From Sipunculus nudus (lineage: Eukaryota; Annelida; Sipuncula; Golfingiida; Sipunculidae): a DNA stretch of 64,000 bases. The notes beneath the pieces were generated by a model, which saw nothing but the letters and a program-made list of their open reading frames with translations, was not told where the DNA came from and searched no databases. Where the stretch lies: contig CM049311.1 of the NCBI GenBank assembly GCA_026874595.1, positions 53,695,676-53,759,675 on the forward strand, in the 5' to 3' direction. Within the stretch, counting starts at the first letter, position 1, and each line of letters begins with the position of its first letter. This document shows, piece by piece, positions 1-64,000 of this stretch. The position numbers and the translations under genes were made by a program.

Positions 1-3000
1 ATTAAACCATACCACTGGGTGTGATGATGACAGTATTTTCTTTGAGATATATATAAAACCTTACCACCGGGAATAATGATGACAGTATTTTCTTTGAGAT
101 ATATATAAAACCTTACCACTGGGTGTGATGATGACAGTATTTTCTTTGAGATATATATTAAACCATACCACTGGGTGTGATGATGACAGTATTTTCTTTG
201 AGATATATATAAAACCTTACCACCAGGAATAATGATGACAGTATTTTCTTTGAGATATATATAAAACCTTACCACCGGGAATAATGATGACAGTATTTTC
301 TTTGAGATATATATAAAACCTTACCACTGGGTGTGATGGTGACAGTATTTTCTATAAGATATATTAAAAACCTTATCCCTAGGGGTGATGATGACATTAT
401 TTTCTTTGAGATATATTCAAAACCTTATCCCTAGGGGTGATGATGAGATTATTTTCTTTGAGATATATAAAAAACCTTACCACTAGGTGTGATGATAACA
501 GTATTTTCTTTAAGATGTTTATAAACCTTACCTTTAGGTGTGATGATGACAGTATTTTCTTTGAGATAAATATAAAACCTTACCACTGGGTGTGATGATG
601 ACAGTATTTTCTTTGAGATATATATAAAACCTGACCACTGGGTGTGATGATTACAGTATTTTCTTTGAGATATATATAAAACCTTACCACTGGTGTGATG
701 ATGACAGTATTTTCTTTGAGATATATATAAAACCTTACCACCAGGAATAATGATGACAGTATTTTCTTTGAGATATATATAAAACCTTACCACTGGGTGT
801 GATGATGACAGTATTTCTTTGAGATATATATAAAACCATACCACTGGGTGTGATGATGACAGTATTTTCTTTAGGTATATATAAAACCATACCACTGGGT
901 GTGATGATGACAGTATTTTCTTTGAGATATATATAAAACCTTACCACCGGGAATAATGATGACAGTATTTTCTTTGAGATATATAAAAAACCTTATCACT
1001 GGGTGTGATGATGACAGTATTTTCTTTGAGATGTATGTATATAAAACCTTACCACTGGGTGTGATGATGACAGTATTTTCTTTGAGATAAATATAAAACC
1101 TTACCACTGGGTGTGATGATGACAGTATTTTCTTTGAGATATATATAAAACCTGACCACTGGGTGTGATGATTACAGTATTTTCTTTGAGATATATATAA
1201 AACCTTACCACTGGTGTGATGATGACAGTATTTTCTTTGAGATATATATAAAACCTTACCACCAGGAATAATGATGACAGTATTTTCTTTGAGATATATA
1301 TAAAACCTTACCACTGGGTGTGATGATGACAGTATTTCTTTGAGATATATATAAAACCATACCACTGGTTGTGATGATGACAGTATTTTTTTTAGGTATA
1401 TATAAAACCATACCACTGGGTGTGATGATGACAGTATTTTCTTTGAGATATATATAAAACCTTACCACCGGGAAAAATGATGACAGTATTTTCTTTGAGA
1501 TATATAAAAAACCTTATCACTGGGTGTGATGATGACAGTATTTTCTTTGAGATGTATGTATATAAAACCTTACCACTGGGTGTGATGATGACAGTAGTTT
1601 CTTTGAGATATATATAAAACCTTACCACTGGGTGTGATGATGACAGTATTTTCTTTGAGATATATATAAAACCTTACCACTGGGTGTGATGATGACAGTA
1701 TTTTCTTTGAGATATATATTAAACCATACCACTGGGTGTGATGATGACAGTATTTTCTTTGAGATATATATAAAACCTTACCACCGGGAATAATGATGAC
1801 AGTATTTTCTTTGAGATATATATAAAACCTTACCACTGGGTGTGATGATGACAGTATTTTCTTTGAGATATATATTAAACCATACCACTGGGTGTGATGA
1901 TGACAGTATTTTCTTTGAGATATATATAAAACCTTACCACCAGGAATAATGATGACAGTATTTTCTTTGAGATATATATAAAACCTTACCACCGGGAATA
2001 ATGATGACAGTATTTTCTTTGAGATATATATAAAACCTTACCACTGGGTGTGATGGTGACAGTATTTTCTATAAGATATATTAAAAACCTTATCCCTAGG
2101 GGTGATGATGACATTATTTTCTTTGAGATATATTCAAAACCTTATCCCTAGGGGTGATGATGAGATTATTTTCTTTGAGATATATAAAAAACCTTACCAC
2201 TAGGTGTGATGATAACAGTATTTTCTTTAAGATGTTTATAAACCTTACCTTTAGGTGTGATGATGACAGTATTTTCTTTGAGATAAATATAAAACCTTAC
2301 CACTGGGTGTGATGATGACAGTATTTTCTTTGAGATATATATAAAACCTGACCACTGGGTGTGATGATTACAGTATTTTCTTTGAGATATATATAAAACC
2401 TTACCACTGGTGTGATGATGACAGTATTTTCTTTGAGATATATATAAAACCTTACCACCAGGAATAATGATGACAGTATTTTCTTTGAGATATATATAAA
2501 ACCTTACCACTGGGTGTGATGATGACAGTATTTCTTTGAGATATATATAAAACCATACCACTGGGTGTGATGATGACAGTATTTTCTTTAGGTATATATA
2601 AAACCATACCACTGGGTGTGATGATGACAGTATTTTCTTTGAGATATATATAAAACCTTACCACCGGGAATAATGATGACAGTATTTTCTTTGAGATATA
2701 TAAAAAACCTTATCACTGGGTGTGATGATGACAGTATTTTCTTTGAGATGTATGTATATAAAACCTTACCACTGGGTGTGATGATGACAGTAGTTTCTTT
2801 GAGATATATATAAAACCTTACCACTGGGTGTGATGATGACAGTATTTTCTTTGAGATATATATAAAACCTTACCACTGGGTGTGATGATGACAGTATTTT
2901 CTTTGAGATATATATTAAACCATACCACTGGGTGTGATGATGTCAGTATTTTCTTTGAGATATATATAAAACCTTACCACCGGGAATAATGATGACAGTA

Positions 3001-4581
3001 TTTTCTTTGAGATATATATAAAACCTTACCACTGGGTGTGATGATGACAGTATTTTCTTTGAGATATATATTAAACCATACCACTGGGTGTGATGATGAC
3101 AGTATTTTCTTTGAGATATATATAAAACCTTACCACCGGGAATAATGATGACAGTATTTTCTTTGAGATATAAATAAAACCTTACCACTGGGTGTCATGA
3201 TGACAGTATTTTCTTTGAGATATATATAAAACCATACCACTGGGTGTGATGATGACAGTAGTTTCTTTGAGATATATATAAAACCTTACCACTGGGTGTG
3301 ATGATGACAGTATTTTCTTTGAGATATTTATAAAACCTTACCACTGGGTGTGATGATGACAGTATTTTCTTTGAGATATTTATAAAACCTGACCACTGGG
3401 TGTGATGATGACAGTATTTTCTTTAAGATGTTTATAAACCTTACCTTTAGGTGTGATGATGACAGTATTTTCTTTGAGATATATATAAAACCTTACCACT
3501 GGGTGTGATGATGACAGTATTTTCTTTGAGATATATATAAAACCTTACCACTAGGTGTGATGAATACAGTATTTTCTTTGAGATATATATAAAACCTTAC
3601 CACTGGTGTGATGATGACAGTATTTTCTTTGAGATATATATAAAACCTTACCACCAGGAATAATGATGACAGTATTTTCTTTGAGATATATATAAAACCT
3701 TACCACTGGGTGTGATGATGACAGTATTTCTTTGAGATATATATAAAACCATACCACTGGGTGTGATGATGACAGTATTTTTTTTAGGTATATATAAAAC
3801 CATACCACTGGGTGTCATGATGACAGTATTTTCTTTGAGATATATATAAAACCATACCACTGGGTGTGATGATGACAGTAGTTTCTTTGAGATATATATA
3901 AAACCTTACCACTGGGTGTGATGATGACAGTATTTTCTTTGAGATATTTATAAAACCTTACCACTGGGTGTGATGATGACAGTATTTTCTTTGAGATATT
4001 TATAAAACCTGACCACTGGGTGTGATGATGACAGTATTTTCTTTAAGATGTTTATAAACCTTACCTTTAGGTGTGATGATGACAGTATTTTCTTTGAGAT
4101 ATATATAAAACCTTACCACTGGGTGTGATGATGACAGTATTTTCTTTGAGATATATATAAAACCTTACCACCAGGAATAATGATGACAGTATTTTCTTTG
4201 AGATATATATAAAACCTTACCACCGGGAATAATGATGACAGTATTTTCTTTGAGATATATATAAAACCTTACCACTGGGTGTGATGGTGACAGTATTTTC
4301 TATAAGATATATTAAAAACCTTACCACTGGGTGTGATGATGACAGTATTTCTTTGAGATATATATAAAACCATACCACTGGGTGTGATGATGACAGTATT
4401 TTTTTTAGGTATATATAAAACCATACCACTGGGTGTGATGATGACAGTATTTTCTTTGAGATATATATAAAACCTTACCACCGGGAATAATGATGACAGT
4501 ATTTTCTTTGAGATATATAAAAAACCTTATCACTGGGTGTGATGATGACAGTATTTCTTTGAGATATATATAAAACCTTAC
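1..4581 (-). repeat. 52-bp minisatellite carrying an exon end and a 5' splice site
   Basis: About 88 head-to-tail units of about 52 bp, continuing past the left edge. Read on the minus strand, a typical unit is GTCATCATCACACCCAGTG followed by GTAAGGTTTTATATATATCT and CAAAGAAAATACT. The first 19 bases equal the last 19 bases of the adjoining tomosyn exon, and GTAAGG equals its splice donor. The unit is therefore a duplication of the exon-intron junction. Variants include a form with CCCGGTGGTAAGG, a GTATGG donor form, and forms in which the donor GT is lost (GATAAGG, GTCAGG). Units fall into larger blocks. Long minus-strand open frames exist because the unit has few stops in any frame. They are not independent genes. 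Confidence 0.95.
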
Positions 4582-4582
4582 C
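4576..4582 (-). promoter_or_regulatory. Native 5' splice site of the tomosyn exon
   Basis: G|GTAAGG at the exon boundary. It is placed here because the frame leaves the exon in phase 1 after PS-G, where the vertebrate protein continues in the next exon, and because unique exon sequence stops being repeated at this point. The same 7-mer recurs about every 52 bp further into the intron. Confidence 0.8.
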
Positions 4583-4704
4583 ACTGGGTGTGATGATGAC
4601 TGGTTGTGTTTTTCGCTGTTCACCCTCTGCTGCAAGATTCAGCACGATTACAAGAACAGAGCCCAAACTGGTACCCACCCATAGGCAAGGACTAGTGAAC
4701 ACAT
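4582..4704 (-). CDS. STXBP5: Tomosyn exon (C-terminal beta-propeller part, CLWVGTSLGS segment)
   Basis: Internal exon of tomosyn, the cytosolic R-SNARE-like protein that binds syntaxin/SNAP-25 and inhibits vesicle priming. The frame gives D-VFTSPCLWVGTSLGSVLVI then VLNLAAEGEQRKTQPVIITP and SG. This is close to the vertebrate segment with CLWVGT.LG.VLVI.LNLP..GEQR and QPVIVSPSG. The acceptor is a TGATGGTTTCAG tract ending at 4705. The donor is GTAAGG at 4576-4581. Length is 123 bp with phase 1 at both ends, matching exon 42573-42689, so the join reads TRKQ-D-VFTSPCLW. The donor side opens directly into the 52-bp array, so the true donor is followed by dozens of copies of itself. Identification is secure; the paralogue (STXBP5 versus STXBP5L) cannot be assigned. 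Confidence 0.95.
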
Positions 4705-5277
4705 CTGAAACCATCATACAGACATTAAATCCTGGTTCTGTCATAAAGACAACCAGAACAAATTAAGAATTACATGTAAAGTGATATATTGACATCAAAA
4801 CCTCCCTTGGTCATACATGTATTATCTGGCATTATAAAAACATTGTTACTGAAATCAGTATTATACATACACTCAGATGCCCTTCTAACACAGTAGGAAA
4901 TATTCCTGTCCCAGGGTTTCTGTGTTCAGTAATGATTGGGATTAAGAAGGCATTAACGTCAGCTCCTTGAGCATCGACAAATCTATAACTTTTACAGTTA
5001 TTTCATAAAATAATTCACTATAATACTTTGTTTCTGCAACAATGTTGGGATGAGTGATTTGTCTGAGTATCTCAGGGTCCTTCCCACCCTGTTTATCATA
5101 CATCTAACAAAGCTGGACATTTACTGGATTTATACAGCAAATGACACTATCTGCATAAGGACTTAGGTCCAGGGCCTGTCGACGACACTGTTGACTGAAT
5201 GATGCTGATGGTTACCATATGATAAAAATGCTCAGTTATTATTATATTAAAGGTGCCCATTCACCTACCTTTTGAAA
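4705..5277. other. Unique intron sequence upstream of the 3' tomosyn exon
   Basis: No repeat family and no convincing reading frame were seen. It holds the polypyrimidine tract and presumably the branch point for the acceptor at 4705. Confidence 0.6.
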
Positions 5278-7005
5278 AACAAGGGACCCATGGGTCACGG
5301 CACTCAGCTGAAGTTTGAAATTTTTGCAAATGCAAAATATTCTATTGTAATGTTTTTCATATATACAAGCATATGAGGAGCTTAGAGGAAAGGGGCCTTC
5401 CTACTTGAATATAATAAAGTTCTAAATATATGACTGCAAACATAATACTCTGACAAGTCTGTCATGAAGAAAAACAGTAGAAGTTTTGAGATACTGTGAT
5501 GCATATGATAAATTTACAGATGGACAGGCAAGTGGACAGAATAGACTAATACCTTTATTTCATTTTCAAGGGAATAATGCATTTAAGTTTATATTTAAGC
5601 CTATTTTTTTAAAATATCCACATTTTCCATTAACAGTTTTTATCAGATTCATTTTTTTATTTACAAGTTTTATAAACTTGAAATAAAAAATATGAAAATA
5701 CAAGTTAAAATATCAGAATTCTAAGTTGCAATCATTATTTATCCAGAGTGTAGCTCATATCGGGTCATATTATGCATACAAATATATTTTATTATTTTTT
5801 AAATAAAAAAAGTTTTATCTGAATTTAAAAGAAAACTAGAATACTGGTAGTTGACAAGCTGTGTATCCGCCAAAATCAGAGTAGGACGGATGAAGTGAGG
5901 CATGAGTTGAGTGGCAAGGAGAATTAGAGTTACATGTGTTACATATTAGAATTGATGTCTGCCACATAAACATGATTGTAGGTGGCGCCACCTGTTATTT
6001 GAACGAGAAACTATCCAAGATGTATACACCTGCAAAATTTTAGGTGGAAAAGTCAAACCACTGCAGAGATATGAGTGATTTTATCCCACAGCAGACAAAC
6101 AGATTGATGCTGTGCAAAAATGGCTGCAGGTGGTGCCACCATTTTTGTGTATTATATAAAGCTATCCAAGGGCTACATTTGTGTAAAATTTTTTTCCTAA
6201 TTGGTCGAACGAGTCCTGAGATATAATCATGGATGTCTACAGCGTGAACGTGAAAGAAGGTGGCGCCAACTGTCATAAAATCAAGAAAGCTATCTAGGAT
6301 GTATAGGCTTGCCGAATTTCAGGTGAATTAATCAAACCACTAATCAAAGGGCTACATTTGTAACAATTTTTTTTTCCTGATCAGTCAAACGGATCCAAAG
6401 ATATGTGGATTTATGTGTGGAAACAAGACCCACAAACGGATGCTTGGCAGAGAGGAAAGGTCAGAGGTCAACGCCAATTGGATAGGCACCAGTTCACATG
6501 TGACCAGATTATTGGTGTAAGTTTCAGAAAAATCCGTCTAGTAGTCTCAGAGGAGTTCTCAAGAAACAAATGCAGCAGCGGCGACGGAACCCAGTCAAAA
6601 ACATAGTATCCGCCAAAACGAAAAAATACCACAATTTGGCATCTTCAAGATTATTCCTTGAATCACTATTAAAATGTTTTGTACATTGGAGTTTTCAGTA
6701 CATGCTAAATTTTATTAACTGAAATAAAAGATTCAGTAAATCTAATAAAATAAAACCATTTTTTTTTTCAAATAAAGTATACACACTGTCAGTTGAATGA
6801 GGGACAAACAACATCATTGTGCTAATTAGTATCTCAGCTATAATTTTTTACTGGAATTAATAGTCAATTTCACACCTGGTGAAGTTTTTACTCTTCTGAA
6901 TTAAAGAATTACTTTATCTGATGAATATCCACACTTTCATATAGCAATACACCACTTTGTGGACACAATTAAGTGTGCACTTTAATCATTGTAACCCTTA
7001 AAATG
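5278..7005 (+). mobile_element. Alpha-family element, 3' end lost, split by a gamma Helitron
   Basis: Starts with AACAAGGGACCCATGGGTCAC followed by CACTCAGCTGAAG, the alpha 5' terminus with its GACCCATGGGTC palindrome. The interior (5500-5835 and 6627-7005) matches, in reverse, the interior of the copy at 14754-17907, and also 40073-40380. The alpha 3' hairpin is not found; similarity stops near 7005 where delta modules begin. A gamma element occupies 5836-6626. No coding capacity is evident. Confidence 0.7.
5836..6626 (-). mobile_element. Gamma Helitron-like element, copy A
   Basis: Nested in an alpha copy. The left end is CTAGAATACTGGTAGTTGAC and the right end has GTATCCGCCAAAACG. The host reads AAAAGAAAA|TAATGCC in the empty allele-like copies at 40241-40260 and (reversed) near 16770, so the element sits between A and T with no target duplication. 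Read on the minus strand, the element ends in a hairpin followed by CTAG, the usual Helitron 3' layout (CTRR). The interior has GGTGGCGCCACC-type modules and no transposase gene. Right boundary is uncertain by a few bases because of an A-run. Confidence 0.75.
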
Positions 7006-7029
7006 GGGCTCAAAAGTACCCCCTAGAAT

Positions 7030-7680
7030 AATGCAAAATTTGATACAAAGGCGCAAGTATCTGAATATAACTACTGCATTGATCACCATGATTCTTTGCA
7101 TGAATATTGATCATGGGATGTTCCATCAGTTCCTGCAAACTGGTGGCGCCACCTGTAATTTTCACAATATTCATGAATTTTTTTCTTTATTTTTGGTCCT
7201 TCAAAGAAGCTGTCATCTGTTGACAGGGCACAATTGTAACCGCTGGACCTGGATTTTTCTAACTTGACATCAAGGGAGGTCCATGAAAAGTCTCTCTGAA
7301 AACATGAAATTAGGTCTCTGTTACCCATATTCTTCATAGCAAGTACCCCTCAGACTAATAAAAAATTTGATACAAAAGCTCAAGTATCTGAATAACTAAT
7401 GCATTGATCTCCATGATTCTTTGCAGGCATATTGATCATGGAGTGTCAGATCAATTCCTGCAAACTGGTGGTGCCACTTGTATTTTTTCCAATTTTTTTC
7501 TTTATTTTTAAGACTTTCAAAGAAGCTGTCATCTATTAACAGAGCACATATTGAACTGCTTTACCTGGAATATTCTAACTTGACATCAAGGGAGGTCCAT
7601 GAAAAGTCTCCGTGTAAACTTTAAATTAGGTCTCTGTTACTCATATCCTCTGAGCTATGGGGCTGGTAAGTACCCCTAAG
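7030..7680 (+). repeat. Delta modules, two diverged ~320-bp units
   Basis: Units starting near 7030 and 7350 share TTTGATACAAA, CATGATTCTTTGCA, TTGATCATGG, CAGTTCCTGCAAACTGGTGG, and GACATCAAGGGAGGTCCATG. Related units are at 28148-28480 and 34831-35345. The first unit has a perfect GGTGGCGCCACC and the second a decayed GGTGGTGCCACT. No coding signal was seen. Confidence 0.75.
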
Positions 7681-8059
7681 AATAATTAACAAGGCCTACA
7701 GGCCCAATGCGAACCTGTGCATTGGGAAATACTCCAGGTATAATGCTTCAATGCTGGACCATTACTTCTCATGTATATGAACAATGCAAGTACTAAACAT
7801 TTTGAATATAAGAAACAATTACACAAACATCACTGCTGAAATTCTGGCATGGGTGCACACAACACACAAGGCCTACAGGCCTAATGCGAACCTGTGCAAT
7901 AAGATTACACCAGGTATAGTGCTTCAATGCTGGACCATTACTTTTCAAGAACATGTGTAACATGTATATGAACAATGCAAGTACTAAACACTTAGAACAA
8001 GAAACAATTAAACAAACATCACAGCTGCAATTCTGGCATGGGTGCACACAACACAAAAA

Positions 8060-9805
8060 CTAGAATATGGGTAGTCAACAAGTGACTATGTGTATCCTCC
8101 AAAATCAGAGTGGGAAAGGTGAAGTGAGGCATGGATTGAGTGGCAAGGGTAAATAGAGTGAGGTGTGTGGCATAATAGCCTGGATGTCTGCAGCCGAAAT
8201 GTGTATGTAGGTTGCGCCACCTACCAAAAATCCAGAAAGCTGTCCAAAATGTATAAACATGCAAAATTTTAGGCAGATAAGTCAAACCACTACTGAGATA
8301 TGAGTGATTTTAGCCCACGGCAGACAAACAGATGGACACTGTGCAAAAATGGTGGCAGGTGGCGCCACCAATTTTGTGTATGATTGAGAGATATGTGAGA
8401 TCTATACACATGCAAAATTTCAGGGGGATATGTCAAACCAGTCCTGATATATAAGCCTGAATGTGTGCAGCGCATACATGAATAAAGGTGGCGCCACCTG
8501 CCAAAAAAATCCAGAAAGCTATCCAAGATGTATAAACCTGCAGAATTTTAGGCTATTAAGTCAAACCGATACTGAGATATGGGTAATTTTAGCCCACGGC
8601 AAAAAAACAGACGGACGCTGTGCAAAAATGGTGGCAGGTGGCACCACCAATTTTGTGTATGATTAAGAGTTATGTGAGATCTACACATATGCAAAATTTC
8701 AGGGGGATATGTCAAACCAGTCCTGAGGTATAAGCCTGAATGTCTGCAGCGTATACATAAATATAGATGGCGCCACCTGCACAAATCCAGAAAGCTATCC
8801 AAGATGTAAAAACCTGCAAAATTTTAGGCAGATATGTCAAACCACTGCCTATTATGAGTGATTATATCCCACGGCAAACAATCAGAGGGACGCTGTGCAA
8901 AAATGATTGCAGGTGGCACCACCGCTTTTGCGTATAATAAAGAGCTATGTGAGATCTATAAACATGCAAAATTTTTGCCCAATCGGTCAAATGGTTCCTG
9001 AGATATGAGCTTGGATGTCTGCAGCATAAATTTGAATGTAGGTGGCGCCACCTGTAAAAAATCACGAAAGCTGTCAAGGATGTATAAACCTGCAAAATAT
9101 CAGGTGGATAAGTCAAACCACTGCCAAGATATGAGTGATTTTATCCCACGGCAGATGAACAGATAGACGCTGTGCAAAAATGGTTGCATGTGGCACCACC
9201 AGTTTTGCGTATGATAAAGAGCTATGAGAGATCTAAACACATGCAAAATTTTGGCCCAACTGGTCAAACGGTTATATAAAGAGATATGAGATTGGATGTC
9301 TGCAGCTTAAACGTGAATGTAGGTGGTGCCACCTGTCATAAAATCTTGAAAGCTGTCCAGGATGTAAACACATGCAAAATTTCAGATGGATAAGTCCAAC
9401 CAATGCAGAGATACGAGTGTTTTTATCCCAAGGCAGATGAACAGATGAACGCTGTGCAAAAATGGTTGCAGGTGGCGCCACCATTTTTAGTGTATGTTAT
9501 AAAGCTTTCCAAGGGCTACATTTGTGCAAAATCTTTAGCCTTATTGGTCAAACGGTTCCCGAGATATGTGGGTTTATGTGTGGAAACAGACGCACAAATG
9601 GACGCTGGGCAGAGAGGAAAGGTCAGAGGTCAATGAAAAATGAGGGCGCACCAGTTCACATGTGACTGATAATAATTCCGAATTTTTAAAAATTCTGCCC
9701 AGTGGTTATAAAGAAGTTCTCCGGAAACCTATGCGGCGATGCCGGCAGCGTCAGCGTCTGACTGAAATCATAGTATCCGCAAAACTCTGTTTTGGCGGAT
9801 ACAAT
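8060..9805 (-). mobile_element. Gamma Helitron-like element, copy B
   Basis: Left end CTAGAATATGGGTAGTCAAC, right end GTTTTGGCGGATAC at 9790-9803. Host flanks join as ..CACAACACAAAAA|TGATTGTAGCTGG.., which is the uninterrupted sequence at 21427-21450. The interior is a run of roughly 120-bp and 240-bp modules, each with a GGTGGCGCCACC-type palindrome and phrases such as CTGTGCAAAAATGG and GGATGTCTGCAGC. It is longer than copies A, C and D through module number. No coding gene. Confidence 0.8.
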
Positions 9806-11888
9806 GATTGTAGCTGGCACCACCAGTCTTATATACAACAAAGAGATATATAAATATGCTCAATGTCAGACTGATATGTCAAACCCCTCCCGTGAAATAA
9901 GCAGGGACATACACTGTGCAAAAATTACTGTAGGTGGCGCCACCAGCCTTGTACACTATAAAGCTACCTGATATGTATAAACATGCCAAATTTTAGGCTG
10001 ATGTATCAAATTCCTCTGTAGAAATAAGCAGGCGCATACACTGCAAAAGTCAATGTAGGTGGCACCACCTGTCTTGTAAGAATACCAACATGTCTTATGA
10101 GAATACCATCAAAGACACATAGACAGGTAAAAAATATCAGTCCAATAAATCAAACTTCCCAAGAGTTTGATGCACTGGGCTGACAAGGCTTAGGTGAGTA
10201 AGGCAGTTGCCCCCGAGTGACCTGTGACAAATTGCTGCCTCAAGCTACTGCACTGAGTGAACTCTTGACCTGCACCTGGCTAGACTGAGTGAACTTTTGA
10301 CCTGTACCTGGCTGCACTGAGTGAACTCTTGACCTGTTGCATAATCTGACAAAGTTGGCAGTCTGCCAAAGCTATAAATAGATTTAGGCTAAACTTTGGT
10401 ACCAAATATGATGCAGTGAGCCAAAGCTATAAATAGAATGCAGCTACTGCACTGAGTAAAATCTTGACCTATACCTGGCTGCAGTTCTTCCAATCCTGGC
10501 ACTGTGCCAAAATTAATTATAGAGCTGACATCATCTTGGCTAAAGGCCAACATCAAGGCACTGGCAATCTGCCAATGGTAAACCAAGTGCTGCCATCTGT
10601 ACACAAAAGTGGTCCCTACTTGAAATAACTTTAAATTTATTTTTCCAATACAAAATGCTTTTCAGCTGACTTTTTATAAAAAAGAAATCAAGAATATATG
10701 TAAAATTATTACGGATGCATACTGAATGCAAAATTAAAATACAGATATATCTCACTGATGGCAAACTCTTGAATTAAGTTGAGTAGGGATACCAATAATT
10801 TATAATCCACGTTCAGTTGTCTTTATATAGCCACAGAGAGCTGAATATACTTGATTGTAACATTGCCTGGTATGATGAATCATAAATTTAAAATTTTTAA
10901 AAGCTTTTAAAAAAACTTTCTTGTCAATATTAACTAAAGATAACCTTAAATCTAAATGTCTAGTGGCATGATGTAATAGATGCTGATAAACTGGTGCCAG
11001 GCTAGATGTAACAGCATAACACAGCTAACATATATGGTAAAATGACTCAATTCAATCTCCATAATTCAGCCAAAAATCATTCATGTGGAACCTTTAATGA
11101 CAATTATAATAAGAATTATGGTAGGGATTATTCTTGTAAAATATTTAACAAACTGGCTTCAGTGGCATCAGTCGAAAAACGTTTCGCAGGTTTATAACTC
11201 ATATAGTAAGATACAGCAAACTGTTCAGCTTCCCGTAACTCAGCCAAAAAGCACTGAACCAAAACCATTTGTAACATTACCTGAGGATAATTAATGTGCA
11301 AGATTTAAGAATTTGGCCCAGTGGTTTTGAGAAGAAGATCTTTGTGCCACTGAGCTAAAATGGGCTGTTATGGCATATGATTAAATTCAGCTTCCCATAA
11401 CTTAGCCAAAAGTCACTGAAAAGAGACCATTTGAACAAACTTCAGAAAGCACTACCCTAGAATCATTTCTGTGCGATATTAAACATTTTGGCCATATGGT
11501 TTAAGAGAAGAAGTTTTTTGTAGCCCTCAGTGTGATACAGGCACTGTCGACCCTGTACAAAAAAGGCCGATGCAGGTGGCGCCACCAATACCTCAATTTC
11601 AAATATGACCTATGTGACCAACATTGGCAAAAAATTTGGTGATGATAGCTACAGCCGTTTCTGAGATTTAAATTTTAATATGCTTTTTTGCACAGTTAAC
11701 AAAGTTCAACCTCCTGTAACTCAGCCAAAAATCTTCGAACTGGAACCATTCGAACAAACTTGAGAAAGATTGTTCCAGGGATCATTTCTGTAAAATATTG
11801 GACAATTTGGCTGGACAGTTTCGGAGAAGAAGATTTTTAAAGCTTTTCTAGCTTTTTCCCTATAAAATCTAAGAAAATGCAGTTAGAA

Positions 11889-14504
11889 ACAAGGGACCTA
11901 TGGGTCACGACGCTCAGCTGTTATATATGATAAAAAAATATTATTTAGAAATGAGGCACATGCTGGTTTTGTGTGATAATAAATATAAGCTGTATTATGA
12001 GTTGTTGTTGTTTAGCTTATGTATGATTTTGATAGTACCTTTGGAGACAGGGAAGAGGATTGATTTCATTTATTTTATTAACAAATGGAGTACTACTGTC
12101 ACACAGATTTTGACTTGGCCATATAACTTATAAGCAGAACATATAATATAAGAGTTTAACTATTTATTAAAAAAATTACAAATATTGTCCCAAATATAAT
12201 CTTTATTAAAAATAATAAGAGAATCATATGATTTTTTAAAATGAAATATAACTGATATGATTATTAAAATAATATTAAAGAATATATTCATGAATGCATT
12301 CATGAATACATTTTGAAAGTATTTGCACGAGTATTCATATACTTTCATTTTTACCTGAATTCCCATTCTTTATACAAGAAATTTTATAATGGAGTACATA
12401 ATCATATTCGTATTTAAATACAATTACAAAGTATTCACACCATGTCTGGTATTTATTCAGTTTTCACCAAACAATGATGTTGAGAATCCAGAATATACAA
12501 AATTCACACATTTTATTAATGATCATAAGTACCTGGTTTTATGGCTTTTATTTATATTAAAAAATAACTGTAGAAAATTCATTTTGGACTAATTTCACAT
12601 CAATGTACACACTAGACACAGTAGGAATCTAGATTAATATTATCAACTGCATCTTTGTCTATCATTAATTTCCTTCATATAATCCTTAATGATTAGTAAT
12701 GAATAATATGATTTACTTCTTTATCATTAAAAATGAACTGAAAAATGCCATAGGTGACTGCATGGTGTTATTTGGAATATGTGACATTCTACCCATCGAT
12801 ACAAGATTCTTATATCATCAGTAACTGCAAGTTAATTTCCTGTTATTATAAACTAACAAATTCCTTTTCTATTTTTCTTTAATTTGTTATTAAAAACCAA
12901 TAAAAATTTATTAATTTATTGTTTATTGTTATGTTGTTGGTTAAAACTACTAGATGAGTTGGGTTGAACACCTGGATCAACTGTGGCTGGCCATAAGCTG
13001 CCTGGATTCTCCCCTCAAGCGTGCATAATTTGATGAAAGGTCAACAAGGTCAACATACAGGTGACTCAAGAGGGGCTGGAGAGAGCCAAAGTCTGACAGG
13101 GTCTCATAAAAAACATTAATAAAAGCTACAATATTTGGCAAATTTCTTTCAGCTTTCTAAACTAAAAAGCTGAAATCCTTATGTGTGCATGATATGAAAA
13201 TTATATCAACAGTGCTCACGGGAAACAAACGTGCCATGGTCACAGTTGGGCAAAATTTAAGGTACTAATTTTATATTTATACTAATAACTTAAAAAATTT
13301 GAAAAATTCAGAACTAATTTTGGGTATTCAATTGAATCTTGATTAAATAATGTTACATCCCTGACAAAAAAGATCTCTAGCTTCAGCAATGCCCTTGTTA
13401 AGGGAGTAAATATATTTCTTGATTTTTTACAAAGTGCATTATGTTTGGGCCCATAACTTAAAAAAAATACACAATACTGACATCATTTCTGGCATGTGCA
13501 TAGTGAATGTATAGAAAAATATGTATATTATATATGATCAAAGTCAGATCAGTGGTTTTGATATTAGGCAGTCTTAAAGTGTAACATTGGGTTTTTAATG
13601 GAAAAATGAAGTTTTTCATTGATATCTCGAAGGAATTAAGTCCTAGTGACCAAATTCTTGACATGGTAGGGGATTTTGGAGAAATCTGTATGCCAAATTT
13701 AAGGAACTTAGAGCTGAAGCTCGGGAGCTGAGCTCTAGCAAACTGCATAACACTAGCAATATGTGACATGGTGCTTAAAAACTTGAATAAAATCTACAGT
13801 TTTTGATCAACTGGTTTCAAATTTTTGGTGTTAACAGTTGAAATGCTAACAAAAACATGCTGTGAAAATTAAATCCACAGCAGTTACAGCAAAAAAAACG
13901 TGCCATGGTCAAAGTTGGGCAAAATTTAAGGTACCAATTTTTTATTTTTGCTAATATTTTTAAAAATTTAAAAGATTTTGATCTAATTTTGGGTATACAA
14001 TTTAATTTTGATTAATAAAAGTAATATTACTGGAAAAAAAGTGCTGAGCTTTTACAAGTTTTGTGTTAAGTGATAAAATTTCTTTCCTGATTATTTACAA
14101 AATGCATTATGTTTGGGCCCATAACTTTTTTAAATTAAATAATACAGACCTAATTTCTAGCATGTACATAGGAATTATATAGAGGATTATTTATAGGAAA
14201 TATGAGGAAAAACAGATGAGTGGTTTTGATATTAGGCAGTCCTAAAGTGTGAAAATAGGTTTTTAATAAAAAATTGAGGTTTTTCCTTAATTTCTCAAAG
14301 GAATGAAGTCGCAAAGACCCAGTTTTCGGCTTGGTAGGAGATCTTGGGGACATCTAACATTATGCTGAATTTTGGATTCCTAGGTCTTACGGTTTCAAAA
14401 CGTGCCACATCTACGGACGGACGGACGGACGGACGGACAGACGGACGGACGACGGACAATGGACCACGACTATAGCTCAGATGACTTATAGTCAGCTGAG
14501 CTAA
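11889..14504 (+). mobile_element. Alpha element, copy a
   Basis: The 5' end ACAAGGGACCTATGGGTCAC is at 11889. The 3' end is the hairpin TAGCTCAG..CTGAGCTA followed by an A-run at 14472-14508, preceded by a GGAC-type microsatellite. It is inserted in a beta copy at ATGCAGTTAGAAA|AAATAAAC; intact versions of that site are at 21228-21240 and 31960-31975. Near-identical by eye to copy b (25373-27986). Short AT-rich open frames inside are not convincing genes. Confidence 0.85.
14403..14453. repeat. GGAC microsatellite within the alpha 3' region
   Basis: Repeated GGAC/GGACA units just before the alpha 3' hairpin. Equivalent tracts lie at about 27903-27940, 39250-39297, 39972-40020 and 56470-56525, so the tract is part of the element. 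Confidence 0.85.
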
Positions 14505-14675
14505 AAAAATAAACAAAATCCGATATAGTTTTTTGGATGACTGATTATTTGCAATCAATTTGGTGATGCTAGCTCCTGCGGTTTTTGAGATAGCTATGGT
14601 TAACATACAGACGACGCACGACACACGACGGACGAGGCTGCACCATCGCATAAGCTCACAGGTTCGCTAAAAAAA

Positions 14676-14753
14676 AAGGGACCCATGGGTCACATCGCTA
14701 CGCTGAATTTTGGAAAAATATTAGTAACTGCAAAATATTTTTATTTCTTTTGG
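14676..14753 (+). mobile_element. Alpha 5' fragment
   Basis: AAGGGACCCATGGGTCACAT and about 60 following bases resemble the alpha copy at 5278. It is cut off by the inverted alpha copy starting at 14754. Confidence 0.6.
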
Positions 14754-17700
14754 TTTTTAGCTCAGCTGACTATAAGTCATCTGAGCTATAGTCATGGTCC
14801 ACTGTCCGTTGTCCGTCCATCTGTCTGTCCATCCGTCCGTCTGTCTGTCTGGATGTCCGTCCGTAAGACTGGCACGTTTTGACACCGTTGGACCTACGAA
14901 TCTGAATATCAGCATACAGTTAGATGTCCCCAAAATCTACTACCATGCCAAAAATTGGGTCAATAGGACTTCGTTCCTTTGAGATATTAAGGAAAAACCT
15001 CAATTTTTTATTAGAAATCTATTTTCACACTTCAGGACTGCCTAATATCAAAACTACTCATCTGGTTTTCTTCATATTTACCATAAATATTCCTCTATAT
15101 AGTTCCTATGTACATGCCAGATATGAAGTCAGTATTATATAATTTAAAAAAGTTATGGGCCCAAACATAATGGACTTTATAAAAAAATCAGGAAGATATT
15201 TGATCACTTAAGACCAAAAGTGTTAAAGGTAGGGACTTTTTTCCAGTAATACAACTTTAATTAATCAAAATTTAATTGTATACCAAAAATTAGATCAAAA
15301 TCTGTTAAATTTTTTTAAATATTGGCAAAAATATAAAATTGGTACCTTAAATTTTGCCCAACTTTGGCCATGGCACGTTTTTTCCTGAATGTACTGTGGA
15401 TTTAATTTTCACACCATGTATACATAAGGATTTAATCTGTTAAAATCTGAAATTTGAAAATAAAAGCTGCAAAATTAGGCTAGTTATTGAATTTTTTTGG
15501 AGGCTCTTGTTGTATTCCCTTACATTGTCAAGCAGTCCACATTGATGACTGTAGGTCATTCAGTGCACATCTCTATGCTCCCCAGGCTGTTGACATAATT
15601 TTAGATGTCCCAAAAATCTCCTACCATACCGAAAATTGGGTCATTAGGACTTTGTTCCTTCGAGATATTAAGGAAAAAAAACTCTGTTTTCCATAAAAAA
15701 AAACCATTGTTACACTTCAAGGCTGCCTAATATCAAAACCACTGATCTGTTTTTGATCGTATTTAGTATTCACATTCTTTTATACATTTTCTATGAACAT
15801 ACCAAAAATTAGGTCAGTATTGGGTATTATTTTAAGTTATGGGCCAAAACAATGCAATTTTTTTAAAAATCAGGAAATATATTTACTCACCTAACATGAG
15901 AATTGCTGAACCTAGAGACTTTTTTTTCAGGAATATAACTTTATTTAATCAAGATTCAATTGTTTAACCAAAATTAGATCTGAATTTTGCAAATTTTTCA
16001 AGTTATTAGCATAAATAAAAAATCAATACCTTACATTTTGTCCAACTTTTGCACTGTTGATTTAATTTTCCCAGCATATATGCATAAGGATTCAATCTTT
16101 TAAAATCTGAACTTTCAAAAGAAATTGATTGGAATGAATAGCTTTTATTCATATTTTCATACAGCATGTCAAGTGTTGTTTACATCTAGCCCACCTAGTA
16201 GTACAGCCTTCACTTGCATTATGTAACCCACCCCAGGCAGCTTACCTTGGCCCAGCTTGGCCACTACTAGCAGGCTTCCCCTCTGCCCTGCACTCATCCC
16301 CCCAGCTGGTGCATAAACTAGATGAATGTTATAACTTTTCTGTATTTTATTTTATTCTTGGACATGCTACATTTTAGATTTTGTATTTTACCACCAGGGT
16401 TACAATGATTAAAGTGTACATTTAATTGTGTCCACAAAGTGGTGTATTGCTGTGAAAGTGTGGATGTTCATGAGATAAGTAATTCCTTACTTCAGAAGAG
16501 TAAGAACTTCCCCAGGTGTGAAATTGACTATTAATTCCAGTAATTAATTAAAACTGGGATAGTAATAAGCACAATGATATTGTTTGTCCCTCATTCAACT
16601 AACGGTGTGTATACTTTATTTGAAAAGATGTTTTATTTTATCAAATTTACTTTTATTTTATTTTGGTGAATAAAAATTAAGCATGTACTGAAAACTCCAA
16701 TGTGCAAAACTTTTTAATAGTGATTCAAGGAATATTCTTGTAGATGCCATGTTGTGGCATTATTTTCTTTTAAAATCAGTTTAAACATTTATGATTTAAA
16801 AATAATAAAATATATGTGTATGCATAATATGACCCAATGTTTTTTACTCTGTATATATAATGATTACAACTTTTGCAACAATTCTAATATTTTAACTTAT
16901 ATTTTCAGGTTTTTTAATTAAAAATTTATAAACCTGTTAATAAAAAAATGATTCAGATAAAAACTTCTTAATGGAAAAAGTGGATCTGCTTAAAAAAATA
17001 GGATTATATATAAACTTAAATGCATTATTCTCTTGAAAGTGAAATAAAGGTATTAGTCGATTCTGTCCACTTGCCTGTCCATCTGTAAATTTTCGTATGC
17101 AACACAGTATCTCAAAACTTTTACTGTTTTTCTTCATGACAGTCTTGTATTAGTTTGCAATCATATATTTAGAACTTTACTATAACCAAGTAGGAGGGCC
17201 CCTTTCCTCTTAGCTTTTCATATTCTTATATAAATGAAAAACATTACAATCGAATATTTCTACATCCACCTTCGTGCTGCCCTCACTTTTCCCTTCTCCG
17301 AACCCCATCCCAAAGTTAGCCTCAGTAAGCAAGAACAAGATGAATCAGATATATTCATACTTTAATATTTTGTATAACTATTCGTCCATAGGTACCTATG
17401 TACATGCCAGAAATTATGTCAATATTGTGTAATATGTAGACATAGTGGGCATCACAATAATGTACCTTGTCAAGACTAAAGAGATATTGTGTCATACAGT
17501 CCCATATTCATAAATCACTTCATCAGCATAGTTAATCATAACATCATATCTGTCAAATTGAACGCTTGCAGACTACCATACACTTTAGATCCTTCAACAA
17601 ATAGCCTTATCATCATTCTACTACTGCTTATTACTGCTGTCATTGCATTCATATTTGCTCAAATATATCACAATTTTCAACCCCTCCTAAATAAATAAAA

Positions 17701-17907
17701 AATAAACCACTTTATTTGACTATATTAATCCATCAGTCAGGTAATTTCATTTATCATTTACTCACATATTACATTACATTCCTTTATAATAGCCCAACAT
17801 GTACATGATATTCATAAGCTTTATCGACTCGATATAGTATCACAGTGGAGAAACATTTATAGTCCAATCACGATCAGCTGAGCGCTGTGACCAATGGGTC
17901 CCTTGTT
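14754..17907 (-). mobile_element. Alpha element, inverted copy d
   Basis: Read on the minus strand it starts with AACAAGGGACCCATTGGTCAC (complement of 17887-17907) and ends in the TAGCTCAG..CTGAGCTA hairpin (complement of 14758-14790). It is about 3.15 kb, longer than the other copies, and appears composite: two stretches (about 14885-15430 and 15595-16110) each resemble the alpha 3' interior. It contains the empty site for gamma copy A near 16770. No gene recognised. Confidence 0.75.
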
Positions 17908-18600
17908 CATGTATATTATCATTAGAAAAGCTATGAGAAAATGGCCCTGCTAAAATGAAACCCTGTAAATTATAGAATAAAAGACATGAGCTAAACCATT
18001 TAGTGATGCACCAAGGGAACAAATAGGCCTACGGTAAGTGTTATATAAAAGTAACATTTCATAAACAAATAATGTGTGAAGGTAATTAAGTTTTCAAAAG
18101 TTAAATAATATATGGCCATATGAGTTAAAAATTAATCCAACAAAGTTTGACCAATATTCCTAATTTTAATACTAAGTTAACAGTGTTATTCACACCTAGG
18201 CCCTGCCAACTTTAAGAGATATGAATGAAATACTACAAAGTAGTTATATCTTCTTAAATCTTGTCAGTAAGCATTTACATTAGATTCTAATATTTTATCA
18301 CATTTGAATATTAGGATTAAATTCCTGAATTTTTTTTTTCTTTAAAACAATCAAAATTGTCCAAGTCTCATCAAAAAGAATTTATTTAACATTAAAATTA
18401 TAAGATTCATCTTGTTCATTAGTCCTGTGTATTGAAAGGGTGGGTGGGGGGAGGGGTCTCCTTTGTTACTGTTTGTTGCTGAAATAATGTTAATTTTAAG
18501 ATTCATCTAGTTCATAGTACAGGTCTGTCAACAGAATGGGGGTGAAGTGGGGGGGGGGGGGGGGGGCGGGGTATGCCAGAGAAAAAGGCTCCCTGTGGTA
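17908..18600. other. AT-rich sequence with a long G-run
   Basis: No gene or named family was seen. An uninterrupted G tract with one C lies at 18549-18571. Upstream is ordinary AT-rich intronic sequence. Confidence 0.5.
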
Positions 18601-18835
18601 TGGTATTAACTGCAGACAGCCTGATCAAGCTCAACTCAGTGGAGAGAGCTGCACTGAATGACCTACAGTCACTCAAGTGGACTGCTTGACAATGTAAGGG
18701 AATACAACAAGAGCCTCCAAAATAAATTCAATTACTAGCCTAATTTTGCAACTTTTATTTTCAAATTTCAGATTTTAACAGATTATATCCTCAAGTGCAC
18801 ATGCTGTGAAAATTAAATCCACAGTACTTACAGGA
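18601..18835 (+). mobile_element. Alpha interior fragment
   Basis: Matches (in reverse) the interior of copy d around 15370-15590, including CATGCTGTGAAAATTAAATC. It is cut by the beta 5' end at 18836. Confidence 0.6.
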
Positions 18836-19523
18836 AACAAGGCCTACAGGCCTAATGCGAACCTGTGCATATGGAAATACACCAGGTATAATACTTCAAT
18901 GCTGGACCATTACACCTCATGTGTATGAACAATGCAAGTAGTAAACATTTTGAATAAGAAACAAGGCCTACAGGCCTAACGCGAACCTGTGCATATGGAT
19001 ATACACCAGGTATAACGCTTCAATGCTGAACCACTACTTTTCATATATATGAACAATGCAAATACTAAACATTTTGAACAAGAAACAATACACAAACATC
19101 ACTGCTGAAATTCTGGCATGGGTGCACACAACACAAAAATTATTGTAGGTGGCACCACCAGTCTTGTATATGACAAAGCTATTTGACATGTATAAATATG
19201 CCAAATTTCAGGCTGATATATCAACTTTTTCCCTAGAATTAAGCAGGCACATACACTTTGCAAAAGTCATTGTAGATGGCAACACCTGTCTTGTGAATGA
19301 GAAAGCCATTTAAGACACATAGACAGGTCAGAATATCAGGCCAATACATCAAACTTACCTTGAGTCTGATGCACGGGGCTGACCAGGCTTAGGTGAGAAA
19401 GGCTGTTGCCCCGAGTGTACTGTGACAAATTACTGGCTCAGGCTACTGCACTGAGTGAACTCTTGACCTGCACCTGGCTAGACTGAGTGAACTTTTGACC
19501 TGTACCTGGCTGCACTGAATGAA

Positions 19524-19620
19524 CATGAGGTGATCACATGATACTCATGAGGTGATCACATGCTACCCATGAAATGATCACATGCTGCCCATGAGGTGAT
19601 CACATGCCTTGTGCTTGGCT
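19524..19620. repeat. Short tandem repeat around CATGAGGTGATCACATG
   Basis: Four imperfect ~23-bp units built on CATGAGGTGATCACATG, an imperfect palindrome with a TGATCA core. Shorter versions are at 22282-22322 and 58792-58878 in other beta copies. Confidence 0.85.
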
Positions 19621-22600
19621 GCACTGATTGAACTCTTGACCTAAATCTGGCTGCACTGAATGAACTCTTGATCTGTTGCCAAATCTGAAACAGTTGGCAG
19701 TTTCTCAACCTATTCAAGAAACATACACAATCTTGGCCTGTTATGTAACTCTGCTAAAATTTATCCAACACAAACCATTTGAACAAACTTGAGAAGGCTC
19801 GCCTCTGGGATCATTTCTGTAAAATATTGAACAATTTGGCTGGACTCTTTACAAGAAGAGGTTTTTTTCAGCTTTTCTCCGGTAAAATCTAAGTAAATGC
19901 AGATAGCAAAAATAAGCTGAATCCATCAACATTTGATATGTGACTGATAATTGCATAAAATCTGGAGATGGTAGCTCCTGCTATTCCTGAGAAATTATGA
20001 ATAGTGTACAGATGATATGTAATATCATAAATCTACATTTTTTAAAAGCTTTTAAAAAACATTCTTGACAATATTTTCCATAGATATTCTGAAATCTAAA
20101 TGTCTAGAGGCATGATGCAATGGATGCTGATAAACTGGTGCTAGGCTAGATGTATCTGCTTCATGCAGCTAACATATATGGTAAAATGACTCAATTCAAT
20201 CTTTATAATTCAGCCAAAATTCATTTTTTGGAACCATAAAAGACAATTATTATTAGAATGATTCAGGGAATTATTCTTGCAAAATATTAAACAAACTGGC
20301 CTCAGTATCATCAGTCGAAAAACGTTTTGTAGGTTTATAACTCATATGGGGAAAATACAGCAAAATGGCAACATTCAGCTTCCCATAACTCAGCCTAAAA
20401 TCATTGTACCAAAACCATTTGAACAAACTTGAATTATCAACATCTAAGGATAATTAATGTATGAGATTTAAGAATTTGGCCCAGTGGTTTTTGAGAAGAA
20501 GATTTTTGTAGCCACTCAGCTAACATGGGCTGTTATGGCATATGACTAAATTCAGCTTCCCATAACTTAGCCAAAAGTCACTGAACTGAGACCATTTGAA
20601 CAAACTTGAATTATCAACATCTAAGGATAATTAATGTGCAAGATTTAAGAATTTGGCCCAGTGGTTTTTGAGAAGAAGATTTTAGTAGCCACTTAGCTAA
20701 AATGGGCTGTTATGGCATATGACTAAATTAAGCTTCCCATAACTTAGCCAAAAGTCACTGAACTGAGACCATTTGAACAAACTTCAGAAAGCACTACCCT
20801 AGGATCATTTCTGTGCGATATTAAAACATTTTGGCCATATGGTTTAAGAGAAGAAGTTTTTTGTAGCCCTCAGTGTGATACAGGCACTAATGACTCCGTA
20901 CAAAAAAGGCCGATGCAGGTGGCGCCACCAATACCTCAATTTAAGATATGACATATGTGACCAAAATTGGCATAAAATTTGGTGATGATAGCTCTAGCCG
21001 TTTCTGAGATTTAAATTTTAATATGCTTTTTTGTACAGTTAACAAAGTTCAACCTCCTGTAACTCGGCCAAAAATCTCCAAACTGGAACCATTCAAACAA
21101 ACTTGAGAAAGATTGTTCCAGGGATCATTTCTGTAAAATATTGGACAATTTGGCTGGACAGTTTCGGAGAAGAAGATTTTTAAAGCTTTTTTAGCTTTTT
21201 CCCTATAAAATCTAAGAAAATGCAGTTAGAAAAAAAATAAACAAAATCCGATATAGTTTTTGGATGACTGATTATTTGCAAAATATTTGGTGATGCTAGC
21301 TCCTGCCGTTTTTGAGATAGCTATGGTTAACATACAGACGACCAACGACGGACGACGCCGCACCATCGCATAAGCTCACAGGTTTGCTAACAATTACACA
21401 AATATCACTATTGAAATTCTGGCATGGGTACACACAACACAAAAATGATTGTAGCTGGCACTGCCAGTCTTGTATACAATAAAGTTATCTGAGATATATA
21501 CAAATGCCCAATTTCAGACTGATATATCAAGCCCCTCCTGAGAAATAAGCAGGGACACACACTGTGCAAAAATTATTGTAGGTGGCACCACCAGTCTGGT
21601 ATAGGACAAAGCTATTCGATATGTATAAATATGCCCAATTTCAGGCAGATATATCAAATTCCTCTGTAGAAATAAGCAGGCACATACACTGTGCAAAAGT
21701 CATTGTAAGTGGCGACACCTGTCTTGTGAACGAGAAAGCCATCAAAGACAAATAGACAGGTCAAAGTATCAGGTCCATACATCAAACTTACCTTGAGTCT
21801 GATGCATGGGGCTGAACAGGCTTAGGTGAGAAAGGCAGTTGCCTCGAGTGAACTGTGACAAATTTGCTGGCTCAGGCTACTGTACTGAGTGATCTCATGA
21901 CCTGCACCTGGCTAGACTGAGTGAACTTTTGACCTGTACCTGGCTGCACTGAGTGAACTCTTGACCTGTTGCATAATCTGACAAAGTTGGCACTCTGCCA
22001 AAGCTATAAATAGATCCAGGCTGAACTTTGGTGCAAAATCTGATGCAGTATGCAGTCTGCCAATGCTATAAATAGAATGCAGCTACTGCATTGAGTGTAC
22101 TCCTGACCCATACCTGGCTGCACTGAGTGAACTCTTGACCTGTTGCCTAATCTGATACATTTTGCAGTGTGGCAGAGCTATAAAAAGATCCAGACTGACC
22201 TTGAGCCTGTTGCCAAATGTGAAATAGTAGCCAGACCTTTGCATAAGCTCATGCAGGGGCCCTGCCCTGAGGGGCATGACACCCATGAAGTGATCACATG
22301 GTGCCCATGAGGTGATCACATGCCTTGTGCTGGCTGCACTGATTGAACACTTGACCTAAATCTGGCTGCACTGAATGAACTCTTGATCTGTTGCCAAATC
22401 TGAAACAGTTGGCAGTTTCTCAACCTATTTAAAGATACACAATCTTGGCCTGTTTGTAAAACTGTTTACACATACTAAAAGACTTTGGCTAAAATGCTTT
22501 TTTTTTCAAGCTGACATAATCTTAAACTTGTTATCAAAATATCTAGATTGATAAAAGATGCAGTCCTTTTATTGTTAAAGGTCCAATAATTCTGCCAAAA

Positions 22601-23816
22601 ATCATTCAAGTAAGCTTGAACAAAGGCCACCTATGAATAATTTTTGTGCAATGTTACGGAAGTTATAATTGAAACAATCATTTTGTAGAAGAACAGTTTT
22701 GCAGTCCTCAGTTTGAAATAGACATAATAATGGCCATAAGACCAACTTAAGCTTTTCTGATATGATTGAAAGAACCATGTCCTAGGATAGTTCTTTTGAA
22801 AAATTGAACAATTCAATTTGAAAGTTTCATCAAAAACATTTCAAGCTGAAAGAGGCTAAAATTGTGAGGTTTTGCCCATAAAAAACAGGTCAATGTAGGT
22901 GGTACCACAAAATCTGCAATTTCAAATATGAGTCATGTGACCATCATTTGCACAATACTTGGTAATGCTAGCTTCTGTCAGTTCTGAGATTACTTTGTCA
23001 GTATGCTTACTTGGCCAAATGACTGTTAAAATTCATGTAACTCCACTAATATTCATCAAATGCAAACCATTTGAACATACTTGAGAGGGCTTGCCTCTGG
23101 GATCATTTCTGTAAAATATTGAAAAATTTGGCTGGACCCGTTACAAGACTTTAAAAGTTTTTCAGCTTTTTCCCTATAATATCTAAGTAAATGCAGATAG
23201 CAAAAAAATAAGCTAAATCCCACAAAATTTTATATGTGACAGATTATTGCATAAAATCTGGGGCTGGTAGCTCCTGCTATTCCTGAGAAATTATGGGTTA
23301 ATGTACAGATAACCAATGACCCCCGTACAAAAAAAAGGTCAATGCAGGTGGCACCACCAATACCTGAATTTCATATATGACTCATGTGACCAACACTGGC
23401 ATAAAATTTGGTGATGATAGCTCTGGCTGTTTCTGAGACTGTCATTTTAGTGTGCTTTTTTCGACAGATTAAGTTTCCTGTAACTCGTCCAAAATTCACC
23501 AAACTTGAACCTTTCGAACAAACTTGAGAGAGATGGTATAAAAGATTATTTCTGTGAAATATTGAACAATTTGGCTTGACTGTTTTTAAGGAGAAGATTT
23601 TTAGAGTTTTTTTTTAAGCTTTTTCTCTATAAAATCTAAGAAAATGCAGGTTCTCAGATGGCTAATATTTTGCATTAAATTTCATAATGCTAGCTCAAGT
23701 CGTTTTAGAAATAATATTGGTTAACATACAGACGACAGATGACGGACACTGCCACGCCATCGCATTAGCCAACAGGTTCGCTAAAAATTACTACAGATGC
23801 ATACTGAATGCAAAAA

Positions 23817-24711
23817 CTAAAATACGGGTAGTCGACAAGCGACTACGTGTATCCGCCAAAATCAGAGAAGGACGGGTGAAGTGAGGCATGGATTGAGTGG
23901 CAAGGGGATATAGAGTTACATGTGTTAAATATTTGAATGGATCTGTGCCAAATAAACATGATTGTAGGTGGCGCCACCTTTTATTTGAACGAGAAATTAT
24001 CCAAGATATATACACATGCAAACATTTCATGTGGAAAAGTCAAACCACTGCAGAGATATGAGTGATTTTATCCCACAGCAGACAAACAGATGGACGCTGT
24101 GCAAAAATGGCTGCAGGTGGCGCCACCATTTTTGTTCATGTTATAAAGCTATCCAAGGGCTACATTTGTGTAAATTTTTTTTCCTGATTGGTCAAACGGT
24201 TCCCGAGATGAGCTTGGATGTCTGCAGCGTTAATGTGAATGTAGGTGGCGCCACCTGTCATAAAATCAAGAAAGCTATCTAGGATGTATACGCATGCCGA
24301 ATTTTAGGTGAATTAGTCAAACCACTGCAGAGATATGAGTGATTTTAACCCAAGGCAGACAAACAGATGGACACTGTGCAAACACGGATGCAGTACCATT
24401 TTTTGGGTATGTTATAAAGCTATCCCAGGGCTACATTTGTGTAAAAAAAAATTTCCGGATCGGTCAAACGGTTCCTGAGATATATGGGTTTATGTGTGGA
24501 AACAGACGCACAAACGGACGCTGGGCAGAGACGAAAGGTCAGAGGTCAAGGTCACTTGGTTAGGCACCAGTTCACATGTGACCCGATAATTTGTGTAAGT
24601 TTCGGAAAAATCTGTCCAGTAGTCTCAGAGGAGTTCTCCGGAACAAACGCGGCGGCGGCGGAACCCGGTCAAAATCATAGTATCCGCAAAACTTCGTTTT
24701 GGCGGATACAA
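23817..24711 (-). mobile_element. Gamma Helitron-like element, copy C
   Basis: Left end CTAAAATACGG, then hairpin GTAGTCGACAAGCGACTAC (7-bp stem, 5-base loop, 23828-23846). The right end is a second hairpin GTATCCGCAAAAC..GTTTTGGCGGATAC. The host reads GAATGCAAAA|TTAAAAT at 10731-10745 and 30774-30789. The terminus reads TTAG on the minus strand instead of CTAG. No gene inside. Confidence 0.8.
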
Positions 24712-25372
24712 TTATAAAACAGATACATCTCACTAATGGCAAAATCTTGAATTAATTTGAGTATGGATACCAATTATTTATAATTTGAATTATCAACATC
24801 TAAGGATAATTAATGTGTAAGATTTAAGAATTTGGCCAAGTGGTTTTTTTTTAGAAGATCTTTGTAGCCACTGAGCTAAAATGGGCTGTTATGGCATATG
24901 ACTAAATTCAGCTTCCCTTAACTCAGCCAAAAGTCACTGAACTGTGACCATTTGAACAAACTTCAGAAAGCACTACCCTAGGATCATAAACAATTTGGCC
25001 ATATGGTTTCAGAAAAGAAGTTTTTTGTAGCTGTCAGTATGATACAGGCACTGATGACCCCCGTACAAAAAAGGCTGATGCAGGTGGCGCCACCTCTCAT
25101 GTGACCAACGTTGGCATAAAATTTGGTGATGATAGCTCCAGCTGTTTCTGAGATTTTAATTTTTGTATGCTTTTTTGGACAGATGACAAAGTTCAACTTC
25201 CTGTACCTTGGCCAAAAATCACCAAATTTAACTATTGGATCAAACTTGAGAGAGATTGTTCCAGGAATCATTTCTGTGAAATATTGGACAATTTGGCTGA
25301 ACAGTTTCAGAGAAAAAGTTTTTAAAGCTCTTAGCTTTTTCCCTATAAAATCATAGAAAATGCAGTTAGCCA

Positions 25373-27986
25373 AACAAGGGACCTATGGGTCACAACGCTC
25401 AGCTGTTATATATGATAAAAAAATATTATTTAGAAATGAGGCACATGCTGGTTTTGTGTGGTAATAAATATAAGCTGTATTATGAGTTGTTGTTGTTTAG
25501 CTTATGTATGATTTTGATAGTACCTTTGGAGACAGGGAAGAGGATTGATTTCATTTATTTTATTAACAAATGGAGTACTACTGTCACACAGATTTTGACT
25601 TGGCCATATAACTTATAAGCAGAACATTTAATATAAGAGTTTAACTATTTATTAAAAAAATTAAAAATATTGTCCCAAATATAATTTTTATTAAAAATAA
25701 TAAGAGAATCATATGATTTTTTAAAATGAAATAAAACTGATATGATTATTAAAAGAATATTAAAGAATATATTCATGAATGCATTCATGAATACATTTTG
25801 AAAGTATTTGCACGAGTATTCATATACTTTCATTTTTACCTGAATTCCCATTCTTTATGCAAGAAATTTTATAATGGAGTACATAATCATATTCGTATTT
25901 AAATACAATTACAAAGTATTCGCACCATGTCTGGTATTTATTCAGTTTTCATCAAACAATGATGTTGAGAATCCAGAATATACAAAATTCACACATTTAA
26001 ATAATGATCATAAGTACCTGGTTTTATGGCTTTTATTTATATTAAAAAATAACTGTAAAAAATTCATTTTGGACTAATTTCACATCAATATACACACTAG
26101 ACACAGTAGGAATCTAGATTAATATTATCAACTGCATCTTTGTCTATCATTAATTTCCTTCATATAATCCTTAATGATTAGTAATGAATAATATGATTTA
26201 CTTCTTTATCATTAAAAATGAACTGAAAAATGCCATAGGTGACTGCATGGTGTTATTTGGAATATGTGACATTCTACCCATCGATACAAGATTCTTATAT
26301 CATCAGTAACTGCAAGTTAATTTCCTGTTATTATAAACTAACAAATTCCTTTTCTATTTTTCTTTAATTTGTTATTTAAAACCAATAAAAATTTATTAAT
26401 TTATTGTTTATTGTTATGTTGTTGGTTAAAACTACTAGATGAGTTGGGTTGAACACCTGGATCAACTGTGGCTGGCCATAAGCTGCCTGGATTCTCCCCT
26501 CAAGCGTGCATAATTTGATGAAAGGTCAACAAGGTCAACATACAGGTGACTCAAGAGGGGCTGGAGAGAGCCAAAGTCTGACAGGGTCTCATAAAAAACA
26601 TTAATAAAAGCTACAATATTTGGCAAATTTCTTTCAGCTTTCTAAACTAAAAAGCTGAAATCCTTATGTGTGCATGATATGAAAATTATATCAACAGTGC
26701 TCACGGGAAACAAATATGCCATGGTCACAGTTGGGCAAAATTTAAGGTACTAATTTTATATTAATACTAATAACTTATAAAATTTGAAAATTTTCAGAAC
26801 TAATTTTGGGTATTCAACTGAATCTTGATTAAATAATGTTACATCCCTGACAAAAAAGATCTCTAGCTTCAGCAATGCCCTTGTTAAGGGAGTAAATATA
26901 TTTCTTGATTTTTTACAAAGTGCATTATGTTTGGGCCCATAACTTAAAAAAAATACACAATACTGACATCATTTCTGGCATGTGCATAGTGAATGTATAG
27001 AAAAATATGTATATTATATATGATCAAAGTCAGATCAGTGGTTTTGATATTAGGCAGTCTTACAGTGTAACAATGGGTTTTTAATTGAAAAATGAAGTTT
27101 TTCATTGATATCTCGAAGGAATTAAGTCCTAGTGACCAAATTCTTGGCATGGTAGGGGATTTTGGAGAAATCTAACTGTATGCCAAATTTAAGGAACTTA
27201 GAGCTGAAGCTCGGGAGCTGAGCTCTAGCAAACAGCATAACACTAGCAAAATGTGACATGGTGCTTGAAAACTTGAATAAAATCTACAGTTTTTGATCAA
27301 CTGGTTTCAAATTTTTTGGTATTAACAGTTGAAATGCTAACAAAAACATGCTGTGAAAATTAAATCCACAGTAGTTACAGCAAAAAAACGTGCCATGGTC
27401 AAAGTTGGGCAAAATTTAAGGTACCAATTTTTTATTTTTGCTAATATTTTTAAAAATTTAAAAGATTTTGATCTAATTTTGGGTATACAATTTAATTTTG
27501 ATTAATAAAAGTAATATTACTGGAAAAAAAGTGCTTAGCTTTAACAAGTTTTGTGTTAAGTGATAAAATTTCTTTCCTGATTATTTACAAAATGCATTAT
27601 GTTTGGGCCCATAACTTTTTTAAATTAAATAATACAGACCTAATTTTTGGCATGTACATAGGAATTATATAGAGGATTATTTATAGGAAATATGAGGAAA
27701 AACAGATGAGTGGTTTTGATATTAGGCAGTCCTAAAGTGTGAAAATAGGTTTTTAATAAAAAATTGAGGTTTTTCCTTAATTTCTCAAAGGCATGAAGTC
27801 GCAAAGACCCAGTTTTCGGCTTGGTAGGAGATCTTGGGGACATCTAACATTATGCTGAATTTTGGATTCCTAGGTCTTACGGTTTCAAAACGTGCCACAT
27901 CTACGGACGGACGGACGGACAGACGGACGGACGACGGACAATGGACCACGACTATAGCTCAGATGACTTATAGTCAGCTGAGCTAA
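25373..27986 (+). mobile_element. Alpha element, copy b
   Basis: Near-identical to copy a, with intact 5' palindrome and 3' hairpin. It lies at the same position of a different beta copy (CAGTTAGCCAAA|AAATAAGC; intact at 60975-60994). The beta flanks of a and b differ from each other although the elements are almost the same. Confidence 0.85.
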
Positions 27987-28147
27987 AAATAAGCAAAATT
28001 CGATAGAGTTTTTTAGATGACTAATTTTTTGCATAAAATTTCATTTTGCTAACTCTTGCCGTTTTCAAGATAGTATGGGTTAATGTACAGATGCTGGACG
28101 ACGGCCGATAGACGCCAAACAATTGCATAAGCTCACAGGTTCGCTAA

Positions 28148-28480
28148 AAATGTGATACAAGAGCTGCTGTATTTGAATAACTAATGTACTGATGGTCATG
28201 ATTTTTTGCATGCATATTGATCATGGAGTGTTTCATCAGTTCCTGCAGACTGGTGGCACCATCTATATATTTTTTTAATTTGTATGCATTTTTTCTCTTT
28301 TTGAGACTTTTAAATAAAGCCTCATCTTGTAACAGGGCACAAAGCTTAACCACTTGACCTAGAATCTTCATGCTTGACATCTAGTGAGGTCCATGAAAAG
28401 TCTTCATTAAAATCTGAAATAAGGTCTCTGTCACCCATATTCTCTAAGCTATGGGGCTTGAAAGGACCCCCGAAATAATT
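28148..28480 (+). repeat. Delta module
   Basis: One ~320-bp delta unit (TGTGATACAAGAGCTGC, TTGATCATGGAGTG, GACATCTAGTGAGGTCCATG). Beta copy at 28481 begins in its terminal AATAATTA. Confidence 0.7.
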
Positions 28481-31400
28481 AACAAGGCCTACAGGCCTAA
28501 TGCGAACCTGTGCATTCTGAAATACACCAGGTATAATGCTTCAATGCTGGACCATTACCGTAAAATCTGTGAAATTTCGTACTGAAAAAATTAATTAAAT
28601 TTGTGGAAGTCCGAAATTTAACAGTCGATTTCAGCAGTTTTAAAATTATGGTCTTGACAAGTTAAAATGCCTCGTCGGCAGTAGGCGATAATAGGAGCCT
28701 CAAGTATTCACTCGCCGATTTTGCATTCATCCGTGTGAACCATGAAGTTTCATGAATAAAAACATTATTTTCTTTCTTGTGTTGTTTATTTTATATTAAA
28801 TCAGTTTGGAAAAGGAATCTGAAAAGTATATGTGCAGGATTTAATCATGTCATGAAGCTCGACACCCGTACATGCTTGCGTGACATCAGGGGCTTTGCCT
28901 GGAGAGAATGTTTTTCAGGTGGCTTACGCATGGGAATCCCCACTAATAGTGCACAAAAAGCTAGAGGTCTTTAGATCACCTGAAGAGTTAATCAACCCTG
29001 ATTATCCAATATCAAATATCCCACCTCCGTTAAACTTCATGAACGTCTGCCAGCGCTTTGATGTACCGTTTGATCTCGTGTGACTTGTTTGTTGGGTGAT
29101 ACGGAGCCCGGGTACTCGAAACTGAATTGTCTGGTGTGACATTCAAGATATTTATTTTAAATGTTTCTATGGAAATTAGCATTAATTTTCAAACTGATTA
29201 ACATTGGCATTACATACATCGGAACGCCGAGCTTGCTTGAAAGAGACCAATTTGAACCTGGCTTACACACGGAAAACCCCCTTTACGGTGCACGTAAAAC
29301 AAGTGGTCTTGGGATCATTTACGGAGTTAATCCTGATTATCCAATTTCCAACCTCCGTCAAACTTCATGGACATCTGTCAATTATTCACGGCGTGTCGCA
29401 CTCACATCCCGGACAATTAAGCAACTCACATTCGAGATATTTTAAGTTTTTTATTGTCGCTGAAACAAAAATCTTAGTTTTCAGTCAAATTACATTCTAT
29501 ATGATGTAGATATAATTCATATTAATTATTAATAGCATGGCAATCACATTGATCGGACCTGTTGGCTTGTTCAAAACCAGATAACAGGGCGAGGTTACGT
29601 CAGTGTTACATTCACGGCAGTCCTGCTAACATCAAATGTGGGGTAACAGACCATCGGCAGTTCGAAATTTAACATGTCATTTTAATAATTATGGTTACTG
29701 AAGAAGGACCGTGTACGAAATTCATCGAGGTACGAAATTTCACAGATTTTACGGTACTTCTCATGTATATGAACAATGCAAGTACTAAACATTTTGAATA
29801 AGAAACAATTACACAAACATTACTGCTGAAATTCTGGCATGGGTGCACACAAAACAAAAATGATTTTTCTGGCACCACCAGTCTTGTATACAACGAAGCT
29901 ATCAGAGATATATACATATGCCCAATTTCAGACTGATATATCACACCCCTCCTGAGAAATAAGCAGGGACACACAAGTGTGCAAAAATTACTGTAGGTGG
30001 CACCACCAGTCTTATATAAGACAAAGCTATTCGATATTTATAAATATGCCCAATTTCAGGCTGATATATCAAATTCCACTGTAGAAATAAGCAGGCACAT
30101 ACACTGTGAAAAAGTAATTGTAGGTGGCGACACCTGTCTTGTAAACAAGAAAGCCATCAAAGAGAAATAGACAGGTCAAAATATCAGGCCCATACATCAA
30201 ACTTGAAGTCTGATGCATGGGGCTGACCAGGCTTAGATGAGAAAGGCAGTTGCCCCAAGTGAACTGTGACAAATTGCTGCCTCAAGCTACTGCACTGAGT
30301 GAACTCTTCACCTACACCTAGCTAGACTGAGTGAGCTTTTGGCCAATACCTGGCTGCACTTAATGAACTCTTGACCTGTTGCATAATCTGACACAGTTGG
30401 CAGTCTGCCAAAGCTATAAATAGATTCAGGCTGAACTTTGGTGCTAAATATGATGCAGTGAGCAGTCTGCCAAAGCTATAAATAGAATGCAGCTACTGCA
30501 CTGAGTGAACTCTTGACCTATACCTTGCTGCACTTCTTCCAATCCTGGCACTGTGCCAAAACTATTTATAGAGCTGACATCATCTTGGCTAATGGCCAAC
30601 ATCAAGGCACTGGCAATCTGCCAATGATAAACCAAGTGCTGCCATCTGTTCACAAAAGTGGTCCCTACTTGAAATAACTTTAAATTTATTTTTCCAATAC
30701 AAAATGCTTTTCAGCTGACTTTTTATAAAAAAGAAATCAGGAATATATGTAAAATTATTACGGATGCATACTGAATGCAAAATTAAAATTCAGATATATC
30801 TCATTGATGGCAAATTCTTGAATTAAGTTGAGTAGATATACCAATAATTTATAATCCACATACAGTTGTCTTTATATAGCCACAGAGAGCTGTATATCCA
30901 TGATTATAACATTGCCTGGTATGATGAATAACTTAAATCATAAATCTAAATTTTTTAAAAGCTTTTAAAAAAAACTTTCTTGTCAATATTAACCAAAGAT
31001 AACCTGAAATCTAAAAGTCTAGTGGCATGATGTAAAAGATGCTGATAAACTGGTGCCAGGCTAGATGTACAGCATCACACAGCTTACATATATGGTAAAA
31101 TGACTCAATTCAATCTCCATAATTCAGCCAAAAATCATTCATGTGGAACCATTAATGACAATTATAATAAGAATTATTGTAGGGATTATTCTTGTAAAAT
31201 ATTTAACAAACTGGCTTCAGTAGCATCAGTCGAAAAATGTTTTGTAGGTTTATAACTCATATAGGACGATACAGTAAACTGGCTAAGTTCAGCTTCCCGT
31301 AACTCAGCCAAAAAGCACTGAACCAAAACCATTTGAACAAACTTGTATTATCAACATCTGAGGATAATTAATGTGTGAGATTTAAGAATTTGGCCCAGTG

Positions 31401-32126
31401 GTTTTTGAGAAGAAGATATTTGTAGCCACTGAGCTAAAATGGACTGTTAGGGCATATGACTAAATTCAGCTTCCCATAACTTAGCCAAAAGTCACCGAAA
31501 AGAGACCATTTGAACAAACTTTAGAAAGCATTACCCTAGGATCATTTCTGTGCGATATTAAACATTTTGGCCATATGGTTTCAGAGAATAAGTTTTTTGT
31601 AGCCCTCAGTGTGATACAGGCACTGATAACCCTGTACAAAAAAGGCCAATGCAGGTGGCGCCACCAATTCCTCAATTTCAGATATGACCAATGTGACCAA
31701 CATTGGCATAAAATTTGGTGATGATAGCTCTAGCCGTTTCTGATATTTAAATTTTAATATGCTTTTTCGCACATTTAACAAAGTTCAACCTCCTGTAACT
31801 CGGCCAAAAATCTCAAAACTGGAACCATTCGAACAAATTTGAGAAAGATTGTTCCAGGGATCATTTCTGTGAAATATTGGACAAATTGGCTGGACGGTTT
31901 CGTCAGAGAAGATTTTTAAAGCTTTTTTAGCTTTTTCCAAATAAAATCTAAGAAAATGCAGTTAGAAAAAAAATAAACAAAATCTGATATAGTTTTTTTG
32001 ATGACTGATTATTTGCCAAAAATTTGGTGATGCTAGCTCCTGCCGTTTTTGAGATAGCTATAGTTAACGTACAGATGACGCACGACAGACGCCGCCGCAC
32101 CATCGCATAAGCTCACAGGTTCGCTT
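28481..32126 (+). mobile_element. Beta element with a nested TIR element
   Basis: Starts AACAAGGCCTACAGGCCTAA at 28481 and ends CTCACAGGTTCGCTTAAAA at about 32126. Delta-like sequence flanks both ends. Its body carries the typical beta modules and a perfect GGTGGCGCCACC near 31655. It is interrupted at 28558-29754 by a terminal-inverted-repeat element. No gene recognised. Confidence 0.8.
28558..29754. mobile_element. TIR DNA transposon or MITE with TA duplication
   Basis: 25-bp perfect terminal inverted repeats starting CCGTAAAATCTGTGAAATTT (28558-28582 and 29730-29754), flanked by TA on both sides. The uninterrupted host reads GGACCATTACTTCTCATG in other beta copies (for example 7759-7776). 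Length is 1197 bp. Internal sequence includes a diverged tandem duplication: about 28920-29055 resembles about 29255-29385 (shared CCTGATTATCCAAT, AACTTCATG). The largest open frames, about 100 codons, show no transposase motif that I recognise. TA duplication fits Tc1/mariner or pogo-type elements. Confidence 0.8.
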
Positions 32127-32707
32127 AAAATGTGATACAAAAACTGTGTTCATTTCTGGAGAACTCCTCTGAGACCCTTGGACTAATCTTTCCATAACCC
32201 GGCATAGCTATTCATTCACCTATGTAGTTGTGCATAACAAAGACGGCACCACCTGCAATCCTTTCTGTTCAGTCTGAATCCGGGTGTCTTTTAGTTAACA
32301 GCCGATATCTCATGAGTGGCTCAATGTATTGAGCTGAAAGTTTGAATGTTCATAGATCTTGATTCTCTCCATCTTGTAATCACGACTGGTGGCGCCATCT
32401 ACAATAATTTTTGCGTAGCATCCATCTTTGCCTTTGCCATCTGTTCTTCTTAGTGGTTCTTAAATGTATTGGGAAATTGTGCGTGTTTATAAATCCTTGA
32501 CATCTCCATCTCGTAAACAAGACTGGTGGCGCCATCTGCAATAATTTTCACATGGCATCCGTCCATATAATTGCTTTTGGTAAAATTGCTCATCTCAGGA
32601 GTGGTTCAAGGTATTGGTCTGAAATTTGGCATGTCCATCCATCTTGGAAAGTTTTCTCATAAACCAGACAGGTGGCGCCACCTACCTTCCCATTTTTGTA
32701 GAATAAA
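32127..32707 (+). repeat. Delta-type modules (second kind, ~260 bp)
   Basis: Repeated phrases CTGGTGGCGCCATCT, GGTATTGGTCTGAAATTTGG, ATCTTGGA, and ACAGGTGGCGCCACCTACCT. The same module family resumes after the gamma element at 33873. Confidence 0.7.
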
Positions 32708-33872
32708 CTAGAATACAAGTAGTCGACAAGTGACTATGTGTATCTGCCAAAATCAGAGTGGAACGGGTGAAGTGAGGCATGGATTGAGTTGCAAGGGGAA
32801 ATAGAGTGAAGTGTTGCATATTAGCATGGATGTCTGCAGCCAAAATGTGCATGTAGATTGCGCCACCTTCAACTATATCCAAAAAGCTGTCTAGGTTGTA
32901 TACATATGCAAAATAAGGCAGATTAGTCAAACCACTACATGTAAATGAGTGATTTTAGCCCGTGGCAGACAAACAGACGAAAGCTGTGCAAAAATTGTTG
33001 CAGGTGGCGTTTGCATATGATAAAGAGCTATGTTAGTTCTATACACATGCAAAACTTTGGCCAAATCGGTCAAACGGTTCCCGAGATAGGAGCTTGGATG
33101 TCTGCAGCGTAAATTAGAATTAAGTTGGCGCCACCTGTCATAAAATCAAGAGAGCTGTTCAGGATGTATAAACATGCAAAATTTTAGGCAGATATTTCAA
33201 ACCACTGCTGATATAGGAGTGATTTTATCCAACGGTGGACAAACAGACGGATGCTGTGCAAAAATGGTTGCAGGTGGCCTCCCCAGTTTTGTGTATGATA
33301 AAGAGCTATGTGAGATCTATACACATGCAAAGTTTTGGCCCAGTAGGTCAAACGTTCCCAAGATATGAGCTTGGATGTCTGCAGCATAAACGTGAATGTA
33401 GGTGGCGCCACCTGTCATAAATTCAAGAAAGCTATCCAGGACGTATACGCATGCCAAATTTTAGGTGAATTAGTCAAACCACTGCAGAGATATGAGTGAT
33501 TTTAACCCAAGGCAGACAAACAGATGGACACTGTGCAAACACGGTTGCAGTACCATTTTTTGGGTATGTTATAAAGCTATCTAAGGGCTACATTTGTACA
33601 AACATTTTTTTCCTGATCTGTCAAACGGTTTCCGAGATATGTGGGTTTATGTGTGGAAACAGATGCACAAATGGATGCTGGGCAGAGAGGAAAGGTCAGA
33701 GGTCAACGCCAATTGGTTAGGCACCAGTTCACATGTGACCTGATAATTGGTGTTAGTTTCGGAAAAATCCCTCCAGTAGTCTCTGAGGAGTTCTTCGGAA
33801 ACGAACGTGGCAGCGGCGGCAGAACCTGGTCAAAAACATAGTATCCACAAAACTTCATTTTGGCGGATACAA
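32708..33872 (-). mobile_element. Gamma Helitron-like element, copy D
   Basis: Left end CTAGAATACAAGTAGTCGAC, right hairpin ending TTTTGGCGGATAC at 33870. It interrupts GTAGAATAAA|TTACTGC, intact at 34141-34157 and 34411-34427. Internal modules carry GGTGGCGCCACC. Near the right end is the shared gamma segment with AGAGGAAAGGTCAGAGGTCA and CCAGTTCACATGTGACC. Confidence 0.8.
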
Positions 33873-34830
33873 TAAATGCCCTTTTCTAAGGAGTGATTTG
33901 CCGTATTGGCCTGAAATTGTGCATATCCATAGATCATGGACTCCTCCATCTTGTACTCAAGACTGGTGGTGCCATCTGCAACCATTTTCAGGTGGTGTCC
34001 ATCCCTACATGTGCTTTGGGTGGAAACTGCTCATATCTCCCAAGTGGTTCAAGGTATTGGTCTGAAATTTGGCATGTCCATTCATCTTTGAAAATTTTCT
34101 TGTAAACCAGATAGGTGGCACCACTTACCTTCCCATTTCTGTAGAATAAATTACTGCTCTTTTCTAAGGAGTGATTGGTTGTATTGGCCTGAAATGGTGC
34201 ATACCAAAAGATCTTTGACTCCTCAATCTTGTACTCAGGACTGGTGGTGCCATCTGCAATGATTTTCCGATTTGTCCATCCGTACGTGTGCTTTGGGTGG
34301 AAATTGCTCATGTCTCAGAAGTGGTTCAAGGTATTGGTCTGAAATTTGGCATATCCATCCATCTTGGAAATTTTATCTTGGACAGGTGGCGCAACTTACC
34401 TTCCCATTTCCGTAGAATAAATTACTGCTCTTTTCTTAGGAGTGGTGTGCCATATTGGCCTGAAATTGTGCATGTCCATATATCTTGGACTCCTCCATGT
34501 TGTACTCAAGACTTGAGGCACTATCTGCAATTGTTTTCCTGTGGTGTCCATCTGTACATTTGCTTTGGGTGAAAACTGCTCATATCTTAGGAATGGTTCA
34601 AGGTATTGGTCTGAAATTTGGCATGTCAATCCGTCTTGGAGAGTTTTCTCATAAACCAAACAGGTGGTGCCAGGTGTTTTTGTTGATTAAATTATTGCCT
34701 TTTCTCAGAGTTTTAGTTGATTATATTCAGGAGTGGTGTGACATACCAGTCACTCCATCCCTCACTCCACCTGTACAACTCTTGACTTCGGCAGATACAC
34801 ATTGTCGCCTGGAATATGTTTTCTAGTTAA
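33873..34830 (+). repeat. Delta-type ~260-bp tandem modules
   Basis: Three to four units, each with CTTTTCTAAGGAGTG, GGACTCCTCCAT, GTACTCAAGACT, GGTGGTGCCATCTGC and GGTATTGGTCTGAAATTTGG. Units diverge by many substitutions. No coding gene. Confidence 0.75.
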
Positions 34831-35345
34831 AAATGTGATACAAAAACTCCAGTAACGACTGCACTGATGACCATCATACTTAGCATGCATATTGTTCATG
34901 GAGTGTTTTATCAGTTCCTGTACACTAGTGGTGCCACCTGTATTTTTTCCAATTTTTAGGGATTTTTTTCTTTATTTATGAGACCTTCAAATGAAGTGGT
35001 CATCTGTTAACATGGCACAAACTGTAACTGCTGAACCTAGAATCTTCTTATTTGTCATCCAGGGAGACTAATGAAAAATCTCCTTGGAAACCTTAAATTA
35101 GGTCTCTGTTACCCGGATTCTCCGAGCTATAGGGCTTGTAAAAAAAGAATAATTAAAAAATTTGATACAAACAAAAGCTCCAATATCTGAATAACAAATG
35201 CTTGACAGCCATGATTCTTTGGATATATATTGATCATGGAGTGTTTCATCAGTTCCTGCAGAATGGTGGCACTACCTGTATTTCTTTCAAATTTTTACCC
35301 ATTTTTTTTCAATTTATGAGACCTTCAAATGAAGTTGTCATCTGT
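34831..35345 (+). repeat. Delta modules of the first kind
   Basis: One full and one partial unit (TGTGATACAAAAACTCC, CATGGAGTGTTT, CAGTTCCTG, GGTGGCACTACCTG), as at 7030-7680. Confidence 0.7.
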
Positions 35346-35513
35346 CCGGAAGCCCACTGAAACCAATTTCTAAGGACTTTTCACAAAATTCATGATTTGT
35401 TTGCACTCTGGCAGTCATTTTGCTCATTGTTCAACATTCCTTGAATTCAGCTGAGTGCATGGCCCATGGGCCACTAGTTTTTTTTTATTTACAAGTTTTA
35501 TAAATTTATAATA
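35346..35513. mobile_element. Alpha-like terminus in reverse plus left part of the outer alpha copy
   Basis: TTCAGCTGAGTGCATGGCCC and ATGGGCCACTAG (35452-35480) is a diverged, reversed alpha 5' end. It is followed by TTTACAAGTTTTATAAA, shared with the alpha interior at 5662, into which the next alpha copy is inserted. Confidence 0.5.
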
Positions 35514-38500
35514 AAACAAGGGACCTATGGGTCACTATGCTCAGCTGACGTTAACCTTGAAGGTAAAAATCTAAAATAATATCAAATGGAGATAAAGTGT
35601 AAGAGGAAGAGGTAATAAAGGCCATGGTTGGTTAATATGATTGGTTTGTATTGATGAGCAAGAAATTGTTGCAAAAAATATTTTTTGACCTGACCATGTG
35701 TTTCCTAATGTTGAAACTAAAGCATGTGAGCAGTTTGTGAACAAATGATCTGTACTTTTACCATGATCATTAGTTGGTTTTTCGATTAACTGTTGAAATT
35801 TCAGTAGTTTACACATTTTTTAATTGAACCTATTTTTTTGTATAATATATATTATTAAATATAAATGTATTTTTTTTTTATGAAATGTATACAGTTGAAA
35901 TAGAGCTTATAAACAACACAAAACAGGGCAAACAAAGCCTGATCTCAAATTCTGCTGAGGCAGGAAAATAATGAACAAATGTTTGTATTAAATCCTCATT
36001 TTTTTATCACATCAATTATTTTCTAATTTAAGTTTATATTTCTATAAATTTCCAATTTAATATATATATCTGAATATAAAAGTTGATTCATAATTCTCAA
36101 TTGCATCATCATAAATCTCAATCTTGTCAGATAACACCACATCATGCATACAAATGTTTATTTATTTTTTACCACAAAAATATATCTTTTAAATCTGCAA
36201 TGCAATAAATATCTAAAAATAATACTTAATTTAGATTTCACAATTTTTAATTGTGTCTTTATTTATTCATAATGTGCTTCATATTTTATAATAATTTAAG
36301 CATACTGATGGGTTCAATTATATTTGTTAAAATCATTTAAAAGAAAATTGATTTCTTTAAAAATGCTACATTACACAACATTGCATCTTCTTGATTACAC
36401 CTTGAATTATTTTTCAAGGAAAGTTTTTGCATATCGGAGTGGAAACAGCATTACAATTAAGGAGATACAGTGAAAACAATAACAATTAGTGCATAACACT
36501 TGGTGGGTTTGGTTTGCAGGGGGGGGGGGGGGGGGGGTTGATTGGGGTGGTGATATGAGAATAACTGTACACCTCTCACAGCAGGGGATCTCCCCCAGTG
36601 ACTGTAACAAATCAGAAACCCTGGTATAGCTGACTTCCAGTGACCTGGAGTGGGACCCTGCATCTGTAATCAAAGCAAGTGACTACAGAAAAAACAAGGG
36701 ACCAATGGGTCACGACGCTCAGCTGTTATATATGATAAAAAAATATTATTTAGAAATGAGGCACATGCTGGTTTTGTGTGGTAATAAATATAAGCTGTAT
36801 TATGAGTTGTTGTTGTTAAGCTTATGTATGATTTTGATAGTACCTTTGGAGACAGAGAAGAGGATTGATTTCATTTATTTTATTAACAAATGGAGTACTA
36901 TTGTCACACAGATTTTGACTTGGCCATATAACTTATAAGCAGGACATATAATATAAGAGTTTAACTATTAATTAAAAAAATTACAAATATTGTCCCAAAT
37001 ATAATTTTTATTAAAAATAATAAGAGAATCTTATGATTTTTTAAAATGAAATATAACTGAAATGATTATTAAAATAATATTAAAGAATATATTCATGAAT
37101 GCATTCATGAATACATTTTGAAAGTATTTGCACTGGTATTCATATACTTTCATTTTTACCTGAATTCCCGTTCTTTATGCAAGAAATTTTATAATGGAGT
37201 ACATATTCATATTCGTATTTAAATACAATTGCAAATTAATCGCACCATGTCAGGTATTTATTCAGTTTTCACCAAACAATGATGTTGAGAATCCAGAATA
37301 TACAAAATTCACACATTTAAATAATGATCATAAGTACCTGGTTTTATGGCTTTTATTTATATTTAAAAAAATAATGTAATATATTCATTTTGGACTAATT
37401 TCACATCAATGTACACACTAGACACAGTAGGAATCTAGATTAATATTATCAACTGCATCTTTGTCTATCATTAATTTCCTTCATATGATCCCCAATCATT
37501 AGTAATGAATAATATGATTTACTTCTTTATCATTAAAATTGAACTGAAAAATACCATAGGTGACTGCATGGTGTTATTTGGAATACATGACATTCTATCA
37601 AACGATACAAGATTCTTATATCATCAGTAACTGCAAGTTAATTTCCTGTTATTATAAACTAACAAATTCCTTTTCTATTTTTCTTTAATTTGTTATTAAA
37701 AACCAACACAAATTTATTAATTTATTGTTTATTGTTATGTTGTTGGTTAAAACTACTAGATGAGTTGGGTTGGACACCTGGATCAACTGTGGCTGGCCAT
37801 TGTATAATTAGCTGCCTGGAGCCCCAGTTTATGCCTCGCGTCAAGCATGCATAATTTGCTGAAAGTTCAACAAGGTCAACATACAGGTGACTCAAGAGGG
37901 GCTGGAGAGGGCCAAAGTCTGACATGGTCTCATAGAAACATTAACAAAAGCTACAATTTTTGGCCAATTTCTTTCAGCTTTCTAAACTAAAAAGCTGAAA
38001 TCCTTATGTGTGCATGACATGAAAATTATATCAACAGTGCTCACAGGAAACAAACGTGCCATGGTCAAAGTTGAGAAAAATATAAGGTACTAATTTTATA
38101 TTTATACTAATAACTTATAAAATCTGAAAAATTCAGAACTAATTTTGGGTATTCAATTCAATCTTGATTAAATAATGTTACATCCCTGACAAAAAAATCT
38201 CTAGCTTCAGCAATCTCCTTGTTAAGGGAGTAAATTATTTCTTGATTTTTTACAAAGTGCATTATGTTTGCGCCCATAACTTAAAACAGTTATGTAATAC
38301 TGACATCATATCTGGCATGTGCATAGAGAATGTATAGAAAAATATGTATATTATATATGATTAAAGTCAGATCAGTTGTTTTGATATTAGGCAGTCTTGA
38401 AGTGTAACAATGGGTTTTTAATGGAAAAATGAAGTTTTTCATTAATATCTCGAAGGTATTAAGTCCTAGTGACCAAATTCTTGGCATGGTAGGGGATTTT

Positions 38501-40070
38501 GGAGACATCTAATTGTATGCCAAATTTTAGGAACTGAAAGCTGAAGCTGGGGAGCTGAGCTCTTGCAAACTGCATAACACTTACTTGATGTAAACAATGT
38601 GTTACATGGTGTTTGAAAACTTGAATAAAATCTACGGTTTTTGATCAACTGGTTTCAAATTTTTGGTGTTAACAGACAAAATGCTAACAAAAACATGCTG
38701 TGAAAATTAAATCCACAGTACTTACAGGAAAAAAACGTGCCATGGTCAAAGTTGGGCTAAATTTAAGGTACCAATTTTTTATTTTTGTTAATATTTTTAA
38801 AAAATTTAAAAGATTTTGATCTAATTTTGGGTATACAATTTAATTTTGATTAATTAAAGTTATATTACTGGAAAAAAAGTCCATAGCTTTAACATGTTTT
38901 GTGTTAAGTGATCAAATATCTTTCCTGATTTTTTACAAAATGCATTATGTTTGGGCTCATAACTTTTTTAAATTATATAATACAGACCTAATTTCTGGCA
39001 TGTACATAGGAACTATATAGAGGAATATTTATGGTAAATATGAGGAAAAACAGTTGAGTCGTTTTGATATGAGGCCGTCCTGAAGTGTGAAAATAGGTTT
39101 TTAATAAAAAATTGAGGTTTTTCCTCAATTTCTCAAAGGAACAAAGTCGCAAAGACCCAGTTTTCAGCTTGGTAGGAGATCTTGGGGACATCTAACATTA
39201 TGCCGAATTTTGGATTCCTAGGTCTTACGGTTTCAAAACGTGCCACATCTACAGACGGACGGACGGACGGACGGACAGACGGACGGACGACGGACAATGG
39301 ACCACGACTATAGCTCAGATGACTTATAGTCAGCTGAGCTAAAAATCAATAACTAGCTTAATTTTCAAGCTTTTATTTTAAAATTTCAGATTTAGACAAA
39401 CTAAATATTTATGTTTACATGCTGTGAAAATTAAATCAATGGTGCTACAGGAAAAAAACGTGCCATGGTCAAAGTTGGGCAAAATTTAAGGTACTGATTT
39501 TTTTTTTATGCTAATAACTTAAAAAATTTACAAAATTCAGATCTAATTTTCGGTAAACAATTGAATCTTAATTAAACATAGTTATATACTTGAGAAAATA
39601 GACTCTAGTTTCAAAATTTTTCATGTTAAGTGAGTTATTATTTTTCCTGAATTTTTACAAAGTCCATTATGTTTGGGCCAATAACTTAAAGAATTTATTC
39701 TTTACAGACTTAATTTCTTTCATGTACATAGGAACTATATAGAGGAATATTTATGGTAAATATGAGGAAAAACAGATGAGTGGTTTTGATATTAGGCAGT
39801 CCTGAAGTGTGAAAATAGGATTTTAATAAAAAAATTGAGGTTTTACCTTAATTTCTCAAAGGAACAAAGTCGCAAAGACCCAGTTTTCAGCTTGGTAGGA
39901 GATCTTGGGGACATCTAACATTATGCTGAATTTTGGATTCCTAGGTCTTACAGTTTCAAAACGTGCCACATCTACGGACGGACGGACGGATGGACGGATG
40001 GACAGACAGACGGACGACGGACAATAGACCACGACTATAGCTCAGATGACTTATAGTCAGCTGAGCTAAA
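35514..40070 (+). mobile_element. Alpha element, copy f, with copy c nested inside
   Basis: 5' end AACAAGGGACCTATGGGTCAC at 35514, 3' hairpin and A-run at 40035-40072. The body (35514-36693 and 39345-40070) matches copy g (54668-56575). Copy c interrupts it at 36694-39344. Flanks fit insertion in an older alpha sequence: TTTATAAATTTATAATAAAA before and AATCTGAAAATATAAATTAA after, contiguous at 5663-5700 apart from small changes. Long G-run at 36519-36538. No coding gene. Confidence 0.75.
36694..39344 (+). mobile_element. Alpha element, copy c
   Basis: Same subfamily as copies a and b but a little more diverged. 5' end AACAAGGGACCAATGGGTCAC, 3' hairpin at 39311-39340. The intact host site is in copy g near 55840-55855 (AAGAAAAAAAAAATCAATAA). 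Confidence 0.85.
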
Positions 40071-40072
40071 AA

Positions 40073-41998
40073 TCTGAAAATATAAATTAAAATAACAGAA
40101 TTCTAAGTTGCAATAATTGTATATCCAGTGACTAGCTCATATTGGGCATAATTTATATATCCAGAGTGTAGCTCATATTGGGTCATATTATGCATACACA
40201 TATATTTTATTTTTTTTTAAATCACAAATGTTTACACTGAATTTAAAAGAAAATAATGCCGCAACATGGCATCTTCATGATAATCCCTTGAAACACTATT
40301 GAAAAGTTTTGCACATTGGAGTTTTCAGCACATGCTTAATTTTAATCACCAAAATAATATAAAGATCCAGTAAATTTGATGAAACTAGATGTGTTGGAAC
40401 GACAAATTAGAAATATTTGTAAAATTTTGAAAAATTTTTTAAGTTCAGGAGGTGTCGTATGGTCAAAAGTAGGTCAACAAGGGCAAAATGCAAACTCGAT
40501 CTGTCACGGGTCATTATCAAGCAACACACCAAAAATCATGCCAGTATATGCAGGCATTGTGAAAAAAAGTCCATGCATGTGCATTTTCCATAAAAATTTC
40601 TGTCTTTCATGAAATTTTTTATGTTTAGGAGCCGTAAAACAATCAAAAGTAGGTCAACCAGGACGAAACGCGAACTTGATCTGTAACTGTCATTATCTGC
40701 CCACACATAAAAAATCAGGGTGGTATCTGCAGGCATTGAGGAAAAAAGTCAGAACATATGCATTTGTTATGAAAATTTCTATTTTTCATGAAACTTTCTA
40801 TGTTCAGGAGCAGTCAAATGGTCAAAAGTAGGTCAACTGGGACAAAACAAGAACTCGATCTGTAACTGGTCATTATCTGCCTACACACCAAAAATCAGGC
40901 CCGTATCTGCAGGCACTGCGAAAAAAAGTCCATACATGTGCACTTTTTTATGAAATTTTCTATGTTAGAGCACCATCAAATGGTCAAAATTAGGTCAACT
41001 GGGACAAAACGTGAACTCAATCTGTAACTGGTCATTATCTGCCCACACACCAAAAATCAGGCCAATATCTGCAGGTATTGGGAAGAAAAGTCTTTACAAG
41101 TGTATTTGTCATGAAAATTTATATATAACATGAAATTTTCTATGTTCAGGAGCCGTAAAACAATCAAAAGTAGGTCAACTGGGACGAAACGCGAACTCGA
41201 TCTGTAACTGGTCTATATCTGCCCACACACCAAAAATCAGGCCAATATCTGCAGGCATTGCGAAAAAAGTCTGTACATGTGTATTTGTCATGAAATTTCA
41301 TATTTTTCATGAAATTTTCTATGTTCAGGAGCCGTAAAACAGTCAAAAGTAGGTCAACCGGGACGAAACGCGAACTCGATCTATAACTGGTCTATATCTG
41401 CCCACACACCAAAAATCAGGCCAATATCTGCAGGCATTGTGAAAAAAAGTCCGTACATGTGTATCTGTCATGAATATTTCTATTTTTCATGAAATTTTCT
41501 AAGTTAAGGAGGCGTAAAACGTTCAAAAGTAAAAAATTATATTCCTAAAAAAAAATTCTCCAGCTTCAGCAATTCTCATGCTAAGTGGGTAAATTTATTT
41601 TTGAATTTTTAAAAAATTGCATTATATTTGGGCCTATAACTTATGCAATACGCAACAATATGCAATACTGACCTAATTTTTAGTATGTTCATAGAAAATT
41701 TATGGAAGAATATGAATACTAAATATGATCAATAACAGATCAGTGGTTTTGAAATTAGGCAGCCTTGAAGTGTAACAATGGCTTTTTTATGAAAAATGAA
41801 GTTTTTCCCTTAATATCTCGAAGGAAGGAAGTCCTAGTGACTAAATTTTTGGTATGGTAGGAGATTCTGGGGACATCTAACAGAATGCAAAATTGTGGTT
41901 TTGTGGGTCCAACGGTTTTAAAACGTGCCCTGTTAATGTACGACGGACAAAGGACCACGACTATAGCTCAGATGACTTATAGTCAGCTGAGCTAAAAA
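40073..41998 (+). mobile_element. Right part of the outermost alpha copy
   Basis: After copy f the older alpha sequence resumes. It includes the empty gamma site at 40253/40254, then a block of ~175-bp tandem repeats (40400-41530), then alpha 3' interior sequence ending in the TAGCTCAG..CTGAGCTA hairpin at 41962-41998. The left half of this element lies before 35514. Confidence 0.65.
40400..41530 (+). repeat. ~175-bp tandem repeat inside an alpha copy
   Basis: About six and a half units. Landmarks recur near 40472, 40650, 40832, 41004, 41174 and 41356: AAAAGTAGGTCAAC, GAACTCGATCTGTAACTGG, TCATTATCTGCCCACACACC, AAAAATCAGGCC, ATCTGCAGGCATTG. Spacing varies by a few bases and no frame stays open across units. 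Confidence 0.9.
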
Positions 41999-42572
41999 TG
42001 GGAAAACATGTAACCTGTGTGGTAGATTGTATATATGCAGAGGTAGAAAGGTCACTTGCTGCAAAACTCCATTTGCAAAGCCCTGGCTTATCCAACTTGC
42101 TGCCAGATGCCCTTGTTGAATTTGTTTTATTTTTTTTTTTGGGGGGGGGGGGCTAACATATTATAAACACATCGATTTTAACAAAACAAGCAGCCTTTGT
42201 TTTTTTATATCCATGTTATTTGGCCTATTTTTATAAAAGCTCCATAAGATAACCTTTAGTTTATCAAGGTCAGATAGGTTGTTGGGTCCCTTAAAACCTT
42301 TCTGGTTTCATGTGCACTAGGCATGGGTTAATGCAGAAGTCATAACCTATCTTTAAGATATTAGAGCTGTTCTCTAAAACACTATCAAGATTTCACTTAT
42401 TTGCCACTTTTCCTGATGGAGTTTGACACCAGGAGATTTTCTGCTCAGTAGCCCAATGCCTGGAATACTTTGCCATTTATTGTAACACCCCAAATGCAGA
42501 CATATCACTCTATAACTATGTGAGGGGACAAAAAGGACTAACAACGAGCCATCAAACCTAAATTGACTGTAC
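41999..42572. other. Intron sequence downstream of the SRSRSSS exon
   Basis: Mostly unique. It contains a T-run followed by a G-run at about 42127-42152. No gene seen other than the exon that follows. Confidence 0.6.
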
Positions 42573-42689
42573 CTTGTTTCCGTGTGTAGGCGTCAGCAAA
42601 CATGAGACACTGTATAGCCTCCTTGTTGATATTTTCTAAACTTGACATACTCGAGCTCCGTGATCTTGAGAATGAACCATCGTTTTTAT
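42573..42689 (-). CDS. STXBP5: Tomosyn exon (SFSRSRSSS linker-to-propeller segment)
   Basis: Internal tomosyn exon of 117 bp, phase 1 on both sides. The frame reads D-KNDGSFSRSRSSSMSSLEN then INKEAIQCLMFADAYTRKQ. It aligns with the vertebrate segment containing DNSFSRSRSSS, then KE.REAI, then FTRK, at the end of the hypervariable linker. The acceptor is TTTTTTCTGTATTACAG just upstream; the donor is CAAG|GTACAG at 42567-42573. Joined to exon 4582-4704 the product runs YTRKQ-D-VFTSPCLWVGT. The serine-rich basic motif RSRSSS looks like a target for basophilic kinases, which is inference here. A 15-bp minisatellite begins about 50 bases upstream of the acceptor. Identification is secure. Confidence 0.95.
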
Positions 42690-42736
42690 CTGTAATACAG
42701 AAAAAACACAGCTTCCCCCATGGTATATCAAAAATA

Positions 42737-43000
42737 ACAATCAGGTCAATCATCCAGCTGTCAATCACCCTGATGTCAATCATACAGCTCTCAATCATTC
42801 AACTGTCAATCATCCTGATGTCAATCATCTAGCTGTTAATCATTCAGTCATCAATCATCCAGCTCTCAACCATTCAGCTGTCAATCATCTTGATGTCAAT
42901 CATCCAGCTCTTAATCTTTGAGGTGTCAATCATCGTGATGTTAAACAATCTGATGTCAATCACCCAGCTGTCAATCATCTGGCCGCCAACCATCCAACTT
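42737..43000 (-). repeat. 15-bp minisatellite beside the tomosyn acceptor
   Basis: About 17 degenerate 15-bp units, plus-strand consensus GTCAATCATCCAGCT (minus: AGCTGGATGATTGAC), with many CAGCTG cores. The array ends roughly 50 bases from the splice acceptor of exon 42573-42689. Confidence 0.9.
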
Positions 43001-43473
43001 TACTGTGTTTTTATGTCAAAATAAACTGCCCTAATATACCATTGCTTGAAATCGGGAAACATCAGGGCACAAGTCTCAAGTACTCATGTTTCTATTTTGT
43101 AGAAACAAATAGGATATTATTTTATGCAAAATGTATGGCAACGTTTGTACAAGTGACAGGTCATTAGAAAGGTTGAAGTACTGTTCTTATAAATTACTGA
43201 ATAATTATTTAATAGCTTGATTAATGCTGCTACTACCATTTATTTCCTGTGACAGCAATACATATCTTTTAACACATAACTGTGTTTTAGTTGGATGTTA
43301 CAGCAATAAAACGTGAAATTAAAATATAACATATTAACTATTTTGCTTTAATAATGAAAAACTTGTAGAAAGGGAAGCTGCTAAGAAAATGCAGTATAAA
43401 AATCAATAAAAAAAAATTTCATTTTATGATAGCTCACTGAGTATTAAGAAACTAGGATTTACTTGTATACATG

Positions 43474-43557
<84 letters not shown>

Positions 43558-44739
43558 ATGTATCATATACAGTTAGTTTTACTTCATGTACTACAGAACT
43601 TTTTCATGAGTATTTATTTATATCTGGTATTTGTGACAAATCCACACAACCTCAAAGATCATACTGACTGAATATAAAAGAAATGAAGAAACCCACAATC
43701 ACTCCAATCTCTCTCTTGCACACACATTAATAATATATATGAACAATATTTAAATTCTGAAAAGATGATTCACCCTAAATATTTAGATTTTAAATCTTGA
43801 AAACAGTACTATAAAATAATGATAAATGTATTGATAGCTTTTAAAGAGTACAGCTGTGCCATTTTAAATACCATAACATGCAAAAACATCAGATGAGAAA
43901 ATAGATTAAAGAGGTTTATCTTTTTATATGAAATGTACACATCCAATGAATTACAATGGCAATAATGGACATCAATTATCAAAAGGGTATATATATATAT
44001 ATATATATATTTGAATAGCAGACATTAAAGAGAGGCAAATCTATATACATATATTAAATGTCAGAGGTACTGAAGTAATAATGAATAATGTATATATATT
44101 TAAAACATACTGGACATCCAATCATGTCACAACAAAGAAATACTGTTGATAAAAGTGACATGAAGCAAGTAAGAGAATAGAGAAACAATGTAATGGTATA
44201 CTTGACCGCGTCCACCAAAGAAACTGCACCACACCCAGGGGCCCACAGGAGGACACTCAACAAGTGCACATAAAATCAATGGTACACGCATCACCAAGTG
44301 CTGCCCTCCTCAGGCAAAGCCTTTCACTACCACTGATTTAAATTATCAATGAACCCAACCTTCTCAAGGGTTGCATTCATTTAATTCAAAATTAAGAATT
44401 TTCATTAAAAAAAAGAATGAAAATAAAGGAACTGCATGACACAGATAATGATTTGCAAAAGAAATAAATGGATGCTGCATCTAATTCCGATAAATCAATT
44501 GCAATAACTGGATTTAAAATTTGAAGAAAAAAACATGCAAAAATGATTTGAAAACCTTGGGTATCATATCTTAGTTCATATAAAAAGCAAATGACATTGA
44601 CAAACAGTTCCTTGCTGTAGAATTTTGTGAAAATAAGGTTTCAGCTAAAACTGGGTTTAATATCCTTTGATTTCAAGGAGGCATTCCCTATGCTAACTCT
44701 TCCCTGTCTATTCATGTTTTTGTTTGTCCATTTCTTGGT
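43001..44739. other. Unique intron with AT microsatellites
   Basis: No gene or repeat family apart from (AT)n tracts at 43470-43554 and 43987-44011. Other open frames are low-complexity or tail into the SINE. Confidence 0.6.
43470..43554. repeat. (AT)n microsatellite
   Basis: Around 40 uninterrupted AT dinucleotides. Likely length-variable. Confidence 0.98.
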
Positions 44740-45097
44740 AAAGGTAAAGGTACGGGGTTTATAGTCTTCTATTACTGCTGTAGTCGCAGTCTCAGCCATT
44801 TTTTTACACTTTGCCTTCCTGGTCTTTCGGGCCTGTTTATTCTTGTTGCTTTTCTCGGCTCCCGGGGGAGCACACAACCCAAGCAGCCATTACCGGGAGC
44901 TAAAAGGTTATTCATTTTTCATTAGCCTGTCACCCATGACCAGTAACCATTCACTCCTGGGTATAGAGCGTGCACCCTTGTGCTAAAGACTTTGGCCAGG
45001 AGTCTTAGCGAAGCTGGCAATCTCAAAGGGACGCAAACCCAAAACCCTTCAGTCACAGGTCCCCCCCCCTAACCATTACGACACCACGCTCCACAAA
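44740..45097 (-). mobile_element. tRNA-derived SINE
   Basis: About 358 bp on the minus strand. The head (complement of 45010-45093) has GTGGTGTCGTAATGGTTAGG, an A-box-like segment, and GGGTTTGCGTCCC, a B-box-like segment. The body has CCAGGAGTGAATGG. The tail ends in CCCCGTACCTTTACCTTT, typical of the short-repeat tails of such SINEs. TTGGT lies directly outside both ends (44735-44739 and 45098-45102) and fits a short target duplication. It is inserted in the outermost unit of the 180-bp satellite. The 78-codon open frame across its tail is therefore not a gene. Confidence 0.85.
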
Positions 45098-48000
45098 TTG
45101 GTCTGTGTGTTCACTTCTCTGACTGTTCATTTCTTAGTCTATCTGTCCATTTCTTTGTCCTGCTGTACAATTATCTGTTTGGTAGTTCATTTCTTTATCT
45201 GGCTGCTCATTTCTTTGTCGGTCTGTTCCTTCTGATCTTTGTTGTGATGCTCATTTCCAATTCTGTCTGTCCATTTCTTGGTCTGTGTGTTCACTTCTCT
45301 GACTGGTTATTTCTTTGTCTGTCTGTCCATTTCTTTGTCCTGCTGTACAATTATCTGTCTGGTAGTTCATTTCTTTATCTGGCTGCTCATTTCTTTGTCG
45401 GTCTGTTCCTTCTGTTCTTTGTTGTGATGCTCATTTCCAATTCTGTCTGTCCATTTCTTGGTCTATGTGTTCACTTCTCTGACTGTTCATTTCTTTGTCT
45501 GTCTGTCCATTTCTTTGTCCTGCTGTACAATTATCTGTCTGGTAGTTCATTTCTTTATCTGGCTGCTCATTTCTTTGTCAGTCTGTTCCTTCTGTTCTTT
45601 GTTATGATGCTCATTTCCAATTCTGTCTGTCCATTTCTTGGTCTATGTGTTCACTTCTCTGACTGTTCATTTCTTTGTCTGTCTGTCCATTTCTTTGTCC
45701 TCCTGTACAATTATCTGTCTGGTAGTTCATTTCTTTATCTGGCTGCTCATTTCTTTGTCAGTTTGTTCCTTCTGTTCTTTGTTGTGATGCTCATTTCCAA
45801 TTCTGTCTGTCCATTTCTTGGTCTATGTGTTCACTTCTCTGACTGGTTATTTCTTTGTCTGTCTGTCCATTTCTTTGTCCTGCTGTACAATTATCTGTCT
45901 GGTAATTCATTTCTTTATCTGGCTGCTCATTTCTTTGTCGGTCTGTTCCTTCTGTTCTTTGTTGTGATGCTCATTTCCAATTCTGTCTGTCCATTTCTTG
46001 GTCTGTGTGTTCACTTCTCTGACTGGTTATTTCTTTGTCTGTCTGTCCATTTCTTTGTCCTCCTGTACAATTATCTGTCTGGTAGTTCATTTCTTTATCT
46101 GGCTGCTCATTTCTTTGTCAGTCTGTTCCTTCTGTTCTTTGTTGTGATGCTCATTTCCAATTCTGTCTGTCCATTTCTTGGTCTATGTGTTCACTTCTCT
46201 GACTGTTCATTTCTTAGTCTATCTGTCCATTTCTTTGTCCTGCTGTACAATTATCTGTCTGGTAGTTCATTTCTTTATCTGGCTGCTCATTTCTTTGTCG
46301 GTCTGTTCCTTCTGTTCTTTGTTGTGATGCTCATTTCCAATTCTGTCTGTCCATTTCTTGGTCTGTGTGTTCACTTCTCTGACTGGTTATTTCTTTGTCT
46401 GTCTGTCCATTTCTTTGTCCTCCTGTACAATTATCTGTCTGGTAGTTCATTTCTTTATCTGGCTGCTCATTTCTTTGTCAGTTTGTTCCTTCTGTTCTTT
46501 GTTGTGATGCTCATTTCCAATTCTGTCTGTCCATTTCTTGGTCTGTGTGTTCACTTCTCTGACTGGTTATTTCTTTGTCTGTCTGTCCATTTCTTTGTCC
46601 TGCTGTACAATTATCTGTCTGGTAGTTCATTTCTTTATCTGGCTGCTCATTTCTTTGTCGGTCTGTTCCTTCTGTTCTTTGTTGTGATGCTCATTTCCAA
46701 TTCTGTCTGTCCATTTCTTGGTCTGTGTGTTCACTTCTCTGACTGGTTATTTCTTTGTCTGTCTGTCCATTTTTTTGTCCTCCTGTACAATTATCTGTCT
46801 GGTAGTTCATTTCTTTATCTGGCTGCTCATTTCTTTGTCGGTCTGTTCCTTCTGTTCTTTGTTGTAATGCTCATTTCCAATTCTGTCTGTCCATTTCTTG
46901 GTCTATGTGTTCACTTCTCTGACTGTTCATTTCTTAGTCTATCTGTCCATTTCTTTGTCCTGCTGTACAATTATCTGTCTGGTAGTTCATTTCTTTATCT
47001 GGCTGCTCATTTCTTTGTCAGTCTGTTCCTTCTGTTCTTTGTTGTGATGCTCATTTCCAATTCTGTCTGTCCATTTCTTGGTCTATGTGTTCACTTCTCT
47101 GACTGTTCATTTCTTAGTCTATCTGTCCATTTCTTTGTCCTGCTGTACAATTATCTGTCTGGTAGTTCATTTCTTTATCTGGCTGCTCATTTCTTTGTCA
47201 GTTTGTTCCTTCTGTTCTTTGTCGTGATGCTCATTTCCAATTCTGTCTGTCCATTTCTTGGTCTGTGTGTTCACTTCTCTGACTGTTCATTTCTTTGTCT
47301 GTCTGTCCATTTCTTTGTCCTCCTGTACAATTATCTGTCTGGTAGTTCATTTCTTTATCTGGCTGCTCATTTCTTTGTTGGTCTGTTCCTTCTGTTCTTT
47401 GTTGTGATGCTCATTTCCAATTCTGTCTGTCCATTTCTTGGTCTATGTGTTCACTTCTCTGACTGTTCATTTCTTTGTCTGTCTGTCCATTTCTTTGTCC
47501 TCCTGTACAATTATCTGTCTGGTAGTTCATTTCTTTATCTGGCTGCTCATTTCTTTGTCGGTCTGTTCCTTCTGTTCTTTGTTGTAATGCTCATTTCCAA
47601 TTCTGTCTGTCCATTTCTTGGTCTATGTGTTCACTTCTCTGACTGTTCATTTCTTAGTCTATCTGTCCATTTGTTTGTCCTGCTGTACAATTATCTGTCT
47701 GATAGTTCATTTCTTTATCTGGCTGCTCATTTCTTTGTCGGTCTGTTCCTTCTGTTCTTTGTTGTGATGCTCATTTCCAATTCTGTCTGTCCATTTCTTG
47801 GTCTGTGTGTTCACTTCTCTGACTGTTCATTTCTTTGTCTGTCTCTCCATTTCTTTGTCCTGCTGTACAATTTTCTGTCTGGTAGTTCATTTCTTTATCT
47901 GGCTGCTCATTTCTTTGTCGGTCTGTTCCTTCTGTTCTTTGTTGTGATGCTCATTTCCAATTCTGTCTGTCCATTTCTTGGTCTATGTGTTCACTTCTCT

Positions 48001-48720
48001 GACTGGTTATTTCTTTGTCTGTCTCTCCATTTCTTTGTCCTGCTGTACAATTATCTGTCTGGTAGTTCATTTCTTTATCTGGCTGCTCATTTCTTTGTCG
48101 GTCTGTTCCTTCTGTTCTTTGTTGTAATGCTCATTTCCAATTCTGTCTGTCCATTTCTTGGTCTATGTGTTCACTTCTCTGACTGTTCATTTCTTAGTCT
48201 ATCTGTCCATTTCTTTGTCCTGCTGTACAATTATCTGTCTGGTAGTTCATTTCTTTATCTGGCTGCTCATTTCTTTGTCGGTCTGTTCCTTCTGTTCTTT
48301 GTTGTGATGCTCATTTCCAATTCTGTCTGTCCATTTCTTGGTCTATGTGTTCACTTCTCTGACTGGTTATTTCTTTGTCTGTCTCTCCATTTCTTTGTCC
48401 TCCTGTACAATTATCTGTCTGGTAGTTCATTTCTTTATCTGGCTGCTCATTTCTTTGTCGGTCTGTTCCTTCTGTTCTTTGTTGTAATGCTCATTTCCAA
48501 TTCTGTGTGTCCATTTCTTGGTCTATGTGTTCACTTCTCTGACTGTTCATTTCTTAGTCTATCTGTCCATTTCTTTGTCCTGCTGTACAATTATCTGTCT
48601 GGTAGTTCATTTCTTTATCTGGCTGCTCATTTCTTTGTCAGTCTGTTCCTTCTGTTCTTTGTTGTGATGCTCATTTCCAATTCTGTCTGTCCATTTCTTG
48701 GTCTGTGTGTTCACTTCTCT
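45098..48720 (+). repeat. 180-bp satellite with open frame on the plus strand
   Basis: About 20 units of exactly 180 bp with no visible indel between units. Each is built from degenerate ~20-bp subunits around CTGTCTGTCCATTTCTTTGTC. One plus-strand frame is open from 45247 to 48738, giving about 19 copies of a hydrophobic 60-residue repeat (for example NSVCPFLGLCVHFSDW). Units differ at a limited set of positions in mosaic fashion (CTA/CTG, CTG/CTC, GGT/AGT, TGG/TGT). The pyrimidine-rich strand makes stops rare by chance. I see no promoter, start context or splice signal supporting a gene, so I class it as satellite. Confidence 0.9.
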
Positions 48721-48960
48721 GACAGGTTATTTTGTTGATTCGCTGTTCATTTCCTTGTCTGTGTGTCCATTTCTTTGTCCTGCTGTACTATAATCTGTCT
48801 GGCAGGTAATTTTTTTCATCTGCCTGTCATTTCCACTTTGTCTGGCTGTCTCTTCCATTCTTTGTAGTGTTGTTCATTTCTATGCCTGTCTTTATATTTC
48901 TTTGTCTGTCTGTTAATTTTTTGGTCTTACTTTCCATTTCAATGTCAGGATCTCCATTAA
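48721..48960 (+). repeat. Decayed edge of the 180-bp satellite
   Basis: Sequence still resembles the unit (CTGTTCATTTCCTTGTCTG, TCCATTTCTTTGTCC) but with indels and many substitutions, as expected at an array edge. Confidence 0.8.
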
Positions 48961-50734
48961 ACTATCTACATGTCCTTTATGTTTAGAAACCCAAAAATTC
49001 ACTAACAGATTTTGATGAAGCTTTGTGGATCATTTACTGCAGATGAAAAGATGAGCCGATACAATGTCCATAGGCAGTTGCAGGATTACTGTTTGCATAA
49101 CTGACAGTTTGTGTAAATGCAGAAGTGATTAAAATTATGATGCCATCCCCGTTTTGGTTTTGGCTTCCTTGGTGGTATGTACTCTATGAATGCAATCTAC
49201 TGGGACATGAATTTCAGTGGTTATCTAAACTTAACCACTCAAGGGTTTCAAAAGCAAACCAGTCATCTTCAGTGGTGGGTAAAAGAATCAGACCACGGAA
49301 CTATTAATAAAATACTTAAGGAGATATCATATTCAGTGGTAGGTAACAGAAGTGACTGAATACCATTGCTTTTAGATCTTGTGATAAGTATTATTAAATG
49401 TTCATGTTGTTATAAATTATCTGACAGCAAATGAACTGATGTCTTTGTGTGCAGCTGAACACTGACCACAAGTGCCTACATGAACTTGAAAAAAGTGTCG
49501 CTGCACCAGTGATTAAAGCTGTTAATACTGCTCTGTGTGTGTCTAGAGTCTGTTGCTAATTAATCATATTCAAAGCAGTCTAATTGCTAGAGTCTACCGT
49601 GATTATGAGACTTTCCTGCTTGGTTAGAAGGCTTTGTGTTTACCATTACCAGAAGCACTCATTCACATTTAACCAGTTGTACCTGTACGGTATCATGTCA
49701 AATATGAAATAAAACAGAAAATATTTACAGTGTTAGAAATGTATACTTAGCATTCAAACAAATGAAAAGTTTTAAACATTAGTGTAATCTTGTACATATA
49801 TTAACTGGATAATTTCATTCTTGAAAGGAAATCTTTTATGTGAATGTTACAAAATTTCACACCACAAGATGCTGTTTAAGACCTGCGCTGGTAAGAGGCT
49901 AGCACTTGGTTGTTTTATTCAATTTAAAAATTTATTAACAGAAAATCATACATCTGGAATGAAACAGGGCTTTAATAAAAATTTTGCTGAAAAACAAAAT
50001 GAATTGAAAATAATAATATGAATGAGTAGCATAAAAATTCAGTTGCAGTGTAACTGTAGTGCCTAATTTTTATCATGAAAAAGTTAGGGCCAACAATTGG
50101 TGAATAAATGAATCAGTTAAAATGAAAGTGACCCTGCCAGTTACAAAACAGCCAAGTTTTGGTTATATATCAAACATAAAACCTACAGAATGAATCATCT
50201 AAACAATAAATTATTTAAGAATTAATTCTTTGGACAGCTGACTTCATCATCACAAGGTTTATTGTATTGCAAGGTATGGTCAGCTGTAAGCAAGCAGGAA
50301 CAAGTTAATAGAAGCTAAGGCATGGTCAGATAATTAATAAAGGCTTTATTCTTGAAATGGATTTTTTAGCCTGGATGCTTTAGAAATCATGCTGCAATGA
50401 CATGATTCAAATTTGTTAGGAGAATTTATTAAGCTGAAAGAAACAACAGAGTCTGGTCAATCAGGTTTTCTGAATTTGGATGTGCTCCCTCTGCTTAAGG
50501 GGCTGATTGGATTTTAACAGTAATAATTCCAAAAGTTATTTCACTCAAATATGTGATCATTATTTTGCCATGTTGGGTCATTAGGGTATATGACTATTCA
50601 TTGCTATCTTTTCTTTGAAATACGACAGATATAATGCTTCATTAATGATGGCTGACAATGCTCAATTCAAAAAGCATCAGTCCATTAAGAAGTGTGACTC
50701 TATTTTTAGGTCACCTACAACTCTACCAAGGTGA
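48961..50734. other. Unique intron sequence
   Basis: No gene, RNA or named repeat could be supported. Short open frames at 49125-49359 overlap one another and lack splice or homology support. Confidence 0.5.
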
Positions 50735-51292
50735 CCATTCTTTATTCTCTTAACCGTAATTGTATTATGGGGACTTTACTTTTTCCACAGCATTAACCCT
50801 ACTCTTATTCAATAATAGGTCAAATTTTGCTCCCCTGCGTTCCTGCTCCACCAATCTATTATGACATTAAGACTATTTTATCATAGCCAGCTCAGGGAGG
50901 GGTGCACAGATCCAATGTTACATTTCGTTTTGAGTGACAGCTCACCCGCCTGGCAACCAGAGTGCATAGACCACAGGCTTAGACATACAGGCCAAACACC
51001 TCTCTGCCAGAGTGCCTTGTGAATGCAACCAAAGGGATGTTGGGTCTGTTTACCTGAACCTGTGGTCAATGGCATGTGGGTTGCTGGGCCAGGGAGCTGT
51101 CATTCAAAACAAAATGTAACAACACTGGCTCTGTGCACTCCTTGCTGGGCTGGTATCCATATTTCTGGCAACAGATACATGGCTACCATAAAAGTCTCAA
51201 TGTCATAAGAGGTTGATGGAGCTAGAATGGAGAGGGAGCAATATTCGACCTATTAGTTGATAAGTGTACATTAACCCATAATACAGGGTGAC
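50735..51292. repeat. Long imperfect foldback (inverted repeat)
   Basis: The left arm (about 50735-51000) and right arm (about 51025-51292) are diverged reverse complements. Matching pieces, left versus reversed right: AATAATAGGTCAAATTTTGC / CTAATAGGTCGAATATTGC; TTATGACATTAAGACT / TTATGACATTGAGACT; GTGCACAGATCC / GTGCACAGAGCC; TTACATTTCGTTTTGAGTGA / TTACATTTTGTTTTGAATGA; GACCACAGG / GACCACAGG. The spacer is only a few tens of bases. It could be a foldback or MITE relic, or a hairpin RNA source. The opposed open frames on the two strands are a by-product of the palindrome. Confidence 0.85.
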
Positions 51293-52300
51293 TAAGCTAT
51301 TTCAATTAAAATTAATTGGTTTATGATGAATAATGACAGCACTTAGAAAAGTTAGATTAAGTTGTTTAATGCGTGGAAGATGGGTCTATCACCTTTATAC
51401 TGATCAGTAATGATTATTATTCTTTAAAAGAAACTGACAGCTGCAACTGAATTTTTGTTAAACAAAAACAAGCAGAAAAACAGCAAAATAAACCTCCAGA
51501 GCTCAGGACTACAACAACATAAACAAAATAACATTATTAAATACAATATGCACTGTCCCATAATAACACTGATGTTGTAGGGCGGGGCATCTCAAACTGT
51601 GCAGCACAAGTCTTGTTCAGTAGGCAGTGAGCAAACCTTTGAACAAAAGCATGCCTCTACAGGGCAATCAGTCTGTGGTCAAGTGGCCATCACACACAGA
51701 TCATTACCAATAGCAAGGCCAACAAGTCAGCTGATTTACTCAGGTTATCAGAAAACAAAAATCAAGTACAAATTAGTTCACAATGAACTTAAAACACAGA
51801 CATGCACATCAGATCAGCCTCCAATAGAGGACTGACATAATGAAATGTTTAACTGAGCAAGTTTATCGCTTTTCATGTATATTTGTCTCCTGATAGAGCT
51901 TGGAATATTACTAAAGATTATAAATGCAATTAACTAGACTGAGAATTCAATCTGCTGCCATACTAGTCCTTATTAAAGCATGATCAAAACAAGAAATCTC
52001 ACATGAAAATATGGTTTGGAATGAAAAGACATGGTTAAAAGACTGTTGTTGCAGAAAAACAGACAAGACAACTAACAGGTACATTGTTTTATCTAATAGT
52101 TTCGGCAAATCTTTGAGCAAAAAAAACCCAAAAAAACAAGTTTCTGTGATCTCCAGAAAAACTAATTGATATCAAGGTGCATGAGGAGAGCATTTCTAAG
52201 CTATCTGGACTATTTAGCATTTGTTGCTGTGGTCAATGTCACAGTCTACTGCATCAACCTGGCTAGCTGCCAGGTATATACTGGGTTAGCAGGGGCAGAT
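51293..52300. other. Unique intron sequence
   Basis: No supported gene or repeat. Ordinary AT-rich intronic composition. Confidence 0.5.
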
Positions 52301-52433
52301 CCAGGATTTAGGAAAAAGGGGGGGGGGGGGGGGGTCCAACTCAGAAGGACTAACGAAAGACCTAAAAAAAGTCCCAAGGTCAAGAAAAAGGGGGGGGGGG
52401 GTCCAGGCTGCAAAATTTCGCCTGAAACCCTTA
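52292..52433 (+). repeat. GCAGATCCAGG-polyG element
   Basis: GGGGCAGATCCAGGATTTAG followed by G-runs at 52319-52334 and 52390-52401, with GTCCAACT and GTCCAGGCTG after each. A related fragment in reverse is at 61155-61215 (CCTGGACCCCC, GATCCGCTTC). Confidence 0.6.
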
Positions 52434-52608
52434 AACAAGGCCTACAGGCCTAATGCGAAACTTGTGCAATGTTTGGGAGTATGAATGGAGGTTTATTTTT
52501 AAAATTTAATATTGATCCTCTTAAGTACTGCATATCTACCTTAGTCATTATGATTTCAGCAAAATCGACGTTTCGGACCTGCAAGTTTCAGACTAGGACA
52601 TTTTAAAA
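52434..52608 (+). mobile_element. Beta 5' fragment
   Basis: AACAAGGCCTACAGGCCTAA then GCGAAACTTGTGC, a beta 5' end followed by sequence that does not match the other beta copies. Confidence 0.55.
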
Positions 52609-53395
52609 CTAGAATATGGTTAGTCGACAAGCTACTATGTTTATCCGCTGAAATCAGAGTGGGACAGGTGAAGTGAGGCATGCATTAAGTGGCAAGGGGA
52701 ATAGTTAGGTGTGTTGCATATTAGCATGGATGTCTGCAGCGTAAACATGAATGTAGGTGGTGCCACCTGTCATAAAATCAAGAAAATTGTCCAGGATGTA
52801 TAAACCTGCAAAATTTCAGGTGGATAAGTCAAACCATTTCTGAGATATGATTGATTTTATCCCAAGGCAGATGAACAGATGGACGCTGTGCATAAGTGGT
52901 TGCAGATGGCGCCACAAGTTTTGCCTATGATGAATAGCTATGTGAGATCTATACACATGCAAAAATTTTGGCCCAATCGGTCAAATGGTTCCCAAGATAT
53001 GAGCTTGGATGTCTGCAGAGTAAACCTGAATGTAGGTGGCACCATCTGTCATAAAATAAAGAGGGCTGTCCAGGATGTATAAACCTGCAAAATTTCAGGT
53101 GGAAAAGTCAAACCACTGCTGAGATATGAGTGATTTTATCCCAAGCCAGATGAACAGATGGACACTGTGCAAAAATGGTTGCAGTGTAGGTTATAAAGCT
53201 ATCAGAGGGCTACATTTGTGCAAAATTGTTGGCCTGATTGGTCAAACGGTTCCCGAGATATGTGGGTTTATGTGTGGAAAGAGACGCACAAATGGATGCT
53301 GGGCAGCGAGGAAAGGTCAGAGGTCAACCAAAAATGAGGGGCAGCAGTCAACATGTGACCTGATGATAAACCCGATTCCCTTAAAATGCTAACCA
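52609..53395 (-). mobile_element. Gamma Helitron-like element, copy E (one end missing)
   Basis: Left end CTAGAATATGGTTAGTCGAC at 52609 after an A-run, with modules as in copies A-D (GGTGGTGCCACC, CTGTGCA, CCACTGCTGAGATATGAGTG, AGGAAAGGTCAGAGGTCA). The GTTTTGGCGGATAC hairpin of the other end is absent; similarity fades near 53395. Confidence 0.7.
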
Positions 53396-53459
53396 AGTTT
53401 TTTCAAACAGTTGAAAGATATAGTTCCAATAATCTGGGAATTCTGCATCTAGACATAGT

Positions 53460-53509
53460 GTCTAGACGTCTAGACGCTTGGTCTAGATGTCTAGACACAT
53501 TGTCTAGAC
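53460..53509. promoter_or_regulatory. Cluster of GTCTAGAC palindromes (Smad-element-like)
   Basis: Four exact GTCTAGAC (53460-53467, 53468-53475, 53489-53496, 53502-53509) and one GTCTAGAT (53481-53488) within 50 bases. GTCTAGAC is the classic palindromic Smad-binding element. It could equally be a small decayed tandem repeat. No function is shown. Confidence 0.4.
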
Positions 53510-54235
53510 ACCTGCCAGAGCCAGGTCAGTTGCTATGGTGATGTCTGGACCCCACCTGTTTGTACTGAGTGACCTCTTGACTTGGCTGCTGAAACTCAGC
53601 ATGTTGTCAAATCTGTTTTCAAACACAGAAATCCTTTTTCAATTGGCTACACTACTTTTTTAAAGCTGCATTTACCCAATCTATTCTTATAAAACTGGCA
53701 GAACCCTACCATAAAATAATTCTTGTAAAGTTTAAACCAATCAGCTTAACAGTTTCATCATAAATCAGTGTATAAGCTAGAAGAGTTTAAAATTACATCT
53801 TCGCTTGTAAAAAAACACAACATTGGTATAAAATTTGGTGATTATAGCTCTAGCTGTTTCTGAGATTGTAATTTTAGTGTGCTTTTTTGGACAGATGACT
53901 AAGATCAACCTACTGTAACTTAGCCAAAAATCTCCGAACTGGAACCATTTGAACAAACTTGAGAAAGATTGTTCCAGGGATCATTTCTGTGATATATTGG
54001 ACAATTGGCTGGACAGTTTAGGAGAAGATTTTTAAAGCTTTTTTAGCTTTTTCCCTATAAAATCTAAAAAAATGCAGTTAGAAAATAAATAAACAAAATC
54101 GGATAGAGTTTTTCAGATGACTGATTATTTGCAAAAAATTAGCTTCTGCCATTTTGAGATAGCTATGGTTAACGTATAGACAACGCACGACGCACGACGC
54201 CGCACCATCACATAAGCTCACAGGTTTCCTAAAAA
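53510..54235 (+). mobile_element. Beta 3' fragment
   Basis: Beta interior modules (AACTTAGCCAAAAATCTCCG, GGGATCATTTCTGTG) run to a 3' tip CATAAGCTCACAGGTTTCCTAAAAA at about 54235. The 5' part is missing or replaced. Confidence 0.65.
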
Positions 54236-54667
54236 TGGTAAGTTGGGTGGTGCCACCTGTCTGGGTGACAAGAAAGCTCTCCAAGATGGATGTACATGCC
54301 AAATTTGAGACCAAAACATTGAATGACTCCTCAGATATGAACAATTTTCACCTAAAACAAATGGACAGATGGACACCACACAAAAAAAGAATGGCAGATG
54401 GCATCACCAGTCTTGAGTACAAGATGGAGGAGGCCAAAATCTATAGACAGCACGGTTTCAGAACAATACAGCACACCACTCCTAACAAAAGAGCATTAAT
54501 TTATTCTTAGGAATCAGGAAGCTAGGTGGTGCCACCTGTCTGGTATATGACAAAACTTTCAAAGATGGATGGACATGCCAAATTTCAGACCAATACCTTG
54601 AACCTCACCGGGTATACGAGCAATTTTCACCCAAAGCACATGTATAGATGGACATCAGACGAAAAAA
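54236..54667 (-). repeat. Delta-type modules, reversed
   Basis: Reverse complement of the 33873-34830 module family (GGTGCCACCTGTCTGG, CATGCCAAATTTGAGACCAA, CTTGAGTACAAGATGGAGGA). It is interrupted by alpha copy g and resumes at 56576-56690 with GGAAGATGGCGCCAACAGTC. Confidence 0.7.
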
Positions 54668-56482
54668 AACAAGGGACCCATGGGTCACTGTGCTCAGCTG
54701 AAGTTTACCTTGAAGGTAAAAATCTAAAATAATATCAAATGGAGACAAAGTGTGAGAGGAAGAGGTAATAAAGGCCATGGTTGGTTTATATGATTGGTTT
54801 GTATTTTTGAGCAAGAAATTGTTGCAAATAATATTTTGTGACATGACCATGTGTTTCCTAATGTTGAAACTGAAGCATGTGAGCAGTTTGTGAACAAATG
54901 ATCTGTACTATTACCATGATCATTAGTTGGCTTTTTGATAAAATGTTGACATTTCAGTAGTTTACATATTTGTTTAATTGAATCTATGTTTTGTATAATA
55001 TATATTATTAAATATATATGTATTTTTTTTTATCAAATGTATACAGCTGAAATATAACTAATTAACAACATAAAACAGGGTAAACAATGCCTAATCTCAA
55101 ATTCTGCTGAGGCAGGAAAATAATGAACAAATGTTTGTATTAAATCCTCATTTTTTATCACATCAATTTTTTTAAAATTTAAGTTTATATTTTTATACAT
55201 TTCCAATATAACAGATATATCTGAATATAAAAGTTGATCCATAATTCTCAATTGCATCATCATAAATCTCAATCTTTTCAGATAACACCACATCTAGCAT
55301 ACAAATGTTTATTTATCATTTACCACAAAAATATATCTTTTAAATCTGCAAGACAATAAATATCTAAAAATAATACTTGATTTAGATTTCACAATTTTTA
55401 ATTGTGTCTTTATTTATCCATAATGTGCTTCATATTTTATAAATTTAAGCATACTGATGGATTCAATTATATTTGTTAAAATCATTTAAAAGAAAATTGA
55501 TTTCTTTAAACATGCTACATTACACAACATTGCATCTTCTGGATTACACCTTGAATTACTTTTTCTAGGAAAGTTTATGCATATCGGAGTGGAAACAGCA
55601 TTACAATAAAGGAGGTACAGTGAAAACAATAACAATTACTGCATAACACTTGGTGGGTTGGGTTTGCGGTGGGGGGGGGGGGGATTGGGGTGTTGATATG
55701 AGAATAACTGTACACCTGTCACAGCAGGGGATCTCCCCAGTGACTGTAACAAATCAGAAACCCTGGCATAGCTGACTTCCAGTGACCTGGAGTGGGACCC
55801 TGCATCTGTAATCAAAGCAAATGACTACAATAGAGCCTCAAGAAAAAAAAAATCAATAACTAGCTTAATTTTCAAGCTTTTATTTTCAAATTTCAAATTT
55901 AAACAAATTAAATATTTATGTTTACATGCTGTGAAAATTAAACCAATGGTACTTACAGGAAAAAAACGTGCCATGGTCAAAGTTGGGCAAAATTTAAGGT
56001 ACTGATTTTATTTTTATGCTAATAACTTAAAAATTTTGCAAAATTCAGATCTAATTTTGAGTAAACAATTGAATCTTAATTAAACATAATTATATACTTG
56101 GGAAAATAGACTCTAGTTTCAAAATTTTTCATGTTAAGTGAGTAAATATTTTTCCTGATTTTTTACAAAGTCCATTATGTTCGAGCCCATATCTTAAAGA
56201 ATTTATACTTAAATTCTGGCATGTACATAGGAACTATATAGAGGAATATTAATGGTAAGTATGACGAAAAACAGATGAGTGGTTTTGATATTAGGCAGTC
56301 CTGAAGTGTGAAAATAGGATTTTAATAAAAAATTGAGGTTTTTCCTTAATTTCTCAAAGGAATGAAGTCGCAAAGACCCAGTTTTCGGCTTGGTAGGAGA
56401 TCTTGGGGACATCTAACATTATGCTGAATTTTGGATTCCTAGGTCTTATGGTTTCAAAATGTGCCACATCTACGGACGGACG

Positions 56483-56514
<32 letters not shown>

Positions 56515-56575
56515 GACCGACGACGGACAATGGACCACGACTATAGCTCAGATGACTTATAGTCAGCTGAGCTAA
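54668..56575 (+). mobile_element. Alpha element, copy g
   Basis: 5' end AACAAGGGACCCATGGGTCAC at 54668 inside an A-run, 3' hairpin and A-run at 56540-56578. The body is the undisturbed version of copy f and gives the empty site for copy c. G-run at 55671-55683. It is inserted in a delta module. No gene recognised. Confidence 0.85.
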
Positions 56576-56872
56576 AAATGGAAGATGGCGCCAACAGTCT
56601 TGAGTAAAAGATGGAGTATTCCAAGATCTATGGATATGCACAATTTCAGGCCAAAAGGGCAAATCACTCCTCAGTAAGGGCATTAATTTTTTCTAAACAA
56701 GGCCTACAGGCCTAATGCGAACCTGTGCATTGGGAAATACACCAGGTATAATGCTTCAATGCTGGACCATGACTTCTCATGTATATGAACAATGCAGGTA
56801 CTAAACATTTTGAATAAGAAACAATTACACAAATATCACTGCTGAAATTCTGGCATGGGTGCACACAACACA

Positions 56873-58170
56873 ACTAGGGACCCATGGGTCTCAACGCTCA
56901 GTTGAATTTGTCTATAAGGATATTTTGAAAGAAATTTTTCGGAACGACAGTCCTGTGACCTTAACCAATGACCTTGTGACCAAAAAATCTTAGAACTTAA
57001 TATCCTTGAACTTGCAGCATTAGGATTATTGTAACAATCTTTTAAAAAGTGACCTTGACCTCTGACCAGATAACCTCAAATTCTACAGGTTTCCTCACTT
57101 TGGGCAAGTAAGTCATGTGTGAATGTTGGAAAGTTCAGGATGAAAAGTTTGATTTACAGTGCATCCACAATCGTTTTAAAGATGTGGCTTCTGTGACCTT
57201 CAACTCAGATCGCTGGACCCTGAAAATTAAATGAATATACACATGTGGTTGGTCATTATTAAATCAAGTTTGAAGCCAGTCTGTCTATCCAAAGCAGAAT
57301 TATCATCCATAAACTAATTTGTGAATGGATGGGCCCTGTGACCTTGACCATTGACCTGTGTCCCAAAAATCAAACAGAATCTTCCCCCTCGTGGCAGGTT
57401 AGCAATATCTTGAAAATGGAAGGTTTGCGATGAAAAGTTTGGCTTCAAATGCATACACATTCCTTTTAAAGAAATGGGTCCTGTGACCTTGACCTTTGAC
57501 CGTTGGACCCCAAAATCAACATGGTTCTTACTTTAGTGGTGGGCCATTTATAAGTTAAGTTTAAAACCAATATATCAAACTTAACTGGAGTTATCATCTG
57601 GAAACTAATTTGTGTGGATGGACGGATTGACAGACAGATAGACATACAAACAGACAGACTGCCAGACAGGGTGATTAGTATAGGGCATCCACTTGTGATC
57701 AATAAACACACCTGGTTTAGGACACCAGATGTAATGACAGTTGAGAAACTGACATGATTTTTGTCATTTTATAGTAAATAAATAGAAAAATATTTGTTAA
57801 AATAGGAAAAAATTTAGGTGGTGCCACCATGTTTCAGGAACTGACAAAACTAGTCAAGGTCAAAATTCAAGGCAAGATTCATGACAAACCATGCATTAAT
57901 TATCAAGATATTGGAGGTTTTGTATCAATTTTTTTAACTATTCTGGGGGGTACTTTCAAGCCCCATAGCTCGAAGGAAAAAGGTTGCAGTGACCTAATTT
58001 CAGGTTTCCAAGGACATTTTTAATTGACCTCCCTGGATGCTCACTTAGAAGTTTCTAGGACCATCTTTTACGATTTGTGCCCTGCTAACGGAGGGACGAA
58101 CATCCAGACGGACGACGGACAAATCGCCATTCCTATACCTCAGTTGACTTACAGTCAGCTGAGCTAAAAA
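56873..58170 (+). mobile_element. Alpha-type element, short divergent copy h
   Basis: 5' end ACTAGGGACCCATGGGTCTC, 3' end CTCAGTTGACTTACAGTCAG then CTGAGCTAAAAA. It interrupts CACACAACACAA|AAATGATTG (intact at 21427-21445). The interior differs from other alpha copies and is rich in TGACCTTGACCT/TGACCTTTGACC repeats. Confidence 0.8.
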
Positions 58171-60016
58171 TGATTGTAGCTGGCACCACCAGTCTTGTAT
58201 ACAACAAAGCTATCACAGATGTATACATATGACCAAGTTCAGACTGATATATCAAACCCCTCCTGAGAAATAAGCAGGGACACACACTGTGCAAAAAATT
58301 ATTGTAGGTGGCACCACCAGTCTTGTATATGACAAGTATACGATAATTAGAATACGATAGGTATAAATATGCCCAATTTCAGGATGATATATCAAATTCC
58401 TCAATAGAAATAAGCAGGCACAAAAGTCACACACTGTGCAAATGTCATTGCAGGTGGTGACACCTGTCTTGTGAACAAGAAACCCATCAAAGACAAATAG
58501 ACAGGTCAGAATATTAGGCCAATACATCAAACTTACCTTAAGTCTGATGCATGGGGCTGACCACGCTTAGGTGAGAAAGGCAGTTGCCCAGAGTGAACTG
58601 TGACAAATTTGCTAGCTTAGGCTACTACACTGAGTGAACTCATGACCTGCACCTGGCTAGACTGGGTGAACTTTTGACCTGTACCTGGCTGCATTGAGTG
58701 AACTCTTGACCTGTTGCCTAATCTGATACAGTTGGCAGTCTGCCAAAGCTATAAATAGATTGGCTCCACATGCAGCCCAGAGGGGCATGACACCCATGAG
58801 ATGATCACATGGTGCCCATGAGGTGATCACATGGTGCCCATGAGGTGTTCACATGTTACCCATGAGGGGATCACATCCCTTGTGCTTGGCTGCACTGACT
58901 GAACTCTTGACCTATATCTGGCTGCACTGAATGAACTCTTGATCTATTGCCAAATCTGAAACAGTTGGCAGTTTCTTAACCTATTTAAATATACAGACAC
59001 GATCTTGGCCTGTTGACACATCTGTTTACACATACTGAAAGACTCTGGCTAAAATGCTTTTTTTCAAGCTGAAATATTCATACACTTTTTTTTATTCAAA
59101 ATATCTAGAATAATAAAAGATTCAGTTCTTTCATTGTTAAAGGTCCAATAGTTCTGCCAAAAATCATTCAAGTAAACTTGAACAAAGGCCACCTAAAAAT
59201 ATTCAATAATTTTGTAGAAGAACAGATTTGCAGTCCTCAGTTTGAGTTAGACATAATAATGGCCATAAAACCAATTAAGTTTTTCTGATATGATTGAAAG
59301 AACCATGTCCTATGATAATTCTTTTGAAAAATTGAACGATTCAACTTGACAGTTTTATCATAAACATTTTAAGCTGAAAGAGGCTAAAATTATGAGGTTT
59401 TTGCCCATAAAAAAAACAGGTCAATATAGGTGGCACATAAAAATCTGCAACTTCAAATATGAGACATGTGACCAACATTTGCCCTGGCATAAATTTTGGT
59501 GATGATAACTCTGGCCGTTTCTGAGATTGTCATTTTAGTATGCTTTTTAGACAGATAACTAGGTTCAACTTCCTGTAATTCGGCCAAAATTCATCTAACT
59601 TGAACCATTTGAATAAACTTGAGAGAGATGGCATAAAAGAATATTTCTGTGAAATAATGAACCATTGGCTTGACTGTTTCAGAGGAGATGATTTTTAAAG
59701 GTTTTTTAGCTTTTTCTCTATAAAATTTAAGAAAATGCCATTTTTTCAGATGGCTAATTTTTTGCATTAAATTTCATGATGCTAGCTCCACTCATTTTCA
59801 AAATAGTACGGGTTAACATATACCTGTGATTGTAAACATTGCCTAGCATGAGGAATATCTAAAATCATAAATCTACATATTTTAAAAGTTTTTAAAAAAC
59901 ATTCTTGTCAATATTAACCAAAGATAACCTGAAATCTAAATGTCTGGAGCATGATGTAACGGATGCTGATAAACTGGTTCCAGGCTAGATGTATCTGCTT
60001 CACACAGCTAACATAT

Positions 60017-60200
60017 ATGGTAAAATGACTCAATTCAATCTTTATTATTCATCCAAAATTCATTCTTTGGAACCATAAAAGACAATTATTATAAGAATTA
60101 TTCAGGGGATGGTAAAATGACTCAATTCAATCTTTATTATTCATCCAAAATTCATTCTTTGGAACCATAAAAGACAATTATTATAAGAATTATTCAGGGG
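60017..60200. repeat. Exact 92-bp tandem duplication
   Basis: 60017-60108 is repeated without visible change at 60109-60200 inside the beta element. Could be a recent event or an assembly artefact. Confidence 0.95.
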
Positions 60201-61143
60201 ATTATTCTTGTAAAATATTAAACAAATTGGCCTCAGTGGCGTCAATCAAAAAACGTTTTGCAGGTTTATAACTCATACGGGAAAATACAGCAAAATGGCT
60301 AAGTTAAGCTTCCAATAACTCAGCCAAATATCACTGAACTGAAACCATTTGAACAAACTTGAATTATCAACATCTAAGGATAATTAATGTGTGAGATTTA
60401 AGAATTTGGCCCAGTGGCTTTTGAGAAGAAGATCTTTGTAGCCACTGAGCTAAAATGGGCTGTTATGGCATATGACTAAATTCGGCTTCCCATAACTCAG
60501 CCAAAAGTCACTGAACTGAGACCATTTGAACAAACTTCAGAATGCACTACAGTTGGATCATTTTTGTGCGATATTAAACAATTTGGCCAAATGGTTTCAG
60601 AGAAGAAGTTTTTTGTAGCTTTCAGTATGATACAGGCACTGATGACCCCCGTTCAAAAAAGGCCGATGCAGGTGGCGCCACCAATACCTCAATATCAGAC
60701 ATGATTAATATGACCAACATTGGCATAAAATTTGGTGATGACAGCTCCAGCCGTTTCTAAGATTGTAATTTCAGTATGCTTTTTTTGACAGATGACTAAG
60801 TTCAACTAACTGTAACTCGGCCAAAAATCACCGAACTTAAACCATTCGAACAAACTTAATAGAGATTGTTCCAGGGATCATTTCTGTGAAATATTGGACA
60901 ATTTGGCTGAACAGTTTCGGAGAAGAAGATTTTTAAAGCTTTTTTAGCTTTCTCTCTATAAAATCTAAGAAAATTCAGTTAGCCAAAAAATAAGCAAAAT
61001 CCGATAGAGTTTTTTAGATGACTAATTTTTTGCAGAAATTTTTTTTTTGCTAACTTTTGCTGTTTTCAAGATAGTATGGGTTAACGTACAGATGACGGAC
61101 GCCGGTCGATGCCACACCATCGCATAAGCTCACAGGTTTACTA

Positions 61144-61210
61144 ATAAAGGTTGTTTAGTATGAAAAAGGGGGTGGTCCGGACCCCCTGGACCCCCCCCCC
61201 CCCCCCGATC
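61144..61210 (-). repeat. C-run element related to 52292-52433
   Basis: GGTGGTCCGGACCCCCTGG followed by a C-run (61191-61206) and GATCCGC; the reverse orientation of the GCAGATCC-polyG element. Confidence 0.5.
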
Positions 61211-61963
61211 CGCTTCTTGTAAGTGTTCTAGCTACACATCGGCGCTGCGGTGATATATCTGTCCCAGAACACTGTAAACATCCTCAGGCAGATTTCCGAC
61301 ATTTATTTCCTTTCAAAACAGTGATATGGACGTGAAGCAAAGTGTGTAACTGAAGCATGTGACATTGTGCCAGTTGATGGTGTCAAGGAGGTTACATCTA
61401 CCATCAAATCGGAAGCCATCTGGTCTTCCTGATTTGTTAGATGTCCTGCAGGACTATACATGCAATACTGTCTTTGCACAGAAGAAATGTATGGAAACAC
61501 AATTATTTTTCCAAAAGCTTAGCAGATGAAGCTGTTATCATGTCACTAATTAAGTCACTTAATAATCTAATTTATATCATACATAAATCATCAGACAGCC
61601 ATAGCAGAACATAATATTTCAGTAGTAAATTAACATAAATTCACTTTTCTGGTTCTCTGCCCTAAATACATTATCATGACAATCATTGGTAATTTTAATC
61701 TGTGGTATAAATATTTCAAAATAAAATACCTGATTTCAAACTAAAATACCTGATAATCACAATCTTATTCTAAACAAGACCTAAATAAAGATATTTATTG
61801 AACTTCTTGATTTACAAAAGCTAATGATACAACAAGAAAAACACCTTTTGCAGAGCATGCAAAATTAGCATTCACAACTGGATAAAAAGGACAATGACAA
61901 CAACTGACATGAACAAGAACCAATGTTATTATGGGACGTGAACTTAACACTGTGAAAAAGCAC
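61211..61963. other. Intron sequence
   Basis: Contains a 65-codon minus-strand open frame at 61303-61500 that has a possible acceptor but no homology I can see. Otherwise nothing supported. Confidence 0.4.
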
Positions 61964-62105
61964 CTCCACTGTTGGTGTCCTCCGTGGATGTACTACTATG
62001 GGCTTTCTGCAGTTTGCGAGTACCTTGTGACTTTGTCCGTTTCAGTTCAGGGGGGTGTGGGCGTTTTTGTTTAGTGTTAGTAGGACTAAGACACACACCG
62101 TTTAT
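61964..62105 (-). CDS. Candidate alternative linker exon of tomosyn
   Basis: A strong acceptor TATTCTTTTCTGTTGTAG (complement of 62106-62123) is followed by one open frame: INGVCLSPTNTKQKRPHPPE, LKRTKSQGTRKLQKAHSSTS, TEDTNSG. The other two frames stop within seven codons. Possible donors are GAG|GTGCTT at 61958-61964 and CAAG|GTACTC at about 62024. Both leave phase 1, which fits the acceptor of exon 42573-42689. The peptide is basic, Ser/Thr/Pro-rich and disordered, as expected of the tomosyn hypervariable linker. Without a donor the frame ends GGAFSQC-stop. There is no direct homology proof; assignment rests on strand, order and phase. Confidence 0.5.
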
Positions 62106-62550
62106 CTACAACAGAAAAGAATATACCCAGCAATGTCACCAATTATCAGAACAATGTATCTGTTTCTCATTGGTTATCATACTTTTACAGTATAACACAT
62201 GACAGGCAGGCTGCAATAAACAAATCAATTCATCAATGTTCCTGAAAAGGAGTGTGCCCTTTTTTTAAAAGGAAAGGATTTTTTTAAAGTAACCATTCAA
62301 TTTCTGACAAATTACAAATAATACTAAAGAGTTTACCCATTATGCACTCATGAAGGGCAAACTTCTATAATTCTTTTGTGACTGCTCAATCTTCTTCAAA
62401 CCTGAGTCAATATTTGACTAGTTTGTCCTCTAATGAAAATATACATATGATTACTGATGTCAGTGACCAGTCACAATATTAAAAGGTCACAAACCTGTTC
62501 TTTCCTAAAGTAAATGTAATTCTCTTTGAATGTTTACATTGGCAGTATGT
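62106..62550. other. Intron sequence
   Basis: Nothing supported beyond the splice acceptor for 61964-62105. Confidence 0.5.
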
Positions 62551-62692
62551 TTACATAATCTTAATATCCTTCCTCTCAACAAAAGAAGCATCACAGATAT
62601 CACAGTGGGACATGAGCAGAGACATGATGACTTCCTCATTACAATCAGGCATTGAGTACTCTGATTTCTTTGCCCACCATTTCTCTTCCAAT
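62551..62692 (-). CDS. Doubtful small exon or alternative 3' terminal exon
   Basis: After a TGATTGTGTTTCAG acceptor (exon from 62692) one frame reads LEEKWWAKKSEYSMPDCNEE, VIMSLLMSHCDICDASFVER, KDIKIM-stop (TAA 62551-62553). The composition and the CDIC pair look protein-like. Exon 62917-63961 leaves phase 1. That joins this frame only if the AAG eight bases further in (exon from 62684) is used, giving HAMF-E-KWWAKK. The CAG acceptor would give a different frame (DWKRNGGQ..). It may be an alternative end of the upstream transcript or a chance frame. I do not recognise the peptide. Confidence 0.3.
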
Positions 62693-62916
62693 CTGAAACA
62701 CAATCATAGGCACAATGAATCAGCATTAACATTACAGGAGCCCAGAATCCTGAGAGCCCAATGTGAATGCGAGTGACACATTATTTTAAGGGTTTCCACC
62801 AACAACATTTTGTGAAAGATCTGTGGATGGTGTTAGTGCAAAACCAAAATCATGCATAAGGATGAAACAAAAGGAGGAAACAAGGAGAGATTGACTGTGA
62901 ACTGAACAAAACATAC
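62693..62916. other. Short intron
   Basis: Between donor GTATGT (62911-62916) and the acceptor ending at 62693. Frames here are read-through from the large exon. Confidence 0.5.
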
Positions 62917-63961
62917 CAAACATGGCATGAGCCATGTAGTTTATTCTGCGAGTGACTGGTTCTTCCTTCAAGTTATCTGAGGTGAGATCAATAATAGAGA
63001 ATTTTTCGTCCAGTAAAGGCGACCTCTTTCGGCCTTTATCGGTTTGATCCTCATCACGAGGGTGTCTTAATTTCTGGCTCATCATTCTCAATAAACCGAC
63101 GTGTTCTGTCCGTGCTACTTCAGGTTTAACCACCTCGGCTTGCACAGCACTGTCATTGCTCACATCACCATCTTTGGCTTCCTGCAGAACATCTTGCACT
63201 ACATCAGAAACCTCCTTCTTCACAAATGTCTTTTTGATTTTACGGCTCATTTTGCGCAGCATCCCACGAGTCCTGTGCTTCGAGGACTCCTCCCCCGTAT
63301 GACCTAGCACCTCTGTGTTCTGGGTCTCTTTGGTATCTGCAGTTTCCTTTGAAGGGACCACACTGTTATTATTTTGAAACTCTTCAAAGTATTTAGAGAT
63401 GTTATCATATGATGAAGTTAGCCCTTCTTCAGTATTTTGTTCATTTTCATTGTTGCTTTGAGACCGTCTGAACTTTTCAGATTGTGACTTTTGGTCCTTC
63501 TTCTTTGACCAGTCAAATTCTCCAAACTGATCATCCTCATCAGGGTTTGAGCTCCTTTTGATTGTTTCTGTGTCACTTCGTGTACGTCTGACCACTGTGT
63601 GTGACTTTAATGGTTCCACATCAACAGGTGACAGATCTGACTGGGAGTGTGACAGTACAGGCTTTTTCTTGTTTTTATTGGACTTTCCACTTTGTTGAAG
63701 ATTTTCCTCTGACCGACTTTCTAAAAACTGAACCATTCCCTCCTCTGTGACTTCAGTGGCAGAGTCAATTGACAATGTATCTAATTTTGATTTAGGCGGA
63801 TCAAACTGGTTGAGATTGGCAGTGTCCGGCTCAGGACAGGTATCTGGCTCGTCAGTGCCTGGTTGATTGTTAGCCTCAGATATAGCTTCAAGAAAGGGAC
63901 CTTGCGATATCAGTCTGGCCCGACCTGGACTAAGAGGGGAAGCCGGTGGGTCCTGAAAGGA
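62917..63961 (-). CDS. Large disordered coding exon, probable tomosyn linker exon
   Basis: One open frame of 348 codons. The acceptor is TTGTTTTACTCGTTTGCAG (63962-63980) and the donor is TTTG|GTATGT (62911-62917), so phase 0 in and 1 out. The peptide starts SFQDPPASPLSPGRARLISQ and ends VTRRINYMAHAMF. It is charged, Ser-rich and predicted disordered, with RRTRSDTE, QFGEFDWSKKK, and two related basic motifs: MLRKMSRKIKK (near residue 240) and LLRMMSQKLRH (near residue 297). The vertebrate tomosyn linker has a comparable KMSRKL motif before the SRSRSSS exon. Its strand and its position between the missing 5' tomosyn exons and exon 42573-42689 make it a likely linker exon; a same-strand nested gene is the alternative. 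No catalytic domain is seen. The coding nature is firm, the gene assignment is not. Confidence 0.6.
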
Positions 63962-63981
63962 CTGCAAACGAGTAAAACAAC
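63962..63981 (-). promoter_or_regulatory. 3' splice site of the large exon
   Basis: Pyrimidine-rich CTTGTTGTTTTACTCGTTTG then CAG on the minus strand. A second in-frame CAG (TTTCAG|GAC) lies nine bases into the exon and could be used without changing frame. Confidence 0.75.
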
Positions 63982-64000
63982 AAGTCACAACATCAAACCA

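Follow-up and report, generated by a model that had tools for sequence, protein, structure and literature searches.

A junction-spanning minisatellite of 166 units at a tomosyn 5′ splice site in Sipunculus nudus

Inspection of a 64,000-nucleotide stretch of the Sipunculus nudus genome (the window) reveals an exon of the tomosyn gene followed directly by a long tandem minisatellite whose 52-bp unit opens with the end of that exon and continues into its intron. The evidence supports reading the repeat unit as an amplified exon–intron junction of the tomosyn exon, an origin that the first-pass annotation had proposed and that agrees with the identity of the exon, the boundary of the unit and a ladder of donor-like sites, most of which keep GT. 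We consider the array probably to be a giant "mirage", a junction-spanning minisatellite that would be near-neutral and would do no harm to the real donor, which would stay in use. Any function of the array is most likely none or slight. The features concerned are as follows, in window coordinates.

1..4600, minus strand: window part of the 52-bp minisatellite, 88 near-full units including the real junction (TRF, unit counts); the array runs on to G000:C6:53,689,792, for 166 units in total
4582..4600, minus strand: the 19 exon-derived bases GTCATCATCACACCCAGTG that open the repeat unit, unchanged in 78 of the 164 near-full units when the real junction is counted
4582..4704, minus strand: tomosyn (STXBP5) exon, 123 nt (tblastn, genome search, splice phases)
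4576..4581, minus strand: the real 5′ splice site, GTAAGG (sequence), with a U1 5′-end duplex of -8.5 kcal/mol, as in 99 of 164 units
4525..4530, minus strand: decoy 1 (+51 nt), ATAAGG instead of GTAAGG, GT lost (sequence)
4473..4478, minus strand: decoy 2 (+103 nt), GTAAGG intact, frame shifted (sequence)
42574..42690, minus strand: upstream neighbouring tomosyn exon, given as a match span whose precise ends are not set (genome search)

Assignment of the exon to tomosyn, already made at first pass, is borne out by two lines of evidence. Human STXBP5 matches window positions 4565-4708 on the minus strand by tblastn at 62.5% identity (E 1.3e-12), and a genome search places the other tomosyn exon matches colinearly on the minus strand of C6, from 53,895,542 down to 53,631,997, in human protein order. 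Each edge of the exon also joins its neighbour in frame. Upstream, TTTCAG precedes the exon, which opens with AT and completes a D codon (G|AT) with the last base, G, of the previous exon. Downstream, the exon ends AGT G|GTAAGG with 4581 as the first intron base, the donor position noted earlier, and the following exon opens GT ACA ATA after its own TTTCAG to give S-G-T-I-F-R. The 123-nt exon is in phase 1 at both ends, so that skipping it would preserve the frame. The next tomosyn exon starts at ~C6:53,676,066, which makes the array-bearing intron ~24.2 kb long.

The array itself was called by TRF at 4-4600 of the window, with 88.5 copies and 91% matches, in keeping with the roughly 88 tandem copies first reported. 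In the consensus unit of 52 bp, the 19 exon bases are followed by the donor GTAAGG and then by 27 more bases of intron; when the array was aligned to the exon, the unit began with the exon's last 19 bases and the alignment stopped at 4600. As anticipated, the array extends beyond the window, by 5,884 bp (5.9 kb). In full it consists of a 156-unit block (8,081 bp), an insertion of 1,919 bp and a 10-unit block (484 bp), for a repeat total of 166 units and 8,565 bp excluding the insertion; 164 units are near-full, and N is absent from the assembled stretch.

Among the near-full units, with the real junction included, GT is kept in 146 of 164, GTAAG in 106 and the real donor's nine bases, GTGGTAAGG, in 99. 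Counts confined to the 88 near-full units of the window give GT in 80, GTAAG in 58 and all 19 exon bases exact in 45. The earlier statement that most copies hold an intact GT is correct on both counts, and the statement that each unit repeats the 19 exon bases stands when variants are allowed and falls if exact copies are meant. Mean identity to the consensus is 92% for the exon part and 96% for the intron part, and 33 distinct near-full unit types are present. The exact 25-mer formed by the 19 exon bases and GTAAGG occurs 43 times in the 1.43-Gb assembly, always within C6:53,689,865-53,700,275. A separate count within the array also gives 43, and the reversed 25-mer used as a control has no match. 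A genome-wide dispersed satellite was rejected on the confinement of these exact matches to the tomosyn array.

Chance likeness between unit and exon was likewise rejected, because all 19 bases agree and keep register with the real GTAAGG, and because the array abuts at 4600. Direction of copying follows from coding content. Translated, these 19 bases give part of VIITPSG, a peptide that lines up in a conserved stretch with VIVSPSG of human tomosyn, so the exon is taken as the source and the reverse derivation, of exon from repeat, was discarded. The sequence shows tandem duplication of a ~52-bp segment, made up of the exon's last 19 bases and the intron's first 33, with the new copies placed downstream, in the intron. 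The exon-proximal copy remained the real junction, and the farthest copy passes into the old intron. The distal-most unit is the most divergent by eye and passes into unique, non-repeat intron via ATATATATCAAAGAA, the outcome to be expected when successive tandem copies of a junction are laid down on its intron side.

Later growth proceeded partly by duplication of many-unit blocks, and the array took in the 1.9-kb insertion. Three exact repeats lie inside the array, one of 2,789 bp at a distance of 2,753, one of 1,317 bp at 4,470 and another of 1,274 bp at 1,717, block duplications that fit recent turnover on the one haplotype represented. The 2,789-bp repeat could reflect either recent duplication or a fault of assembly, which leaves the copy number of the array uncertain. 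The inserted sequence opens like a repeat family (CAAGGGACCYATGGGTCAC), with nine window matches at two or fewer mismatches and none expected by chance. Four uninterrupted copies of its insertion site lie elsewhere in the array; the insertion thus arrived after its host unit type had been copied.

A junction array is not unique to this tomosyn exon. TRF was run over 18 further pieces covering tomosyn and lethal giant larvae exons, and donor-side arrays were found at other tomosyn exons; together with those at myosin exons, they are listed below.

Tomosyn exon L004: 38 bp x 24.6, donor-spanning, with ~20 exon bases
Tomosyn exon L005: 47 bp x 3.5, donor-spanning, with ~28 exon bases
Tomosyn exon L008: 58 bp x 16.6, starting just inside the intron
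Tomosyn exon L006: 38 bp x 2.1, starting just inside the intron
Myosin exon L049: 36 bp x 27.8, donor-spanning, carrying exon sequence
Myosin exon L038: two copies, donor-spanning, carrying exon sequence

Donor-spanning arrays with at least three copies are thus present at three more exons (L004 and L005 of tomosyn, L049 of myosin), and L038 holds two copies. To place these arrays against genome background, 80 other exon matches were taken. Tomosyn supplied 20 of them; for the myosin head the best 30 of 75 were used, and for kinesin the best 30 of 126. L017-L020 of the lethal giant larvae gene (C2) were scanned with TRF and omitted from the count, their exon ends not being placed. A junction scored when the 60 bases centred on the match end recurred within the locus and the recurrence extended 8 bases or more into the exon side and 6 or more into the intron side. 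Besides the donor of this exon, 5 of the 80 donors scored (tomosyn 2 of 20; among the best-ranked matches, myosin 2 of 30 and kinesin 1 of 30). A single acceptor of the 80 did so (kinesin L070), compared with 177 of 1,362 positions drawn at random from the flanks (13%). Many match ends do not coincide with exon ends (stops occur in several matches), and the control accepts a second copy anywhere in the locus, tandem or not. Drawing one random position per locus gave a mean of 10.7 of 80, with P(<=5) of 0.015 for donors, and no draw in 20,000 came as low as the single acceptor (<=1). Four of the five scoring donors carry exon sequence on inspection (L004, L005, L049 and L038); the fifth, kinesin KIN_L062, is intron-only because its match runs past the donor. 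Targeting of donors by the underlying process was rejected, as donors were not enriched and by this test fell below background in the 80 other exon matches.

The two sides of the exon were also compared. Donors and acceptors did not differ significantly in the junction test (5 versus 1 of 80, Fisher p 0.21) or in arrays lying within 40 nt (7 versus 3 of 80, p 0.33). TRF coverage over 81 matches, this exon included, was 8-10% on the donor side in the first 120 intron bases beyond the match end and 8-10% at 120-1,000; on the acceptor side it was 1.5-3.2% in the 120 bases before the match start and 9.5-11% at 250-1,000. These values suggest, as a lead, minisatellite-rich introns whose arrays reach donors freely and sometimes include the exon edge, with the acceptor side kept clear. 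The donor/acceptor asymmetry is offered as a lead and not as a result because few arrays are involved.

Junction-spanning minisatellites have already been described in lancelets and people, and the tomosyn array is a very large example. The mirages of amphioxus (Adh3, globins BflGb6 and BflGb9, PGBD5 and TnC) are, like the tomosyn array, minisatellite-like tandem duplications across an exon–intron boundary with splice signals in many copies, and BflGb9 is a donor-side mirage as the tomosyn array is; in the passages compared, splicing is reported as undisturbed (PMC3087553, PMC3902484). Two defining features of a mirage are found here: the tandem units combine sequence from the two sides of a real junction (19 exon and 33 intron bases, starting inside the tomosyn exon), and splice signals persist in many units though not in all (GT and GTAAG, counts as above). 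The tomosyn array therefore has the mirage's defining sequence features and is much the largest among the cases in those passages, with 166 x 52 bp (~10.5 kb with the insertion) versus 6 and 3 units in BflGb6 and units of 10-72 bp in Adh3. Splicing in the amphioxus cases was checked by RT-PCR.

Human genes provide further comparisons. In the excerpt compared, the 31-bp VNTR of CBS, c.1444_1467+7(16_21), is present in 16-21 copies and varies among people; read from the notation, its unit takes 24 bases from an exon and 7 from the intron and so, like the tomosyn unit, covers an exon end together with the donor (PMC2630376). On those figures it has ten times fewer copies than the tomosyn array. 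A 2001 study by Lievers reportedly associates this VNTR with enzyme activity. Intron 7 of human coagulation factor VII carries 37-bp intronic repeats that copy a donor. In genes of human segmental duplications, passages of a further study describe boundary minisatellites of ~30-bp units and ~4 copies, found by transcript-genome comparison, that can activate cryptic splice sites and create new introns (PMC2812944). The capture of exon edges by minisatellites has been proposed, in the passages compared, as a way in which new introns arise and exon ends shift (PMC3087553, PMC2812944), and the tomosyn array extends such capture beyond lancelets and people. Literature searches that did not combine tomosyn with a repeat term gave no earlier report of this array or of another in the tomosyn gene.

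What the copied donors could do to the message depends on their frames. It had been suggested at first pass that the array could lengthen the exon by whole units, and no longer protein would result. Decoy 1 is the only in-frame, stop-free extension of the exon, yet it reads AT in place of GT. Use of decoy 2 shifts the frame and a stop is then met in the translated part of the next exon; its own GTAA creates a TAA at 4477-4475, upstream of all later decoys and in frame in every longer extension. Any intact decoy would therefore yield a premature stop, and alternative junctions of this kind are present as a potential. The U1 5′-end duplex is equally strong (-8.5 kcal/mol) at the real donor and 98 other near-full units, with 7 units reaching -10.0. 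Because the real donor's sequence is not singled out, position would have to decide, and with a real donor no stronger than those 98, some splicing may quite possibly stray to decoys no more than a few hundred bases away. The proposal that the array could sequester U1 is implausible arithmetically: a transcript offers 146 GT sites, versus a nuclear U1 pool of order 10^5-10^6.

Evidence of selection on the decoy donors was sought within the array. Variant unit types per column number 2.5 for GTAAGG, 2.68 for the exon part and 2.11 for the rest of this one array, and 35 of 52 six-column windows equal the donor or fall below it, so that no selection is seen in this within-array comparison. No special RNA fold was found over the junction at 4400-4620, which folds no better than shuffles (z +1.54), and neither AATAAA nor ATTAAA was found on the sense strand of the array's main block.

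These observations bear on whether the decoys could serve as a regulated ladder of poison donors, in which decoy splicing would add the TAA at 4477-4475 or shift the frame, nonsense-mediated decay (NMD) would lower tomosyn and array length would tune the level. In favour of such a ladder, GT is kept in 145 of the 163 near-full copies that remain once the real junction is set aside, and 98 share its nine bases; decoy 2 lies just 103 nt downstream with an identical donor, and no intact decoy keeps the frame open. The donor columns are, however, no better conserved than the rest, comparable arrays occur at unrelated exons, as by-products would, and the published mirages, in the passages compared, are reported without splicing disturbance. 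We regard regulation by poison donors as unlikely. The same elements could act as a length-tunable attenuator, with a few intact decoys within ~500 nt, each leading to a premature stop, competing with the identical real donor, and with gain or loss of exon-near units setting the tomosyn level; we hold this proposal to be decidedly improbable. Were it true, the number of exon-near units would set tomosyn, and hence neurotransmitter release, per population or tissue. The AT mutation of decoy 1, which removes the sole frame-keeping extension, is the example that goes with the attenuator. The regulatory reading as such finds no support in the sequence.

The first-pass annotation had also raised slowed splicing. 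Hampered recognition of the exon, or slower splicing, could lead to partial skipping and a tomosyn 41 residues shorter; a length of 123 nt with phase 1 at both ends and many equal U1 sites nearby would permit this outcome, but the part lost is conserved with human tomosyn and partial loss of a beta-propeller would likely be harmful, and we give skipping very little credence. An artefact of assembly behind the copy number or much of the block structure would fit the exact duplicate of 2,789 bp (distance 2,753 bp) and a copy number resting on a single haplotype, but is hardly credible against 33 distinct near-full unit types, an assembled stretch free of N and junction arrays at other exons.

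For the near-neutral mirage that we favour, the array would be transcribed as part of the tomosyn intron, and the spliceosome would be expected to keep to the exon-proximal donor, because exon definition should favour the donor nearest the 123-nt exon even though it is no stronger than most decoys. Messages spliced at nearby intact decoys would carry premature stops and would likely be degraded. That is to say, the array would be near-neutral and would have been kept because it left the real donor undamaged. A preference for the copy next to the exon is no general rule, since the 68-bp junction duplication of human CBS, which lies on the acceptor side of a boundary, has two sites of which the more distal serves, in the passage compared (PMC2630376). 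Set in a gene that controls neurotransmitter release, the array is a natural experiment in which the spliceosome has to choose one donor among ~100 that have identical nine bases and are spaced at 52 bases.

Other exons of this tomosyn gene on contig C6 also carry arrays on the donor side. Two of these are donor-spanning minisatellites, one of 38 bp x 24.6 that includes ~20 exon bases (C6:53775000-53778600) and one of 47 bp x 3.5 that includes ~28 exon bases (C6:53788300-53791500). At a third tomosyn exon (C6:53784700-53786800), a 58 bp x 16.6 array lies downstream of the exon and starts just within the intron, where the array units contain GTAAGT, in contrast to the GTATGT at the apparent real donor of this exon.

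Junction repeats are also observed at exons of other genes. The donor of one myosin exon (C7:52357284-52360541) is repeated in 27.8 copies of 36 bp, and at another (C4:13957386-13960529) a junction with a repeated donor is present in two copies. A kinesin exon on C13 carries an acceptor-side array of 17-bp units with CTACAG|AC, the sole acceptor-side case within the sample of 80 other exon matches.

The 52-bp tomosyn array is itself interrupted by a 1.9-kb insertion (G000:C6:53690276-53692194). An ACGG run lies close to one end of this insertion, and the start of the insertion matches a family of which the window holds 9 matches, for example at 5280-5298. Two other intronic arrays are present in the window: a large one of 3.8 kb with periods of 20 bp and 180 bp (45098-48927), and a 15-bp (75-bp) array (42745-42979) that lies just upstream of the acceptor at which the preceding tomosyn exon begins.

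Elsewhere in the assembly, part of the myosin head (~positions 109-153) is matched by four adjacent segments (G000:C2:44849337-44852248), which are perhaps alternative exons of a single gene. Numerous near-identical COX1-family matches fall on the small contigs C60-C89 and C123. The assembly seems to contain bacterial DNA, because the one match translated, that on C123, is bacterial in appearance.
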